Of a stretch of DNA of 64,000 bases, positions 1 to 64,000 are shown piece by piece. This stretch comes from Chryseobacterium sp. Leaf405 (GTDB taxonomy: Bacteria > Bacteroidota > Bacteroidia > Flavobacteriales > Weeksellaceae): assembly GCF_001425355.1 (NCBI RefSeq), contig NZ_LMQN01000015.1, forward strand, positions 171,862 to 235,861, given 5' to 3'. The notes below the pieces were generated by a model. That model ran no database searches and was not told where the DNA came from. It was given only the letters and a program-made list of their open reading frames with translations. Position numbers and translations under genes: made by a program. How positions within the stretch are numbered: position 1 is the stretch's first letter; every line of letters begins with the position of its first letter.

Positions 1-2
1 TA

Positions 3-1154
3 GAATTTGCAAAAGAATGGGTTATTTCTTCAGGAAATTCCGTTTTCGATAATGATATGAATCTTCAGACCAAACAGACAGGAATTGTCGGTGAATTGGC
101 ACATACGCATACTTTCAAAGTGGGAAAATTAGCATCCGGATACCGGGTTTCCAATACTAATATTTCTAATGATTTGCAGAATCTTTCCGGTTTTTCAGAA
201 TACAGTGTCAATTATTTAGAACAATATTTTTATACTGAGTTTTCTGGGAAAATTAAAAAATTCAGTTACCGATTGGGAGCAGGTTTAACGAATATTCATA
301 ATAAAAGTGCAGAAAATACTTTTGATCAATGGTCATTTACCCCGAAAATAATTTTAGGCTATCAGTTAAAAGATAATCAGAGCTTGCGTTTTACGAGCAG
401 TTATCGCCCGATAAGCCCATGGAGTGCGGCTTTGAGCAGCAATATTGTACAGATGGCGCCAAATATTGTGCAGAAAGGAAATCCGTTTTTGAAGTCTCAG
501 CAGATGTTTGCGAATAATTTCATTTATTCATACAACAATAAATATTTTGATTTTAATGCGAATCTATTTTACAGATATACCGACAAAACGATCAATCAGT
601 ATTATGTTGCCGATGAAAATTTCGGATATGCTTTAACATATGAAAATGCTAAAAACTCTCAACAGTTTGGAGTACAATTATCGGGTTCTTATAAACCGTT
701 CGGAAATAGTTTATTGATAGCAAAATTGAATTTGACTCCCGCTACGGAAACGATCAGAACGAGTAACGGAGCTTTAATTAAGAATAATTATCTGGCGAAT
801 AATCTGGTTTTGTCTTCGGAATATAAATCTTTCAGCCTTCAATATCAGTTGAATATTCCAGTGTATACGCTGAATGGGGCTTTTTTAGCTACAAACGAAA
901 ATCAGAATCATATTTTTGCTAATTACAAAAAGAAAGAATGGACGTTCAGAGCAGGAATGTACTGGATCGGGATGCCTTCTGAATATAAAACCAAAAGTTT
1001 GTCTGAAAGCTTAGTAAATTACAGCCGTGTTAACCAGATTATGAACAACAAATCGATGTTTATTGTAGGGCTAAGTTATGATTTTTCAAAAGGTAAAAAC
1101 ATAGATTTACAAAAGAAACTGAACAATTCAACGGCTCCGGCTGCGACTTTTTAA
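3..1154 (+). CDS. Outer-membrane beta-barrel protein, C-terminal part (gene starts before the window)
   Basis: The reading frame is open from base 3, so the true start lies outside the window and the ATG at 57 is internal. What is visible is about 380 residues of alternating aromatic and polar strands with repeated short turns, ending in a strand-like segment (MFIVGLSYDFSKG) and a polar tail. This pattern fits the outer-membrane barrel of a TonB-dependent-receptor-like protein of the Bacteroidota OMP_b-brl_3 type. No plug domain can be seen because the N-terminus is missing. A strong hairpin follows the stop codon. The substrate cannot be judged. The barrel assignment is fairly safe; the exact family is inference. 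Confidence 0.75.
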   Translation, partial: EFAKEWVISSGNSVFDNDMNLQTKQTGIVGELAHTHTFKVGKLASGYRVSNTNISNDLQNLSGFSEYSVNYLEQYFYTEFSGKIKKFSYRLGAGLTNIHNKSAENTFDQWSFTPKIILGYQLKDNQSLRFTSSYRPISPWSAALSSNIVQMAPNIVQKGNPFLKSQQMFANNFIYSYNNKYFDFNANLFYRYTDKTINQYYVADENFGYALTYENAKNSQQFGVQLSGSYKPFGNSLLIAKLNLTPATETIRTSNGALIKNNYLANNLVLSSEYKSFSLQYQLNIPVYTLNGAFLATNENQNHIFANYKKKEWTFRAGMYWIGMPSEYKTKSLSESLVNYSRVNQIMNNKSMFIVGLSYDFSKGKNIDLQKKLNNSTAPAATF

Positions 1155-1173
1155 TTTTTAGATTTAATCGTAA

Positions 1174-1207
1174 AAAATCCGCCCAGAAAAATTTCCGGGC
1201 GGATTTT
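1174..1207 (+). terminator. Rho-independent terminator
   Basis: An 11-bp perfect stem (AAAATCCGCCC with its complement) encloses a 12-base loop and is followed by a T-rich stretch. It lies 20 bases after the stop of the barrel gene. Confidence 0.85.
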
Positions 1208-1220
1208 GTTTTTATTTGAA

Positions 1221-1283
1221 GCTATTCCCGCTTTCCGTTGCAATCTTTTTTTCAAAAAAGGATTTTCACTGCAATCGGGGCTA
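1221..1283 (-). ncRNA. Flavo-1-like intergenic RNA/element, copy 1
   Basis: Read on the minus strand, the segment begins TAGCCCCGATTGCAGTG and ends GAAAGCGGGAATAGC, with a variable middle. The same start and end blocks recur at 62648-62730 on the plus strand. This layout (AGCC-cGAT-g-A, variable loop, GGA-AGCGgGAAtAG) is a recurrent intergenic element of flavobacteria. It may correspond to the Rfam flavo-1 motif, but that link is from memory. It sits downstream of, and in the same orientation as, the T9SS protein gene. Confidence 0.5.
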
Positions 1284-1337
1284 AAGTTTAGTCATTCTTT
1301 TTAAAGTTAGAGACAAACTATGTAGGATTATAAACTT

Positions 1338-2339
1338 TTATTTTTTGATGAATTTCGAAGTTTCTGCTTTTTGGTCTTTTCCTGAAACTTCAATGAAATA
1401 AGATGAAGAAGGAAGATCTGAAACCTGTACTTTTCCTGATTTTAGATCTGATGTTTTTACTAATTTTCCGTCTAAACTGTAAATTTTCGCGGTTGAATAA
1501 TTTCCGTTTTCTCCTTTAAACTCGATAAAATCCTGAGCCGGATTTGGATATATTTTCAATCCTGTCTTTTTTGCAGCAGATTCTCCTGTTGACAATGTTA
1601 TCAAATTCAAAGCTTGTGCAGCATTTGTCGTCTGATTGTTGATTCCTAATGCCGGAACATTGACAACGGTTTGTATCGTTGTTAATAAAGCAAATTTATG
1701 AGAACTGTCATAATAAGAATAAGATGTATTCGTAATGCTTCCTATTGGGAAAATAAACGTTGTATCGTTAGGTAAATGAAGATTAAAAACCTGAACAGAT
1801 TTAATCCTCAATACATTGTTAAAAGTAGATGATCCTAACAGTAAAGTCCCCCATGCATCACCAGATAGAGTAATTGTTCCTTTACATAAACCGTTCGCAG
1901 CAGAAGAGGTGAATGTTCCCTGTGCCTGATCTGTTTCGGAATAACCAAAAGCTGCAGGATAGGAAATAAATGTTCCGTTATTGGTAGAAAGATTCAGCGT
2001 TGCATCAGAAGTCACCAATCCTGTGATTTCTAATTTTGAGGCTGATTGTTTGTAATAAATGGTACTTCCGCCGCCTACCATTTTCAACGTAGAGCCTGGA
2101 AAAGTTGAAATTTCGCCTGCCGTTGGAGTAGAATAGGTCGTCGGAGCAGCAGCACCTAAAGCCAAAGATGCATTGCTAAACGTTACATTTGCTCCTGTTG
2201 CAGAATTATTCGGGGTTCCGCTCACGTTTAAATAACTTGCTGTTTCACCCGCAAGAGGATCGTTAAAAGCTTTGGTAATTGTAGCTTGAGCCGAACAAAG
2301 TCCGTAAGCTGCCAGCATAAAAAATAGAGTTGTTTTCAT
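1338..2339 (-). CDS. Secreted protein with type IX secretion C-terminal sorting domain
   Basis: This is a 333-residue exported protein. It has a signal peptide (about residues 1-19, ending CSAQA) and a long Ser/Thr/Asn-rich beta-type region without a recognised catalytic domain. The last 75 or so residues form a typical T9SS sorting tail: KIYPNPAQDFIEF, then AKIYSLDGKLV, SGKVQVSDLPSSSYFIEV and a final KFIKK. Such tails (Por_Secre_tail, type A) direct proteins through the Por/Gld/Spr translocon to the cell surface or medium in Bacteroidota. The passenger function is unknown; low complexity and Thr/Asn richness suggest a structural or adhesive surface protein. Confidence 0.85.
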   Translation of the reverse strand: MKTTLFFMLAAYGLCSAQATITKAFNDPLAGETASYLNVSGTPNNSATGANVTFSNASLALGAAAPTTYSTPTAGEISTFPGSTLKMVGGGSTIYYKQSASKLEITGLVTSDATLNLSTNNGTFISYPAAFGYSETDQAQGTFTSSAANGLCKGTITLSGDAWGTLLLGSSTFNNVLRIKSVQVFNLHLPNDTTFIFPIGSITNTSYSYYDSSHKFALLTTIQTVVNVPALGINNQTTNAAQALNLITLSTGESAAKKTGLKIYPNPAQDFIEFKGENGNYSTAKIYSLDGKLVKTSDLKSGKVQVSDLPSSSYFIEVSGKDQKAETSKFIKK

Positions 2340-2619
2340 GTTTTTAATTTTCGCTAAAGGTAAATAAAAACAAACCTTATTTATGTGATTTTAAGTATAA
2401 TTAATTTATTAAAATAGATACAGTAAAAAATTGCTCAAGAGATAAAAGCAGTTATTGTATGTATTAGAGGTGCTTTTAATTAATTCGGACTGATTTTTAA
2501 TAAAACCAATGACTCATTTAAGAAGTTTTTTGAAATTACTGAATCTGTAACCTGATCCAATTCAAGATAAAAAGTAACGCTAATATACCTATAATGTAAA
2601 GTTGAACTTTATTGACTTT

Positions 2620-2823
2620 CTAAGCTCCGAATTTCCAGACGAATATCCGGTCTAAAATAATGATGATTAGAACAGGAATTAATCCGAATAATATATAAAT
2701 TCCTGCCAGACCATCCTGCGCAGAAACACTGTTGAAGGCAACGATCGAAAAAATTATTCCGATAATAATGGCGAGTATTCCTAAAGCAAGAAATACGGTA
2801 AGTTTGGAGATGAAATTTTTCAA
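2620..2823 (-). CDS. Small membrane protein, possibly truncated by a stop codon
   Basis: This is a 67-residue protein with two strongly hydrophobic segments (about residues 9-30 and 42-60), so it is probably an inner-membrane protein. The start codon is TTG. Reading past the TAG stop in the same frame gives 27 more codons (down to 2536), containing a third membrane-like segment, YIIGILALLFILNWI. That suggests a point mutation shortened an originally three-helix protein. No family is recognised. The upstream small frame (2829-2967) also looks damaged, so the locus may be decaying. Confidence 0.45.
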   Translation of the reverse strand: MKNFISKLTVFLALGILAIIIGIIFSIVAFNSVSAQDGLAGIYILFGLIPVLIIIILDRIFVWKFGA

Positions 2824-2828
2824 AGAAT

Positions 2829-2967
2829 TTATTTTATGTATTTCAATTGTTCATTATAAAGTCCGACTAACAAGCTGTTTCCGTCTTTATCTATTTTCGA
2901 TTTCCTTTTCTGTGAGATTGCTGTGACGGCTGATGATGTGTATATCTTCCTGCTGAATGTTTTTCAT
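2829..2967 (-). pseudogene. Possible frameshifted small ORF upstream of the membrane protein
   Basis: An ATG at 2967 opens MKNIQQEDIHIISRHSNLTEK and then stops after 26 codons. One base over, the frame continues as IDKDGNSLLVGLYNEQLKYIK and stops at 2829, six bases before the next gene. The shift falls at an A4 run (GAAAATA), so one extra A would explain it. The composition looks protein-like on both sides. It is short and has no recognised homologue, so this could be chance. Confidence 0.25.
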
Positions 2968-3103
2968 GGGTCTATTTTGTGCTAATGAAAAATAACAGTT
3001 CATTAGGGTATTGGTATAACTAAACTACGAAAAAATAATAAACCGCTTTGAAAAACAAAACGGGTTACTATTTTAGCTCAGTTCTGAGATAGAGCTTTTA
3101 ATT

Positions 3104-4600
3104 TTATTGACCCAAAAGTTTTTCGATTTTAAGAATCATTTCTTTCGCATTGGTATTTTCAGGATTTAATTCTAAAGATTTTTGATACATTTTAAGGGCA
3201 TCTTCTTTTTTACCATCTTGAAGTAATGCTTCACCATAACTGTCGAATATATTTGAACTTTTTGGAAAAATTAATGTTGCCAAATGGAAAACCTGTAAAG
3301 AATTTTCATTTTTTTGAAGTCTGAGAAATTGATAGCCCAATCGGTTAAAATCTCTTTCCGTTGCGTTATAACTTTCCGGGTTTTTTAAATATCCTTCGAT
3401 CAGCTGATTCGCTTTTTCTTTATTTCCACTTTCCAATAAACTGCCATAGATTCTTGAAAGATTTTGTACAGGAATTGCATACATTTTGTTATCAAGTATT
3501 TGAAAAACGGTATTGGATAAAGGAAAAACGGAAGTATTTCCTGTATTAGATAAAAGAATCACAGTTTCATTTTTCTTAAGATTATGAATTAAAATAGAGG
3601 TCAATCCGGTAATAAACCCATCATGAAAGACAATTTTTCCGTTGCTTTCATCGGTATACATTCCCCATCCTAAACCGTAACTTATTTCTTGCCCATCTAT
3701 TACGTAGGTTACTTTTTTCCCATCGTTGAGTATTGTCGCTGTTAAAGCTTCTTCTAACTCCTTATTGCCTAAAATTTGGTAAGTAAATAATGCATTTTGG
3801 TGTTTTTGTAAGTCTAAAGCGGTGCTTACAATTCCTCCATTTCCATAAAAGTTGCTTCTTTCAACGATTAAAAAAGTTTCTTTTAAGCTATTTGTATTCA
3901 CAAGATCGGTCGAGTAAAAGTTTGGGTAGGTGTACAATTCTACCTGATTTACACTTTTCACTTTCCTGTCATTCGGAACAAATGAATTTTTCATTTTCGC
4001 AGGCTTGAAGATATTTTTCTCTAAATAATCAGCATAACTCATTCCTGATACTTTTTCGATAATCAGTGCGGCAATGCAAAAATTTACATTGTTGTATTCC
4101 CATTTGCTTCCGGGTAAGAATGAAATTGGTGTTTTGAAACGAATGAAAGTCGGTATAATATCAGAATTGGAAATGATTTTTTCCGGCTGTTCTTTGATAA
4201 TCACATCGAATAAATTATACTCTTGTGCCAATCCTGAAGTATTATTCAGCAATTGTTTGATGCTGATATTTGGATAAGGAAATTCCGGAAGATATTTTTG
4301 CACCGGATCATCAATCTTGAGTTTTCCTTTTTGTTTAAGCTGAAGTATTGCTGTTGCAGTAAATGTTTTTGTAATGGAAGCAATTGGGAATTGAGAAGTA
4401 TCGGAGATTTTTTCTTTCTTTTCGATGTTAGAAAACCCGTAAGTATGGGAAAAAATGTTTTCTCCGGATTTGGAAATGACAACGCTGCCATTAAACATCT
4501 TATTGTTGGAGAGTGTTGAAAAGAAATTATTTATTTCCTGCCCCGAAATAGTATTAACGAAAAAAGCAGTTAATAAAATCAAAAAGAATCTTTTTTTCAT
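3104..4600 (-). CDS. Serine beta-lactamase-like hydrolase with C-terminal TPR
   Basis: This 498-residue exported protein has a signal peptide (residues 1-20). The beta-lactamase/DD-peptidase fold (class C / esterase group) carries the nucleophile motif S75-I-T-K78, the YxN motif Y169-N-N171 and a later HDG triad near residue 325 in place of KTG. After residue about 370 the protein turns helical and ends in a TPR-like repeat (SYGEALLQDGKKEDALKMYQ). Such proteins act in the periplasm as peptidases or esterases; most do not confer beta-lactam resistance. It appears monocistronic. Confidence 0.85.
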   Translation of the reverse strand: MKKRFFLILLTAFFVNTISGQEINNFFSTLSNNKMFNGSVVISKSGENIFSHTYGFSNIEKKEKISDTSQFPIASITKTFTATAILQLKQKGKLKIDDPVQKYLPEFPYPNISIKQLLNNTSGLAQEYNLFDVIIKEQPEKIISNSDIIPTFIRFKTPISFLPGSKWEYNNVNFCIAALIIEKVSGMSYADYLEKNIFKPAKMKNSFVPNDRKVKSVNQVELYTYPNFYSTDLVNTNSLKETFLIVERSNFYGNGGIVSTALDLQKHQNALFTYQILGNKELEEALTATILNDGKKVTYVIDGQEISYGLGWGMYTDESNGKIVFHDGFITGLTSILIHNLKKNETVILLSNTGNTSVFPLSNTVFQILDNKMYAIPVQNLSRIYGSLLESGNKEKANQLIEGYLKNPESYNATERDFNRLGYQFLRLQKNENSLQVFHLATLIFPKSSNIFDSYGEALLQDGKKEDALKMYQKSLELNPENTNAKEMILKIEKLLGQ

Positions 4601-4690
4601 ATTGTTTTAATTTTAAAACAGGTCAGTAGTTCCTGATTTAATAGTAAGACAGTTTTGCAATGAATTGTATTACATTTTTGATCATTACAA

Positions 4691-4720
4691 AAAACCGTTC
4701 TGTAAAAACAGAGCGGTTTT
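4691..4720 (-). terminator. Hairpin terminator between the kinase and the serine hydrolase
   Basis: A 13-bp stem (AAAACCGTTCTGT with one G-T wobble) closes a 4-base loop. It lies 100 bases after the stop of the minus-strand APH-like gene and before the promoter region of the serine hydrolase gene. Confidence 0.65.
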
Positions 4721-4819
4721 ATATTATGAAGAACAATAGAAATTTCTTTCCGAAGTTGCAATGTGAGGTTTCTTTCTGCGTAAAATATATTTCTATAAAT
4801 GAAATTAAGATTAACAAAA

Positions 4820-5803
4820 TTACTTTTTTGATTCATAATAATCCATCCAATTTCTTATTCTTCCGACAAACATTTTAAGATAATTTTCCGTGAAAAATAT
4901 ATTAGACCAATCAAATCTTTGTGCCTGTACCCCAAGATAAAATATGAAGATAGATGCTCCTGCCTCGGGAATTAATTGAATTTCTTTCTCAGATAAACCT
5001 CTTATTTGTTGGTAGCCATTTAAAAAACTTTGCACTTTATTTTCATATTTTTCTTTATCTGATTCGATAAAAAATAATTGTTTGCAAAAATAAGCGACAT
5101 CTAAAATAAGTTCTCCATTTCCACAATTATCAAAGTCGAAGATCGTAATCTCATCTTGATTATTTACACTTAAATTGTCGTACCAAATATCGAGATGAAC
5201 TATTCCTTTCTGATGTTCTGCCCAATTTGCTTCTTCGAAACTTTTTGATATTTGATTTCCAATTTTCCTGATGTATTGCATTTCATCCAAATCTTCAGAA
5301 AAGAAAGAGATCATGTGATGATAAGCCTGGTGTAGAAGAACTTCGGAATTATAATCTGTTCTGTTGATTTTTTTACCTGCTGTTATGGTATGAATTTTTG
5401 CCATCAACGAACCGACAGCAAAGCAGGATTCATTACTCATGAATCGCATTTTCTTACCTTCTGCAAATGTGAAAAGTACGGCATGTCGCACACCTTCCGG
5501 AGCATTGATTTCCTGGATAAAGTTTCCTTCTTTATCGGGAATGGGATATGATACCGCAAGGTCATTATCTTTTAGTAAGAGTAAAAGTTCTAATTCTTCC
5601 TGAATTTCAGACTTCGTTCTCCAGTTGTGACAGTAAATGCGAGCAAAAAATTTTGTCTGACTATCAGAAATAAAATAGGTGTGATTAACGCCTGTTCTGA
5701 ACAATTTACAATCAATATTTTCTTCTAACGGATATTTTTCTTTTATAAATTCAGCTAATGCGGTTTCTGATACGATGGAAGCTATTACTGGAAATGCAGA
5801 CAT
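4820..5803 (-). CDS. Aminoglycoside-phosphotransferase-fold kinase
   Basis: This 327-residue protein has the protein-kinase-like APH fold. The Brenner motif is H203-L-D205-x4-N210 (VHLDIWYDN), followed by the metal-binding D223-F-D225. The N-terminal lobe has a plausible ATP-binding strand (GVNHTYFISDSQTKFFARIY, residues 38-57). Relatives phosphorylate small hydroxylated molecules (homoserine, choline, sugars, aminoglycosides), so the substrate cannot be named. It lies 55 bases downstream of the RNA ligase on the same strand and may be the last gene of that transcript. A resistance function should not be assumed. Confidence 0.75.
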   Translation of the reverse strand: MSAFPVIASIVSETALAEFIKEKYPLEENIDCKLFRTGVNHTYFISDSQTKFFARIYCHNWRTKSEIQEELELLLLLKDNDLAVSYPIPDKEGNFIQEINAPEGVRHAVLFTFAEGKKMRFMSNESCFAVGSLMAKIHTITAGKKINRTDYNSEVLLHQAYHHMISFFSEDLDEMQYIRKIGNQISKSFEEANWAEHQKGIVHLDIWYDNLSVNNQDEITIFDFDNCGNGELILDVAYFCKQLFFIESDKEKYENKVQSFLNGYQQIRGLSEKEIQLIPEAGASIFIFYLGVQAQRFDWSNIFFTENYLKMFVGRIRNWMDYYESKK

Positions 5804-5858
5804 TTTTTAAGTGTATTTTTTTCGGCTAAATTTAAAATGAGTGTAAAGAGACTTTATT

Positions 5859-6881
5859 TTATAAACTCATTATTTTATTAATCTCAGCATTCATTCTTTC
5901 AACAATCCATTCTTTTTCGTCAGAAGATAAATCATTTAAAAGATGGTCGTTGTTTTCATTAAAATCTGTAATGACGTCTTCTAAAAATTCTGTTTTAATT
6001 TCAGAAACCCGAAGCTGATTGTTCAGATCTAGCGTACCTATTTTAGATATTGCACTTTTTAATCTGTTTTGAGTGACGTAGTTTCTCAATTCTTCTACGA
6101 TAAAAGACAAATCTTCTGTTTTAGAGGAAATATTGGGGATGAACGACCATTTTTCTGCCTCATGGAATTTCTCTTCTTCATCGAATTCAGGATTTTTTAA
6201 TTTGATGATTGGTCTTGAAAATGGGGTGTGATCTTTCTGATTGAAAGGTTTTATCACAACACCTTCAATTAAATTATTTTGTAACTCAGGGAGGTTGAAT
6301 TCTTTAGGAATAGAAGAATTGATTCTAATATTGAAGTTCATCGCTTCGTTGAATTTTCCGATCAATAATGGCTGTGCATGAAATATTTCAAACCGATTAA
6401 AATAAGCTACTGAAGTTTCATAATCCAAATAATATTTGGAACCTGAACCATCGGTTTCAATAGCAATATCGAAAGCACAGAATTCAATATTTGGAGTGTA
6501 ATATACGCCGGTCTGAATTGCATGGAGATCTTTTTCAGGATTGACTTCCGGATGAGGATATTTGCCACCGAACAATTCTCCGTAAACAATATATTTTTCT
6601 CCGGTTATTTCTTTGCTTAATTTTTCGAAAAGGGGGAGTATATGATCTTCTAATTTACTAACCACCAATTGGAAACCAAAAAAATTGTCTGTCCAGCTGA
6701 GGTATTCTTTTCTTTTGGCAAATTTCAAATTGCTGTTTTCATAAACAAAACTGAGGTTGGCTCCATGAACTTTTTCCGTAACCACCCATTTTAATTTTTC
6801 CATTTTGGAAAAATCGCTTTCGCTAAGACCTAATTTTTTTAAGTTGTTGGGCATTTTTTCATACCCTGAAAATTCACTCAT
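5859..6881 (-). CDS. T4 Rnl2-family RNA ligase
   Basis: This 340-residue ATP-dependent RNA ligase joins 3'-OH and 5'-phosphate RNA ends, usually across nicks. Motif I is E36-K37-V-H-G40-A-N, with K37 as the adenylated lysine (T4 Rnl2: EKIHGTN). Also visible are motif III (YIVYGELFGG), motif IV (LIEGVVIKP) and motif V (IIKLKNPEF). The C-terminal helical domain carries YVTQNRLKSAISKIG, very close to T4 Rnl2 YVTLNRVNNVISKIG, so the full two-domain architecture is present. Seven bases separate it from the upstream unknown gene, so the two are probably co-transcribed. RNA repair is the family role; the target here is unknown. Confidence 0.9.
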   Translation of the reverse strand: MSEFSGYEKMPNNLKKLGLSESDFSKMEKLKWVVTEKVHGANLSFVYENSNLKFAKRKEYLSWTDNFFGFQLVVSKLEDHILPLFEKLSKEITGEKYIVYGELFGGKYPHPEVNPEKDLHAIQTGVYYTPNIEFCAFDIAIETDGSGSKYYLDYETSVAYFNRFEIFHAQPLLIGKFNEAMNFNIRINSSIPKEFNLPELQNNLIEGVVIKPFNQKDHTPFSRPIIKLKNPEFDEEEKFHEAEKWSFIPNISSKTEDLSFIVEELRNYVTQNRLKSAISKIGTLDLNNQLRVSEIKTEFLEDVITDFNENNDHLLNDLSSDEKEWIVERMNAEINKIMSL

Positions 6882-6888
6882 TGTTTTT

Positions 6889-7566
6889 TTATTGATAGCT
6901 TGCTACTTGTTCTTTTAACCAGGATACACATTCTTCTGCTTTATCTACCGGCAGAAAATCTTTATAGTTATTCAACTTATCCAGAAGTTCTTCATAATCT
7001 TCAGAATCATATCTTTCTTTTGGGTCATCTTCCATTCTTATCAATTCTTCATAACGGAGTTGGAATTCATAAATTTCTTCTGCATAATAATCGGCAATAA
7101 TTTTCGGTGATGAGGCATAATCAGAAAGAAGATAGTCTTCAAAATAATGGAATTTGCCTTTATACTGATAATTTAATACTCCTTCTTTAATTTCGTATTC
7201 ATCAATATTATCAAAATAATACACGCAAAACAAAGCATCTTCTAAATAAATAGACAAATTGCTCATAAAATCTATATAATCATTGCCGCCAGGACCAGAT
7301 TTACTCTGGCCTTGTATCTGTATATATATTCCAGGTTTTTTAAAATTGATTATTTTATCTTCGTAATACATGGCACATCTTTCTAATATTCCATCATCGG
7401 AAATTACAGCAAAAGTATTGTTAAAAATTCCCCATTCACTTGTGTGAATTCGTTCATCAGCATATTTTTCTAAAAATTCTTTCTCTTTTTCTTTTTTTAC
7501 CTGCAAAATAGCGCCACCTAAAATTACTCTTGGTTTTAACTGCGTTACTCCATGTAATTCTCCCAT
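6889..7566 (-). CDS. Acidic protein of unknown function, upstream of the RNA ligase
   Basis: This 225-residue soluble protein is rich in Glu, Asp and Tyr. No signal peptide, membrane segment or catalytic motif is recognised. A region around SGPGGNDYIDFMSNLSIYLEDALF (residues 90-113) and a strongly acidic helical C-terminus (residues 165-225) stand out. The composition resembles that of polymorphic-toxin immunity proteins or SMI1/KNR4-like proteins, but this is impression only. The stop lies 7 bases before the RNA ligase start, which is good evidence for a shared transcript. Confidence 0.6.
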   Translation of the reverse strand: MGELHGVTQLKPRVILGGAILQVKKEKEKEFLEKYADERIHTSEWGIFNNTFAVISDDGILERCAMYYEDKIINFKKPGIYIQIQGQSKSGPGGNDYIDFMSNLSIYLEDALFCVYYFDNIDEYEIKEGVLNYQYKGKFHYFEDYLLSDYASSPKIIADYYAEEIYEFQLRYEELIRMEDDPKERYDSEDYEELLDKLNNYKDFLPVDKAEECVSWLKEQVASYQ

Positions 7567-7626
7567 CTCTATGTAATTTATGTTAAATATTCCATGACGC
7601 TTTAAATTTCTGTTTTGCCACTCTTT

Positions 7627-7828
7627 TTATAGAGGAACGGCTTCGATTCCTTTTAGTTGAAGATCTTCATATACTTTAGGATCGTTGCTGAAAAGTGTCA
7701 TTTTCTTTAAGTTCGGGAAATGTTTGATATCTTCATAATTTCAATGTTAAAAAATCATCTTCGCCATCCCAGTAAGGTGTGATGTTCATGTAAATGTCAT
7801 TTCCACCGTTTTGGTATATTTGAGTGAT
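7627..7828 (-). pseudogene. Remnant of a DUF6892-like gene, frameshifted
   Basis: On the minus strand a frame reads ITQIYQNGGNDIYMNITPYW and continues DGEDDFLTLKL before a stop. One frame over, it continues DIKHFPNLKKMTLFSNDPKVY and EDLQLKGIEAVPL, with a stop at 7627. Together these look like the end of one protein with a WDGEDD block followed by a PNLKK leucine-rich-like tail, as in DUF6892-type proteins (from memory). A TAG stop lies directly upstream at 7829-7831, so the N-terminus is lost too. It fills most of the 305-base gap between the acidic protein and the Kelch gene. Confidence 0.55.
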
Positions 7829-7871
7829 CTATGTAGTAAAATTAATGAAAAGTCTTTGATTAATAGATACT

Positions 7872-8807
7872 TTAATTTGATTGGTCATGAGCGGAGAGTG
7901 CTCCTTCACTAATATCCGCAACCTGAATATTTTTAATGGCTGATTTGGTTGAAGATGTTGTACTTCCGCCAATAATGTATAATTTATCGTTATATACTTC
8001 CGCGGCGGCGTGTCTTCTGGGAATCATATTGGATGATAACTGATATAGTTTATTGGTCTCTGTATCGAAATAGGCCAAAAAAGTTTGATTATTATACCCT
8101 TCTGCAATAAAAATCTTATTACCGGATACCGCTAATGAATGTCCGGATATCGCAACTGGCATCTTATATTGCTCAGTCCAAAGATTTTTGTTAAGATCGA
8201 AAACATTGACCAGACGGGAAGACGTACCGTTGAAACCACCAATGACATACAGCTTGTCATTCACAATTTTGCCCCTTGCTTCTCTGGCGGTGGGCATCTC
8301 GGGTAACTGATTCCAGGTATCTGAAGCAATATCATAGTATTGAAATCTGTTGGAAAATACAGTGGTTGCGGCATTGTTTAGTCCGCTGCCGCCGAATACA
8401 TATATTTTTCCGTCGTGGATAGCAGAACCTGCATTTCCTGTGTAGGCACGATTAACAGCTCCCTTGGTTATTTTATTAGTTTCAAGGTCCAGAATTTCAA
8501 GATGGCTGTTTCCCCAACCGTTAAAGATATAAATTTTATTATCGTAAGTCTCCGAATTGGCGAATTTTCTAGGAAGCAACTTAGAGTTGATGATACTCCA
8601 GCGGTTGTCTTTAATATTGTATTTCTCAATAAGAGTTGCATTACCATCACTAACTTTATAACCATTACTCACATAGATATTATCATCTACAATGACACTG
8701 CTTACAGCTCCTCTGCCCATAGACATATCCGAAAGATGTTTGAAATTTAGGGTTTGTGCATTGGCTAAGCATAAACCGAAAAGTGAAAGGAGAAATGATT
8801 TTTTCAA
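7872..8807 (-). CDS. Secreted Kelch-repeat beta-propeller protein
   Basis: This 311-residue protein has a signal peptide (MKKSFLLSLFGLCLANAQ). About six Kelch blades follow, each with the DGKIYVFGG / NDKLYVIGG signature followed by W and Y positions (for example residues 130-140, 182-190 and 272-280). The repeats fill almost the whole mature protein, giving a single propeller. Kelch propellers bind proteins or glycans; an enzymatic role is possible but nothing shows it. There is no T9SS tail, so it is probably periplasmic. Confidence 0.85.
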   Translation of the reverse strand: MKKSFLLSLFGLCLANAQTLNFKHLSDMSMGRGAVSSVIVDDNIYVSNGYKVSDGNATLIEKYNIKDNRWSIINSKLLPRKFANSETYDNKIYIFNGWGNSHLEILDLETNKITKGAVNRAYTGNAGSAIHDGKIYVFGGSGLNNAATTVFSNRFQYYDIASDTWNQLPEMPTAREARGKIVNDKLYVIGGFNGTSSRLVNVFDLNKNLWTEQYKMPVAISGHSLAVSGNKIFIAEGYNNQTFLAYFDTETNKLYQLSSNMIPRRHAAAEVYNDKLYIIGGSTTSSTKSAIKNIQVADISEGALSAHDQSN

Positions 8808-8914
8808 TGGTGCTGAGGTTTGGTTTAATTGATTTCTAAAGATAGTTAAAAAGTTACAGATCGGAAATTTGAGCTATCTCCTGGGTTTTGAAAGGTTTGT
8901 AAAGTGCTGAAATG

Positions 8915-9124
8915 TAATATTTTGTACTTGATTGCCTCTTCGGACTGGTTGAACGTCTCTTCGGAACACTTGATTGCTCTTTCGAAACGTTTGAATGCCT
9001 TAGCTAAATACTTGACCTCTTCAACATAATGCTTGAATGCCTTCACAAAGCTCTTGATGTCTTCAACGAAGAAGTTGGAAGTCACGTTGAAATGATTGAA
9101 GGTCTTTTCGAAATGGTTTTTCGT
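8915..9124. repeat. Degenerate 21-bp tandem repeat, about ten units
   Basis: Ten consecutive 21-base units share a pattern like CTCTTCGGAACACTTGATTGC. Unit starts fall at 8915, 8936, 8957, 8978, 8999, 9020, 9041, 9062, 9083 and 9104. The units differ from one another but keep the exact period. Read on the minus strand each unit encodes a heptad of the form A/T-F/I-K/N-x-x-E-E/K, giving an open frame with an ATG at 9085 (8846-9085, 79 residues). Whether it is translated is unknown. The rest of the 398-base gap (8808-9205) shows nothing else. Confidence 0.7.
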
Positions 9125-9205
9125 GGCTTTTTTGTGTTTGTGACATTTAGAAAAAAACTTTTGTAGCTGTTAAGTCACGGATTTTAAATCTGCGAAATCT
9201 AGTTA

Positions 9206-9979
9206 TTAGTCTAATATCTTTTTCATAATTTCAATTGCTTCAGAGTGAGAGTCTTTGGTATTATTAAATTTTTTTCTAAAAAAATAAAATATAGCGTTGT
9301 TATACATTGGAAAACTAATAAAAATATATTCAGACGTTTGATGGAAAAATTCAAAATGTGGTTTCTTCGTTTTAAAAATTATTAAAGAGTTTAAATTTGA
9401 TGATTTATTTTTTATAGAAATATTTCGCTGAATAAACTTGAGATTACTCAATGCTTTAAAAGGGTTCATCTCCCAGAAATGATTCATCCAAGAAACAGGA
9501 AGTGTTCCAAAATCTGAGAAAGGTTCATTAGCGTATTTTATGTATTTTAACCTATTAGAAAACACTTGAAGTTTATATTCCAAAATCTCAAGCCACCGGA
9601 TAATATTTTCTAAATCATTATTGTCGTAATATTTATTTTTTTCAAGATTTTCTAAAATAAGTATTATTTTTTTTTCAATTTCTGCTAAAATTGAATTATT
9701 GCAATTATTACATGCTGGGACAACGCTTTTTAAATAAGAAATGGTTTGCTTATTGGTTTTTATTTCGAATCCAATATTTGTTTTATTTTGAAATAACCAT
9801 TTTGGAAGAACATGCTCTTTTGTTAAATTCTTTTTCGCTTTACAAAATACACAAATTTCCGAGCCAACATTTAATATTGCTGGATGAAATCGGTAAAAAA
9901 TATCTTCGGCTATTTCTGACCCATGCTTTCTAAAATTTACTCTAATAGGAATGAATAAAGAATTTATTTTTTTTGACAT
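9206..9979 (-). CDS. HNH-endonuclease-like zinc protein
   Basis: This 257-residue protein has an HNH/zinc module near residues 43-100: CVFC, then LTKEHVLPKWLF, then CNNCNN. The layout (CxxC, E-H-V-x-P, CxxC-N) matches HNH_5-type nucleases, where the His of EHV is the general base. The remaining 150 residues are helical and unrecognised. The gene is clearly more AT-rich than its neighbours, which hints at horizontal acquisition. A role in defence or DNA processing is possible but not shown; no partner genes are adjacent. Confidence 0.65.
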   Translation of the reverse strand: MSKKINSLFIPIRVNFRKHGSEIAEDIFYRFHPAILNVGSEICVFCKAKKNLTKEHVLPKWLFQNKTNIGFEIKTNKQTISYLKSVVPACNNCNNSILAEIEKKIILILENLEKNKYYDNNDLENIIRWLEILEYKLQVFSNRLKYIKYANEPFSDFGTLPVSWMNHFWEMNPFKALSNLKFIQRNISIKNKSSNLNSLIIFKTKKPHFEFFHQTSEYIFISFPMYNNAIFYFFRKKFNNTKDSHSEAIEIMKKILD

Positions 9980-10109
9980 TTTTTGAGAATTATAACTATT
10001 TTAAGCTTTGTTTCTTTTAGAAATTTTGTGGAGCAGTTTAGATTTATGCTAAAATTAAAAATAATGATTTACTTTTTTCATAACAAATGTATTTTTAATA
10101 TTAAAAGTA

Positions 10110-10138
10110 AAACCGCTCAGAAAAAATCTGAACGGTTT
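10110..10138 (-). terminator. Terminator of the groES-groEL operon
   Basis: The stem AAACCG-C-TCAGA pairs with TCTGA-A-CGGTTT across a single mismatch, with a short A-rich loop. It lies 30 bases after the groEL stop on the minus strand. Confidence 0.8.
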
Positions 10139-10167
10139 ATATATTAAATTGCCTCGGTCGCTGACCG

Positions 10168-11805
<1,638 letters not shown>

Positions 11806-11896
11806 TTAGATGTTAGATGTCAGAAGTTAGACATTAACATTGTTTTTAATTTGATTTTTTTGAATAGTCTGAAATCTGGTGTCTGTATCTGGAATT

Positions 11897-12175
11897 CTAT
11901 CCGATAATACCTAAAAGATCTCCTTCTTTTACAATTAAATAATCCTTTCCTTCCAATTTCAATTCAGAGCCTGAATATTTCCCGTAAAGAACTTTGTCAC
12001 CTACCTGTACCGTTGTTGGCTCGTCTTTTTTACCAGGACCTACTGCTACTACTGTACCTTCTTGTGGTTTTTCTTTTGCCGTGTCCGGAATAATAATACC
12101 TGAAGCTGTTTTAGTTTCGGCAGCGATTGGTTCAATCAGAACTCTGTCTGCTAATGGTTTAAAGTTTACTGACAT
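11897..12175 (-). CDS. groS: Co-chaperonin GroES (10 kDa)
   Basis: This 92-residue protein forms the heptameric lid for GroEL. Visible are the family signature near the N-terminus ([11 protein letters not shown]), the mobile loop ([21 protein letters not shown], about residues 20-40) and the closing strand [12 protein letters not shown]. It is the first gene of the groESL operon. Confidence 0.98.
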
Positions 12176-12212
12176 AATATATTTAATTTTTTAATTATTC
12201 TGTGTTGTAATT

Positions 12213-12228
12213 GGCTAAATGTGTGCCA
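12213..12228 (-). promoter_or_regulatory. Possible sigma-54-type -24/-12 promoter upstream of groES
   Basis: On the minus strand TGGCACACATTTAGCC gives GG, exactly ten bases, then GC, with a full TGGCAC -24 half. The GC lies about 40 bases upstream of the groES start. The -12 half (TTAGC) is weaker than the TTGCA consensus. No TAnnTTTG box was seen here. The call is tentative. Confidence 0.3.
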
Positions 12229-12290
12229 TCGGTTTTACTTGGTTGAAATGGCAGAATTTATTTTTAGGGAGTGGAAATTTTGGCAGAAAA

Positions 12291-12315
12291 AAAGTTTACC
12301 GACTGGGTAAACTTT
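12291..12315 (-). terminator. Rho-independent terminator
   Basis: A 10-bp perfect stem (AAAGTTTACC and its complement) with a 5-base loop is followed on the minus strand by a run of T. It starts 8 bases after the stop of the DUF3108-like gene. Confidence 0.85.
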
Positions 12316-12322
12316 CTTGATT

Positions 12323-13045
12323 TTATTTAACAGTTTCCATAACCATTTTTCTACCATTGGAATCTATTTCCTGTTTTAAAACTTCTCTTGTCGCAACATC
12401 AATATAATAAGTAACAATCGTTTTTCTATCCTGGATATCATCTGTCGTTTTTACGATCCAGACTTTTTTACCATTCAATTCACCTTTGTTTACGTCTTCA
12501 ATATATGCTTTTACGACTCCTTTTTTTGCTGCCGGATTATAATCGAAGATCGGCATTTCTGTGGAGTAGTGTTCTTTTAAAGGTAAAAATCGTATTAATC
12601 CGGGATAAGAATTGCTGTCAAAATATTCAGTAGAAATTTTTTCATCAATTTGGTCTTTCTTCTGAGATTTTTTGTCTAAATAATACCCTGTTGCTTTATT
12701 TTTTTCAAACTTTAAAGTCATATCTCTCATCATATTATAAGAAGAATGATAGATCGGCTGAAAATTTGAAATCTTCACCAACGTAGAATCTACCCAAGGT
12801 TTATCAGGTGCCTGATTCATTTTTACCGTCGTTTTAATAAGAAGCGTTGTCTTGTCTACTTTTTTTACTTCATTGGTAATTTTACCGATTTCCATTTTTT
12901 GATCACCCTGTTGAGCATACCAAATGGCGTTGGATGTTTCATCTTTAATGAATTTGGATTCAAGTTTTGTATTGCTTGGAGTAAGCGTTTTCTGAGCAAA
13001 AAATTGGGCGCTGCTCATTACTAAAAGGATCAGAATTATTCTCAT
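12323..13045 (-). CDS. Secreted DUF3108-like protein
   Basis: This 240-residue protein has a signal peptide (MRIILILLVMSSAQFFAQ). The mature part is rich in antiparallel strands, with a block VWIVKTTDDIQDRKTIVTYY followed by a DVATREVLKQE segment. These strands recall the DUF3108/LolA-like periplasmic fold. Its molecular role is not known. It lies 54 bases downstream of the M1 peptidase on the same strand and may share its transcript. The assignment to DUF3108 is moderate. Confidence 0.6.
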   Translation of the reverse strand: MRIILILLVMSSAQFFAQKTLTPSNTKLESKFIKDETSNAIWYAQQGDQKMEIGKITNEVKKVDKTTLLIKTTVKMNQAPDKPWVDSTLVKISNFQPIYHSSYNMMRDMTLKFEKNKATGYYLDKKSQKKDQIDEKISTEYFDSNSYPGLIRFLPLKEHYSTEMPIFDYNPAAKKGVVKAYIEDVNKGELNGKKVWIVKTTDDIQDRKTIVTYYIDVATREVLKQEIDSNGRKMVMETVK

Positions 13046-13099
13046 GATTTTTTTAATAATAAGTAGTGCCCTTTATGTAAAAGTTACATTACTTTTCTG

Positions 13100-15484
13100 T
13101 TATTTTTTCCCGGCGGCCTGCATCGGGTTTACTTTTCCGTTAGAACCTCCTCTCACGTTTCCGCCTTCTTTTTGTTTGAATAAATCGAATTTTGAAACCT
13201 GCGAAGTTCCGCCGTCGTTGCTCCAGAAATTGTTTGAAGTATCAATATCGGCAGTTTCTCTCATCGGATCCAACTGAATTGATTTTACTTTTTTATCAAA
13301 ATAATACGTTTTAGAAGCTTTCTGCTCGTTCAGTCTCCAAATCTGTGCAGATGATTTATCTTTTAATTTTGTTCCATCTTCAAAAGTAAATTCAAGGATA
13401 ATCGGCATTACCAAACCACCCTTGTTTACAAAATCAATCTGATAAGCCGTTAGATTTTTAAACTTGTCTTTTTCTTTTTGCGTTAAAGGTTCGGTTCCGT
13501 CAAACTTAGAAGTATATTCTTTGTTATTATCCACTTTTTCCTGACCTCTGTCGTATCTGTAATAGAAATCCTGAGCTTCTTTGTCTTTGTCTACGTAGAA
13601 AGTGATGTTTTTATCTTCTCTGTTTCTGATTTTTGAAATATCTTCAAACTCATTCACTGCAGGTTTGTCTACTTTATATTTGTTTTCTTTTGTTTCTCTT
13701 GGTACTGTGTTCAAATCAGGAGTTGCAACCATTACTTTATCGATGGCAATATCTACAGGATCTGTTCCGTAAAACCAACCTCTCCAGAACCAGTCCAAAT
13801 CTTCACCGCTCGCATCTTCCATTGTTCTGAAAAAATCTGCCGGTTCAGGATGTTTGAAAGCCCATCTTTTGGCATATGTTTTAAAAGCTTTGTCGAAAAG
13901 TTCTCTTCCCATGATCGTTTCACGAAGAATATTCAATCCTGTTGCCGGTTTTGAATACGCATTCGGACCAAACTGTATGATGTTTTCAGAGTTTGTCATA
14001 ATCGGTTCCAGCTGATCTTTCGGCAGTTTCATATAATCTACAATCGTCCATGCCGGACCTCTTTTTGACGGAAATTTGTTATCCCATTTTTCTTCAGTAA
14101 GATATTCCACAAAAGTATTTAAACCTTCATCCATCCAGCTCCATTGTCTTTCATCGGAATTAATAATCATCGGGAAAAAGTTGTGACCAACCTCATGTAT
14201 CACTACGCCCAACATCCCATTTTTAATCCCTTCAGAATACGTTCCGTCTTTTTCTGTTCTTCCGTAATTGAAACAGATCATTGGATATTCCATGCCGTTT
14301 GCCGCTTCTACAGATTGTGCCACGGGATATGGATAAGGAATCGTAAATTCTGAATAGGTTTTGATGGTATGCGACACCGCTTTTGTTGAATATTTTCTGT
14401 ATAAACCGTAAGCTTCTTTCGGGTAGAAGCTCATTGCCATTACTTTATTGTTGTTTTCAGGAATCGTAACGCCCATTCCGTCCCAAACAAATTTTCTTGA
14501 AGAAGTCCATGCGAAATCTCTTACGTCGTTCGCTTCAAAAGTCCATGTTTTTCTTTGTTTTGAATGATTTTTTTCTGCTTTTTTAGCTTCATCCAATGTC
14601 ACAATTTCTACAGGTTCAGTTGAAGTTTTAGACTTATTATATCTTGATAATTGATCCGATGTTAAAACCTGATCGTAGTTTTTACATTCTCCGGTTCCAC
14701 CGACAACGTGATCTGCAGGAACGTTCATTGAAACTTTAAAATTTCCGAAAACCAAAGCAAATTCTCCTCTTCCTGTAAACTGATGATTCTGCCATCCGTG
14801 AAAATCGCTATAAACGCACATTCTCGGATACCATTGAGTCATGGTGTAAAGATCATTTCCATCTTCTGCAAAGTTTTCGTAGCCACCACGACCGCCCATT
14901 TTTATTCTGTTGGAAATGTTATAATTCCAATCAATTTTAAAAACAAGTTTTTCGCCTTTTTTAAGAACTTTAGGTAAATCAATACGCATCATGGTTTTGT
15001 TTACCGTGTATTTTAAAGGATTTCCTGAAGCGTCTGTTACTTTTTCAAGATTTACTCCATACCCGTTATCTGTTGCCGGAATATCAGATACTTTCAATTG
15101 CTGATCTGTCGAAGCTTTTGGTAGAGTAGAAGATGAAGGGAAATCTGCTTTTTTTACGTTTGAAACCTGATTTTCATCCAACTGAAGCCAGATATAATCC
15201 AGTTCATCGGGAGAATTATTGTAGTAGGTAATCGTTTCAGAACCTTTTAAGTTTCTTTTGTCTTCATCAAGATAAGCATTGATATCATAATCGGCTCTAT
15301 TTTGCCAATAGCCATGACCAGGCGCACCTGATGCAGTTCTGTAAATATTGGGTGTAGGAAGAATGGTTCCTAATTGTTCAAATCTATTTCCGTGGTTGCT
15401 TCCCGGATTGTTCTGAATATTTTGTGCGGTGAAACCTGTATAGGCAAATACAGAAAGTGAAAGTATGGCAACTTTTAGCTTCAT
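13100..15484 (-). CDS. M1-family zinc aminopeptidase, exported
   Basis: This 794-residue metallopeptidase starts at MKLKVAILSLSVFAYTGFTA, a clear signal peptide. A longer frame exists upstream but a -7 promoter box at 15509-15516 overlaps it, so the ATG at 15484 is preferred. The zinc site is H430-E-V-G-H434 with the third ligand E453 in WMDEG (HExxH-x18-E). The substrate-binding block ANGMEYPMI precedes it, replacing the classical GAMEN. Such proteins trim N-terminal residues in the periplasm or at the surface. There is no T9SS tail; the C-terminus is Lys/Gly-rich. Confidence 0.92.
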   Translation of the reverse strand: MKLKVAILSLSVFAYTGFTAQNIQNNPGSNHGNRFEQLGTILPTPNIYRTASGAPGHGYWQNRADYDINAYLDEDKRNLKGSETITYYNNSPDELDYIWLQLDENQVSNVKKADFPSSSTLPKASTDQQLKVSDIPATDNGYGVNLEKVTDASGNPLKYTVNKTMMRIDLPKVLKKGEKLVFKIDWNYNISNRIKMGGRGGYENFAEDGNDLYTMTQWYPRMCVYSDFHGWQNHQFTGRGEFALVFGNFKVSMNVPADHVVGGTGECKNYDQVLTSDQLSRYNKSKTSTEPVEIVTLDEAKKAEKNHSKQRKTWTFEANDVRDFAWTSSRKFVWDGMGVTIPENNNKVMAMSFYPKEAYGLYRKYSTKAVSHTIKTYSEFTIPYPYPVAQSVEAANGMEYPMICFNYGRTEKDGTYSEGIKNGMLGVVIHEVGHNFFPMIINSDERQWSWMDEGLNTFVEYLTEEKWDNKFPSKRGPAWTIVDYMKLPKDQLEPIMTNSENIIQFGPNAYSKPATGLNILRETIMGRELFDKAFKTYAKRWAFKHPEPADFFRTMEDASGEDLDWFWRGWFYGTDPVDIAIDKVMVATPDLNTVPRETKENKYKVDKPAVNEFEDISKIRNREDKNITFYVDKDKEAQDFYYRYDRGQEKVDNNKEYTSKFDGTEPLTQKEKDKFKNLTAYQIDFVNKGGLVMPIILEFTFEDGTKLKDKSSAQIWRLNEQKASKTYYFDKKVKSIQLDPMRETADIDTSNNFWSNDGGTSQVSKFDLFKQKEGGNVRGGSNGKVNPMQAAGKK

Positions 15485-15508
15485 AACCGAAATTGTTTTA
15501 AGGATTGT

Positions 15509-15516
15509 CAAATATA
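15509..15516 (-). promoter_or_regulatory. Bacteroidota -7 box of the M1 peptidase gene
   Basis: The minus strand reads TATATTTG, a perfect TAnnTTTG. It lies 25 bases before the chosen ATG, which supports that start. No clear -33 TTTG is present. Confidence 0.5.
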
Positions 15517-15552
15517 ATAATAAGTAGTTGAATAGTTGGAAATGTTTCAGCG

Positions 15553-16134
15553 TTAAAACGGAATTCTTTCCAATGTCATTTTTAATGCTAAAGCAAAGAC
15601 TCCCGAAGAGACAAAAAGAATCCAGTCTTTCTGGTTAACTTTAAAGATTTTAAGCAAAATAAATAAGAGAATCAAAATCCCGAATACAATGGCAATCTGT
15701 CCTAATTCCAAACCAATATTAAAGCCTAAAAGCGGAACTGCAATGCTCTGGCTTTTTGCAATCATGACTCTGGCGGTGTTCGCAAAACCCATTCCGTGAA
15801 TTAATCCGAAAATTAGAGCTAAATAATAATTAGTTTTGTTCTGCGACTGCTTTTTATTTTTCATGATAATATTTCCGAGTGCCGTCAAAACAATCGTTAG
15901 CGGAATCAGAAATTCAACCCACGCAGAATTGATTCTTACAATATCAAAAATGCTTAAAGCCAACGTAAGCGAATGCCCAATGGTAAAAGCAGTCACGAGA
16001 ATTAAAATTTTCTTTAGATCATTAAAAGAATACGCTGCAATTAAAGCCAAAACAAAAAGCTGATGGTCTAGCGCATCTAATGAAATAATATGTTCCCATC
16101 CAAGGTTTAGATAGAATAAAAAATCCTGCATCAT
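15553..16134 (-). CDS. HupE/UreJ-family membrane protein
   Basis: This 193-residue protein has about six hydrophobic helices. Conserved family features are the GWEHI and DALDHQLF blocks near the N-terminus, FTIGHSLTLA in the second helix and GLIHGMGFA in the middle; these histidines are the likely metal ligands. HupE/UreJ proteins are thought to move nickel or cobalt across the inner membrane. No hydrogenase or urease is in the window. The gene lies 68 bases upstream of the M1 peptidase and diverges from the DUF6702 gene, a grouping common in flavobacteria (from memory). Confidence 0.8.
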   Translation of the reverse strand: MMQDFLFYLNLGWEHIISLDALDHQLFVLALIAAYSFNDLKKILILVTAFTIGHSLTLALSIFDIVRINSAWVEFLIPLTIVLTALGNIIMKNKKQSQNKTNYYLALIFGLIHGMGFANTARVMIAKSQSIAVPLLGFNIGLELGQIAIVFGILILLFILLKIFKVNQKDWILFVSSGVFALALKMTLERIPF

Positions 16135-16200
16135 AATGAAAATATAAAAGCTTACGAAAATAATGATTAATTTCGGAACAAATTTTAAATGCCCGGATTT

Positions 16201-16701
16201 ATGAAGATTTTGTGGATTTTACTGTTTCCGTTGTTTTTCCTGTTTTCTTTTTCAGTGTCAAAACACCCTTATCACGTGGGTTCTGTAGAAATTAATTATA
16301 ATCAGAAATCAAAAACTTTTGAGATCACAGGACGTTTCTTTCTGGATGATCTCGAAAACGGTTTGAATAATAAATACGGAAAATCGCTCCATTTTAATGA
16401 TCCGAAATTTAAAACTCAGCTCAATGAAGCTATTAAAAATTATGCTTCTGAATATTTCAAATTAAAAACGAATAATAAATTTCTCAATGTAAATTTTGTT
16501 GGTTATGAAGAAGATCACGAATCTGTAAATGTGTATTTAGAATCTGAAAAGGTTGATAATCCTAAGAAAATAGAAGCTGCTGTAAGTTTTTTATATAATC
16601 TCTTTGACGATCAGATTAATATCATACATGTGATTGTAAATGGAGAGCGAAAAAGCGAAAAGCTAACATATCCTAATCGTTATTTATTTCAGCAGTATTA
16701 A
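16201..16701 (+). CDS. DUF6702-family exported protein
   Basis: This 166-residue protein starts at MKILWILLFPLFFLFSFSVS, a signal peptide; an alternative ATG four codons upstream (16189) would put residues before it. The mature start HPYHVGSVEINYNQKSKTFEI and the FFLDDLE and LYNLFDDQINIIHVIVNGE blocks match what I recall of DUF6702. Function is unknown. It diverges from HupE/UreJ and may belong to the same metal- or envelope-related module. Confidence 0.7.
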   Translation: MKILWILLFPLFFLFSFSVSKHPYHVGSVEINYNQKSKTFEITGRFFLDDLENGLNNKYGKSLHFNDPKFKTQLNEAIKNYASEYFKLKTNNKFLNVNFVGYEEDHESVNVYLESEKVDNPKKIEAAVSFLYNLFDDQINIIHVIVNGERKSEKLTYPNRYLFQQY

Positions 16702-16924
16702 TTTTATTTTAACTTATTTCTATTTATTAAATTAACTAAAATCTTGTTTTTAGTTTTTTATTTATTGATTTTATATCTTTTTGATTGAAATTTTTTGGTT
16801 ATATTATTTATTGTATTTATATTTGAACATTCATGATAATTTGCCGGTTTATTATTGGTCTGAAATGACCTGTCTTACTATGAGACTATATTTATTAATG
16901 CAAAACATCTTAAAAAATATTATC

Positions 16925-17056
16925 ATGAACATCAAAAACAATTATCCGTTATCTTCATCCTTATTATTTGAACGAGCAAATTTCGCTCAAGTAGGGGTGT
17001 GTGCATCTACTGCTTTTTCTACTTTTCATATAGACGAAACGAAAGATAAACCATAA
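16925..17056 (+). CDS. Possible 43-residue peptide, unknown
   Basis: The frame begins MNIKNNYPLSSSLLFERANF and ends HIDETKDKP. It is part of a longer open frame from 16781 whose N-terminal half looks like translated AT-rich spacer, so this internal ATG is a more credible start. A single Cys lies in QVGVCAST. No family is recognised. The plus-strand terminator at 17304 shows that something in this gap may be transcribed. Confidence 0.3.
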   Translation: MNIKNNYPLSSSLLFERANFAQVGVCASTAFSTFHIDETKDKP

Positions 17057-17303
17057 GATCTTATTTTATCAACTGTCTTTTGAATTCCGAATCATAGTAC
17101 GGCTTCTCATGGTGTAGAAAGGTAAGCTATAGCTTAACTACTTACCGGTAATACAATTGAGAAAAAATCAGGAAATTATGCAGGATCAAATTTTCTGTGA
17201 CTTCCACAATTAGTCTTTAAAATCGGAGATTAAATACGAATAGTGGAATCTAAATTATATAATTAAACATTTTTATTCAGGCAAATATTCTATTAACACA
17301 AGT

Positions 17304-17335
17304 AAAAAAACACTTACACAGGTAGGTGTTTTTTT
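17304..17335 (+). terminator. Rho-independent terminator without an obvious gene
   Basis: A stem of seven A-T pairs plus CACTTAC paired with GTAGGTG (one G-T wobble) has a 4-base loop and a run of T. It lies upstream of the PAP2 promoter, so it must end a transcript from the gene-poor stretch. Confidence 0.8.
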
Positions 17336-17411
17336 ATTTTATAATCGAATTCATTAATAATTGTTATTTATTTAAAAACTTTTAAGCTTATCTAAAGCAG
17401 TATTAATTCGG

Positions 17412-17419
17412 TACTTTTG
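17412..17419 (+). promoter_or_regulatory. Bacteroidota -7 box of the PAP2 gene
   Basis: TACTTTTG is a perfect TAnnTTTG, 18 bases before the ATG at 17438. The longer open frame that begins at 17417 would start inside this box, so it is rejected. Confidence 0.6.
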
Positions 17420-17437
17420 CACCTTGTTTTTTTAGGT

Positions 17438-18391
17438 ATGAATATGAAGACGGCAATTACTGTATTAGGTATATTATTTTCCATAATGACATGGGCTCAG
17501 CAGGATAGTGTGAGCGTCAATGTTGATAGTCTTATAGTGAGACAGGATCCAATAATAATCTCTGATTTTGATCAATCAGTTTCTAAAGATTCTTTGAAAA
17601 GTAAAACAAAAAAAGAAGGCATTTGGAGTCATTTAAAATATGATGTAGTTGCAATGGCGGGTGGCTTTGCAAACGCTTACACCAGACCTTTTTCTTGGGA
17701 GAAAAAAGATTATGTAAGGTTGGGGGCTACTGTTGCTACTGTCGGTATTATATATCTTGCCGATGAAGATATTAGTAGAACTTTTATTAGAAATAGAGAA
17801 AATGTTCCTAATGTTTTTAAGAAATTCGGGTGGTATTTTGGAAGTCCACAGATCAATTATGGGATTACGGGTGCTGTTTATGTTACCGGTCTTTTAACTA
17901 ATAATGAAAAATTAAGAAGAACAGGAGTTTTGATGATTACGGCAGCAAGCGTTACGGGAGCTGTTCAGCAGATTTCTAAATCAGCAACGGGTAGAGCAAG
18001 ACCGGGAACAGGATTGGGGAAACATTTTTTTAAACCATTTTCAGGAGATGCAGGATATAGAAGTTTTCCGTCAGGGCATACCGTACTTTCTATCACGACT
18101 AGCTATGCTTTGTCTAAGCAATTCAAAAATCCATGGATAAAAGGAGGAATTTTAGCTGTTGGTTCTATTGTTCCTTTGTCACGGGTAATTGATGGAGCAC
18201 ATTGGTTTTCAGATATTACTTTAAGCGCTATTATGAGCGTTGCTGTTGTAGAAGGAATTGATAAATTTCTAAAAAGGAAAGAAAAATACGAAGAAGATAA
18301 AAAGTACAACATGGATCAGAAACTTAAAGGCAAAATCACATGGAATGTTAATGCCGGACCTTTAGGAATTGGAGTTGTTGGACAGTTTTAA
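17438..18391 (+). CDS. PAP2-family membrane phosphatase
   Basis: This 317-residue protein has an N-terminal signal or anchor (MKTAITVLGILFSIMTWAQ). The phosphatase signature comes as KSATGRARPGTG (motif 1), RSFPSGHT (motif 2, catalytic His) and SRVIDGAHWFSD (motif 3, His-Asp). Such enzymes dephosphorylate lipid phosphates or undecaprenyl pyrophosphate on the periplasmic face. Several hydrophobic helices lie between the motifs. It converges on the AcpH gene with only two bases between the stops. Confidence 0.9.
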   Translation: MNMKTAITVLGILFSIMTWAQQDSVSVNVDSLIVRQDPIIISDFDQSVSKDSLKSKTKKEGIWSHLKYDVVAMAGGFANAYTRPFSWEKKDYVRLGATVATVGIIYLADEDISRTFIRNRENVPNVFKKFGWYFGSPQINYGITGAVYVTGLLTNNEKLRRTGVLMITAASVTGAVQQISKSATGRARPGTGLGKHFFKPFSGDAGYRSFPSGHTVLSITTSYALSKQFKNPWIKGGILAVGSIVPLSRVIDGAHWFSDITLSAIMSVAVVEGIDKFLKRKEKYEEDKKYNMDQKLKGKITWNVNAGPLGIGVVGQF

Positions 18392-18393
18392 AT

Positions 18394-18987
18394 TCAATTT
18401 TCCAATTGCAATAGTGCATTAACTCCTTTGGCGTGTTCCCATAAATCAGGAAAAAAATCATCATAACATTGCTGAAGAGTTTCTTTATTGTTTAAAAAAG
18501 CTTCAAAAACGGGAATATTTTTTTCCAAATATTTTGCTTTATTTAAAACATTTCTCATACTGAATTTAATATTCTGATCATAACGGTAATTGTACAGCCA
18601 ATTATCCTGCTCCATTTTTTCAAACATTCTTCTGAAATTTTCAGGAAGGAATTCGTAATTTTCATGCAAAACACGGTATACTTTTAATGAATGATCTTTC
18701 CAGCCCTGCAATGAATTTAAGGATAAGTCATTTGCTACAAAATAATCCATAGAAACATCTACAAAAGCTCCGGCATACAATCTCACCAAAGGCGCAAAAA
18801 CTTTTTTAGCTTCATGAATTGCAGGATGAGAATCAGTAAAAGTATCAATGGCTCTGTGCAGAGTAATGCCATCCTGAATCTTTTTTGGAAAAGAAAAACG
18901 ATCTCTGTTTTTAATAAAGTCTTCCAGAAACTGACCAACAATTTGTCCGTCGGTAAAAGTCAGAAAAGAATGAGCCAAATAATTCAT
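18394..18987 (-). CDS. Acyl-carrier-protein phosphodiesterase (AcpH/DUF479 family)
   Basis: This 197-residue cytoplasmic protein has the family blocks MNYLAHSFLTF, IVGQFLEDFIK and LHRAIDTFTDSHP, the HD-like metal-binding pattern, then DVSMDYFVAND. Family members remove 4'-phosphopantetheine from ACP; activity of bacterial homologues varies. It is the last gene of an operon and overlaps the VanW gene by four bases. Confidence 0.85.
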   Translation of the reverse strand: MNYLAHSFLTFTDGQIVGQFLEDFIKNRDRFSFPKKIQDGITLHRAIDTFTDSHPAIHEAKKVFAPLVRLYAGAFVDVSMDYFVANDLSLNSLQGWKDHSLKVYRVLHENYEFLPENFRRMFEKMEQDNWLYNYRYDQNIKFSMRNVLNKAKYLEKNIPVFEAFLNNKETLQQCYDDFFPDLWEHAKGVNALLQLEN

Positions 18988-19691
18988 AAACGAATATAAA
19001 AATTTTTAAACAAAGTTTTATCATTCCTTATTGTTTCTACCCAAACTCCTTTTTCTGCTTCAGAATAGTTGAATTGTATTTCATTTAAAATAACTTTGTT
19101 CGGAGAAATAATACTCACGGAAAGTTCTTCATCGTGAACTGTATAGATTAATTGAACGGGAAATGAGAACGGATTTTGAAACTGTAAATCTTTGTAACCA
19201 TACACCACGGTACAATCTGAACCTAAGGGTGTAAAACGTTCATGTTCTTTGTAAATGTCAATCGAATGTGGAAATCGCTCAATAATTTTTAATCCGGATT
19301 GCAATGCCAGGAAATATAAAATTGAAGAAAACTGACAAATTCCGCCGCCCAAATCACTAGAAATATGAGTTTTAATTAAATTTCGACCTTCTTTAAAACC
19401 ATTTTTCTGATTTGGTTTCCCAACTAATTTCCAAAAAGAAAAAACTTCGTTGGGTTGAATGATCAAAGTATTGATTTTACTTCCGACAATTCTTAAATTA
19501 TGAACTTTATTTTCATGAAATTCTCCTTTTTTAATGACTTGCTTAAGCTCAAATTGATATTCACCAATATTTTCTGAACTGTAATTTTTAGGATAAGAAT
19601 ATTGTGTTTTTCGTTCGGTAAAATACCGCTGCAAAAGCTTCAACTGCAGTTTCCAATGATGAGGTAAATATTTTTTAAGCAACCGTTTCAT
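18984..19691 (-). CDS. VanW-family protein
   Basis: This 235-residue protein has the VanW core: NTLIIQPNEVFSFWKLVG, then NGFKEGRNL and the signature DLGGGICQFSSILYFLAL, then RFPHSID and TVVYGYKDLQFQNP. VanW was first seen in vancomycin-resistance clusters, but its activity is unknown and most homologues have no link to resistance. There is no signal peptide; the N-terminus is basic. It overlaps both neighbours by four bases, so it is translationally coupled within the radA operon. Confidence 0.9.
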   Translation of the reverse strand: MKRLLKKYLPHHWKLQLKLLQRYFTERKTQYSYPKNYSSENIGEYQFELKQVIKKGEFHENKVHNLRIVGSKINTLIIQPNEVFSFWKLVGKPNQKNGFKEGRNLIKTHISSDLGGGICQFSSILYFLALQSGLKIIERFPHSIDIYKEHERFTPLGSDCTVVYGYKDLQFQNPFSFPVQLIYTVHDEELSVSIISPNKVILNEIQFNYSEAEKGVWVETIRNDKTLFKNFYIRL

Positions 19692-20356
19692 ATTTTTTCT
19701 AAAACGGCAATTTGGTAAGATGCCCAGTTTTTCAGGAAAGTTTTACACAAAAGAATATCTAATGGCAGAAAATATCTTCTCAGACTTTTAGGTAATCTGT
19801 GAATTGGAAATAATAAAATTCCTGTACTGTTTTTTAGTTGAAACTTATTTCCTGAAAGTTGCGAAATTTCCGAAATAGTAAAGCTATTATTCGCATGCCA
19901 ATCTTCCTGTTGAGAAACAACCTTTCGCCTGTTTTTAGTTGGATAGTCAAAAATTAAAGTTCCGTTTTTGTTTAATTTTTGGTAACATTCATTTAAAAAT
20001 GATTTTGTTTCATCTTTATTTTGATGCATAATGACATGAAAACAAAGAATACAGTCAAATTTATCATGGAAAGGTATTCCGGAAATTTCTCCTTTTGCTA
20101 CAATTTTTTCAGGATACTTTTGTTGGGCTACATTTAACATTTCTTCACTGAAATCAGCTCCATGAGTGGCAAAATTTAATAATCTCCCTGTTCCGCAACC
20201 CAAATCCAGAACCTTTAAATATTTTTTGTTTTTGAAGAAAGATGCTAAAAATTTTCTTTCCTGTCGGTCGATATATTTCCCGTAAGAATTCCCGAAACGA
20301 TTTTCGTCGTAGGTTTTTGCGAGATTATTGTAATATTCAAGAATACTGGTTTTCAT
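19688..20356 (-). CDS. Class I SAM-dependent methyltransferase
   Basis: This 222-residue protein has the Rossmann SAM site: motif I VLDLGCGTGRLL (about residues 49-60), an acidic motif II region (ADFSEEMLNVA) and FDCILCFHVIMHQ (motif IV). The domain order matches small-molecule or quinone/lipid methyltransferases; the substrate is unknown. It sits three bases after radA and overlaps the VanW gene by four. Confidence 0.85.
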   Translation of the reverse strand: MKTSILEYYNNLAKTYDENRFGNSYGKYIDRQERKFLASFFKNKKYLKVLDLGCGTGRLLNFATHGADFSEEMLNVAQQKYPEKIVAKGEISGIPFHDKFDCILCFHVIMHQNKDETKSFLNECYQKLNKNGTLIFDYPTKNRRKVVSQQEDWHANNSFTISEISQLSGNKFQLKNSTGILLFPIHRLPKSLRRYFLPLDILLCKTFLKNWASYQIAVLEKI

Positions 20357-20359
20357 GAT

Positions 20360-21709
20360 TTAAAAAAGTCTATCGTGAAAATCTTCAATTTTGCTCACTT
20401 CTTCTATTTTGATTCCGTATTTTTTCTTTGGAAGTTTATTTAAATTAGAGATGAAAATCTTTTCATAACCCAATTTCTCTGCTTCGGTAATTCTCTGTTC
20501 TGCCTGTGCAATCGGACGAATTTCTCCACTCAGACCAATTTCACCTGCAAAACAGTAGTGTTCAGAAATCGCAATATCTTCATTGGACGAAAGAATAGAT
20601 GCGACAACCGCCAGATCCAACGCAGGATCATCGGTTTTAATTCCTCCTGTAATATTCAGAAAAACATCTTTTGCGCCCAATTGAAAACCTGCTCTTTTTT
20701 CCAGAACGGCGAGAAGCATATTTAATCTTTTAGCATCAAAACCAGTCGAACTTCTTTGTGGAGTTCCATACACTGCCGTACTTACCAACGCCTGAATTTC
20801 CAATAACATCGGTCGGTTTCCTTCTAAAGTCACAGCTACGGAATTTCCGGAAAGTTCTTCAAATTTCTTCGTGATTAAAATTTCTGAAGGATTTTTAATT
20901 TCCTTTAAACCTTGGGAAACCATTTCGTAAATTCCAATTTCTGAGGTTGATCCGAAACGGTTTTTATTGGCTCTCAATAATCTGAAAAGATGATTTCTGT
21001 CGCCATCGAAATTCAAAACAACGTCTACCATATGTTCCAAAACTTTTGGTCCCGCAATTTGTCCGTCTTTGGTAATGTGACCGACTAAAAATACGGGAAC
21101 GCTGTTTTCTTTGGCATATTTAATAATCTCATTAGAACATTCACGAATTTGTGAAACGGTTCCTGGTGAACTTTCAATCAATTGAGACTGTAATGTTTGA
21201 ATGGAATCGATGATGACGAAGTCAGGTTCTAATTTTTTAGCCTCATGAAGAATTTTTTCAAGACTGGTTTCCGTAAAAAGAAAACAGTTAGGATTCTGAA
21301 TATCAGTTAATCTGTCGGCTCTCATTTTGATCTGAGAAGCACTTTCTTCCCCCGAAACATAGAATATTTTTTTCTTCATTTTCAAGGCAAGCTGAAGAAG
21401 CAGGGTAGATTTACCGATTCCGGGTTCTCCACCGATTAATGTGACAGATCCTAATACAATCCCGCCTCCCAAAACCCGGTTAAGCTCTTCTGAAGGCGTT
21501 TTAATTCGTGGTTCTTCACTGGTTTCCACTTCAATAATATTGATAACATGCTGTTTCGACTTTGAAAAAGGCGGTGTTTTAGATGAGGTTTTTTCTACGA
21601 CTTCTTCTACCAAAGTATTCCATTCTCCGCAGTTTTTGCATTGCCCCGTCCATTGTGGATATTGTGTTCCACAATTCTGACAGAAATATGCTGTTTTTAA
21701 TTTTGCCAT
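20360..21709 (-). CDS. radA: DNA repair protein RadA (Sms)
   Basis: This 449-residue RecA-like branch-migration helicase acts in homologous recombination. It has an N-terminal zinc finger (C10, C13, C24, C27), a Walker A GGEPGIGKST (about 93-102), a Walker B region DFVIIDSIQTL, the RadA-specific KNRFGS motif (about residue 255) and a C-terminal Lon-protease-like domain (GGIKTDDPALDLAVV, SGEIRP). It appears to lead an operon with the methyltransferase, VanW and AcpH genes. Confidence 0.98.
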   Translation of the reverse strand: MAKLKTAYFCQNCGTQYPQWTGQCKNCGEWNTLVEEVVEKTSSKTPPFSKSKQHVINIIEVETSEEPRIKTPSEELNRVLGGGIVLGSVTLIGGEPGIGKSTLLLQLALKMKKKIFYVSGEESASQIKMRADRLTDIQNPNCFLFTETSLEKILHEAKKLEPDFVIIDSIQTLQSQLIESSPGTVSQIRECSNEIIKYAKENSVPVFLVGHITKDGQIAGPKVLEHMVDVVLNFDGDRNHLFRLLRANKNRFGSTSEIGIYEMVSQGLKEIKNPSEILITKKFEELSGNSVAVTLEGNRPMLLEIQALVSTAVYGTPQRSSTGFDAKRLNMLLAVLEKRAGFQLGAKDVFLNITGGIKTDDPALDLAVVASILSSNEDIAISEHYCFAGEIGLSGEIRPIAQAEQRITEAEKLGYEKIFISNLNKLPKKKYGIKIEEVSKIEDFHDRLF

Positions 21710-21932
21710 ACTGCGAAGTTCAAAATTTTTTTTGAATTTTCTTACTTAAATGCAATACCTTTTCGAATACTTCTTTAATAATGCAAATAATACTACTTGG
21801 ATTGCGTTCTTTTTGTACGGTAATTCAATAATTATTTTAATTTTGATGATTCTATACAGCAAGCTTATTTAAGAATTGTTGAATTAAAATTAAAAACTAA
21901 CATAGATCAATAAGAAGCTGTGATATTCAGCA

Positions 21933-21940
21933 TAAATTTG
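21933..21940 (+). promoter_or_regulatory. Bacteroidota -7 box of the YceI gene
   Basis: TAAATTTG is a perfect TAnnTTTG, 25 bases before the ATG. The gap between radA and this gene (21710-21965) shows nothing else. Confidence 0.55.
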
Positions 21941-21965
21941 ACACATAAAATAAATAATATATACA

Positions 21966-22535
21966 ATGAAAAAAGTACTCTTAACTTTCGCATTTACGTT
22001 AATAAGCATCTTCAGTTTCGCACAGGTAGATTGGGCTGTAGATTTGATGCACTCTTCTGTTAATTTTAATATCAAACACATGGGAATCAGCTTTGTACAA
22101 GGTAGATTCGATAAATTTGACGGAAAAGCTGCCACTAAAGGAAATAATCTTGATAATGCAGATTTGAGCTTTCATGTTGATGTAAATACCATCAATACAG
22201 GAGTTGAAATGAGAGATAAGCATCTGAAAAATGCAGATTTTTTCGATGCTGAGAAATATCCTACAATGACTTTCGTTACAGGTTCTATTACAAAAGAAAA
22301 AAATAATACGTATATCTTAAAAGGAAAACTTACGATTAAAGACGTTACTAAAGAAATCAGTGTTCCGGTAACTTTCGGTGGTGTTACGAAAAACCAACAG
22401 GGAAAGGAAGTGATGGGTATTCAAACAACATTTAAAATAAACCGTTTAGATTATAATATCAAATATGATCCAACGGGTGCTGGTGTAGCTAAAGACGTTG
22501 ACGTTAACTTATATTTTGAGTTGACTAAACTCTAA
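21966..22535 (+). CDS. YceI-family lipid-binding periplasmic protein
   Basis: This 189-residue protein has a signal peptide (MKKVLLTFAFTLISIFSFAQ). The YceI beta-barrel signature follows: HSSVNFNIKHMGISFVQGRF, then GVEMRDKHLKNADFFDAEKYP, then LTIKDVTKEISVPVTFGG. YceI proteins bind isoprenoids or other amphiphiles in the periplasm. It is monocistronic, with its own promoter and terminator. Confidence 0.95.
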   Translation: MKKVLLTFAFTLISIFSFAQVDWAVDLMHSSVNFNIKHMGISFVQGRFDKFDGKAATKGNNLDNADLSFHVDVNTINTGVEMRDKHLKNADFFDAEKYPTMTFVTGSITKEKNNTYILKGKLTIKDVTKEISVPVTFGGVTKNQQGKEVMGIQTTFKINRLDYNIKYDPTGAGVAKDVDVNLYFELTKL

Positions 22536-22561
22536 TTTTCATATAAATTTGGTTTAAGAAG

Positions 22562-22596
22562 AAGGTTTTCAATGTGAGTTGAGAACCTTTTTTTTT
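22562..22596 (+). terminator. Terminator of the YceI gene
   Basis: An 11-bp stem (AAGGTTTTCAA with TTGAGAACCTT, one G-T wobble), a 6-base loop and a run of eight T. Confidence 0.9.
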
Positions 22597-22603
22597 GTAT
22601 AAA

Positions 22604-22638
22604 ATAAAACCTCAAAGATAGAATCAATGAGGTTTATA
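22604..22638 (-). terminator. Terminator of the lipid operon
   Basis: The stem AAACCTCA pairs with TGAGGTTT, extended by A-T pairs, around a 13-base loop. It is placed 35 bases after the last stop (22673) of the minus-strand operon. Confidence 0.6.
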
Positions 22639-22672
22639 TTATATTGAATTTTTGTAATTTTGATTGAAATAA

Positions 22673-24363
22673 TTACGAATTTACTTTTCCCGAAGAAACG
22701 GTAAAAATTCCAAAGTCATCAATCAGCATATTTTCTTTTCCAATATTGTTGAAGGCAAAAACTCTATCCAGTTCTTTTTGTGAACGTCTTCTCATAATCC
22801 AGTCCTTATTTTGATGATTATTTAAAACATAGGCGATCATTTTCAGTTGCGGATGCCAAGGCTGTCCCGTGTAAATAATAAATGAATTTTTCTCTGAAAC
22901 AGAATTAATTCCCTGAATCGCTTTGCTTGCCATTTCATTATCTCCAAAAAGTTCAAAAATACCTGAAACGATGGTGATATTAGGTTCAAAATTAAGTTTC
23001 TGATATGTTGCGGGATCAAAACAATCAAAATTAGTAAACCGAATATGTTGGTAATTTTTATCTTTAATTACTTTTTCGCCGATTTCGATGTTTGACTGTA
23101 TGAATTCATTGATAACAATTTCAATTTCAGGATATTTCTCTTTGATATCAAATAAATAATTTCCCGTTCCTCCTGCAATATCAAGAATTTTAATCTTTCG
23201 TCCTTTTTTAATTGCTGAATATTTTGTTCTAAAAGTTGGATCAGATGTAGCTTTCTAATACGAATTCCCTTCCAACCGATAGCTTCAAGATAATTCTTAT
23301 CCATTATTTTTCCGAAACCCAATTTTCCGCTGGGTTGATTGTGATAAACGTAATCCAGAGAAGCTCCCGAATCAAAACCATATTTTAACCCAATTGCCAT
23401 CCCGTCGCTTATCTTTCCAATATTGTTTAATGAAAATTTCTGAAATTTGAAGTTTAAATTGTTACCAACATTATTTTTCAAATCCTGATATTCTTTTACT
23501 GAAAATTGATCTGGTGAAAGCGAAGGTTGTTTTTGGCTTGTATCAAAACATTTTTCCGCAAAATCTGCGATTTTATCATACACTTTTTCCTTTCCGGTAT
23601 CGAATAAAATTCCATGGAAAAAATTGGGTAACACTTCATAATGTTTTACATCAGTATCTAATTTATCATGAAAAATTTTCTGATCTTTATTAAAAACCAC
23701 ATGATCTTTTTCTGCCGCTAAAATCAACGTAGGAGTATCAATTGCTTTTGCATCCTCCACCAGTCTTTTTCCTGCTTTTGCCAGATCAATCAGCAATTCA
23801 GCATCGATTGATCTTGTAATTAACGGATCTGTATCGTAAGCTTTTTGCTGTTCAGGATCGTGCGTCAGCATTTTAGATTTTACATAACTTTTTATGATCA
23901 GCCCTTTTTTTAGTTTGGTTCCCAAAGTAATCATTTCATTTGCCAGAGGAACAATCAGATTAATTCTGAAAGCTGGTGCCAATAAGGTCATTCCTGCAAT
24001 TTGTGGAGCAAAATCATGTGTCCAGGCAGATGCAACAACCCCTCCGATGCTATTGGCAACAACAAAAATATCCGAAATTTTAACCTCATATTTTGATTGT
24101 AAAAACTTTGCAAAAGAATCCAGATCACGTACATAATCCATGAAAACAGATGAAGTTTCCGTCTTTGTATGACCATGACCACGAAGGTCAAACGCAAATA
24201 TATTGTACTTAGAAAATTGTGGCGATTGTGCTATATGATTCAATCTTTCAGAGTGCTCATGACCACGATGAATCATAATGATACTTTTCTGCTGTGGCTG
24301 GAAATTCCATTCACGATAAAAGATTTCGCTATTGTCAAAACTTTTAAAAATTCCGTTGTTCAT
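22673..24363 (-). pseudogene. YnbC-like alpha/beta hydrolase-methyltransferase fusion, frameshifted
   Basis: The first frame (from 24363) encodes an alpha/beta hydrolase: FDLRGHGHT, the nucleophile elbow ANSIGG and the catalytic region NFFHGILFD, then a linker to WKGIRIRK. There the frame is lost. One frame over, the protein continues KATSDPTFRTKYSAIKKGRK and then ILDIAGGTGNYLFDI, a SAM-binding motif I. This second frame stays open to the stop at 22673. Adding one A at the AAA run (plus-strand 23252-23254) restores a single 563-residue fusion. The intact fusion matches E. coli YnbC in architecture. It is the last gene of the operon. A sequencing error is the main alternative to a real mutation; the hydrolase alone could still be made. 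Confidence 0.85.
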
Positions 24364-24367
24364 AAAG

Positions 24368-25690
24368 TTAAATTTTTTTCAAAAAATCCATTATGTAAGA
24401 ATGTATAATGGCATTTTTATTAAGGATTTTTATTTTGGTTACTGCTTCTTCTATCGATAAAGATAAAGCATTTTTCACTACCAGAATTCCGATTACAGAA
24501 CTTCTTGTGAAACCCATTGTACAGTGAATCATGATTTTTCCGTCTTTCGGAAGATGATGATAATTATCGGTAATTTCTGTTACTAATTTTCGTGTTTCAT
24601 TTACGTCAAAACTTCCAATATCTAAGAATGGAAAAGATATGTATTTTGCATTTTCTTTTAATGGCTTTCCCTCCATTTCTGCTGATAAATCGTAAATAAA
24701 AGTATTTTTATTAACATTAAAATGAATTAAATCTTCCTTACTTGGTTTTGATGAAATATAAACATTTGGAAGAATTTGAATGGGATTTTTATTTTTTCTC
24801 AACAACTTCCAAAAGAACCAATACATCAATAAATAAGGAGCATACACTATCTTTTTTAGCACAGAAATATTTCCATTTTTATCCTTTAAAAAGTAAATAT
24901 TATTCTTTTGATAATGATAGCCAATAGTAAATGTTATTAAAGTTATCCACAAAGTTATCCACAAAGTTATCCACAACGAATTTACTTTAAAATTTGGTAT
25001 AAATTCACTTAATAATAAAGCAATGAGAATAAAAATCCATCCAAATAAAAAGTAATAATTGGCAACTTGAAAATTTCGGTATTGAAAATTATTTTTATGG
25101 TAAGGAAAAATGATAAAACTGAGATGTGCAAGAATTGATCCTGTAACAACGTCAATTAAATGATGTTGATAAGTAGTGAGTGTAGAAATTCCTAATAAAA
25201 TTAATAAAACCATTGAAAATTTTCTCCATTTCTTTTTGCTTCTGAATACCGACCAAAATACAAAGGCGAAAGCAATATGTAACGACGGAGCCTGATTAAA
25301 AGGTGTATCAAATTTCTCTAACAACTGAAAAGGAATGTCAAGAAAAAAATGGCTGACGTCGGGTTTTATAAGTGAGAATTTTAATGGAAATAAAATAAAA
25401 GAAATGCCTGCAACAATGATCACGAATAGCATTCTCTTTGTTAAAACTCTAAGCTCGTCTTTGTTTTTGCAGAAAAAAAATACCAGACAGAAAAACAGTC
25501 CACTCGTCATGTAAGGAATGATGGATAATGGTATAAATGGAATATCTTTTTCAATGCTAAAGACAAATGACGGAACATTTTTTAAATTGGAAACATACGA
25601 AGCAGAACCATTGTAAACCAATGAAAATACAATTGTACAGAGAACTAACGCCAGCGCCTGCTGCCTGATTTTTATTTGTTTTTCATCCAT
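24368..25690 (-). CDS. YnbD-like membrane PAP2 / dual-specificity phosphatase fusion
   Basis: This 440-residue protein has an N-terminal half with about seven membrane helices and PAP2-like motifs (PSLHIAF and HHLIDVVTG). The C-terminal cytosolic domain is of the tyrosine/dual-specificity phosphatase type, with H389-C390-x5-R396 (IHCTMGFTRSS). This is the architecture of E. coli YnbD. Near residue 245 the protein contains a triplicated LWIT segment encoded by a 12-bp repeat (24941-24976), probably within a membrane helix. It overlaps the upstream SDR gene by 19 bases and precedes the hydrolase by four. Likely substrates are phospholipid intermediates such as phosphatidylglycerophosphate-type products; this is inference. 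Confidence 0.88.
   Translation of the reverse strand: MDEKQIKIRQQALALVLCTIVFSLVYNGSASYVSNLKNVPSFVFSIEKDIPFIPLSIIPYMTSGLFFCLVFFFCKNKDELRVLTKRMLFVIIVAGISFILFPLKFSLIKPDVSHFFLDIPFQLLEKFDTPFNQAPSLHIAFAFVFWSVFRSKKKWRKFSMVLLILLGISTLTTYQHHLIDVVTGSILAHLSFIIFPYHKNNFQYRNFQVANYYFLFGWIFILIALLLSEFIPNFKVNSLWITLWITLWITLITFTIGYHYQKNNIYFLKDKNGNISVLKKIVYAPYLLMYWFFWKLLRKNKNPIQILPNVYISSKPSKEDLIHFNVNKNTFIYDLSAEMEGKPLKENAKYISFPFLDIGSFDVNETRKLVTEITDNYHHLPKDGKIMIHCTMGFTRSSVIGILVVKNALSLSIEEAVTKIKILNKNAIIHSYIMDFLKKI
24941..24976. repeat. Three tandem 12-bp repeats, each a perfect DnaA box
   Basis: TTATCCACA occurs at 24943-24951, 24955-24963 and 24967-24975, each separated by AAG, so the unit is AAGTTATCCACA three times. 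TTATCCACA is the consensus DnaA box. The array lies inside the phosphatase coding frame, where it encodes the repeated LWIT. Confidence 0.95.
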
Positions 25691-26427
25691 TTTGCTTTTT
25701 TAAACATGATAATATTTAATAGTGAAGAGGGAAGAAGTGCCAATGCTTTCATCATGAATTTCATCTTTGAAGGGAAAATGATGAATTTTTTTCTTTCTTC
25801 AATGGCTTGGGCAATAGTTTCTGTTGCTGTTTTTAAGTCTGTTAAAAATGTTTTTTTACTTAGATCGTTGTTGTTCAATTGTCTTAGTTTTGGAGTGTCA
25901 ACATATCCCGGAGCAATGGTTGTTACCGAAATCCCAAACGGTTGCAATGCTCGTCGGTAAGCATTCGCAATCTGAATAACCGACCGCTTCGTTTTTGTAT
26001 ACAAACTTGAATTTTCATAATCTAAAATCCCGGAAACGGATGCAATCACAGCAATTTTTCCTGATTGTTGATTTTTCATGATAGTTCTTGCCGCTTCAAA
26101 ACAATTTACCGTTCCTAAAATATTAGTTCGTAACATTTCTTCAGCTTCTTCATACGTAATATTTCCGGCTACGTCTTCGGCATAACTTCCGGCGCAGTTG
26201 ATAAATAAATCTAAATTTTCATTGTTTGAGAGAAAATTTTTCACTGCAGAAAAAACAGAATTCATATCGCAAACGTCTGCTTCAAAAACTTTCAGATTTT
26301 GTGAATTATTCTCTGGAATTTTGCTTACATCACGTCCGCAAATTCCCACCCGAAAATCTTTTTCAAGATAATACTGAGCCAAAGAATAACCGATTCCTGA
26401 AGTTCCGCCTGCAATGAACACATTCAT
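25672..26427 (-). CDS. Short-chain dehydrogenase/reductase of the lipid operon
   Basis: This 251-residue cytosolic NAD(P)-dependent oxidoreductase has the nucleotide motif GGTSGIGYSLA (residues 7-17), D51 in FEADVCD, NCAG in place of the usual NNAG, the catalytic Ser region VIASVSG and Y-T-K-T-K. The C-terminus carries a hydrophobic stretch (MMKALALLPSSLLNIIMF) as in 3-ketosphinganine- or acylglycerol-ketone-type reductases that touch the membrane. A role in reducing a lipid keto group is inferred from its neighbours. It overlaps the PAP2/phosphatase gene. Confidence 0.85.
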   Translation of the reverse strand: MNVFIAGGTSGIGYSLAQYYLEKDFRVGICGRDVSKIPENNSQNLKVFEADVCDMNSVFSAVKNFLSNNENLDLFINCAGSYAEDVAGNITYEEAEEMLRTNILGTVNCFEAARTIMKNQQSGKIAVIASVSGILDYENSSLYTKTKRSVIQIANAYRRALQPFGISVTTIAPGYVDTPKLRQLNNNDLSKKTFLTDLKTATETIAQAIEERKKFIIFPSKMKFMMKALALLPSSLLNIIMFKKAKWMKNK

Positions 26428-26485
26428 GAGTTTGTAATAGTTTAAATTTTGTTATAAATAATTTTTAACAATCAAAATGCCAATT

Positions 26486-27523
26486 CTATTTTTGAATACT
26501 CTTCATTGTTTGATCAAAACCATATTGCCATTGTTTTTCCATGTCTGTTTTAAATTGTTGATAACTTTTCGGCAATGAGAAATCAATTTCAAATTTTCGC
26601 CAATTGATTCCTTTTTGTAAATAATGTCCTTTCAAATCTTGCTTTATGTTGATGGTGTCAATCTGAAAATCGGGAGACAGTTTTTCAATTTCCTGTAATC
26701 TTTCATTTCCGCTATAACCCAAAACGGCACGGACGAATGCCTCTTCTGTCTTATTGTAAGATTGTTTTTTCTCAATAATAGCTTCATTCGCAAGATGCTT
26801 TGCCAGTTCAATCGGAACGAGATCAACTGCTCCACCAGCAAAATATTTTCCTTGAATTAAAGCGGGTTCTACATAAAACATATCTGAAATGGAAGTCCTC
26901 GTGCTTTCTAACATTGAAAATTGAGTTTCTATTTTTGGAAGATCTTCAATTGCGCTGTTTTTTAAATTTTCAGAATTAATAATAATTTGATTGGGAATAA
27001 TTTTCTTTGCAGTTTCAGGATCAGTGAAAATTATTTTTTGATATAATTTCCTGTCGTTTCGTTTTTGATTAACTTCTGTTGTATCAAAAAGAATCTCTGA
27101 ACCGATAATTATTGTGGGAATTTCCTGAGAGAATTTGGTGTTTTTTAATGATAGGAAATCTTCAGATAAATCCTGATGCATTTCTACCAAATACCTGTTG
27201 AATACATCTTCAATAAAAGGAGCATTTTTATTATTGATTATTTTCTTTAAAGTGAAAAGCCCTATTTTATTGAGCTTTTTTTGTTTTGTAAGTTTAGTTT
27301 TTGAAACGAATTGATAATATTCTTCTGACTGTAAATATTGTTTTCTTGACAGATTATCCGGAAAAGCGTTCACTACAGTTGCTGCAAAAGCTCCGCCACA
27401 TGAAGCGATCAAAACATCAGGTTTTATTCCTAATTCTTCAAGAGCAGAAAACATTCCGAGGTAGATCATCAATCTTGTTCCGCCTCCTGAAAATAATAAA
27501 GCTTTTTCGAATTTTTCATTCAT
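26486..27523 (-). CDS. Patatin-like protein with altered catalytic residues
   Basis: This 345-residue protein has the patatin oxyanion motif FSGGGTRLMIYLG (residues 11-23) and the nucleophile region LIASCGGAF, with Ser41. The usual GxSxG reads I-A-S-C-G, so the first Gly is replaced by Ile. The usual Asp-Gly-Gly of the catalytic dyad reads A229-G-G. Ser41 is kept but the Asp is absent at its expected place, so hydrolase activity is doubtful. Family members cleave fatty acyl chains from lipids. It sits three bases after the CDP-DAG synthase gene, within the lipid operon. Confidence 0.8.
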   Translation of the reverse strand: MNEKFEKALLFSGGGTRLMIYLGMFSALEELGIKPDVLIASCGGAFAATVVNAFPDNLSRKQYLQSEEYYQFVSKTKLTKQKKLNKIGLFTLKKIINNKNAPFIEDVFNRYLVEMHQDLSEDFLSLKNTKFSQEIPTIIIGSEILFDTTEVNQKRNDRKLYQKIIFTDPETAKKIIPNQIIINSENLKNSAIEDLPKIETQFSMLESTRTSISDMFYVEPALIQGKYFAGGAVDLVPIELAKHLANEAIIEKKQSYNKTEEAFVRAVLGYSGNERLQEIEKLSPDFQIDTINIKQDLKGHYLQKGINWRKFEIDFSLPKSYQQFKTDMEKQWQYGFDQTMKSIQK

Positions 27524-27526
27524 TTT

Positions 27527-28330
27527 TTAAATATTTAAAAGATAAGGTAAAATCCAGAAAAATAGGGGAGCATTGAAGATCAAGCTATCCATTCTGTCCA
27601 ATAATCCACCATGTCCGGGCAAAAGTTTTCCGGTGTCTTTGATGTTGGCTTTCCGTTTTAAATAAGACATAAAAACATCTCCAAAAAATCCTGAAATTCC
27701 TAATGTCAATCCCAATATAGAATTAACTAAAATATTAGTTTTCAATAAAAAAAATCCTAAAATATTACTTAAAATGATTGTTAAAAAAACTCCGCCCAAA
27801 AATCCTTCCAAAGTTTTATTTGGGCTGATTTGTGGCGTAATTTTATGTTTTCCAAAGAATTTTCCCATTACATATTGAAAGACATCGTTCAATTCTGTGA
27901 CAACGACAATAAAAATTATAGAATTGATTCCTGAAAAACTTTCTCGGATAAAATATAAATTTGGAAAAGCAAAAAGGCAGATGATCACTGCAATTCCTAT
28001 TTTTGAAATCTGTTGAAAAGAAGTTTTTAATACTGAAAAATAAATCAAAAAAATTAAAATTAGTGCTAAACTACACAGAAAATAATTTTCAAGACTGAAA
28101 AAATTCAGTAATAAGAATTGTGAAACTCCGATGAAAATTGATGGAATATTTCGGTTGGAATTGATTTTAAACAATCTTAAAAATTCAAAAAAACTCTGAA
28201 AGGCAATCCAGGAAACGAAAATTTTCATGGCAAACGGATGTGAAATTCCGACTGCGAAAACGAGAATGATGTAAATCCATGTTTTTACCCGTAAAGGAAC
28301 ATCCGCAAATTTGTTTTCTTCATTATTCAT
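27527..28330 (-). CDS. Phosphatidate cytidylyltransferase (YnbB/CdsA family)
   Basis: This 267-residue membrane protein has about seven helices. The CdsA signature near the C-terminus is GFFGDVFMSYLKRKANIKDTG-type followed by LLPGHGGLLDRMDSL, with the conserved Asp and Gly-His-Gly-Gly. The family makes CDP-diacylglycerol from phosphatidate and CTP. Its place next to a CDP-alcohol transferase matches E. coli ynbA-ynbB. It overlaps that gene by eight bases. Whether this is also the housekeeping enzyme of the cell cannot be judged from the window. Confidence 0.9.
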   Translation of the reverse strand: MNNEENKFADVPLRVKTWIYIILVFAVGISHPFAMKIFVSWIAFQSFFEFLRLFKINSNRNIPSIFIGVSQFLLLNFFSLENYFLCSLALILIFLIYFSVLKTSFQQISKIGIAVIICLFAFPNLYFIRESFSGINSIIFIVVVTELNDVFQYVMGKFFGKHKITPQISPNKTLEGFLGGVFLTIILSNILGFFLLKTNILVNSILGLTLGISGFFGDVFMSYLKRKANIKDTGKLLPGHGGLLDRMDSLIFNAPLFFWILPYLLNI

Positions 28331-28922
28331 GCAATGATTTCTTAAGTCTAATGTAAGTGCTGATGACCAACAGAGCGATAATGATGCCGAAAATATAGAT
28401 GGAGATTTCTGAAATATTGATTCCGAAAAAAGTAATTAAACCGTAAAGCCCTAACATTAAAGCACGGTCGCTTTTCCCCATCGGTCCATCGTAGCGGCGG
28501 TCTTTTCCGACAATTTTTCCAAGCAGACCCGAAAACTCATTAATAATGCTCAAAACGATGAAAATAATTATCAGATATAAACTTTCAGGTTGAAATTTTA
28601 ACAAAGGAAAAAAGATAGTTACATCTGATACAATGTCACCGACTTCATTCAGAACTTCCCCTAATTTGCTGGTTTGGTTGAATTTCCTTGCCATCATGCC
28701 ATCCAAAGCATTTAAAGCCATTCTTATTAATAACCCAATCGGTAAGCTCAGGAAAAACCATTTTGAATGATCTGCGTTCCAAAACATAATTCCGATTATT
28801 ACAGAAAGCAAAACAGAACTTATGGTAATCTGATTCGCCGTGATTTTATTTCTATGTAAAAATAAAAGGACAGGAGTAAGGAGCTGCTGAAATTTTGGTT
28901 TGAGTTTATATACGGAAATCAT
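28323..28922 (-). CDS. CDP-alcohol phosphatidyltransferase (YnbA-like)
   Basis: This 199-residue membrane enzyme has the CDP-AP motif D-G-M-M-A-R-x8-G-E-V-L-N-E-V-G-D. The canonical motif is DGxxARx8GxxxDxxxD; here the third Asp is Asn. I recall the same substitution in YnbA-type proteins, so it may be a subfamily mark and not a loss. The enzyme joins an alcohol head group to a CDP-activated lipid. The head group is unknown. It is the first gene of the lipid operon and diverges from pyrG. Confidence 0.88.
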   Translation of the reverse strand: MISVYKLKPKFQQLLTPVLLFLHRNKITANQITISSVLLSVIIGIMFWNADHSKWFFLSLPIGLLIRMALNALDGMMARKFNQTSKLGEVLNEVGDIVSDVTIFFPLLKFQPESLYLIIIFIVLSIINEFSGLLGKIVGKDRRYDGPMGKSDRALMLGLYGLITFFGINISEISIYIFGIIIALLVISTYIRLKKSLHE

Positions 28923-28948
28923 TGTGTATATTGGCTTTTGGGTGTAAT

Positions 28949-28956
28949 CAAATGTA
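28949..28956 (-). promoter_or_regulatory. -7 box of the lipid operon
   Basis: The minus strand reads TACATTTG, a perfect TAnnTTTG, 26 bases before the ATG at 28922. The region where a -33 element would lie is covered by the left arm of the inverted repeat. Confidence 0.5.
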
Positions 28957-28963
28957 AAGAAAA

Positions 28964-29036
28964 TTTATGTTTAAATCTAAATATCATTTGGATTATTCAA
29001 ATTTAAATCTAAAGAATATTTGGATTTAAACATAAA
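28964..29036. repeat. Inverted repeat between the divergent lipid operon and pyrG
   Basis: Two 21-base arms (28964-28984 and 29016-29036) are complementary at 20 of 21 positions and are separated by 31 bases. The spacer repeats parts of the arms (TTTGGATT and AAATCTAAA). The left arm overlaps the expected -33 zone of the lipid operon; the right arm abuts the -33 TTG of pyrG. This placement is what an operator or a cruciform-forming regulator site would have. Confidence 0.75.
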
Positions 29037-29042
29037 ACAAAA

Positions 29043-29073
29043 TTGCTTTGTATTTCTTTTTCCCATAACTTTG
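29043..29073 (+). promoter_or_regulatory. pyrG promoter
   Basis: TTG at 29043-29045, a 20-base spacer, then TAACTTTG at 29066-29073, a perfect -7 box. It lies 15 bases before the ATG at 29089. The open frame that starts at 29020 runs through this promoter, so the later start is chosen. Confidence 0.65.
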
Positions 29074-29088
29074 CACAAACCTAATCTA

Positions 29089-30696
29089 ATGAGTAAAAAG
29101 AATACAAAGTACATCTTTGTGACAGGAGGTGTAACTTCATCTTTGGGAAAAGGAATCGTTTCTGCTTCTCTGGGACTTCTACTAAAATCACGCGGCTTTA
29201 ATGTAACGATCCAAAAGTTAGATCCTTATATTAACATCGACCCAGGAACGCTAAACCCTTATGAACACGGAGAATGCTATGTAACCGAAGATGGTGCGGA
29301 GACGGATCTGGATTTAGGACACTACGAGCGTTATCTTGATGCTCCAACTTCTCAAAACAACAACGTTACAACAGGAAAAATCTACCAGACTGTAATTGAA
29401 AAAGAAAGAAAAGGAGATTTCCTTGGAAAAACAGTGCAGGTAATTCCTCATATTACGAACGAAATTAAACGTAGAATTAAAATTTTATCTAAACAGAACT
29501 ACGATATCATTATTACTGAAATCGGTGGAACTGTGGGAGATATTGAGTCTTTACCTTACATCGAGACTGTTCGTCAGTTAAAGTGGGAATTGGGTGAAAA
29601 AAATTCTATGGTAATTCACTTGACATTATTGCCGTATTTGGCTTCCAGTGGAGAATTAAAAACAAAACCTTCTCAGCATTCTGTTCGTCAATTGATGGAA
29701 AGCGGAATTATGGCTGATGTTTTAGTTTGCAGAACAGAACATAAAATTCCAAAAGATCAGAGAGCAAAATTGGCTCAGTTCTGTAATGTTTCTTTGGATA
29801 ATGTGATTGAATGTAAAGATTTGGAAACAATTTATGAAGTTCCGATGTATCTTCAAAAACAAAACTTTGATGATGTAGTTTTAAAAGAATTAGATCTTAA
29901 AAGTGATAAAGAAGCAGATCTTAAAGACTGGAAATCTTTCCTGAAGAAATTCCAGAATCCTAAAAAATCTGTTGAAATTGCTTTGGTTGGGAAATATGTT
30001 TCTCTTCAGGATTCATATATTTCTATTGCTGAGGCTTTCAAACATGCTGGTGCAGATCTGGAAACTGAAGTGAAGATCAGATGGGTTTACAGTGGAGATT
30101 TAACAAGTGAAAATATCAAAGAATCTTTGGAAGGGGTAAATGGTATTCTGGTGGCTCCGGGATTTGGTGACAGAGGAATTGAAGGAAAAATTCTTACTGC
30201 AAAGTATGCAAGAGAAAATAAAGTTCCGATGTTGGGGATTTGTTTGGGAATGCAGATTATGACGGTAGAATTTGCCAGAAATGTTTTAGGCTATTCTAAA
30301 GCAAACTCAATGGAGTTTGATACTTCTACCGAACATCCTGTAATTTCATTAATGGAAGAACAGAAAAATGTAGTTGATAAAGGAGGTACCATGCGTCTTG
30401 GAGCTTGGAAATGTGCTGTGAAAAACGGTTCAAAACTTTCTGAGATCTACGGTAGCAAACATATTTCTGAAAGACACCGTCACAGATATGAATTTAACAG
30501 TGAATATATTGGTGAATTCGAAAAAAATGGCTTCTTAGCAACAGGTACAAACCCTGAAACTGGTTTAGTGGAAGCATTAGAAATGCCGGATCACCCGTTC
30601 TATGTAGGGGTACAGTATCACCCGGAATACAAAAGTACAGTGGCAACACCACATCCTTTATTCAGAGCATTTATTAAAGCTTGTGAAAAGAAATAA
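29089..30696 (+). CDS. pyrG: CTP synthase
   Basis: This 535-residue enzyme aminates UTP to CTP with glutamine. The N-terminal synthetase domain begins KYIFVTGGVTSSLGKGI (P-loop) and includes KLDPYINIDPGTLNPYEHGE. The C-terminal glutamine amidotransferase domain has the nucleophile in GICLGMQ and the His-Glu pair in YHPEY. Length is normal. It supplies the CTP used by the divergent CDP-lipid operon, which is at least a suggestive arrangement. Confidence 0.98.
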   Translation: MSKKNTKYIFVTGGVTSSLGKGIVSASLGLLLKSRGFNVTIQKLDPYINIDPGTLNPYEHGECYVTEDGAETDLDLGHYERYLDAPTSQNNNVTTGKIYQTVIEKERKGDFLGKTVQVIPHITNEIKRRIKILSKQNYDIIITEIGGTVGDIESLPYIETVRQLKWELGEKNSMVIHLTLLPYLASSGELKTKPSQHSVRQLMESGIMADVLVCRTEHKIPKDQRAKLAQFCNVSLDNVIECKDLETIYEVPMYLQKQNFDDVVLKELDLKSDKEADLKDWKSFLKKFQNPKKSVEIALVGKYVSLQDSYISIAEAFKHAGADLETEVKIRWVYSGDLTSENIKESLEGVNGILVAPGFGDRGIEGKILTAKYARENKVPMLGICLGMQIMTVEFARNVLGYSKANSMEFDTSTEHPVISLMEEQKNVVDKGGTMRLGAWKCAVKNGSKLSEIYGSKHISERHRHRYEFNSEYIGEFEKNGFLATGTNPETGLVEALEMPDHPFYVGVQYHPEYKSTVATPHPLFRAFIKACEKK

Positions 30697-30726
30697 GGTA
30701 ATTTAAAAATTACAAACGTCATATAT

Positions 30727-30758
30727 AAACTCAGACTGATTCTACTCAGCCTGAGTTT
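30727..30758 (+). terminator. pyrG terminator
   Basis: The stem AAACTCAG-A-CTGA pairs with TCAG-C-CTGAGTTT across one mismatch with a 6-base loop. It starts 30 bases after the pyrG stop. Confidence 0.75.
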
Positions 30759-30804
30759 ATTATATAGTAATATATTATAGGATAGAGTTTTGATAAAAAA
30801 ACAG

Positions 30805-30812
30805 TATTTTTG
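30805..30812 (+). promoter_or_regulatory. -7 box upstream of yidC
   Basis: TATTTTTG is a perfect TAnnTTTG, 66 bases before the ATG. An upstream TTTTG exists, but its spacing (12 bases) is short. Confidence 0.4.
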
Positions 30813-30878
30813 TCGACTCAAAATGTATAACAATATGTTATACATTATTTAATAGGTAAAAATTTTAATTAAAATAAA

Positions 30879-32678
30879 ATGCAACAGAACAAAGGACTTG
30901 ATAAAAGTCAAATGATTAGTTTTTCGGTTTTGTGCTTGGTTCTTTTCGGCTTCATGTTTTATTTCCAAAATAAGCAGCAGAAAGAGGAAGAAGTAAAAGC
31001 TCAGCAACAAAAGACTGAACAGACAAAAAATGCTGTAAAACAAACTCCGGCGAGCAATATCAACCCAAATGTAACCCCGAATGCAATTCAGACGGCAAAT
31101 CTTGCTAACAAAGAGCTGAAGGTAGAATTTGCAAGTTTGGGAGGGCAGGTTTCTAAAGTTGAGCTTTCAGAATACAAAGCTTACGATCACAAGACAGATA
31201 ATGCAGATCTTCCGTTGTATCTGATCACTAAAAATAATTCAAACTATGGTTTCCAGTTCAAGGATAAAACAGGGAAAGTAATTAATACTAAAAATTTAGT
31301 TTTTGCTCCGACTGTTAATGGAAATGCTGTAACAATGACGGCTAATTATAATGGAGCGGTTATTCAGTTTATTTATACATTACTTCCAAAATATACTTTA
31401 GATTTTAAAGTAAGAACACAAGGTCTTGCAAAAATTACTTCTGATAATAAAGCAGATTTCATTTGGGATTACAGTGTGAGAAATCTTGAAAAGGGTAGAG
31501 CTCAGGAGCAGTCTCACTCAGAATTTTCGTATGCTTTCGATAATTATAAAAAATATGATTATGATGGAAGAACGACAATGGAAGAAGAGAAAGAAACGTT
31601 GAACTGGATTGGTGTGAAGCAGCAGTTTTTTACTTCTGTAATCGAAGCTAAAAATGGATTTACACAAAGTAAAGGAAATCAGGAAAACGTTGAAGAAGGC
31701 GAATATTTGAAGAAACTAAACTATGAAGGTTTTGTTCAAATGACCGGAAGCGAACTTAATCAGGATTTCACTTGGTATTTTATGCCGTTGGATTTACCTT
31801 TATTAAAATCTTATGACAAAAACTTCGATGAAATTTTACCATTAGGTTGGTCTTTCATTGGATGGATGAACAGAGGATTCTTTATTCCTATTTATAATTT
31901 CATTGCATCTTGGGGATTAACTGCAGGTTGGGCAATTTTCTTACTGACAATTTTGGTTAAATTAATATTATCACCAATTATGTACAAGCAACATAAATTG
32001 AGTGCTATGATGAGAGTGATCCGTCCGGAAATTGATGAAGCGAATGCAAAATTTAAGGATGCTGATGCCATGAAGAAGCAACAGGCTACCATGGAAATCT
32101 ATCGAAAAGCTGGAGTAAATCAGATGGCAGGATGTTTGCCGGCGTTGGTACAGATTCCTATTTTCTATGCTTTGTTCCGTTTCTTTCCGAACTTTATTGA
32201 TTTAAGAGGTAAAGGATTCTGGTTTGCAAAAGATTTAACGGCTTATGATGATTTGATTAAATTGCCATTTAAAATTCCTTTCTTGGGAGATCATTTAAGT
32301 GTTTTTGCGATTGCGTGTACTATTGTAATCTTGATTTATACAGTGATGACTTCAGGAAATATGCAGCAACCGCAACAAGAAGGAATGCCAAACATGAAAG
32401 TATTGATGTATATTTTCCCGGTTACATTCTTGTTTTTCTTAAATACATCTGCATCGGGTCTTTCTTGGTACTATTTTGTATCGAATGCGATTAATATCTT
32501 AATTATATTAGTGATTAAATATGTGATTTTGGATGAAAAGAAAATTCATGCGCAGATTCAGGCTAATAAAGAAAAGCCGAAGGCTGAAGGTAAATTTCAG
32601 AAGAGAATGAGAGAAATGATGGAAAAAGCTCAGGATCAACAGAAAATACAGGAGCAGTCAAAAAATAAAAAGAAATAA
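30879..32678 (+). CDS. yidC: Membrane protein insertase YidC
   Basis: This 599-residue inner-membrane insertase has an N-terminal anchor (ISFSVLCLVLFGFMFYF), then a large periplasmic beta domain (about 60-330). The conserved insertase core follows, with helices at ASWGLTAGWAIFLLTILVKLILSPI, the Arg-bearing substrate groove and CLPALVQIPIFYALFRFF. A basic Lys-rich tail (residues 560-599) can contact the ribosome. It is monocistronic with its own promoter and terminator. Confidence 0.98.
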   Translation: MQQNKGLDKSQMISFSVLCLVLFGFMFYFQNKQQKEEEVKAQQQKTEQTKNAVKQTPASNINPNVTPNAIQTANLANKELKVEFASLGGQVSKVELSEYKAYDHKTDNADLPLYLITKNNSNYGFQFKDKTGKVINTKNLVFAPTVNGNAVTMTANYNGAVIQFIYTLLPKYTLDFKVRTQGLAKITSDNKADFIWDYSVRNLEKGRAQEQSHSEFSYAFDNYKKYDYDGRTTMEEEKETLNWIGVKQQFFTSVIEAKNGFTQSKGNQENVEEGEYLKKLNYEGFVQMTGSELNQDFTWYFMPLDLPLLKSYDKNFDEILPLGWSFIGWMNRGFFIPIYNFIASWGLTAGWAIFLLTILVKLILSPIMYKQHKLSAMMRVIRPEIDEANAKFKDADAMKKQQATMEIYRKAGVNQMAGCLPALVQIPIFYALFRFFPNFIDLRGKGFWFAKDLTAYDDLIKLPFKIPFLGDHLSVFAIACTIVILIYTVMTSGNMQQPQQEGMPNMKVLMYIFPVTFLFFLNTSASGLSWYYFVSNAINILIILVIKYVILDEKKIHAQIQANKEKPKAEGKFQKRMREMMEKAQDQQKIQEQSKNKKK

Positions 32679-32700
32679 TTTTCTTGCAAAAGATAACGAA

Positions 32701-32729
32701 AAGAGAAGCAATAGTGCTTCTCTTTTTTT
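32701..32729 (+). terminator. yidC terminator
   Basis: A 10-bp perfect stem (AAGAGAAGCA with its complement), loop ATAG, then a run of T. It begins 22 bases after the yidC stop. Confidence 0.9.
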
Positions 32730-32768
32730 GTGGATGAATATTATTTAAAATGATTCTAAATTAAATTT

Positions 32769-33353
32769 TCAGTCATACTTTAATCTAAATGATTGTCTGT
32801 GATATTTTGTAGGACCGAATTTTATCAATGCTTCCTGATGTTTTTTTGTAGCATATCCAAAGTTTGTATTCCAGCCGTATTCCGGATGTTCATCATGAAG
32901 TTCGATCATTAACCTGTCTCTATAATTCTTCGCTAAAATAGATGCAGCTGCAATCGAAAGGACTTTTGAATCGCCTTTTATAATACATTCGTGGGGGATG
33001 AAATTATAGGGATGAAATTTATTTCCATCCACTAATATAAGCTCAGGACGTGTTATTAATTTATCAAGCGCCTGGTGCATGGCATGAATACTAGCATTAA
33101 GGATATTGTGTTCATCAATAAATTCAGGAGGAAGTTCAGCAATTGCGTAGTCTTTTACATTGTCTTTTATATAGTTATCAAGATCCATCCTAACTTTAAA
33201 TGTTAACTTTTTTGAATCATTAACTAAATTTTGGTTAAAATTATCATCCAAAATTACCGCTGCTGCCACTACAGGTCCACAAAGACATCCTCGACCTACT
33301 TCATCACACCCCGCTTCTGTATAAAAAACAGACCATTTTTTTATTAAATCCAT
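32769..33353 (-). CDS. rnhB: Ribonuclease HII
   Basis: This 194-residue enzyme removes ribonucleotides from DNA and RNA primers. Catalytic acidic residues are in CDEVGRGCL (Asp and Glu), LVDGNKF (Asp) and the later Asp region KNYRDRLM. The start MDLIKKWSVFYTEAGCDEVG is chosen because it aligns with the family; the frame extends much further upstream, into the start of the SusC gene, which would be implausible. It diverges from the SusC gene. Confidence 0.96.
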   Translation of the reverse strand: MDLIKKWSVFYTEAGCDEVGRGCLCGPVVAAAVILDDNFNQNLVNDSKKLTFKVRMDLDNYIKDNVKDYAIAELPPEFIDEHNILNASIHAMHQALDKLITRPELILVDGNKFHPYNFIPHECIIKGDSKVLSIAAASILAKNYRDRLMIELHDEHPEYGWNTNFGYATKKHQEALIKFGPTKYHRQSFRLKYD

Positions 33354-33385
33354 AAATTTCTCAACTCTTACACATAAAAACGAGG

Positions 33386-33393
33386 CAAAATTA
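33386..33393 (-). promoter_or_regulatory. -7 box of rnhB
   Basis: The minus strand reads TAATTTTG, a perfect TAnnTTTG, 32 bases before the chosen ATG, which supports that start. Confidence 0.4.
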
Positions 33394-33411
33394 AATATTT
33401 TTAACAAAATA

Positions 33412-33443
33412 TTTGGTTCTTTTAAGAAAGTTTTACATATTTG
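33412..33443 (+). promoter_or_regulatory. Promoter of the SusC/SusD pair
   Basis: TTTG at 33412-33415, a 20-base spacer, then CATATTTG at 33436-33443 (one mismatch to TAnnTTTG). It lies 28 bases before the ATG. Confidence 0.6.
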
Positions 33444-33471
33444 CAAATAGTAAAAAATAATCAATTTAAAT

Positions 33472-36438
33472 ATGAAGAAATTAACAGCAAGTGTTCTACT
33501 GGTGGTTTTGTCATCTTCCTTTGCAGTTGTAAATGCACAGAAAAAGAAGAATGATACAATAACTAGAGAAGGAAACATAGGTGAAGTAGTTATTACTGGT
33601 GCCTTAGGTATTCAAAAGAAAGCTGATGCTCAAACTGCTGCTGTACAGGTGGTAAGTAGTGATCAAATTACTGCAGCTTCAAACCCAAATGCAGTTCTTG
33701 CATTGCAAGGTAAGGTTTCGGGTGTAACTATTACAAATACAAACAGTAGCGTGACAGGTACACCAAAGATTCAAATCAGAGGTATGCGATCTCTTACAGG
33801 TAATAATAATGCCTTAGTAGTTATTGATAATGTAATTTCCTCAGCTGCTGCACTAAATCAGTTGGCGCCAGAGTTGATAGAATCAATGAATATTCTTAAG
33901 GGTTCTCAGGCTGCAGCGCTTTATGGTTCTGATGGTGTTAATGGAGTTGTATTAGTTAATACCAAAAAAGGAAGTAAGGGTAGAATGAGAGTTACCTATA
34001 ATGGTTCTATGGACTTCGAATCTGTTTTGAATACACCTGAAAGACAAAGGAATTACGGACAGGGATGGTACGGAGGAAAAGTTAATGTTGAAAATGGATC
34101 TTGGGGTGCGCCATTTAATGGTCCTTTGGGTGGACAAATTGTTCCTTATGGTATTCCTTTGGCTGATGTGAATGGTAATGGGCAAATCGAAGTAAATATT
34201 GATGATAATACACCTACTGCTGATGAATCATCTTCAATTATGTCAACGTATGCACCATATGGTAAAAATAACGTAAAAGATTTCTTCCAAACTGGAGTTG
34301 TTACACAAAATGGTGTTACTGTTAACATTGGTGATGAGAATAGTTATTTGTTAATGTCTGTAGATCATTTACAGCGAGAGTTTGTAGTACCAGACGATAA
34401 GTTAAAAAGACTATCAACTTTCTTAAAGGCAGGTACAAAATTTGGGAAATGGAGTTTTGATGCAATTGTAAATTATTCGCGTCAGACTACAAATACTACG
34501 GACAGTGGTCTTTATGAAGATTTGTTACAATCATCTGTAGATATTCCTATTACTGCTTTTAAAAATTATCCTGATAACGGTTATGCTTGGAATATTTACT
34601 ATCAAAATCCTTATTGGGCAATTAAACATCAAAGATTTAATACTACAACGGATAGACTAAATTTAGTTGGTAGTGTTGGATATAAAATCAATAAAAATAT
34701 TGATATTTTATACAGATCAAATCTTCAGTATGTAGGTGCTTTTAGTAATCAATGGAATGATGGATGGTCTAGTGCAATAAATACGACTCCTACGGCTATT
34801 GCCTCATCTTATTTTCAATCAAATTCAAGTCAAAACAAATATTATGGTGATTTATTAGTTAATTTTAACTATGATCTTACTGATGATATCAATATGAAAT
34901 TGAATGTAGGTCATAACTTTCAAAACTTTGCTTATAATACAACAAGTGCGGGCGGAAGTGGCATCATTATTCCGGGATTATATCAGGTATGGAATGTTGC
35001 TAACCCTTCAAATCCTTATAGCTTGGATAATCAAAGAGGTTCATATAACAGTCAAGCAGTTTTTGCTAACTTAGATTTAGGTTACAAGGATTACTTATTC
35101 TTAACAGCTACAGCAAGAAACGAATGGAATTCTGTTCTTTCTAAAGATGAAAGAAGTTATTTTTTCCCATCAGTAGGACTAAGTTTTGTTCCTACGAAAG
35201 CATTTGATTTTGGAGGACAAGCTTTAAGTTATATGAAAGTATACGGTAATATCAGTGGTACTGCAAACTCATCTTCAGTAGGTGCTTACAGTATAAGAAA
35301 TTATTTTGGTCTTGGTAGTGGTTTTCCTTTCACTTCAAATGGAGGTTTGAGTTTTGTTAACCCAACTGGTCAGACTTCTAATAATATCAGTGCTGAAAAG
35401 GTTTCCAAAAAAGAAGTTGGTTTGTCTTTAGGGTTTTGGAATAATAGAGTTTTGCTAAACGGAGCAGTTTATCAGGATGATACAACTAATATGATTACGG
35501 ACACCAACACTTCTATAGCTTCTGGTATTTCTGTTTTAAGAACTAATATTGGTAAATTAAGAAATAGAGGTATTGATGCAGACATTACCGTTACTCCTTT
35601 GAAGAGCCAGGATTTCAGATGGGATATTGGAGCTAACTTAACTACTTACAGTATGGAGGTATTAGAAGTTACCCCTGATACAGATAGAGTTTCAATTGGC
35701 GGTTCATCATTAGTAGGGGTGTATGCCGTTAAAGGTATGAAGGGTCTTCAGTTAATGGGTACTGATTTTGTACGTGACGATCAAGGAAGAGTTATTGTTG
35801 ACCCAACTACAGGTAGACCTTCAGTTACTTCTGCTTTACAAAATTTAGGTTCAACTAATCCAAGATATCTTTGGGGTTTCAATACGAGCATAAATTATAA
35901 AGGATTTAAGCTTACTGCTACTGCAGATTGGAGAATTGGTGGAAAAATGACAACTGAAATTCTTCAGAATATGGCTTTCAACGGTACATTACCTGAAAGT
36001 GGAAATTTTGATAGAGAAGCAGGATTTATTATGCCAAACTCTTCCTATCTACAGAATGGTCAATATGTTGCTAATACTAGTGTTTATTATCAATATCCAG
36101 GAGGTACAGGTAACGCTTTATATGATGGAGTAGAATATTACTATCAAAACCAGTTTAATACTGTAGGATCTAACCATGTTTTTTCCGGTTCTTATTTTAA
36201 ATTAAGAGAAGTGGCACTATCTTATACTTTCTCTGCTGATATGCTAAAAAATACTGGACTTACAGGAATTACTGTTGGGGTTCATGCAAGAAATCCTTTA
36301 GTTAAATATTCAGATTCAAATAGAAATTATGCAGATCCTGAAACTTCAACAGGTACAGGTAATGCACAAGGTTATGCAGGTGTATCACAATATCCTTCAA
36401 TAAAATCTTATGGATTTAGTGTAAATGTTAATTTTTAA
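33472..36438 (+). CDS. SusC/RagA-family TonB-dependent outer-membrane transporter
   Basis: This 988-residue protein has a signal peptide (ending VVNAQ) followed almost at once by the TonB box region IGEVVITGALG. The plug domain includes ALQGKVSGV, IQIRGMRSL and AALYGSDGVNGVVLVNTKKG. The 22-strand barrel follows and ends in YGFSVNVNF with the terminal Phe. The usual N-terminal carboxypeptidase-D-like extension of many SusC proteins is missing, as in numerous flavobacterial homologues. It forms a pedal-bin complex with the SusD partner 10 bases downstream. The substrate is unknown: no glycosidase or peptidase gene is adjacent. Confidence 0.95.
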   Translation: MKKLTASVLLVVLSSSFAVVNAQKKKNDTITREGNIGEVVITGALGIQKKADAQTAAVQVVSSDQITAASNPNAVLALQGKVSGVTITNTNSSVTGTPKIQIRGMRSLTGNNNALVVIDNVISSAAALNQLAPELIESMNILKGSQAAALYGSDGVNGVVLVNTKKGSKGRMRVTYNGSMDFESVLNTPERQRNYGQGWYGGKVNVENGSWGAPFNGPLGGQIVPYGIPLADVNGNGQIEVNIDDNTPTADESSSIMSTYAPYGKNNVKDFFQTGVVTQNGVTVNIGDENSYLLMSVDHLQREFVVPDDKLKRLSTFLKAGTKFGKWSFDAIVNYSRQTTNTTDSGLYEDLLQSSVDIPITAFKNYPDNGYAWNIYYQNPYWAIKHQRFNTTTDRLNLVGSVGYKINKNIDILYRSNLQYVGAFSNQWNDGWSSAINTTPTAIASSYFQSNSSQNKYYGDLLVNFNYDLTDDINMKLNVGHNFQNFAYNTTSAGGSGIIIPGLYQVWNVANPSNPYSLDNQRGSYNSQAVFANLDLGYKDYLFLTATARNEWNSVLSKDERSYFFPSVGLSFVPTKAFDFGGQALSYMKVYGNISGTANSSSVGAYSIRNYFGLGSGFPFTSNGGLSFVNPTGQTSNNISAEKVSKKEVGLSLGFWNNRVLLNGAVYQDDTTNMITDTNTSIASGISVLRTNIGKLRNRGIDADITVTPLKSQDFRWDIGANLTTYSMEVLEVTPDTDRVSIGGSSLVGVYAVKGMKGLQLMGTDFVRDDQGRVIVDPTTGRPSVTSALQNLGSTNPRYLWGFNTSINYKGFKLTATADWRIGGKMTTEILQNMAFNGTLPESGNFDREAGFIMPNSSYLQNGQYVANTSVYYQYPGGTGNALYDGVEYYYQNQFNTVGSNHVFSGSYFKLREVALSYTFSADMLKNTGLTGITVGVHARNPLVKYSDSNRNYADPETSTGTGNAQGYAGVSQYPSIKSYGFSVNVNF

Positions 36439-36448
36439 TTAGTAAAAA

Positions 36449-38134
36449 ATGAAAAAAATATTTTTATATTCATCGATTGCTCTTACTGCTTTCGTATCTT
36501 CTTGTAGAGAACTAGATGAGAATTTTTCTCCCAATAATGTTCTTCCTTCTGAAATTTCTCCAAGACAAACTTTGGCTGCTTCAGAAAATCTTGTGATGGT
36601 AGCACAAGCTGGAACAATGAATTCTCTTTCAAATGTTTGGACAAATACGTGGGCGGGTAACTATTACTATTTTGGAAATCCTCTCACAAGAGAGTATTCT
36701 TTGGATATTAGTAATACTTTTGGAACAGGAATTTGGACAAGCAGTTATAATGCTGCAAATAACTTACAAGGAATTATTGATAAAGGTGCTTCCTTGCCAT
36801 TGCATTCTGCAATTGCAAGAATTTTGAAGGCTTATCAGTTGCAGTATGTAGTAGATTTCTATGGTGATGCACCATATTCTGAAGCGTTTAAGGGGCAAAA
36901 TAATCTTACACCAAAATATGACGATGATGCTACTATCTACAGATCTTTGGTAGAAGAAATTAATAAAGCGATTGCTGACATTAATGCAACCACTCAAAAC
37001 GGTGATAACGTAGTTACTCCACAGGAAGATGTAATTTTTGGGGGAGATATGGATAACTGGGAAAAGTTTGCTAAAAATGTGAAGCTTAAAATTCTTTTGA
37101 GACAGTCGAAAGTAACTGATCCTTCTGTTAGAGCTTTTGTTGACGCTCAGCTTCAGACCTTGGCTACTGGAAATACTGCAGATTTTTATCTTGGTGACGT
37201 AATAATCAACCCTGGATATAGCGATAAAAATTCTGCAACACCTAATCCATTATTTAGTAACTATGGGGCTGTAAACTTTCAGGGATCTGCTCTTAATACA
37301 AATGGATGGAGATTATATAAGGCTGCTCAATATTATGCGAATTCTGTAAATGGTACATTATATGGTGCTTCAACAGGTGATTATCGTGGTAGTCAAATGT
37401 TTAGAAGAGCTACAAGCAGTGTTTCTCCAGCACCACAACCACCTTCTAGTGTAGTGGGAATCAAGCAAGGTGGTGCAAAACCTGCGGGAAGTACAGAATG
37501 GCAGTATTCATTTATAGGATGGAAATTTATTGGAACAACATTCAATGAAAAACTTCCTGTTGCTACTCCTCCTTCTCCAAACCCTGATCAGGGGAATCAG
37601 GCAATTTATGCAATGATATTTCAGGGTGATACCTCTGGCGGAGCATACATAGCTGGAGTAGGTGCTGCAATGGACGGTTACTTAGCATTAGGTTCTGAAA
37701 ATAAATTATTGCTTGCAGAGGCGGCAACTTTATACCCAAGTATATTTACATTTAGTGCGCAGTCAGCATACAATTCAGCAGTGGCAGATTCATTTGATTT
37801 TTACGGTCTACTTCCTGCCAGAGCAACTGCTTATCTTGCAGCATTAAATACTACTACTGTAGGTTGGGCAGGAGCACCTAATAAGATTGCAGCGATACAA
37901 TATCAAAGATTTGCTTCTTTAGCTAATTTAAGACAGGTTGAAACTTATGTCAACTTCCTTAAGACGGGGTATCCTTCAATACCAAATGCTGATAATGCAA
38001 TCTATCCAAATAAACCTTACAGATTAATTTATCCTGTTTCTGAATATACAGGTAACTCTTCAAACGTTCCAAATGTATCACAGGCTCAGGTTTTTGTTAA
38101 AAACCAATACACTCCATTCTGGAACCAAAACTAA
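36449..38134 (+). CDS. SusD/RagB-family surface lipoprotein (SusD-like_2)
   Basis: This 561-residue lipoprotein has Cys19 following AFVSS and acidic-rich residues (RELDEN) that fit outer-surface export. The helical TPR-like SusD scaffold appears as YNAANNLQGIIDKG, then AIARILKAYQLQYVVDFYGDAPYSEAF, the typical SusD block. The C-terminal substrate-binding half includes LLAEAATLYPS and the closing RLIYPVSEY. It serves as the lid of the SusC transporter upstream. Confidence 0.95.
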   Translation: MKKIFLYSSIALTAFVSSCRELDENFSPNNVLPSEISPRQTLAASENLVMVAQAGTMNSLSNVWTNTWAGNYYYFGNPLTREYSLDISNTFGTGIWTSSYNAANNLQGIIDKGASLPLHSAIARILKAYQLQYVVDFYGDAPYSEAFKGQNNLTPKYDDDATIYRSLVEEINKAIADINATTQNGDNVVTPQEDVIFGGDMDNWEKFAKNVKLKILLRQSKVTDPSVRAFVDAQLQTLATGNTADFYLGDVIINPGYSDKNSATPNPLFSNYGAVNFQGSALNTNGWRLYKAAQYYANSVNGTLYGASTGDYRGSQMFRRATSSVSPAPQPPSSVVGIKQGGAKPAGSTEWQYSFIGWKFIGTTFNEKLPVATPPSPNPDQGNQAIYAMIFQGDTSGGAYIAGVGAAMDGYLALGSENKLLLAEAATLYPSIFTFSAQSAYNSAVADSFDFYGLLPARATAYLAALNTTTVGWAGAPNKIAAIQYQRFASLANLRQVETYVNFLKTGYPSIPNADNAIYPNKPYRLIYPVSEYTGNSSNVPNVSQAQVFVKNQYTPFWNQN

Positions 38135-38160
38135 TCTAACAACTTAGATTAATTATATTT

Positions 38161-38186
38161 AAAACCGCCTTCGGGCGGTTTTTTTA
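38161..38186 (+). terminator. Terminator of the SusC/SusD operon
   Basis: A 9-bp perfect stem (AAAACCGCC) with a stable TTCG tetraloop and a run of T, 27 bases after the SusD stop. Confidence 0.95.
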
Positions 38187-38250
38187 TTTCCGTATATTTG
38201 TATTTCAAAAATTTTAGACTAATATTCTAAACTTTTAAAATTATTAAATA

Positions 38251-40011
38251 ATGAATATCAAAAATATAATAGAACAAAAACTTTCAGAAGTAATTTTAAA
38301 TGTTTTTCAATTGAAAGACATTAATCTGGAAGTTCAGGAAAATAAAACCGAATTTGAAGGAGATTTTACAATTGTGACTTTCCCTTTAGTGAAACAATTA
38401 AAAAAGAATCCAGAAAATATTGGAGTGGAATTGGGTGAAGCTTTAACAACACAAACTGAATTGTTAGAAAGCTTTAATGTAGTAAAAGGTTTTCTTAATA
38501 TCAAAGTTAGAAATCAGTTTTTTGCAGATAATTTTAAATCTGTGGCCAATGATTTTGATACAGTAGAGAAGAAAAATTCTACGGTAATGGTTGAATATTC
38601 TTCACCAAATACTAATAAACCGCTTCACTTAGGACATATCAGAAATAATTTATTAGGTTTTTCTGTTGCTCAAATATTGAAAGAAGCGGGGTATGATGTG
38701 ATTAAAACTCAGATTATTAATGATCGAGGAATTCACATTTGTAAGTCGATGTTGGCTTGGGAAAAGTTTGGAAAAAATGAAACTCCTGATGCTACTAATA
38801 CAAAAGGTGACAAGTTCGTTGGAAATTATTATGTAAAGTTTGATCAGGAATATAAGAAAGAAATTGCTGAACTTATCACTCAAGGTGTTTCCGAAGATCA
38901 GGCGAAAAAAGATGCTTCTTTAATGAAGGAAGCTCAAAAAATGCTTTTGGACTGGGAAAATGGGGATGAAAATGTTAGAAATCTTTGGAATGAAATGAAT
39001 TCCTGGGTTTACAAAGGTTTTAATGAAACGTATGGAAGATTAGGAGTAGATTTCGATCAGGTTCAGTATGAAAGCAATACTTATATTTTAGGAAAAGACC
39101 TTATTCAGGAAGGTTTGGATAAAGGTGTTTTGTATCAAAAGGAAGACGGTTCGGTTTGGTGTGATCTTACAGAAGATGGGCTAGATCAGAAATTGCTACT
39201 GCGTTCGGATGGGACTTCTGTATACATGACTCAGGATTTGGGAACTGCTGTAGAACGTTTTAAAGAGGGAAATATCCAAAAGTTAATTTATACCGTTGGA
39301 AACGAACAGGATTACCATTTTCAGGTTTTATTTAAAATCTTGGGGAAGCTTGGATATTCATGGGCAGATCAGCTGTATCACTTATCTTATGGAATGGTTG
39401 AACTTCCTAATGGTAGAATGAAATCTCGTGAAGGAACTGTTGTTGATGCCGATGATTTAATGCAGGATATGTATGAAACAGCAAAATCAATTACTACGGA
39501 ATTAGGTAAGCTTGAAGGATTTTCTGAAGAAGAAAAAGAAGTTTCTTATGAAATTATCGGTCAGGCAGCATTGAAATATTTCATGCTGAAAGTTGATCCT
39601 AAGAAAAAAATGCTGTTCAATCCCGAAGAAAGTGTAGAATTTTCAGGGAATACTGGTCCGTTTATTTTGTATACTTATGCACGTATTCAATCTTTATTAG
39701 CAAAGGCAAATTACAGTTATCAGGAAATCTCAGATGCTGTTTATAACCAACAGGAGAAAGAATTGATTATGCTTTTAGCTAATTATAAAGCCATTGTAGA
39801 GAAAGCTGCTGAATCATTGAGTCCTGCTTTGGTTGCAAATTATCTTTATGATTTGGTTAAATCTTATAATTCGTTTTATCAGAGTAATCAGATTTTAAAA
39901 ATTGATGATGAAAATCTAAAACAATTCCGTTTGAATCTATCAGACCTTACGGCAAAAACAATAAAAAAATCTTTACAGCTTTTAGGAATAAAAACGGTAA
40001 ACAGAATGTAA
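38251..40011 (+). CDS. argS: Arginyl-tRNA synthetase
   Basis: This 586-residue class I synthetase has an N-terminal additional domain (residues 1-110, tRNA D-loop binding). The HIGH motif is HLGH within NTNKPLHLGHIRNN, the KMSKS equivalent is MKSREG, and the C-terminal alpha-helical anticodon-binding domain ends LLGIKTVNRM, the typical argS ending. It attaches Arg to its tRNA. It has its own strong terminator. Confidence 0.98.
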   Translation: MNIKNIIEQKLSEVILNVFQLKDINLEVQENKTEFEGDFTIVTFPLVKQLKKNPENIGVELGEALTTQTELLESFNVVKGFLNIKVRNQFFADNFKSVANDFDTVEKKNSTVMVEYSSPNTNKPLHLGHIRNNLLGFSVAQILKEAGYDVIKTQIINDRGIHICKSMLAWEKFGKNETPDATNTKGDKFVGNYYVKFDQEYKKEIAELITQGVSEDQAKKDASLMKEAQKMLLDWENGDENVRNLWNEMNSWVYKGFNETYGRLGVDFDQVQYESNTYILGKDLIQEGLDKGVLYQKEDGSVWCDLTEDGLDQKLLLRSDGTSVYMTQDLGTAVERFKEGNIQKLIYTVGNEQDYHFQVLFKILGKLGYSWADQLYHLSYGMVELPNGRMKSREGTVVDADDLMQDMYETAKSITTELGKLEGFSEEEKEVSYEIIGQAALKYFMLKVDPKKKMLFNPEESVEFSGNTGPFILYTYARIQSLLAKANYSYQEISDAVYNQQEKELIMLLANYKAIVEKAAESLSPALVANYLYDLVKSYNSFYQSNQILKIDDENLKQFRLNLSDLTAKTIKKSLQLLGIKTVNRM

Positions 40012-40050
40012 AACAAAGCCCTTCAGAACTTCTGAAGGGCTTTGTTTTTT
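40011..40050. terminator. Bidirectional terminator between argS and yihY
   Basis: A 17-bp perfect stem (AAACAAAGCCCTTCAGA with its complement) closes a 3-base loop, with T-rich sequence after the plus-strand arm. It can serve both convergent genes. Confidence 0.9.
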
Positions 40051-40069
40051 AAAAGTGGATGATCTTCTT

Positions 40070-40999
40070 CTATACTTTATTAATTTCATCTTTATGGCTG
40101 TCTTCGTATAATTTCGCATCGCTCCATTTGGCGTGCTGTGATGGGACGATTCTATATCCTTTTCTTAAAGCATATACTTTGGTATATTCTGCGCCGAAGA
40201 AAATCAACATACATGAATAATTAATCCACATCATAATTAAAATAACAGTTCCCGCCGTTCCAAAAGCAGAGGTAGGATTTGCTGCAGTGAAATAAAGACT
40301 TAATAAAAATTTTCCTAATGTAAATAAAACAGTGGTTAAGAATGCTCCTTTCCAAACTGGTTTCCAATTAATTTGAACATCCGGAAGTACTTTAAACATC
40401 AAAGCAAATAACAACATGACAATGATAAATCCAATGAGAAAATTAACCAATTGAGCTAAGACGTATGTTTCTAATCCAAAATAAGCGGTGATCCAATTGT
40501 TAAAAACGCTGATTAACGAAGAAAGAACCATTGTTATCATCAATAGAAATCCGATAATCAGAATCATTCCCAATGAATTAGCTCTGTCTAATAAAAATTT
40601 AACCAAAGCTTTTTTAGGCGCGGCTTTTACGTCCCAAAGACTGTTCAAAGAGTGTTGAAGCTGGAAAAATAAAGTCGTAGAACCATAGACCAGTGATCCG
40701 ACACCTACAGCTTTCATGATGATATTTTCTTTGTCAATCAGAGCTCCGGCAATCATATCCTGAACACTTTTTGCTACATCCTTACCCATAATTCCGCTGA
40801 TCTGACTGCTGATCTGCCCGCGGATTGCTTCTTCGCCGAAAAAATATCCTGCGATCCAGATAATAATAATTAACAATCCCGGAATTGAAAAAATAGCGTA
40901 ATATGCTAAACTTGCAGAGTCGTTTGATGCAGATGATTTATTCCATTCGCTGAAGGTTTCTTTTAATGTTTCCCAGAAAAATTTTGCGTGTTTTACCAT
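40070..40999 (-). CDS. YihY/BrkB-family inner-membrane protein
   Basis: This 309-residue protein has six predicted membrane helices. Family blocks include SASNDSASLAYYAIFSIPGLLIIII, LVYGSTTLFFQLQHSLNSLWDV, LPDVQINWKPVWKGA and GTAGTVILIMMWINYSCMLIFFGAEYTKVYA. BrkB/YihY proteins are thought to help lipid trafficking between membranes and were once misannotated as RNase BN. It lies 18 bases after tamL and forms an operon with tamB and tamL, which fits an envelope-lipid role. Confidence 0.9.
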   Translation of the reverse strand: MVKHAKFFWETLKETFSEWNKSSASNDSASLAYYAIFSIPGLLIIIIWIAGYFFGEEAIRGQISSQISGIMGKDVAKSVQDMIAGALIDKENIIMKAVGVGSLVYGSTTLFFQLQHSLNSLWDVKAAPKKALVKFLLDRANSLGMILIIGFLLMITMVLSSLISVFNNWITAYFGLETYVLAQLVNFLIGFIIVMLLFALMFKVLPDVQINWKPVWKGAFLTTVLFTLGKFLLSLYFTAANPTSAFGTAGTVILIMMWINYSCMLIFFGAEYTKVYALRKGYRIVPSQHAKWSDAKLYEDSHKDEINKV

Positions 41000-41017
41000 C
41001 TGTTTTCAAAGTTTAAA

Positions 41018-43345
41018 TTAGAAAGGATATCCGATTGCAATATTTAAAACAAGATTGTCTTTTCTCCAATTGGAGTCTCCAAAATTAATTCGATCAAATG
41101 CCCAGCGGTCATTTTTTTCATAATAAGGAACTCTCAAAGGCATTGCTAAATCTAATCTTAATATCAGAATAGAGAAATCAAGTCTCAGACCAAAACCTGC
41201 TCCTACAGCAACTTCGCTTAAAAAATCTTTTGAAAATTTGGCTCCGGGTCTTTGCGGATCATCATTAATTAACCAGATATTTCCTGCATCTGCAAAAACA
41301 GCAACGTTCAAAAATTTATACAAATTAGCACGATATTCTGCATTTAATTCTAATTTCACATCACCCGACTGATCGAAATAAAATCCTTCCTGAACGGTTC
41401 TCGGATCAAAGCTTCCGGGTCCTAAAGTTCTCGCACGAAAAGCCCTGACACTATTACTTCCTCCTGAGAAAAACTGTTTAGAGAAAGGAATAAATTCTGA
41501 ATTTCCATACGGATAAGCAACTCCTCCGATAAATCTTGTAGCTAAAGAAGTTTTTTCGGTGAATTTATGATAGAATCTGAAATCATTCTCTATTTTAGCA
41601 TATTGACTAAACGGGATTCCGAAAATGTTTTTTACTTTATCCTTTTTTGCATTTGCTCCCGTTACTAAACCCGTGATATTTCCTGCGAGATCCAAAGTTC
41701 CTTTATAATAAATCGTATTTTTTCTCGGAAGCATCGTAGTGGTATACGTATAAGAATATGTTGGTCCGAAAATTAATTGTTTTTGAACAACTCTCTTCAT
41801 TGCATCACTGTTTGCGGATATAGAATCATACAAAGGTGTAACTTTCGCAGGCGCCACCAACGTGACATCAAGGATTTTTAGATCATGTTCTTTCCTTGCA
41901 TTTTCTTTCCAGACATAACCAAATGAACCGTTGAATGTATTTAGAGTATAATATTCTGTACGGTTTTGAAATTCGTAACCCAAAGTAATATTGGTTCTCG
42001 GAACAAAAGCACTGGAAGAATTAAATCTAAACGGTGCGACAAGTCTCGGAATGGAAAGCTGAACATTGGCACCTCCCCGGAAAAGGTTTTTAGCATTTTC
42101 GGGACCGCCAATCTGTACATCAAAAGCACCATAAACAGCCGCTTTAAATTGCTCTGCTCCACGGAAAAAGTTACGTTGTGTCCAATTAAGATTCAACTCG
42201 CTTCCGGCATAATTGGCAGAATTAGTTCTCCCTAAAGCTTCCAGGCGTAATGACTGAAGTTCTCTTGGAGTTAATAAATAATATGCATCAAATTTATGTT
42301 GTAAAGAATCTGAAACGACAAAATCATTTTTTACAAACTTAAAAACGCCCAAACTTATCAAACGGTTAAGCGTAAGGTTATGATCTTTACGATTATAAAT
42401 ATCACCTGATTTAAAATACAGGGCACGGTCGAAAATTTTTGGTTTGAATTTATTTTCAGGATCAATTACATAAATATCTCCGTGTTTATATTTTTCAAGA
42501 GAATCAGTATCCATAGGAACACTGTATTTTCCTTTTTTTACATCCCGAAGATTGTAATTCGGGAATACCACCACTTTGTCGATACTGAATTGCTGAGTCG
42601 AAAGATCGGGAGTATTGTCTTTTAGTTTTACATTAAGCTCAACTTTATGATTTTTAGTCACTGTACTATCCGCCTGAACGATAATATTATCAGGATGGAA
42701 ATAATAAAATCCTTTTTCTTTTAAACCATTATCAATTCTTTCTCTCTCCGATTTTATGACATCAAGATCAAAGGGTTTTCCTTTTTTTAATAAAGTTCTG
42801 CCTGCAAGATTCTGGATTTCCTGATTCACCAATGAAGAATCTTTCTGAAATTTTACATCACTGATTAAATATCTTGCGCCGGGTCTTACAGTATAAATTA
42901 CCCTGGCTTTTTTATTTTTCGAAACAGTATCGTACGTTGCTTTAGCATTAAAATATCCTTTATTCTCAGAATAATTCTGAATAATATCTTTGTTGAATTC
43001 ACGATCTACATCGCCTAACAAAACAGGTTTTTCTCCGATTTTATACTTTAGCCAATAATTGAAACCTTTTTCTTTTTTGGGTTCTTTGGCAATATTATAG
43101 AAATACAATTTTGGTCTTAAACCCAAAAATGATGAGTTGGGTTTTGGAGTAAGATTTTCTTCTAATGCAGATTTTAATTCCTTTTTATCACTTTTGGAAA
43201 TCGTATCATTTTCAATATTAATTTCTGCTCCGGTGTACAGCATTTGTCCTTCTTTCAGGTACTTTGTATTACTGCATGAAAGTGTAACCGATGCCATTCC
43301 GGAAACAAAGAAATATTTAAAATAGGTAGGGAATATGTTTTTCAT
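41018..43345 (-). CDS. tamL: TamL: lipoprotein-type BamA/TamA outer-membrane protein
   Basis: This 775-residue protein has a lipoprotein signal (Cys24 in VTLSCSN), unusual for the Omp85 family but typical of Bacteroidota TamL. POTRA-like domains fill about residues 30-420 (for example GYFNAKATYDTV and GFYYFHPDNII). The 16-strand Omp85 barrel follows, with GGSNSVRAFRARTLGPG as the conserved lid-lock RGF-type motif, and the last strand NLVLNIAIGYPF. It works with TamB in outer-membrane assembly or lipid transfer. It begins directly at the stop of tamB. Confidence 0.92.
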   Translation of the reverse strand: MKNIFPTYFKYFFVSGMASVTLSCSNTKYLKEGQMLYTGAEINIENDTISKSDKKELKSALEENLTPKPNSSFLGLRPKLYFYNIAKEPKKEKGFNYWLKYKIGEKPVLLGDVDREFNKDIIQNYSENKGYFNAKATYDTVSKNKKARVIYTVRPGARYLISDVKFQKDSSLVNQEIQNLAGRTLLKKGKPFDLDVIKSERERIDNGLKEKGFYYFHPDNIIVQADSTVTKNHKVELNVKLKDNTPDLSTQQFSIDKVVVFPNYNLRDVKKGKYSVPMDTDSLEKYKHGDIYVIDPENKFKPKIFDRALYFKSGDIYNRKDHNLTLNRLISLGVFKFVKNDFVVSDSLQHKFDAYYLLTPRELQSLRLEALGRTNSANYAGSELNLNWTQRNFFRGAEQFKAAVYGAFDVQIGGPENAKNLFRGGANVQLSIPRLVAPFRFNSSSAFVPRTNITLGYEFQNRTEYYTLNTFNGSFGYVWKENARKEHDLKILDVTLVAPAKVTPLYDSISANSDAMKRVVQKQLIFGPTYSYTYTTTMLPRKNTIYYKGTLDLAGNITGLVTGANAKKDKVKNIFGIPFSQYAKIENDFRFYHKFTEKTSLATRFIGGVAYPYGNSEFIPFSKQFFSGGSNSVRAFRARTLGPGSFDPRTVQEGFYFDQSGDVKLELNAEYRANLYKFLNVAVFADAGNIWLINDDPQRPGAKFSKDFLSEVAVGAGFGLRLDFSILILRLDLAMPLRVPYYEKNDRWAFDRINFGDSNWRKDNLVLNIAIGYPF

Positions 43346-46300
43346 TTATTTAAATTCTACGACTTGGTTCTGATTATTTTTTCTTGCTTCTCTGTTCTTT
43401 TTATTTCTGGATTTCCTGAAAATATCACGGAATTTGTCATAATCCAACGTAATGATAAATCCAACTCCTGTTTCTACGATTTGCCCTTGCAGAGCCACCT
43501 GATATTCATTCTTACGGTATGCGCGAAGCATATATCTTCCATCTTTTGAAAGGCTGTAATCTACCGTAACGTCTCCCGCAATATTGGTCATATTTTCATT
43601 TTGTCGGGCTTCACCTTCTAATCCGAAATTACTTCCTACCGAAACTTTCAGTCGGTCATTTAGCAGTTTTTTGCTTAATCCGACATTCAGATCGGTTCTG
43701 GTATTTTTTGCTCCTGTTGAATAATCTTCAGAAGATTCAAGATCAAAATTAAGATCAACTCCTTTGATCAAATCAGAAGCTAAATTGTTCAGTTGTTGAG
43801 AAAGAATTTTACTCACACTTTGTCTCGCCATCATTTCTCCGGACATTCCTGCGCTTGATTCAAAAGGATTTTCTCCTATAAATCTGTTGAGTAACAACAA
43901 GGCAAAAACCTGTTTGTTCATTTCCGATTCCTGAGTTCTGAGCTGAGATAATTTTTGATCGACAACATCGGTAACCGTTGATGAAACTGCATTATTTTTT
44001 TCGTCAGTTGTAATGTCAAATGTAATGACAGGTTTCAGCAATTCGCCTTTCATTTTTAATAAAGTATTGAAAGGTATTCTTTGTTTAAACTGATTCAATT
44101 CGGCGGAGCCGGCACCATATTGCTGTTCAATAAGATCAATCGGTGCCGCCTGAGTTTTATAAACGGCAGTAATATCAAGATTGGCAGTCGTCGGTTCTCC
44201 CGTCCAGGTAATTGTACTTCCTTTTTGAATATCAAACTTACGTTTCAGCACACTTACGGTCATCTCATAACTTCCGGATTCTACTTCGTAAACACCCACA
44301 AGCGTAGTTTTTCCTGAAGGATCAACCCCTCCTGTCAATTCTGCTTCACCCTGAAGTTTTACAAAATCTCCGTTGGCTTTGTCGATCAATAAAGATAATT
44401 TTGCTTCTTTGCTGATTTCGATATTCACATTCACGTCCATTCCTTTGATTTTACTTTGGGCATTTAAAGAATCGGCTTTAATCGTTTTATTTAAAACAAC
44501 CTGATCCTGATCTATAAATTCTACAATCCCTTCTCTTTCCTGTAACGAAGGCGTTGACTGGGGAAGAACAAAAGTAAAATCTGTATTGTCTGAAACCGCT
44601 AATCTTCCATCAACTTTAGGCAAATCTAAATTTCCTCTGATTTTTAATCCTGCATCAATAGCCAGAATTCCGTACATAATTGCATCATCAGATTTCTCTG
44701 AATTTACCACTTTGAAATCTTTGGCGTTAAGATCAAGATTGAATGCAAAGTCTCGATAAGTCTGTGTTAAAACCTGTCCGTCGATTTTTAAAGAATTTCC
44801 GTCTTTATCGTTAATCTTAAAATTATCAAACTCGATGCCCCGGTTGGTAAAGTCAATTTCATCATTTAGTTTTCTGAAGTCACTTCCTGTTTTGGCAATT
44901 TCCAGTCCTGCATCATTGAATTTTACTTTACCTAAAATATTCGGTTTATCAGTTGTTCCTGTAATCTTTAAATTTCCGGAAATATAACCTTCTGTATTTG
45001 TAATCGCATTCATTGAAAAGCCCTGGACACTCTTCATCTGTAATTGATTAATCGCCATATTCAGATCGAATGTGCTTGAAGAAGTATTGTAATCTCCCAG
45101 AATTTTCACATCATTATTATTTCCTGAAAGCGCAATATCAGCATTTAAAAGATTGGGTGAAGAGTTGTTAACTTTCACTGCAAGATTTCCTACTGCATTT
45201 CCATAAACGATTAAATCTGTGATATTCAAATCAGAAGTGAAAGTCATATTTTTCGTCAAATTACGTAACTGTGCCGTTCCGTTAATCGTCCCTCTCGCTA
45301 AAACAGTATCTTTTTTAATGAGTTCTGTGATAGTCTCAATTTTAAAATCTTTCAACGAGACATTTAAAGGAGAATTCGCTGTCTGGCTTTCAGATTGTAA
45401 GGAAATTTCACTTCCCGCATTGGAAAGTCTGAAATTATCAGCTAAAATTCCGTTTTTACCAATTTGAATTTTATTATTTTCTGAAACATTCCAATCGGTG
45501 TAATTCAATTTTAATCCGTTCGGATTTAATGAGATTTCTGTAATGTCGTTCAGCGATTTTGCATTTCCTGCGATTAAGAACTGCGTGGCATCTTTTGCGT
45601 CTTTTGTAGTGATATTATAATTGATGATATTATTGGCAACATCTCCGTTAATATTTACTTTATTTAAAGCAAAACTTGAACTTTTCAGTGCTGCAACACT
45701 CAGATCATATTGTAAAGCCTGGTTCAGATTCGTCACTTTTATCGTAGCATTTTCAATGGAATTTTCACCATACGAAACCTGTGGAATTTGTCCGTCAATT
45801 TCAATTTTCTGCGAATCGGCATCATAATTTCCAACCAGATTAATGGTTTCAAAACTTTTCAGATCCGGAACAAATTTTCTGATCAGATCATCATTTTTAA
45901 TTTTTGCATTAAAGGTAAAAAACTGTCCTGCCTGAATTTTTTCAGTCTTTTCAGGTTTTTGGAACTGATAATATTGATTAATCGTATTTGCCAGTGAACC
46001 AAAAATCTGTGTCAGTTTATATTTACCTTTCAGTTCAACATCTGCAATCTGCGAATTGAAATTGATTTGGGTAGAATCATTGGTAGATTTTGCAATTAAA
46101 TTAACTTCCTGAACCGGATAAATTTCTTTTGTATCAGAGAAAGCAAAATCTTTTAGATTTAAATAACCATTCAGGTTATCAGGATCTAAACTTGTGAAAT
46201 CTCCATCGATTTTCCCTGCCAAAATCATCGGGTCTTTGTAGAACCCAAGTTTATTAAGATCAAGTTTGATCACTTCACCATTAATTTTTACCGTAGGATT

Positions 46301-48373
46301 TTTTTCGTCATATATTCCCGAAGCCGTTAATAATAAATTGGCATTTGGATCTTTTGAATTTAAAATAATATTGTAAGCTCCGTGTCTGATTTTTCCTGTC
46401 AGATTCATATTTTGGTAACGATACCCTTTGTAAACTGCGGAAGCAACGTGACCTTTCAGGTCTGCATTGGCATTTTTGAAATCAAAACTTTCTCCTTTTG
46501 CATAAATCTGTGCTGAAACTGCTCCAATATCCTTATTCTGAATAATTTTTCCGATCTGTAATCCCTGAAGATTGGCTTTTACATCATATAGTTCATGATT
46601 TTTTCTGCGCATATCAACTTTTGCTACGACAGATGCATTTCCAAGAGTAGAGTAGAGGTTTAAGTTAGCATCTACAACCTTGGTCGTTCCTTTTGCCGTT
46701 CCTTTGATGCTCATGTGGGAAGGCAGGGAAATGTTCGACGGAATTGTATTTTTCGGAACTAAATTAAATATTGTCTTTGCTGATGAAGATAATTCTGCAA
46801 TTTTTAAATCATAATATAAATTGTCGGGATTCATTACGTTTTTAACTCGACCTGAAGCTGCAACTCTTAATTGATCCAAGCCTGAAACTTTCAGATTATT
46901 GATTAGTAAATCATTAACGTTTCCTTTTACATTAGCGTTTACATTCAAAATCGCATTCGGATATTTATTGAATGGAATGGTATTTATTAATGTAGGAGCC
47001 AAATTTAAAATATCAGAAAAACCGATTTTTGAATCTTTAATATTTGCTGAAATCTGTACTGCTCCCAAATTTGAACTTAGCTGCTCAATGGAATTATAAT
47101 TTAAAACAACCTCATCACGCAGAATCGTTTTCGGAGTCTGTAAGTATAAATCTTTTAAATATGCTTCTTTTTCATTATAAACAAAATCTGTATTGAATTT
47201 CTGAATATCCAATCCTCTCGCTTCCTGAATTTCTGCTGAATTTATACTTCCGGCAAACGTATTATTCTGCATTTTGAAGCTTCTCACCTCAATATTCATT
47301 TTGGAAAAATTCAGGTGATTGAAATCCATTCCCTGTTTTGTAGGAGCGATTGCGGTGTTATTGTACGCAACTTTTACGTCATTTAGAACCAATTTTCCAA
47401 GCAATACACCTAATGCTTTTTGCTGATCGGCAGCTTTTGAAACTTCAGGTTCTTTGCTCTCTTTCGGATTGGCGTTTTGGGCGGGAAGATAAAGATTAGC
47501 ATTAATATCTGCTCCGGAAAGGATAACATTATCAACATTATAAGCATTATTTTCCAGATCAAGTTTATTGACTTTCGTGCTTAATTCTTTAAATAAAACT
47601 TTGGCGAAAGTTTTGGTATTGTCATCACCATAATCAATATTGAAATTCGTCAGCTTGATTCCTCTTAAACCAATCTGCATCGGTTTTTTATTGTTTAAAG
47701 AATCAACTTTCTTTTCTACTTTTTGAGAAACTTCTTCTACAAGATCCTGCTTTAATTTTAACTGTAATCCGTCAAGATTAATATCGTTTACAGCATAAGA
47801 ATTATTTTGCAGATCAAAAGTTTTTACTCTTGTATCAAAAGATTTGAAGTATAATTTGATGTCATTTCGTGATTGCTGATCGTTGAAAGTAACGCCAATA
47901 TCTTTTAGATTAATCTTATCTAAAGAAATAATGAACGGTTTCGACGGGCTTTCCTCTTTGTCAGTCGTCGCAAAAGCATCCAAAATATAATCAAAATTGA
48001 ATTTCCCGTCAGGTTTTCTTACCACATTGGCTCTTGCTCCTTCAAGATCTACCGAAGTAATATCTGCAGTGGAACTCATAAGTTTTAACATATTCAAGCC
48101 GACATCGAGTTTTTTTACCGCTAAAAGTGTATCGACTTCCTGTCCTTTTAAATACAAATTTTCCATAACAAGACTGTTTGGAAACCCTATGTAAACTTTT
48201 TCGAGACTTACTTTTGTTTTGATTTTTTTCTCAAGATAGACGACAAGTTTGTCTTTAATAAAATTCTGGACTACCGGAAGCCGTAAACTGAGTATAAGCA
48301 ACGTAAGAAAAACCAATATCGAAATAATGGTTATTACAATACCTCTAATGAGTTTTCGTTTATTAATTTTCAA
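43346..48373 (-). CDS. tamB: Translocation and assembly module protein TamB
   Basis: This 1675-residue AsmA/TamB-type protein has an N-terminal membrane anchor (IVITIISILVFLTLLILSL). A very long repetitive beta-groove follows, and the C-terminal DUF490 domain has ESEMNKQVFALLLLNRFIGENPF. The groove likely carries phospholipids or unfolded barrels across the periplasm. The start is a TTG codon: there is no in-frame ATG upstream, a stop codon lies five codons before it, and a -7 box is close by. It is the first gene of tamB-tamL-yihY. Confidence 0.93.
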   Translation of the reverse strand: MKINKRKLIRGIVITIISILVFLTLLILSLRLPVVQNFIKDKLVVYLEKKIKTKVSLEKVYIGFPNSLVMENLYLKGQEVDTLLAVKKLDVGLNMLKLMSSTADITSVDLEGARANVVRKPDGKFNFDYILDAFATTDKEESPSKPFIISLDKINLKDIGVTFNDQQSRNDIKLYFKSFDTRVKTFDLQNNSYAVNDINLDGLQLKLKQDLVEEVSQKVEKKVDSLNNKKPMQIGLRGIKLTNFNIDYGDDNTKTFAKVLFKELSTKVNKLDLENNAYNVDNVILSGADINANLYLPAQNANPKESKEPEVSKAADQQKALGVLLGKLVLNDVKVAYNNTAIAPTKQGMDFNHLNFSKMNIEVRSFKMQNNTFAGSINSAEIQEARGLDIQKFNTDFVYNEKEAYLKDLYLQTPKTILRDEVVLNYNSIEQLSSNLGAVQISANIKDSKIGFSDILNLAPTLINTIPFNKYPNAILNVNANVKGNVNDLLINNLKVSGLDQLRVAASGRVKNVMNPDNLYYDLKIAELSSSAKTIFNLVPKNTIPSNISLPSHMSIKGTAKGTTKVVDANLNLYSTLGNASVVAKVDMRRKNHELYDVKANLQGLQIGKIIQNKDIGAVSAQIYAKGESFDFKNANADLKGHVASAVYKGYRYQNMNLTGKIRHGAYNIILNSKDPNANLLLTASGIYDEKNPTVKINGEVIKLDLNKLGFYKDPMILAGKIDGDFTSLDPDNLNGYLNLKDFAFSDTKEIYPVQEVNLIAKSTNDSTQINFNSQIADVELKGKYKLTQIFGSLANTINQYYQFQKPEKTEKIQAGQFFTFNAKIKNDDLIRKFVPDLKSFETINLVGNYDADSQKIEIDGQIPQVSYGENSIENATIKVTNLNQALQYDLSVAALKSSSFALNKVNINGDVANNIINYNITTKDAKDATQFLIAGNAKSLNDITEISLNPNGLKLNYTDWNVSENNKIQIGKNGILADNFRLSNAGSEISLQSESQTANSPLNVSLKDFKIETITELIKKDTVLARGTINGTAQLRNLTKNMTFTSDLNITDLIVYGNAVGNLAVKVNNSSPNLLNADIALSGNNNDVKILGDYNTSSSTFDLNMAINQLQMKSVQGFSMNAITNTEGYISGNLKITGTTDKPNILGKVKFNDAGLEIAKTGSDFRKLNDEIDFTNRGIEFDNFKINDKDGNSLKIDGQVLTQTYRDFAFNLDLNAKDFKVVNSEKSDDAIMYGILAIDAGLKIRGNLDLPKVDGRLAVSDNTDFTFVLPQSTPSLQEREGIVEFIDQDQVVLNKTIKADSLNAQSKIKGMDVNVNIEISKEAKLSLLIDKANGDFVKLQGEAELTGGVDPSGKTTLVGVYEVESGSYEMTVSVLKRKFDIQKGSTITWTGEPTTANLDITAVYKTQAAPIDLIEQQYGAGSAELNQFKQRIPFNTLLKMKGELLKPVITFDITTDEKNNAVSSTVTDVVDQKLSQLRTQESEMNKQVFALLLLNRFIGENPFESSAGMSGEMMARQSVSKILSQQLNNLASDLIKGVDLNFDLESSEDYSTGAKNTRTDLNVGLSKKLLNDRLKVSVGSNFGLEGEARQNENMTNIAGDVTVDYSLSKDGRYMLRAYRKNEYQVALQGQIVETGVGFIITLDYDKFRDIFRKSRNKKNREARKNNQNQVVEFK

Positions 48374-48392
48374 TGCTGATGGGATTTAAAAA

Positions 48393-48400
48393 CAAATATA
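48393..48400 (-). promoter_or_regulatory. -7 box of the tamB operon
   Basis: The minus strand reads TATATTTG, a perfect TAnnTTTG, 20 bases before the TTG start. The rest of the 293-base gap to ccoP shows nothing recognisable. Confidence 0.5.
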
Positions 48401-48666
48401 ATACTACTAAATATACTACTGATCTGTTGTGGTATCCCTTATGAGTACAAAAATCCTGCCTTGGCCGCCATTTGTGGAATTTAGTTTAGTTGTCAAGTGA
48501 ATTTAGTTGATAATGACAGCCAAAGCTCGGATTTGTTTTTAGAAAAATGCTCTCTTTACAATCGTTTTATTAATGTTGAAAAGGTTTAATAAAAATGATA
48601 ATGCAAATGGTAGTCGTAAAGAAAGCATGAGATATGGATATTAAATTTCTTCAGTTAATAAACTTT

Positions 48667-49554
48667 CTAATCATTTCCGTTTTCCCATTTTACTTCTTCG
48701 CCCTGTGGTTTTGCGCCACCTTGTGCTACTGTAATAGGAGCTGTTTCCTGATTGATATGATAAATATATGCTGCAATTTTTTCAGCATCTCTTCCTGTAA
48801 TGGTTCCTTCTTTTATGAATGGTCTCATCGTAGGGTTATTCGGCGAACCATTTTCAAGCATCCAGATCACGTTTTTGAAAAGGCTTTTTTGTTTTATGTT
48901 AATCCAGTGTGTGTCTGTTAAATTCGGTCCGATTCCTCCTTTTGCTCCGTCTCCGTGGCAGGTCACACAGTTGGTTTTGAAAAGTTCCTGACCTTCTGCA
49001 ATATTATCTGCGCTGTATTTTGCAGTTTCCAATGTTACCCGAGGTGCTGTTTTTTCATATTCTGCAATAGATGCCAGCATTGTCTTGGTTTCTTTGTTTA
49101 ATTCAGCTTCAGGATGGGCATAATCTGAGAAAGTAAAAGCGGTTAAATACACTGCGCAGAAAATACATCCGAAATAAAATAAGCCAATCCACCATTTAGG
49201 AAGAGAATTATCCAGTTCTGTAATTCCGTCGAAACCATGATCAATCAAAATATCTTTTTCCTCTGTTGCAGACTGCTTTTTGAATGCTGAATTCCAAAGT
49301 TTCTGATAATAAGGAATACTTTTATCTTTTAAATATTTTGCTTTTTCTTCATCGGATAATTTAGAGAAATTCTGATTTTCAATTAAATCTCCCAAAGAAT
49401 TCATGATTAAAAGAAGGATAATGGCAATCAACATTAATCCCCAGAAAAATGGTGACGAAAAATATCCTGAATCCTGTGCGAACATTTCGAACGCCATGAT
49501 CGTTAAACCTACAGTTGCAAGGATATAGACTGAAATTGGGGTTCTTGTTTTCAT
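48667..49554 (-). CDS. ccoP: cbb3 cytochrome oxidase subunit III (CcoP), single haem
   Basis: This 295-residue membrane-bound cytochrome c has two hydrophobic segments in the first 55 residues. The CcoP N-domain follows (DHGFDGITELDNSLPKWWIGLF, about 106-127) with a third helix, then one c-type haem site C196-V-T-C199-H200 with the distal Met in TMRPF. Proteobacterial CcoP has two haems; only one CxxCH is found here. The extra N-terminal helices may stand in for a separate CcoQ, which is not seen. It lies 17 bases after ccoNO. Confidence 0.92.
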   Translation of the reverse strand: MKTRTPISVYILATVGLTIMAFEMFAQDSGYFSSPFFWGLMLIAIILLLIMNSLGDLIENQNFSKLSDEEKAKYLKDKSIPYYQKLWNSAFKKQSATEEKDILIDHGFDGITELDNSLPKWWIGLFYFGCIFCAVYLTAFTFSDYAHPEAELNKETKTMLASIAEYEKTAPRVTLETAKYSADNIAEGQELFKTNCVTCHGDGAKGGIGPNLTDTHWINIKQKSLFKNVIWMLENGSPNNPTMRPFIKEGTITGRDAEKIAAYIYHINQETAPITVAQGGAKPQGEEVKWENGND

Positions 49555-49571
49555 TTTAATTACAATTTAAA

Positions 49572-51851
49572 TTATTCTGCACTTGCTGTCTGAATCTGAG
49601 TCGTCTTAATATCTGTTCCTAATCTTTGCAGATAGGCAATCATTGCTACGATTTCTCTTTGCTCAAGCGGAACGAAAGATGCCCCTTTTGCTGCTTTGTC
49701 TTTTTCTACCTGATCTCTTACATCAGTTGCTTCGGCATAAATTCTTTTAACGATTGCTTTAGACTGATTATCTGCCCATTGATTGGCAGAATCTATTTCT
49801 GCTCTTGTGTAAGGAACATCGAATGAATTTTTCATTAATTTCATTTTGTTCACCATCTGGCTTTTGTCTAATGTGTTCATAATTAACCAGGGGAAACGAG
49901 GCATGATAGAACCTGCTGAAGTAATTCTTGGGTTGTACATGTGTTTGAAATGCCATGAATCGGGGTTTCTGCCGCCTTCTCTGTGTAAATCCGGTCCGGT
50001 TCTCTTAGATCCCCACAAGAATGGTCTGTCATAAATAAATTCTCCTGCTTTAGAATATTGTCCGTTTTTACCTTCAAATCTTACGATCTCGTCACGGAAA
50101 GGTCGGATCATCTGTGAATGACAGGCATTACAGCCTTCTCTGATATACAAATCTCTTCCTTCTAATTCTAATGGTGAATAAGGTTTCACCGATGTAATGG
50201 TCGGAACACTTTGTTTTAAAGTTAATGTCGGAACAATTTCTACAATACCTCCGATGGCAATTGTAATGAATGCTAATATGGCTAATAATCTCGGTGTTCT
50301 TTCTAACCAAAGATGAACGCCTTCGCCTTCTTTTCTTGCAGTTCCAATATTGGCTAAAGCCGGAGCTTCTGCCGGAACATTTTTCTGGAATGAACCTTTT
50401 CTAACTGTTGCAATGATGTTTACAACCATTAAGATTGCTCCTGAAAGATAAAATATACCTCCTGAAAATCTCAATTTATAATATGGAATAATTGCTGTAA
50501 CGGTATCCAGCCAGTTTTTCCAAAGCAAAGTTCCGTCAGGATTGAACTGTTTCCACATTAATCCTTGTGTGAATCCTGCGATATACATTGGGACTGCGTA
50601 GAAAATAATTCCTAAAGTTCCCAACCAGAAATGCCAGTTGGCTAATTTTTTAGACCAAAGATCTGTTCTCCACATCACCGGAATTAGGTAATAAACAACC
50701 CCAAAAGCCATGAAACCATTCCATCCAAGTGCTCCTAAATGTACGTGACCGATAACCCAGTCGGTGTAGTGACCAATTTTATTTAGAGATTTTGTAGCTA
50801 AAAGCGGACCTTCAAAAGTTGCCATTCCGTAACAGGTAACAGCGACAACGAAGAATTTCAAAATAGGATTTTCTCTTACTTTATCCCAAGCTCCTCTCAA
50901 CGTTAATAATCCGTTCAGCATTCCTCCCCAAGATGGAGCGATTAGCATAATAGAGAAACCTGTTCCCACCGCCTGAGCCCAAGCCGGCAAGGCTGTGTAC
51001 TGTAAATGGTGTGGTCCTGCCCAAAGGTAAACGAAGATCAGAGACCAAAAGTGGATAATAGATAATTTATAAGAGAATACAGGTCTGTCGGCTGCTTTTG
51101 GTAAAAAATAATACATCAAGCCTAAAACCGGAGTCGTCAATACAAACGCAACTGCATTGTGGCCGTACCACCACTGAACCAACGCATCTTTTGCTCCTGC
51201 ATACACTGAATATGATTTCCAGCTTGTAAAAGATAAGGGAACTTCCAGATTATTAAAAATGTGAAGCATTGCTACCGCCAACCAAGTTCCTATATAAAAC
51301 CAAATGGCTACATATAAATGTCTAACTCTTCTTTTGGCAATCGTTCCGAACATATTAATTCCGAAAATAACCCAGGAAATAGTAATTAAAATATCAATTG
51401 GCCATTCGTGTTCTGCATATTCTTTTGATGTGTTGATACCCATTAAGAAAGTAATCACCACAGAAATAATCATAATTTGCCATGTCCAGAAATGAATCCA
51501 TGAAAGGGTATCGCTGTACATTCTGGTTTTAAGCAATCTCTGCATACTGTAATAAGCACCGCAAAAGAAGGAATTGCAGACAAATGCAAAAATAACAGCA
51601 CTTGTGTGCAACATTCTGATTCTTCCGAAGCCTAGTGCTCCTTGCGTATTAACCAATCCCTGAATATTTCCCGATGCCAAACTTTTAATCGTTGTGTCAT
51701 CTGTTCCGAATAAAAATTCGGGAAGTTCAGGATAAAAAAGCATCAGTGCAGCGGTAAGTCCGAGTAAAAAGCCCACCAAACCGAATGCTATTGTAGCATA
51801 GAGGAATGCTCTGACAATATTATTGTCATAATTAAATCTTTGCGTCTCCAT
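49572..51851 (-). CDS. ccoN: Fused cbb3 oxidase subunits I and II (CcoN-CcoO)
   Basis: This 759-residue protein carries the haem-copper oxidase subunit I (about 1-480, twelve helices, with the His ligand blocks WYGHNAVAF, AGPHHLQYTALP and GHVHLGALGWNGF). A CcoO domain follows with its membrane anchor and one haem c site in EGCNACHSQMIRPF. The fusion is known from Bacteroidota. The enzyme reduces O2 at low oxygen and pumps protons. The assembly genes ccoG, ccoH, ccoI and ccoS are not adjacent in this window. Confidence 0.96.
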   Translation of the reverse strand: METQRFNYDNNIVRAFLYATIAFGLVGFLLGLTAALMLFYPELPEFLFGTDDTTIKSLASGNIQGLVNTQGALGFGRIRMLHTSAVIFAFVCNSFFCGAYYSMQRLLKTRMYSDTLSWIHFWTWQIMIISVVITFLMGINTSKEYAEHEWPIDILITISWVIFGINMFGTIAKRRVRHLYVAIWFYIGTWLAVAMLHIFNNLEVPLSFTSWKSYSVYAGAKDALVQWWYGHNAVAFVLTTPVLGLMYYFLPKAADRPVFSYKLSIIHFWSLIFVYLWAGPHHLQYTALPAWAQAVGTGFSIMLIAPSWGGMLNGLLTLRGAWDKVRENPILKFFVVAVTCYGMATFEGPLLATKSLNKIGHYTDWVIGHVHLGALGWNGFMAFGVVYYLIPVMWRTDLWSKKLANWHFWLGTLGIIFYAVPMYIAGFTQGLMWKQFNPDGTLLWKNWLDTVTAIIPYYKLRFSGGIFYLSGAILMVVNIIATVRKGSFQKNVPAEAPALANIGTARKEGEGVHLWLERTPRLLAILAFITIAIGGIVEIVPTLTLKQSVPTITSVKPYSPLELEGRDLYIREGCNACHSQMIRPFRDEIVRFEGKNGQYSKAGEFIYDRPFLWGSKRTGPDLHREGGRNPDSWHFKHMYNPRITSAGSIMPRFPWLIMNTLDKSQMVNKMKLMKNSFDVPYTRAEIDSANQWADNQSKAIVKRIYAEATDVRDQVEKDKAAKGASFVPLEQREIVAMIAYLQRLGTDIKTTQIQTASAE

Positions 51852-51968
51852 AATTCCTATGTGTTGTACCGAAGTGATATTTCCTTTAAAACAAGAATTT
51901 TTAAGTAAATTTTAAATTCAGGTTTTAAATATCATGTAGCGTAATAATGTTTTGCCAAAGGTATTCAC

Positions 51969-51976
51969 TAACTTTG
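51969..51976 (+). promoter_or_regulatory. -7 box of the XRE regulator gene
   Basis: TAACTTTG is a perfect TAnnTTTG, 56 bases before the ATG. The leader behind it contains an inverted repeat. Confidence 0.5.
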
Positions 51977-51991
51977 TGTAAGTCTAATAGA

Positions 51992-52008
51992 TATACTTCT
52001 AAAGTATA
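51992..52008. promoter_or_regulatory. Possible operator: inverted repeat TATACTT-CTA-AAGTATA
   Basis: Two perfect 7-base arms with a 3-base spacer lie just downstream of the likely transcription start of the XRE regulator, a common place for autoregulation. Confidence 0.4.
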
Positions 52009-52032
52009 CTGAAAACTACTAAAATAGGGATA

Positions 52033-52326
52033 ATGAAAATATGTGGACAAAATATTAGGAAAATCAGAAGGACTAAGGATTTTACGCAGGAATATATGGC
52101 TTTTGAGATGGGAATTTCTCAAAAAGCATATTCTGATATCGAAAACTCTAAAGTGAAAATTAATCTGGAAATTTTAACGAAGATTTCCGATATTTTGGAA
52201 ATAAAACCTTCTGATATTTGCAGTATTTCTCATAAATGCGGAAATGACGAGTATCAAGATAAGTATCAAGATCTTTTGGAATATATGAAACAAAATAACA
52301 TCACTGTTCCTGAAGAATTTAAATAA
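52033..52326 (+). CDS. XRE-family transcriptional regulator
   Basis: This 97-residue protein is an N-terminal helix-turn-helix of the Cro/C1 type (residues 4-65: IRKIRRTKDFTQEYMAFEMG, then QKAYSDIENSKVKI and LEILTKISDILEI), followed by a short polar helical tail. There is no sensor domain, so it may respond to a partner or simply dimerise. It diverges from ccoNO (181 bases between starts) and could regulate either itself or the oxidase genes; this is inference. Confidence 0.9.
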   Translation: MKICGQNIRKIRRTKDFTQEYMAFEMGISQKAYSDIENSKVKINLEILTKISDILEIKPSDICSISHKCGNDEYQDKYQDLLEYMKQNNITVPEEFK

Positions 52327-52327
52327 A

Positions 52328-52358
52328 AATAGCCACATTTTTACAAAAATGTGGCTAT
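52328..52358 (+). terminator. Terminator of the XRE regulator gene
   Basis: The stem AATAGCCACATTTT pairs perfectly with its complement around a very short loop, directly after the stop codon. Confidence 0.8.
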
Positions 52359-52444
52359 TGAATTTATAACTAAAAGTGAGTTAATTTCCTGATGAAATTT
52401 TAATTAAATTTTTGAAGAATATTATGACAGAGTTTATACAAAAG

Positions 52445-52472
52445 AAAAAACCATTCTTTTAGAATGGTTTTT
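52445..52472 (-). terminator. Terminator of tRNA-Gln
   Basis: The stem AAAACCATTCT pairs with AGAATGGTTTT around a 3-base loop, immediately after the 3' end of the minus-strand tRNA. Confidence 0.85.
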
Positions 52473-52474
52473 CG

Positions 52475-52545
52475 TAGACCCACAGGGATTCGAACCCCGA
52501 CTGACGGTACCAAAAACCGGAGTGCTACCGTTACACTATAGGTCT
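52475..52545 (-). tRNA. trnQ: tRNA-Gln (anticodon TTG)
   Basis: The minus strand folds as a 71-base cloverleaf. The 7-bp acceptor stem (AGACCTA with TGGGTCT, one G-T) is complete, the D-arm is GTGT/GCAC, the anticodon loop TTTTGGT gives TTG, and the T-arm CGGGG/CCCTG encloses TTCGAAT. The anticodon stem has a weak first pair. The 3' CCA is not encoded (discriminator A, then CG). Confidence 0.95.
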
Positions 52546-52635
52546 GTCTTATTTTGGTGAGGCGAATTTACAGCTTTTTTCATTATTTGCAAATACTTTT
52601 TAAACTTTTTTTTAAATTTACTTCACAATTTATTC

Positions 52636-53697
52636 ATGGAAATTATGGTGATAGACTTCAATAATCTCAATATTAATCAATTATATTACAAAACGGAATT
52701 TGAAGAAAAAGTGAAAAATTTTATTGAAGAATGGTTTTCGGATTCTGTGATGGTGAAAGTTCAGACTTCCGGTTCTACAGGAATTCCTAAAGTTTTTGAT
52801 ATTGAAAAAAAGAAAATGATCAGTTCAGCGGAAATGACGTGTAATTTTTTAAACTTACAAGAAAATGCTTCCGCATTGATCTGTCTTCCGATTGAATATA
52901 TTTCTGGGAAAATGATGGTTGTTCGTTCGATCGTGAGAAAATTGAAGTTGGTGGTGGTTGATCCTTCCGCAAAACCTTTGGAAAAATTAACTGAAGAAAT
53001 TGATTTCTGTGCCATGACTCCTTTACAGGTTGAAAACTCGTTAGATAAATTAAATTTGATTAAAAACCTGATTATCGGTGGAGCGGCTGTTTCTGAAAGT
53101 TTGAAAAATAAAATTACAGACACCCTAAAGCTCTCAAACTCTCAAACCCAAATATTTGAAACGTATGGAATGTCTGAAACACTTTCTCATATTGCATTAA
53201 AGAAGATTTTTCCTCAACCAGAAGAATACTTTACTATTTTTGAAAATATTACCATTTCTAAAGATAAAAGAGGTTGCCTGAAAATTTTTGCACCTAATTT
53301 AAATAATGAAGTATTGCAGACTAATGATTTAGTTGAAATTAAAAATGAAAATCAGTTTAAGTTTTTAGGAAGAATTGATAACGTGATCAATTCTGCTGGG
53401 GCGAAAATTTTTCCCGAACAACTGGAAGTTTTAGTAAAGAAAAAAATTCCTAATGAAGCTGTTTTTTTAGGAATTAATGATGAAAGTCTGGGGCAAAAAT
53501 TGATATTAATCATTGAAGGTGAAGAAACTAAAGACATAGTTAATGAAATTTCTGAAATTAAGTTTGAGAAAAATTTTCACAAACCCAAAGAAATAATTTT
53601 TATTGAAAAGATTTCAAGAACACCAAACGGAAAAATTAACCGTATTGAGTTGCTAAACTTAATTCAAAAGAATGATGGAATAATTACAAAACGGTAA
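52636..53697 (+). CDS. menE: o-Succinylbenzoate-CoA ligase-type AMP-binding protein (MenE)
   Basis: This 353-residue acyl-CoA synthetase has the AMP-binding P-loop QTSGSTGIPKVF (residues 43-54), the ETYGMSET motif, the hinge GRIDNVINSAGAKIFPEQLE and the catalytic Lys in RTPNGKINR. It is shorter than general acyl-CoA ligases (about 450-550), as flavobacterial MenE proteins are. It activates o-succinylbenzoate in menaquinone synthesis. No other men gene is nearby, so the substrate rests on length and motifs. The first ATG is used; a second Met lies three codons later. Confidence 0.8.
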   Translation: MEIMVIDFNNLNINQLYYKTEFEEKVKNFIEEWFSDSVMVKVQTSGSTGIPKVFDIEKKKMISSAEMTCNFLNLQENASALICLPIEYISGKMMVVRSIVRKLKLVVVDPSAKPLEKLTEEIDFCAMTPLQVENSLDKLNLIKNLIIGGAAVSESLKNKITDTLKLSNSQTQIFETYGMSETLSHIALKKIFPQPEEYFTIFENITISKDKRGCLKIFAPNLNNEVLQTNDLVEIKNENQFKFLGRIDNVINSAGAKIFPEQLEVLVKKKIPNEAVFLGINDESLGQKLILIIEGEETKDIVNEISEIKFEKNFHKPKEIIFIEKISRTPNGKINRIELLNLIQKNDGIITKR

Positions 53698-53706
53698 TTT
53701 TATATT

Positions 53707-54099
53707 ATGAAAGACTTTTCAAAGGAACTCAATTTCAAAACTTCCCGAAGCAGTGGGGCAGGAGGGCAGAATGTGAATAAAGTGGAGACTTCAGTGACTG
53801 TTCTTTGGAAAGTTTCTAAATCAGAATTTTTTTATGAAGATCAAAAGGATTTAATTCAGGATAAGCTGAAAAACAGAATCAATGCAGACGGATTTTTATT
53901 TTTGACAGTTTCTGAAAGCCGAACGCAATTAATGAATAAAAACAAAGCCATTGAAAAAATTCTGGAAATTGTAGATAAAGCGTTATTTATTCCTAAAAAA
54001 AGATTTGCCACAAAACCTTCAAAAGGTCAAAAACAAAAGAGACTTGATAATAAAAAGAAAATTTCTGAGAAAAAAGATAATAGAAAATTTAAATATTAA
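53707..54099 (+). CDS. arfB: Ribosome-rescue peptidyl-tRNA hydrolase ArfB
   Basis: This 130-residue protein has the release-factor GGQ motif in SSGAGGQNVNKVETSV (about residues 16-31) and a Lys/Arg-rich disordered tail (RFATKPSKGQKQKRLDNKKK) that enters the mRNA channel of stalled ribosomes. It releases the nascent chain without a stop codon. It starts 9 bases after menE and is probably co-transcribed. Confidence 0.95.
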   Translation: MKDFSKELNFKTSRSSGAGGQNVNKVETSVTVLWKVSKSEFFYEDQKDLIQDKLKNRINADGFLFLTVSESRTQLMNKNKAIEKILEIVDKALFIPKKRFATKPSKGQKQKRLDNKKKISEKKDNRKFKY

Positions 54100-54184
54100 A
54101 CCTGTTTAAATTTTTAACATTACGTTTTAAAATCAGATTATTTAATTTTAATATTTAGTTCTATTCTTAGTTTGAGAAAAATCT

Positions 54185-54192
54185 TATTTTTG
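54185..54192 (+). promoter_or_regulatory. -7 box of the barrel protein gene
   Basis: TATTTTTG is a perfect TAnnTTTG, 18 bases before the ATG at 54211, and overlaps the longer frame that starts at 54172, which is therefore rejected. Confidence 0.55.
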
Positions 54193-54210
54193 CGGGAAAA
54201 TTTTAAACCA

Positions 54211-54876
54211 ATGATTAAAAAACTAATAACGTTTGGATTATTTTCGATTGCAACACTTTCATTTGCTCAGGAAGCAGATACGAAAGTGCAGCAAAAATTT
54301 ACTATTATGCCATCAGTTGGTTTCGGGTGGAGATTAGCAGCTACACCAAAAGGAATTAATAATGAAACTAAAAATTATATTAAAGGGCTAAAAAGTGGCG
54401 TAAACTTTGATATTTCTGCGTATTATAATGTGAAAAATGTTGGAATTGGAGTTAAATATTCCAACTACAGTGCGTCAAGTGATGGGAGACTTACAGTACA
54501 AGATCAAAATGGCAATTTTGTTTCCGCAAATGTAAGTACAAAAGATCATATCATTTTCGTGGGTCCAGCTTTAATGTATTCTAATTACAATGAAGACACA
54601 AAACATAAATTGTTTATGGATTTCGGAATTGGAACAATTACTTATAAAACAGTAACAGGAAATGTGACGGGAAAAGGAACGAATCTCGGTCTGGAAGCTG
54701 ATTTCGCTTATCAATACGCTGTTTCAAAGAATTTCTACATTGGTCCTAAACTTGGATTTACAGCAGGAACTTTATCTAAAATGAAATATAACGGGCAGAC
54801 TATTCATTTTGAAGATGATCAAAAAGAAGGTTTAGCGAGAGTTTCTTTGAGCGCAGCCGCTACATTCCGTTTTTAA
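54211..54876 (+). CDS. Outer-membrane beta-barrel protein (OmpA/OmpW-like)
   Basis: This 221-residue protein starts MIKKLITFGLFSIATLSFAQ, a signal peptide. Alternating beta strands (for example TIMPSVGFGWRLA, FDISAYYNVKNVGIGVKYSN, KLFMDFGIGTITYKT) form a likely eight-stranded barrel, ending in SLSAAATFRF with the terminal Phe. No ligand or partner can be named. Confidence 0.8.
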   Translation: MIKKLITFGLFSIATLSFAQEADTKVQQKFTIMPSVGFGWRLAATPKGINNETKNYIKGLKSGVNFDISAYYNVKNVGIGVKYSNYSASSDGRLTVQDQNGNFVSANVSTKDHIIFVGPALMYSNYNEDTKHKLFMDFGIGTITYKTVTGNVTGKGTNLGLEADFAYQYAVSKNFYIGPKLGFTAGTLSKMKYNGQTIHFEDDQKEGLARVSLSAAATFRF

Positions 54877-54880
54877 GTTT

Positions 54881-54888
54881 TATCTTTG
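54881..54888 (+). promoter_or_regulatory. -7 box of the deoxyhypusine-synthase-like gene
   Basis: TATCTTTG is a perfect TAnnTTTG, 14 bases before the ATG, giving a very short leader. Confidence 0.45.
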
Positions 54889-54902
54889 CAAAAATTAAAA
54901 AA

Positions 54903-55874
54903 ATGAGTAAGCCAATTACTGAATTTATAGAAAAATATTATCTGCATTTCAATGCTGCTGCTTTGGTAGATGCTTCTAAAGGATATGTTGCTCATCTTAA
55001 AGATGGCGGGAAAATGATGATTACTTTGGCGGGAGCAATGTCTACGGCTGAGTTAGGAAAAATTCTTGCTGAAATGATTCGTCAGGATAAAGTAGATTTT
55101 ATTTCTTGTACAGGAGCGAATCTTGAAGAAGATTTGATGAATCTTGTAGCGCATTCTCACTACGAAAGAGTTCCTCATTACAGAGATTTAACGGCTCAGG
55201 ACGAATGGGATTTGTTGGAGAGAGGTTTAAACAGAGTTACAGATACTTGTATCCCTGAAGAAGAGGCTTTCAGAAGATTGCAGAAACATATTGTTGAAAT
55301 CTGGAAAGATGCTGAAGCTAAAGGTGAAAGATATTTCCCGCATGAATTTATGTATAAAATGATTCTTTCAGGAGTATTGGAGCAGTATTACGAAATTCCG
55401 AGAGAAAATTCTTGGATGATCGCAGCAGCTGAGAAAAATTTACCAATTGTTGTTCCTGGATGGGAAGATTCTACAATGGGTAACATCTTCGCTTCTTACT
55501 GTATTAAAGGTGAATTGACTGCAACTACAATGAAATCCGGTATCGAATACATGACGTATTTGGCAGATTGGTACACTAAAAACTCAGCAGGAAAAGGTGT
55601 TGGTTTCTTCCAGATTGGTGGAGGTATCGCAGGAGATTTCCCGATTTGTGTTGTTCCGATGTTGTATCAGGATATGGAAATGCATGACATTCCGTTCTGG
55701 TCTTATTTCTGTCAGATTTCAGATTCTACGACTTCTTATGGTTCTTATTCAGGAGCTGTTCCGAACGAGAAAATTACTTGGGGTAAACTGGATATTACTA
55801 CACCGAAATTTATCGTTGAAAGTGATGCAACCATCTGTGCACCATTGATGTTCTCTTATATTTTGGAGAATTAA
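54903..55874 (+). CDS. Deoxyhypusine-synthase-family protein
   Basis: This 323-residue protein is of the NAD-dependent DHS/homospermidine-synthase fold. Blocks include MITLAGAMSTAELGKILAEM, SCTGANLEEDLMNL, VGFFQIGGGIAGDFPI and TTSYGSYSGAVPNEKITWGK. The catalytic lysine that carries the aminobutyl group in DHS is kept as K295 in WGK. Archaea and eukaryotes use DHS on eIF5A, which bacteria lack. Bacterial homologues are thought to make homospermidine or a related polyamine from spermidine or putrescine. No agmatinase or arginine decarboxylase is adjacent. Confidence 0.9.
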   Translation: MSKPITEFIEKYYLHFNAAALVDASKGYVAHLKDGGKMMITLAGAMSTAELGKILAEMIRQDKVDFISCTGANLEEDLMNLVAHSHYERVPHYRDLTAQDEWDLLERGLNRVTDTCIPEEEAFRRLQKHIVEIWKDAEAKGERYFPHEFMYKMILSGVLEQYYEIPRENSWMIAAAEKNLPIVVPGWEDSTMGNIFASYCIKGELTATTMKSGIEYMTYLADWYTKNSAGKGVGFFQIGGGIAGDFPICVVPMLYQDMEMHDIPFWSYFCQISDSTTSYGSYSGAVPNEKITWGKLDITTPKFIVESDATICAPLMFSYILEN

Positions 55875-55901
55875 TCGTAAAAATAATAATCAACTATACT
55901 T

Positions 55902-55931
55902 AAAAGGCTTATCATGTAAGCCTTTTATTTT
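55902..55931 (+). terminator. Terminator of the deoxyhypusine-synthase-like gene
   Basis: A 10-bp perfect stem (AAAAGGCTTA) with a 5-base loop and a T-rich tail, 28 bases after the stop. Confidence 0.9.
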
Positions 55932-55939
55932 TTTCAATT

Positions 55940-57031
55940 TTGGAGAATTTACAGAAACATAAATTTGAAGCCCTTACTGGAATGCGTGCCATTGCAGCGA
56001 TTATGGTATTTGTATATCATAATCGTAAATATTGGCGTTATGATCTGCCTTTCCCTATTATGCGTTTCATTAGTGAATGGCATATCGGTGTCACGGTTTT
56101 CTTTGTGTTGAGTGGTTTTCTGCTGGCTTACCGCTATGAAGATTCGCCTTTAGACTCTAAAAAATCATACTTAAAATATATTCTACTCCGTATAGCAAGG
56201 ATTTTTCCGTTATATTGGATTTTGTTGAGTTTTTATTTTCTCGATACTCATTATTCTAAGGATGTAGATACTTATTTTCTGCAGTATTCGCTGTTGTATT
56301 CTTTGTTTGATAAATATTCCATTTCGGGAATCGTACAGGCGTGGTCTCTCAGTGTCGAATTTTTTTTCTATCTATTAGCCCCATTTTTATTTTTACTGTT
56401 GAAAAAAAACTGGACATATTGTATTTCATTTCTGTTAGGACTTTTTCTTATAAGCTATAGCATCGGTTACGGATTACATGAATATAACGGAAATCCGAAA
56501 GGGTTTTTATATCCGTTAAAATTTATGGTAGGAAATACTTTTTTCGGAAGAAGTATGGAATTCTTTTTCGGAATGTTGTTGGCTTATTTCATGAAACAGA
56601 CAAAAGGAACAGAACTTCTGACAAAATTGAAAAATCCTACATTCTATGGCGGAATTTTAATCATTATTTTCACTGTTTCAATTGCTTTTTTTGCCAGAAA
56701 CAATTTTGTACATGGTGTAGAAAGATGGGAAGGGAGGATTATTCATGAATTTTTCCTACCTGTTGCGATTGCTCTTTTCTTCTGGGGATTAATATCTGAA
56801 AAAACATGGGCTTCTAAAATATTGTCAACCAAATTTTTTGTTCTTTTAGGCAATGCTTCTTTTGTCTTTTATCTGATTCATCTCAGCTATTTTAATATGA
56901 AGCTGAAATCTTACTTTTATCTTCCCGATCGCAATTTTGTAGCGTTGTGGATTTGTTCAATTATTATTTATTTACTAATTGAAAAGCCTTTGTACCAATG
57001 GTGTAGGAATTTAATTTCTAAAATTAAATAA
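55940..57031 (+). CDS. Acyltransferase family 3 membrane protein (OafA/YrhL type)
   Basis: This 363-residue protein has about ten membrane helices. The family N-terminus is KFEALTGMRAIAAIMVFVYH with the catalytic His at its end, and GVTVFFVLSGFLLAYRY follows. VQAWSLSVEFFFYLLAP is the third signature. The start is a TTG codon: the only ATG (GMRAI) would cut off the conserved KFEALTG. Such enzymes O-acetylate or acylate cell-surface sugars. Confidence 0.9.
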   Translation: MENLQKHKFEALTGMRAIAAIMVFVYHNRKYWRYDLPFPIMRFISEWHIGVTVFFVLSGFLLAYRYEDSPLDSKKSYLKYILLRIARIFPLYWILLSFYFLDTHYSKDVDTYFLQYSLLYSLFDKYSISGIVQAWSLSVEFFFYLLAPFLFLLLKKNWTYCISFLLGLFLISYSIGYGLHEYNGNPKGFLYPLKFMVGNTFFGRSMEFFFGMLLAYFMKQTKGTELLTKLKNPTFYGGILIIIFTVSIAFFARNNFVHGVERWEGRIIHEFFLPVAIALFFWGLISEKTWASKILSTKFFVLLGNASFVFYLIHLSYFNMKLKSYFYLPDRNFVALWICSIIIYLLIEKPLYQWCRNLISKIK

Positions 57032-57037
57032 TCTTTT

Positions 57038-57184
57038 TTAATCTAGAGAATTCACCAATACAAAATACCGGTAAGCCAGAATTCCTTTCTGAATTTTGGT
57101 AAGCTTTGTTGGGTCTTTATCGCTTAATTTCGGTAAAACAGATTTGTTGATCTTATTGAGAAATCGGAAAATTGACTTTTTCAT
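57038..57184 (-). CDS. 48-residue basic small protein
   Basis: The minus-strand frame reads MKKSIFRFLNKINKSVLPKL, then SDKDPTKLTKIQKGILAYRY and FVLVNSLD. It is basic with two short amphipathic helices. I recall very similar small flavobacterial proteins, sometimes misannotated as SsrA-binding protein, with the same MKKSxFRFLNKINK start and a YRYxVxxNxLD end. No function is known. It lies downstream of the SDR gene on the same strand, separated by a hairpin. Confidence 0.7.
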   Translation of the reverse strand: MKKSIFRFLNKINKSVLPKLSDKDPTKLTKIQKGILAYRYFVLVNSLD

Positions 57185-57251
57185 AATACAATATTTTAAT
57201 GATTAAGAATAAACATTCAAAAATTATGCAATAATAAGTTGCTTGTTAAAA

Positions 57252-57281
57252 GAAAATTGCCTGCTTTTCAACAGACAATTT
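57252..57281 (-). terminator. Hairpin after the SDR gene
   Basis: AAATTG-C-CTG pairs with CAG-A-CAATTT with one mismatch, 37 bases after the SDR stop on the minus strand. Confidence 0.55.
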
Positions 57282-57317
57282 CTCACTAACAAAATTAAAA
57301 ATTATGTATATTTACTT

Positions 57318-58109
57318 TTATGAATTCCCGTACATATTAGATTCACCGCCGTCGATCGCAATTACCTGCCCGGAAACATAGCCGTTTTCGTCACTTAATA
57401 AATAGGCTACCAAATGTCCGACATCTGTAGGATCGCCCAACTTTCTTGTAGGATTTCTGGAGGCATATTCTTTTTCGGCAGCTTTAGGATCATCAGGATT
57501 TACCTGCTTGAAAGCTTCTGCAACCATCGGCGTTAAAATAGCACCCGGAGCAATCGCATTCGTTAGAATATTATCTTTACCATATTCCAGTGCTGCATTT
57601 TTTGTCATTCCGGCTACGGCGTGTTTCGTTGCAACATAAGCGGTTTGATTCAGAACGCCTCTTATTCCTCCTACGGAAGCCACGTTTACAATTCTTCCGC
57701 CACCATTTTTCTGTAGCTCAGGAATTACGTATTTCATTCCGTAATAAACGCCCAAAAGATTAATATCTATTACCTTTTTGAAAATATCAATATCATAATC
57801 AACTAAAGGAGCTTGTTTTCCTTCAATTCCGGCATTGTTGTACAATCCGTCAATCTTTCCGAATTCTTTAACGGTCTGATCAACATAATTCTTTACATTT
57901 TCTTCCACAGAAACATCTGCTGTTACCGTCAAGAATTTATTTTCAGAATATTTTGACTGAAGATCTGTCTTTGTTTTTTCTAAAGCTTCAGCATTATAAT
58001 CTACCAATGTCAAATCGGCTCCTTTAGAAGCTAATACATCTGCTGCAGCAAGACCGAGTCCCATCGCTGCTCCCGTTACAATAATTACTTTTCCTTTTAA
58101 ATTTGCCAT
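57318..58109 (-). CDS. Short-chain dehydrogenase/reductase
   Basis: This 263-residue classical SDR has the cofactor motif TGAAMGLGLAAA (residues 12-23) and an acidic residue after strand 2 (LVDYN) that favours NAD. LYNNAGIEG, the catalytic Ser in NVASVGG and Y-V-A-T-K follow, and the end VSGQVIAIDGG is typical of the family. The substrate cannot be read from sequence. It is monocistronic. Confidence 0.92.
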   Translation of the reverse strand: MANLKGKVIIVTGAAMGLGLAAADVLASKGADLTLVDYNAEALEKTKTDLQSKYSENKFLTVTADVSVEENVKNYVDQTVKEFGKIDGLYNNAGIEGKQAPLVDYDIDIFKKVIDINLLGVYYGMKYVIPELQKNGGGRIVNVASVGGIRGVLNQTAYVATKHAVAGMTKNAALEYGKDNILTNAIAPGAILTPMVAEAFKQVNPDDPKAAEKEYASRNPTRKLGDPTDVGHLVAYLLSDENGYVSGQVIAIDGGESNMYGNS

Positions 58110-58256
58110 AATATTTTATTTTAATATCATTGCTTCAATTTACAACAATAAAAATATCGTTCTCTTGATGTATGGTAATTTTAGAAAATTTTAACAATCA
58201 TAACGATTGATTAATTTATTTTTTGATAAATGAAATCTTGGAAATATCTAATTTCT

Positions 58257-58264
58257 TACTTTTG
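58257..58264 (+). promoter_or_regulatory. -7 box of the alkyltransferase-like gene
   Basis: TACTTTTG is a perfect TAnnTTTG, 15 bases before the ATG; a TTG lies 16 bases upstream of it. Confidence 0.55.
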
Positions 58265-58279
58265 ATAATATAAATAAAT

Positions 58280-58576
58280 ATGAACGAGATTTTCAAACAA
58301 CAGGTCTGGGAAATAACAAAACTGATTCCTGCCGGAAGAGTAACAAGTTATGGGGCGATTGCAAAGGCAGTTGGTTTTCCCAACCATTCCCGTCATGTCG
58401 GAAAGGCAATGGGAGGCTGTCCAAAAGATGTTCCCGCCCATCGGGTAATTTCAAGCTCGGGAACGTTGTCTGTACCGGAATTTCAGGAAAGATTGGAAGC
58501 GGAAGGAATTGAGGTAGAAAATTTTAGAATTAAAAATTTCAAGAAATTGTTTTGGAATCCTTTGGAAGAATTGTAG
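58280..58576 (+). CDS. Alkyltransferase-like DNA-binding protein (MGMT family, no active Cys)
   Basis: This 98-residue protein has the MGMT DNA-binding fold with GRVTSYGAIAKAVG and HVGKAMGGCP. The active-site PCHRV of true O6-alkylguanine transferases reads P-A53-H-R-V, so the acceptor cysteine is absent. Proteins of this kind (ATL) flip and flag alkylated guanine and hand it to nucleotide excision repair. Length is right for ATL. Confidence 0.92.
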   Translation: MNEIFKQQVWEITKLIPAGRVTSYGAIAKAVGFPNHSRHVGKAMGGCPKDVPAHRVISSSGTLSVPEFQERLEAEGIEVENFRIKNFKKLFWNPLEEL

Positions 58577-58620
58577 ATATTCTGAGATAATTATCGCTTA
58601 AATTATTTCTCTAAAAATAG

Positions 58621-58647
58621 TTTCTGGGCGACAAAGTCGCCCCGAAA
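58621..58647. terminator. Hairpin between convergent ATL and htpG genes
   Basis: A 7-bp perfect GC-rich stem (GGGCGAC with GTCGCCC) with an AAA loop, extended by TTTC/GAAA across one mismatch. It can serve both directions, though the T-run is weak. Confidence 0.55.
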
Positions 58648-58667
58648 CTCAATATAAAATAGTCAAA

Positions 58668-60560
58668 TTACTTTTCTAATTGCTTATAGCTTCTTTGGAT
58701 AAAATCTGTCAAATCTTTTCCTTTCAATAAATTCTGAGAAAGTTTAGCCAAGTCTAAAGCATATTTTATTAAGCCTTCTTTTTCTCCTGGATTTTCAGTT
58801 TTCAAAATCTGATTGGCAAATTCGCTGTTAGAATTCACAACCAAATTATACATTTCAGGGAAACCGCCCATTCCAAACATTCCGCCGCCGCCAGTTGCCT
58901 GCATATCCTTCATTCTTCTCATAAATTCAGGTTGTGTAATGGTAAACGGAGCATCGGTACTGTCTAAATCTTCAAGCTGAACCGTGAATTTTTTATCGTT
59001 AATTGTTTCTTCAACATTTTTCTTCAACGATTCTTTTTCGGTCTCACTTAATTTAGAAATAATTGGCTCGTCTTTTTTAATCAAATTATTCACGTGATCT
59101 GCATCTACTCTCACAAATAAAACTTTCTCTTTTGAAGTTTCCAGCTTCTGAATAACGTGAGAAACTACCGGAGAATCCAATAAAATAACTTCATATCCTT
59201 TATCTTTTGCAGATTGAATATAACCATGTTGCTCATCTATATTGGAAGCGTAAAGAATAACCAAATTACCATCTTTATCCGTTTGATTTGGCTTAAGTTT
59301 TTCCTCTAATTCATTCCAAAGGAAATATTTTCCATCAGTTGTAGGGTATAACGTGAATTTGTCAGATTTTTCAGCAAATTTCTCTTCGGTAACGATTCCG
59401 TATTCGATCACAACTTTAATGTCGTTCCATTTTTTCTCGTAATCTTCGCGGTTTTCATTAATTAAAGAAGTCATTTTGTCGGCAACTTTTTTGGTAATAT
59501 AAGAAGAGATTTTCTTTACCGCACCGTCAGCCTGTAAATAAGAACGCGAAACGTTCAACGGAATATCCGGAGAATCAATAACTCCACGAAGAAGCATTAA
59601 GAAATCCGGAACAATGCCTTTCACTTCATCCGTTACAAAAACCTGATTTTGATATAACTGGATTTTATCTTTTTCAATATTTAAATTATTGCTCAATTTT
59701 GGAAAGAACAAAACTCCCGTTAAATTGAACGGATAATCAACATTCAAATGAATATTAAATAAAGGCTCCTCAAACTGCATCGGATACAATTCGTGGTAGA
59801 ATTTCATATAATCTTCGCTCGTCAATTCACTTGGAGCAATCGTCCATGCCGGAGTCGGATTGTTGATGATATTGTCTACTTCTTCCGTTTCTGCAACCGC
59901 ATCTTCTCCAGCGTCTTCCGGTAAAGGTAAAGTGTGGGTTTTAGTTCCAAACTTAATAGGAACAGGCATGAATTTGTTATATTTCAACAACAATTCACGG
60001 ATTTTTCCTTCTTCTAAAAATTCTAAAGAATCTTCTGCGATATGAAGAATAATTTCTGTTCCTCTGTCGGTTTTATCAGTTGTTTCTTCTAAAGTAAATT
60101 CAGGACTTCCGTCGCAAATCCAACGAACGGCCGGTTCATCTTTATAAGATTTTGTTACGATTTCAACTTTCTCCGCAACCATAAATGCAGAATAAAACCC
60201 GAGTCCGAAATGACCGATAATCCCTGAATCTTTTGCCGAATCTTTATATTTTTCTAAAAACTCTTCAGCTCCTGAAAAAGCAACTTGGTTGATGTATTTT
60301 TCAACTTCTTCAGCAGTCATCCCGATTCCCTGATCGATGATTGTAAGCGTTTTATTTTCTTTATCAATTTTCACTTCAAGCTGTGGATTTCCGTACTCCA
60401 CTTTTGCTTCTCCAATACTTGTAAGGTGCTTTAATTTTAAAGTAGCATCCGTCGCATTTGAGATTAATTCTCTCAGGAATATTTCGTGATCACTATAAAG
60501 AAATTTTTTAATAAGCGGGAAAATATTTTCCACAGATACATTAATATTTCCTTTGGTCAT
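58668..60560 (-). CDS. htpG: Chaperone HtpG (Hsp90)
   Basis: This 630-residue ATP-dependent chaperone has the GHKL ATPase N-domain: ELISNATDATLKL, then TIIDQGIGMTAEEV, then GHFGLGFYSAFMVA. The middle domain includes NVSRSYLQ with the catalytic Arg. The C-terminal dimerisation region contains a Gly-Met-rich stretch (ATGGGGMFGMGGFPEM) and ends in a helical segment without the MEEVD of eukaryotic Hsp90. Length is normal for bacteria. No promoter box was recognised. Confidence 0.98.
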   Translation of the reverse strand: MTKGNINVSVENIFPLIKKFLYSDHEIFLRELISNATDATLKLKHLTSIGEAKVEYGNPQLEVKIDKENKTLTIIDQGIGMTAEEVEKYINQVAFSGAEEFLEKYKDSAKDSGIIGHFGLGFYSAFMVAEKVEIVTKSYKDEPAVRWICDGSPEFTLEETTDKTDRGTEIILHIAEDSLEFLEEGKIRELLLKYNKFMPVPIKFGTKTHTLPLPEDAGEDAVAETEEVDNIINNPTPAWTIAPSELTSEDYMKFYHELYPMQFEEPLFNIHLNVDYPFNLTGVLFFPKLSNNLNIEKDKIQLYQNQVFVTDEVKGIVPDFLMLLRGVIDSPDIPLNVSRSYLQADGAVKKISSYITKKVADKMTSLINENREDYEKKWNDIKVVIEYGIVTEEKFAEKSDKFTLYPTTDGKYFLWNELEEKLKPNQTDKDGNLVILYASNIDEQHGYIQSAKDKGYEVILLDSPVVSHVIQKLETSKEKVLFVRVDADHVNNLIKKDEPIISKLSETEKESLKKNVEETINDKKFTVQLEDLDSTDAPFTITQPEFMRRMKDMQATGGGGMFGMGGFPEMYNLVVNSNSEFANQILKTENPGEKEGLIKYALDLAKLSQNLLKGKDLTDFIQRSYKQLEK

Positions 60561-60653
60561 AATAATTTTTGTTTTAATTTATGGTTATTCTTTCTCAAAA
60601 AAAATACCGTTTAAGAGAAAGTGACATTTTGACATTATTTGTAAGTGCAGATT

Positions 60654-61380
60654 TTATTTTTCGGTTGTAATGCCTATCATTACTCCGAAATCTCCATCCT
60701 CCTGAATCCAGTTTTCTTCGGGAAAATAGGCTCTTGACACGAAACCGTCCAGATACAATGCATTTTCACATCCTAATTTTTTTGAAAAATAATGCAAAAT
60801 TGTAAAAGTTGATTTCTTTCTTCGACATTGCAAAGATTATATTGCCGTTTTTCAAAATTCCGGCACCGTTTCTGATATTTAAGTTGTTAGAATTTTGTTG
60901 AAAAATGAGATTGATTTTCCCTTTATTAATAAGCATCGGACCGGATTGTATTGCAAATTTTATAGGTGAGTTTTGTTTAAAATTTTCAGTGGGAATAATC
61001 TCTACTGTATTAGATTTTGTAATGTAGAAAATACCATTCGGTTTTAAATAAAAATTTCCTGCGCCACTCAAAGTATCGATTGGATGTAAAGTTTTAAAAT
61101 TTTCTATATACAATCCTTTCGGAATATTTTTTTTACTGTACATTCCGCCATTCATGGCAAATTTTAAAGCTTTATTTTGGATACTAACATAAGTTTTTAA
61201 ATTCCGAATACTTTTTAAAGGTTGATTTTTTTCATCTTTCCAATAAAACTCAATATTTTCCTTTTGTGCATTGGTAGAATAGATAACAAAATAATTGTTG
61301 ACTGTCTTTTCTTTATAACAAGAAAGCATCATTACAAATAGTGAAAAGATTAATATTTTACATGCAATATTAAGTTTCAT
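60654..61380 (-). pseudogene. Phosphodiester glycosidase family lipoprotein (NAGPA-like), frameshifted
   Basis: The first frame encodes a lipoprotein (Cys21 in VMMLSCYKE) of the NAGPA/DUF2233 type with KFAMNGGMYSKKNIPKGLYI and AIQSGPMLI. It ends early as FFKKIRM at an A7 run (plus-strand T run 60777-60783). One frame over, the conserved end continues LGCENALYLDGFVSRAYFPE and then DGDFGVMIGITTEK, with a stop at 60654. Removing one A gives a complete 241-residue protein, so a one-base insertion, sequencing error or slippage explains the break. The family cleaves sugar phosphodiesters. It follows recA on the same strand after a long hairpin. Confidence 0.8.
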
Positions 61381-61394
61381 TGGAAATTTTATTT

Positions 61395-61440
61395 TAAAAT
61401 ATTTAAAGACAGCCTAAAAAAGCTGTCTTTAAATATTTTA
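61395..61440 (-). terminator. recA terminator with a long stem
   Basis: A perfect 19-bp stem (61395-61413 with 61422-61440) around an 8-base A-rich loop, starting 15 bases after the recA stop. Confidence 0.9.
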
Positions 61441-61454
61441 AAAATCGAAAAAAC

Positions 61455-62462
61455 TTATTTTACTTTGTTTGCCAATTCTTCTTTGATTTTGTTTTCCAGT
61501 TCCTCAGAAAGTTCAGGATTGTCTTTTAATAAATCTCTTACAGCATCACGACCTTGTCCCAGTTTAGTATCACCGTAGCTGAACCAAGAACCGCTTTTCT
61601 TCACAATTCCCATATCCACTGCAGAATCAAGGATTTCTCCTGTTTTAGAAACTCCTTCACCATACATAATATCAAATTCTGCCATTTTGAAAGGTGGAGC
61701 CACTTTATTTTTTACAATTTTTACCTTCACACGGCTACCCACCGCTTCGTCACCATTTTTAATTGGTGCGGATGCTTTTCTGATATCCACTCTTACGGAA
61801 GCGTAGAATTTCAGCGCATTACCGCCGGTAGTCGTTTCAGGATTTCCGAACATAACACCGATTTTTTCTCTCAACTGGTTGATGAAAATTACAGTACATT
61901 TTGTTCTTGAAATTGTTGCTGTCAATTTTCTCAACGCCTGAGACATCAATCTTGCGTGAAGACCCATCTTAGAATCTCCCATTTCACCTTCGATTTCCGC
62001 TTTTGGTGTCAATGCTGCCACTGAGTCAATTACTACGATATCGATTGCTCCTGAACGAATCAAATTATCAGCAATTTCTAATGCTTGTTCACCATTGTCA
62101 GGTTGAGAAATGATCAGGTTTTCAAGATCAATTCCTAATTTCCCTGCATATCCTCTGTCGAAAGCATGCTCAGCATCAATAAATGCTGCAATTCCGCCTG
62201 CTTTCTGAGCTTCTGCAATGGCGTGAAGTGTTAACGTTGTTTTACCTGAAGATTCAGGTCCGTAGATCTCGATAATTCTACCTCTTGGGTAACCGCCAAC
62301 TCCTAAGGCGATGTCTAATCCCAAAGATCCCGAAGGAATAACTTCAATGGTAGAATCGACTGCGTCGTCTCCCAATGTCATTACTGTACCTTTTCCGTAT
62401 GTTTTATCTAGTTTGTCAAGCACTAAAGCAAGTGCTTTTTTCTTATCTTCAATGTTACTCAT
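61455..62462 (-). CDS. recA: Recombinase RecA
   Basis: This 335-residue recombinase starts at [20 protein letters not shown]. The frame runs 15 codons further upstream, but that part overlaps the promoter. Walker A is GPESSGKTT, Walker B is IDIVVIDSV, and the conserved [19 protein letters not shown] contains loop L2. The C-terminus is acidic and Lys-rich. It forms filaments on single-stranded DNA for strand exchange and SOS induction. No LexA box was recognised upstream. Confidence 0.99.
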
Positions 62463-62482
62463 CTGTCGTTTAAATAATTTAT

Positions 62483-62490
62483 CAAAAATA
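62483..62490 (-). promoter_or_regulatory. -7 box of recA
   Basis: The minus strand reads TATTTTTG, a perfect TAnnTTTG, 21 bases before the chosen ATG, which supports that start. Confidence 0.55.
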
Positions 62491-62647
62491 CAAAAATTTA
62501 CAGTCAAAAACTAATATCGTATACCATTAAAAGTTGTTTTTATAGTTAAAAAATAATAAAATTTCATTCTTTATTTTATTTGGAAACAAGTTACTGAAAG
62601 TGAAAGTTTTCTTTTTTTACAAGATATTAATTTGCCGACAAATGTCC

Positions 62648-62730
62648 AGCCTCGATAGAAACGGTTACCCCGCAACAAGCTTCGGGAAAGTATCGGTGTG
62701 AGGAGTATGAGTGGATAGCGAGAAATAGTT
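62648..62730 (+). ncRNA. Flavo-1-like intergenic RNA/element, copy 2
   Basis: The segment starts AGCCTCGATAGAAACGG and ends GGATAGCGAGAAATAG, the same blocks that frame copy 1 (1221-1283, minus strand). The middle contains GCTTCGGG and a GTGTGAGGAGTATGAG segment. An A/T palindrome follows (ATAGTTTTTAAAAATAACTAT). It lies in the 312-base gap between recA and the DUF2236 gene and runs against both. Confidence 0.5.
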
Positions 62731-62774
62731 TTTAAAAATAACTATAGATTTAAGGCTAATTAATTCAGAAAAAA

Positions 62775-63962
62775 TTAATGAAAATTAGAGTTTTGGGTAA
62801 TATTTAAATAATCGCTCAACACTTTCATTTGATCTTTGTTCCCTTTGTTGATTCGGGCTTGTCTGCTCACCAAATTATCATAGATTTTATTGATCATCCA
62901 TTTTGTTTTCGGAAAAACTTTTCTGTTGGAAACTTCCGGGATCTGCATCCTTTTGCAAACTTCATCATCAAGCAAAAACCACGTACAGCAGATGTGAAGA
63001 TAGCGAAGGTTTTTTCTTTGAAAATTATATTTTAGAATAGGATTTTCCAGCGATTCGTTCAATAAAGAATGAGCTAAAAGAACGGAATCTTTATCGGCAG
63101 GCGGCTGAATTGATGTCCACAAATAAAAATATTGTGTGGCTTGTTTTTTATTGTCTGGCAGGAGGTTTTCAGGAATTCCCAATAAATATCCGACATATTT
63201 CCAAAGGTGGAAAAGTCCTTTTTCTTCTTGCTCGGAGAATGTATTTCCCAATTTGTGAAGACTGTGCATGAAAACCAGACTAAAACCAATATATGTCGCC
63301 ATCATATCCCAGGAATTGATGGGTTCTCCCCAATTTTCCGTATCCCAATCTTTATAATGTTTTTTAATGGAAATTCTTGCGTAAGAATGAATTAATCTTG
63401 TTTTAATGGCAAATTCGTAACCCTTTTTATGGATTTCCAGTGCATCATATCTTGTGACATTAACCCAAAAATCCAACGTTTCTGAAAGTCGTTTTACAGC
63501 TCCTTTTTTTAATGCTTCGGTGGCAATCAGTGGTTTATTAAGATAAGCATAATCGTACCCGCCTATCAAGCAGTAATCTCTTAATGAAATTAATGAATCA
63601 AGATTGCTTCTCATGCAAAGCTCTGCACCACTTTCTAGTAAGTCATGATCCAGCCAATCGGGGATTTTTTGAGTTTGAGAAAATAGTTGTTTTATACTTT
63701 CCGGAACATCATCATTTTCTGAAACTCCATTACGAATATAACCTTCTATTTCTCTTGAGGCTTCATGATATTTTTTGGTTAAATAGACATCTCTTACCAC
63801 CTGATCGCCAATTTCATCTACATGATAGAAGTAAGGAGCAAACTTTTCAAAGTTATCGAAACTTACTTGAGTACCGGAAAATTCCATAAGCTGCTTTCCG
63901 TTGCCTGTGGTCCAAAAATCTTTGAAATGCTGTGAATCCTTGAAACGTGGTTGTACAATCAT
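62775..63962 (-). CDS. MpaB/DUF2236-family haem oxygenase-like protein
   Basis: This 395-residue helical protein has the family pattern FSGTQVSFDNF, VYLTKKYHEASREIEGYI, then R-Y-D-A-L-E-I-H and RLIHSYAR, then WGEPINSWDMMATYIGFS. The invariant His and Arg residues are candidates for b-type haem binding, as in latex-clearing protein and the MpaB oxygenase. The substrate is unknown; rubber cleavage should not be assumed. There is no signal peptide. The upstream region is outside or at the very edge of the window. Confidence 0.8.
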   Translation of the reverse strand: MIVQPRFKDSQHFKDFWTTGNGKQLMEFSGTQVSFDNFEKFAPYFYHVDEIGDQVVRDVYLTKKYHEASREIEGYIRNGVSENDDVPESIKQLFSQTQKIPDWLDHDLLESGAELCMRSNLDSLISLRDYCLIGGYDYAYLNKPLIATEALKKGAVKRLSETLDFWVNVTRYDALEIHKKGYEFAIKTRLIHSYARISIKKHYKDWDTENWGEPINSWDMMATYIGFSLVFMHSLHKLGNTFSEQEEKGLFHLWKYVGYLLGIPENLLPDNKKQATQYFYLWTSIQPPADKDSVLLAHSLLNESLENPILKYNFQRKNLRYLHICCTWFLLDDEVCKRMQIPEVSNRKVFPKTKWMINKIYDNLVSRQARINKGNKDQMKVLSDYLNITQNSNFH

Positions 63963-64000
63963 CCTATTTATTTAAGATAAAAATACAAGTTTTGCGCCGA

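Follow-up and report, generated by a model that had tools for sequence, protein, structure and literature searches.

A six-gene YnbABCD/Arc1 phospholipid module in Chryseobacterium sp. Leaf405

What lipid chemistry is encoded by six neighboring lipid-handling genes of Chryseobacterium sp. Leaf405, and what does it do for the cell? The genes, here called A to F, lie on the minus strand of the window, the 64,000-nucleotide stretch of contig NZ_LMQN01000015.1 that was analyzed (Table 1). On sequence grounds, we place the block in the YnbABCD/Arc1 phospholipid module as a six-gene form of it. Its proposed role, for which we regard the case as evenly balanced, is that of a non-essential membrane-lipid remodeling or repair set that would help the cell to outlive membrane attack, above all by the phospholipases of rivals. 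The operon type is already known; what is new here is the variant carrying C and D, together with its altered active sites.

Table 1. Features of the block and its surroundings (window positions)
Feature	Position	Strand	Description	Support
Gene A	28323..28922	-	YnbA/Arc1A-like CDP-alcohol phosphotransferase fold	PF01066 2.7e-10
Gene B	27527..28330	-	CDP-DAG synthase, YnbB-like	PF01148 1e-56
Gene C	26486..27523	-	Patatin-fold protein	PF01734 4e-10
Gene D	25672..26427	-	Short-chain dehydrogenase (SDR)	PF00106 9.3e-35
Gene E	24368..25690	-	Membrane PAP2-type phosphatase fused to dual-specificity-phosphatase-like domain, YnbD-like	PF14378 7.8e-10, PF01569 1e-7, PF00782 below cut-off
Gene F, 5' part	23068..24363	-	Alpha/beta hydrolase and methyltransferase start, YnbC-like	PF12146 1.2e-52, PF12147 6.8e-32
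Gene F, 3' part	22673..23203	-	Remaining methyltransferase, -1 frame	PF12147 positions 129-306, 9.4e-52
Frame break in F	23195..23211	-	In-phase A AAA AAG	Sequence
C-D gap	26428..26485	-	58 bases; apparent remnant of block conserved before D; possible second promoter	
Divergent A/pyrG intergenic stretch	28923..29088	-	TACATTTG near A	

Layout of the block and likeness to ynbABCD

The positions, strand, gaps, and overlaps of the original prediction were all reproduced from the ORF listing of the window: A/B and D/E overlap by 8 and 19 bases, and gaps of 3, 58, and 4 bases follow B, C, and E, respectively. Its family names for the six genes were likewise matched by Pfam (CDP-OH_P_transf for A, CTP_transf_1 for B, Patatin for C, adh_short for D, PAP2_3/PAP2 and DSPc for E, and Hydrolase_4 and Methyltransf_20 for F), with the DSPc part of E below the Pfam cut-off (22.2 versus 33.5 bits) and its CX5R motif present as HCTMGFTRS. 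The predicted likeness to E. coli ynbABCD held for four genes. A, B, F, and E are homologous to YnbA, YnbB, YnbC, and YnbD, with identities of 47%, 38%, 37% and 39% (the two parts of F), and 28%, respectively, and E values from 2e-38 to 8e-87. These core genes are adjacent in the block, with F frame-broken in the window. A PADLOC scan of the six ORFs for known anti-phage systems returned only a chance-level match of D (14.4 bits; E value, 0.002).

The block had also been described as a tight operon. This applies to the close spacing in the window, but the C-D joint is tight in this genome only. In relatives, the C-D gap spans about 120 to 1,950 bases, and a conserved block lies just 5' of D (20 rows aligned). 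These wide gaps and the conserved block suggest that A-B-C and D-E-F may be two separate transcripts. No ORF was shared among 11 C-D gaps of relatives when they were searched for an extra conserved gene in three forward frames; GGCTAAAGCC-type repeats were present in 6 of them. Upstream of the block, a TACATTTG near A resembles, by inspection, the Bacteroidota -7 element.

Gene F had been predicted to be a hydrolase-methyltransferase fusion. The fusion is correct, since 22 of 23 carrier congeners have F as a single unbroken ORF of 564 to 581 amino acids, counted from stop to stop, but the gene is not intact here and a break near 23,200 had been overlooked. The hydrolase ORF ends at 23068, and the methyltransferase remainder continues in the -1 frame as far as 22673; the ORF listing shows 22673-22933 for this 3' end, and translation of the frame extends it to 23203. 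Despite the heptamer A AAA AAG lying in phase at 23209-23203, programmed -1 frameshifting was rejected, because 22 of 23 relatives carry the gene in a single frame. The heptamer occurs nearby, in any phase, in just 2 of the 21 relatives in which the stretch was located, the RNA downstream of the break folds no better than shuffled sequences (z = -0.84; 44 of 200 equally good), and the window is, by eye, a few bases shorter than its relatives at this point. We therefore favor a small deletion or an error in the assembly over programmed frameshifting. With F frame-broken, the module may be losing function in this particular genome.

Occurrence of the block and the two forms of the module

Across the genus, F was found in 24 of 98 genomes and was missing from 74. 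The block adjoins pyrG in 22 of the 23 carrier congeners. When the same pyrG site was inspected in 12 non-carriers, 8 showed no trace of the block and 2 retained a relic of E. This pattern indicates that the block is dispensable, with either repeated loss or a late gain behind its distribution.

The original prediction called for a search for co-occurrence of the six families and would have been refuted had they rarely been found together. The search was run, and all six were present together in 35 of the 80 loci fetched with C, in Bacteroidota as well as in Beta- and Gammaproteobacteria. These 35 loci of the C-D form belong to Chryseobacterium, Cellulophaga, Moraxella, Aliivibrio, and Burkholderiales and show three main gene orders. 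No foreign gene interrupted the block in the four representatives inspected gene by gene (4/4). One of the four holds a single unlabeled ORF, which is the second half of an E that is broken, and a Moraxella plasmid carries stretches of all six genes, with an in-frame stop in F.

Among 398 Pseudomonadota sampled evenly, 27 genomes had F, one of which was the seed genome; the other 26 were counted. The gene set was A, B, E, F, and an acyltransferase, P, in 22 loci, A, B, F, and P in one, A, E, and F in two, and A and F in one, which places P in 23 of the 26. Neither C nor D was found in the stretch read at those 26 loci. Within about 9 kb, P (searched with a profile built on two sequences) was found at 0 of the 35 C-D loci, and the window block has no such ORF. 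The acyltransferase form, that of arc1, and the patatin-plus-SDR form were never mixed in the loci read. In a tree of F, the P side is separate from the C-D lineages, and E. coli YnbC falls inside this arc1 side.

Altered active sites in A and C

Gene A has the fold of the canonical CDP-alcohol phosphotransferases but not their four signature Asp residues. Its model (pLDDT 88) has PIP synthases as best PDB matches (TM about 0.74), and it shares with these and other CDP-alcohol phosphotransferases D2 (D74), D4 (D96), and the signature glycines. Unlike in PIP synthases, D1 (N71) and D3 (N92) are Asn, as was also seen in alignment with M. tuberculosis PgsA1. The Asn-Asp-Asn-Asp pattern was found in 27/27, 35/35, and 27/27 rows of three overlapping sets. 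The place of Arg94, a PIP synthase residue reported in PMC6506517 and used here as a comparison position, is occupied by Ile, Gln, Leu, Val, or Met and never by Arg or Lys (35/35 and 27/27 rows). An assignment of A as an inositol-lipid enzyme was rejected, as the best NCBIfam model, archaetidylinositol-phosphate synthase, scored 71 bits against a cut-off of 180. The inositol-1-phosphate synthase family PF07994 had no match in this genome (the control was positive in 5 of 14 known genomes), which makes inositol phosphate made de novo an unlikely acceptor for A. Given the invariant Asn pair in YnbA/Arc1A, labels such as "phosphatidylglycerol synthesis-like" are unsafe as statements of function.

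Gene C shares its fold and GGG oxyanion motif with PlpD and other patatin-like phospholipases but lacks their Ser-Asp dyad, with Cys42 in the place of the nucleophile and Ala229 in that of the catalytic Asp. Cys replaced the catalytic Ser in 80/80 C loci, 29 of which do not fit the Cys-bearing search pattern, and at the catalytic Asp place all 80 have another residue: Ala, Met, Ile, Phe, Leu, Thr, Ser, or Val. This variation at the Asp place contrasts with the invariant replacements in C and A. The patatin assignment is based on fold comparison (model pLDDT 92; Z 19.7 with PlpD over 230 residues at 3.2 Å) and on a GxSxG-like alignment, rather than on the single phmmer match in the PDB, PlpD, which is weak (E value, 0.0094) and has a gap placed at the Asp; this weak alignment is consistent with the loss of the dyad. 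Searching the PDB with a profile made from the alignment of C gave 0 matches at 1e-3. D214 of C is invariant and is a possible new acid or base.

Of 15 tested genomes with a stand-alone Cys-patatin, outside the module, 14 had no F, so the C family has a role of its own. Nothing lipid-related was seen by eye among the neighbors of stand-alone copies, and the recurring ones look like shared genus background. Our literature search, covering titles and abstract openings in a set of PMC papers, returned no Cys-nucleophile patatin of this family. A patatin family with cysteine in the nucleophile place would represent a new enzyme class to assay.

With two of the four signature Asp replaced in A and both catalytic residues replaced in C, the ordinary head-group transfer and the deacylation originally predicted for these proteins are unsupported as written. 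The conserved changes, as read from the alignments, bear on the end product first envisaged, an unusual constitutive phospholipid, for which B would make a CDP-lipid, A would add the head group, and E would dephosphorylate, before reduction by D, deacylation by C, and methylation by F. The six families do co-occur, and four of the proteins retain catalytic residues: the motif residues of B look intact by eye in the alignment, D has the Gly-rich motif and the Ser-Tyr-Lys residues of a short-chain dehydrogenase (each of the three in 35/35 loci), E carries its DSP motif in 22/35 loci and lacks it in 13/35, and the hydrolase of F keeps its catalytic residues. Moreover, the genome encodes elsewhere a second, separate CDP-DAG synthase, the housekeeping one, along with two CDP-alcohol transferases that retain the four Asp, which argues that the set in the block is dedicated. 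We nevertheless consider this route possible but doubtful in view of the missing catalytic residues of C, the altered metal site of A with its Arg94 place never Arg or Lys, the lack of a PF07994 match in this genome, and the patchy distribution in the genus.

Alternatively, A and C could be pseudoenzymes, with C binding acyl chains or lysolipid and A binding CDP-lipid as a scaffold or sensor, leaving the chemistry to B, D, E, and F only. The Cys and the replaced Asp of C (80/80 each) and the Asn at D1 and D3 of A fit this reading, but the replacements are invariant in kind, and there is no loss of D2, of D4, of the glycines, or of the GGG oxyanion motif. Both sites thus look retuned rather than decayed, and we hold the loss of catalysis to be unlikely. 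It is quite improbable that the module brings little benefit here, as a passenger that is decaying in the genus, with the window copy heading to a pseudo-operon, as the broken F, the 74 genomes without it, and the E relics at 2 of 12 sites are set against five other intact ORFs and an unbroken F in 22 of 23 carrier congeners.

Proposed role and comparison with known systems

If the block is a repair set as proposed, the hydrolase half of F would clear or trim damaged lipid, B would make a CDP-activated lipid, A would move it using the altered metal site, and E would dephosphorylate. C and D would fill the acyl-supply place that a lysophosphatidate-type acyltransferase holds in the arc1 form. 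The C-D form is a natural swap of acyltransferase for Cys-patatin and SDR and may hint at the site of acyl chemistry. A more specific version, which we put forward tentatively and find rather doubtful, is that C is a thioester-using acyltransferase of a new cysteine-patatin family rather than a phospholipase, that C and the SDR replace the Arc1 acyltransferase step, and that A is a CDP-alcohol phosphotransferase with a reprogrammed Asn-Asp-Asn-Asp metal site performing a novel transfer. Were this true, Ynb/Arc1 would constitute a new lipid-repair chemistry in immunity against phospholipase toxins, existing in two old, exchangeable forms.

The proposed role draws on arc1, a P. aeruginosa cluster for resistance to T6SS antagonism. 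Mutants in PA2541-36 are reported to be less fit under T6SS attack, and five of the six genes to be phospholipid-related (PMC8926400); arc1A mutants are reported to show heightened sensitivity to attackers that carry lipase effectors (PMC12663445). However, the protection is also described as broader than lipases (PMC8926400) and arc1 as auxiliary to Arc3 (PMC12663445), so that a role in lipase repair is tentative even for arc1. In E. coli, overproduction of YnbB was reported to raise the glycolipid MPIase, and deletion of ynbB neither slowed growth nor significantly changed MPIase (PMC6362211). Given these reports on T6SS resistance, lipase effectors, and MPIase, the original statement that ynbABCD has no settled function is partly outdated. 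No link of ynbABCD to arc1 appeared in the titles and abstract openings searched in the set of PMC papers, and the string "ynb" does not occur in the main texts of PMC8926400 and PMC12663445. As a defense against rival bacteria found by genetics, arc1 gains a laboratory model from the tie to E. coli YnbABCD.

E. coli K-12 ynbABCD resembles the window in its four core genes, A, B, F, and E, and in the Asn-Asp-Asn-Asp of YnbA. It differs in its order, A-B-F-E, and in having no patatin, SDR, or acyltransferase in the operon. P. aeruginosa arc1A-F (PA2541-36) shares core genes A, B, E, and F with the window, as judged from homologous Pseudomonadota loci; in it, acyltransferase P and a small protein, x, take the place of the C and D of the window form. 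PA2541 to PA2536 are probably A, F, E, x, P, and B, in that order; the match is supported by gene order and by two names (cytidylyltransferase for PA2536 and putative phospholipase for PA2540). Gac/Rsm control has been reported for arc1, and Gac/Rsm is described as restricted to Gammaproteobacteria (PMC8926400). Six-gene blocks also occur in Moraxella, Aliivibrio, Undibacterium, Duganella, Rhodoferax, and Cellulophaga; they contain all six families as the window does, those outside Bacteroidota in other gene orders.

Block structure and occurrence in Chryseobacterium

The six genes A to F, four of which (A, B, F, and E) correspond to E. coli YnbA, YnbB, YnbC, and YnbD, are flanked in the window by yceI/radA and pyrG. 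The original prediction had described a tight operon, and the gap and overlap sizes that it gave agreed with the window's open reading frames.

Coordinates of genes A to F in the window (Pfam in agreement with all six assignments)
Gene	Position	Strand	Assignment
A	28323-28922	-	CDP-alcohol transferase
B	27527-28330	-	CDP-DAG synthase
C	26486-27523	-	Patatin-like
D	25672-26427	-	SDR
E	24368-25690	-	PAP2 + DSP-like
F	24363 to 22673	-	Alpha/beta hydrolase + methyltransferase, frame-broken

F, the sole PF12147 gene detected in this genome, is broken in the window: the hydrolase reading frame stops at 23068, and the methyltransferase resumes in the -1 frame to 22673. F was present in 24 of 98 sampled Chryseobacterium genomes, including the window's own, and the surroundings were fetched for the 23 other carriers. 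The six genes were found in the order A to F beside pyrG in 22 of these; in the locus L042, only D-E-F was visible, as the contig start falls inside the block. F was a single reading frame in 22/23 carriers, the exception being L032, where the six genes are all present but fragmented. Among 12 congeners without F, pyrG lay near yceI and/or radA in eight, which showed nothing of A to F; two had a relic of E, and two had different DNA. The E sequences between pyrG and yceI in L226 (~3576-4370) and L227 (~285-1060), both from congeners without F, are truncated or broken and are relics of a lost block. Across 395 sampled Bacteroidota genomes, only the window's own gave a strong PF12147 match; 25 further matches were partial (best E value, 5.8e-8).

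The gap between C and D varies among congeners. Repeats of the GGCTAAAGCC type occur in the gaps of L027, L028, L030, L031, L035, and L041 (6 of 11 congener gaps read) and are absent from the window's own gap. L033 carries about 1.9 kb of extra DNA there (6626-8574), which has the frame text FNMPDINS.LLCISH in common with L231 (1-1311, beside pyrG). Due to this common stretch, the two probably hold the same gene, the product of which, judged by eye from the sequence, is probably a beta-helix type protein.

Two forms of the block

Contigs were scanned with an alignment of C headed by the Moraxella row, which yielded 115 relatives; the best 80, those nearest a Moraxella query, were kept. Profiles of A to F and of P, the lysophosphatidate-type acyltransferase gene of the arc1 form (antagonism resistance cluster 1; profile from Shinella/Burkholderia), were run on six-frame reading frames of these 80 loci. 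All six genes were found at 35 of them: 15 Chryseobacterium, 2 Cellulophaga, 3 Moraxella, 1 Aliivibrio, and 14 Burkholderiales. One further locus was cut by a contig end, with A, B, and C visible. P was found in 0/35 six-gene loci with a two-sequence profile, a 30-bit cutoff, and a reach of ~9 kb. As the loci were retrieved via C, finding C in them is given by construction; finding A, B, D, E, and F there, and not finding P, is independent of it. Gene order was A-B-C-D-E-F in Bacteroidota; A-F-C-D, with B and E reversed, in Moraxella and Aliivibrio; and B-F, A and E reversed, then C-D in Burkholderiales, with D ahead of C at one locus. No foreign genes lay inside the block at the four loci inspected (L085, L097, L113, and L080), the unlabelled reading frame in L080 being the second half of E, frame-broken at that locus.

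On Moraxella osloensis plasmid pNP7-2 (L075, 8284-16227), stretches of each of the six genes are present; F contains an in-frame stop, a transposase gene separates B from E, and IS3 transposases/elements surround the block. This copy is mobile and perhaps decaying. A Fusobacterium vincentii stretch (L076, 11989-15108) contains F, A, and B at 36 to 64% identity and gave no match for E, C, D, or P; this set is a smaller core.

F occurred in 27 of 398 evenly drawn Pseudomonadota genomes. With the seed L097 left out, the stretch read contained A, B, E, F, and P at 22 of 26 loci; the other four had A, B, F, and P (one), A, E, and F (two), or A and F (one). Neither C nor D was found at any of these 26 loci. 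The usual order was A-F-E-P-B. A small protein gene, x, known from annotation outside the 26-locus count, lies between E and P in Shinella, where A is turned, and follows E in Burkholderia, where B and P are turned. This order, with x, fits arc1A-F of P. aeruginosa (PA2541-36), in which the CDP-alcohol transferase would be PA2541 and the acyltransferase PA2537. Arc1 is described as six genes, five of them phospholipid related (PMC8926400), PA2536 as a probable cytidylyltransferase (PMC8190622), and PA2540 as a putative phospholipase (PMC5541441). An E. coli plasmid, conjugative and of the IncF type (L233, 5413-8728), encodes a CDP-DAG synthase, a lysophospholipid acyltransferase, and a hydrolase-methyltransferase, a trio that is part of the arc1 form.

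When 52 F proteins were placed in a tree, the P side, which includes E. coli, was separated from the lineages that have C and D by a long branch with full support. Twenty-eight rows were labelled P, although in three of them (L211, L212, and L217) the stretch read showed none. The Fusobacterium F, whose stretch yielded F, A, and B only, groups with the C-D lineages. The tree carries a warning of long branches and so does not establish that the C-D form arose only once.

Active sites of the encoded proteins

The model of A (pLDDT 88) resembles PIP synthases (TM ~0.74). Asn occupies signature positions D1 and D3 in 27/27, 35/35, and 27/27 rows of three overlapping sets, and the pair aligns with two of the four Asp residues of M. 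tuberculosis PgsA1 (D68, D71, D89, and D93). According to PMC6506517, these four bind two metals and Arg94 is required for inositol phosphate. D4, kept in A, is the base, and replacing it with Asn in a PIP synthase removes nearly all activity (PMC4634129). The Arg94 place holds Ile, Gln, Leu, Val, or Met in 35/35 C-D rows and Val, Ile, Met, or Leu in 27/27 Pseudomonadota rows, with no Arg or Lys in either set. Two further CDP-alcohol transferases in the window's genome retain all four Asp residues.

The confident model of C (pLDDT 92.2) has a patatin fold, matching PlpD (Z 19.7; 230 residues, 3.2 A) and, at Z 15 or more, CapV, CapE, and patatin itself. A weak alignment to PlpD puts Cys42 at the place of the nucleophile Ser. 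Cys was found there in 23/23 rows (21 congeners, the Moraxella plasmid, and the window) and at all of the best 80 of 115 scan loci; one of the two scan patterns includes Cys, yet 29 of the 80 loci carry it without fitting that pattern. Across the same 80, the dyad Asp place holds Ala, Met, Ile, Phe, Leu, Thr, Ser, or Val. At 44 of them, many from Oxalobacteraceae (e.g., L082, L100, and L127), the Cys-patatin stands alone. F was nowhere in the genome in 14 of 15 tested genomes of this kind, which points to a function of the Cys-patatin outside the module.

Catalytic residues are intact in B, as checked by eye, in D, and in the hydrolase of F. The CX5R motif of E is present at 22 of the 35 six-gene loci and missing from 13.

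Proposed role and relation to arc1

P and the pair of C and D were not found together in the loci read, which suggests that C and D stand in place of P and that C, with D, would do its job of handling acyl groups. The Cys nucleophile would fit an acyl-thioester better than a lipase. Alternatively, D may reduce a substrate of the acyl-dihydroxyacetone phosphate type, as yeast Ayr1 does.

In PMC8926400, P. aeruginosa arc1 mutants are less fit under B. thailandensis type VI secretion (T6SS) attack and equal the wild type under heat, peroxide, salt, and detergent stress. PMC12663445 reports heightened sensitivity of arc1A mutants when the attacker carries lipase effectors, and describes arc1A as auxiliary to arc3. 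For YnbB, PMC6362211 states that overproduction raises the glycolipid MPIase, that a knockout changes it little, and that YnbB is unable to substitute for CdsA. From these arc1 phenotypes and YnbB reports, we infer that the block may encode a lipid repair or remodelling pathway. The operon type is already known. Judging by searches of a PMC library, the novelty lies in a six-gene C-D unit that occurs in two phyla and does not mix with the acyltransferase-bearing form, in the family of Cys-patatins, in the Asn-Asp-Asn-Asp signature shared by YnbA/Arc1A rows, and in connecting ynbABCD to arc1.
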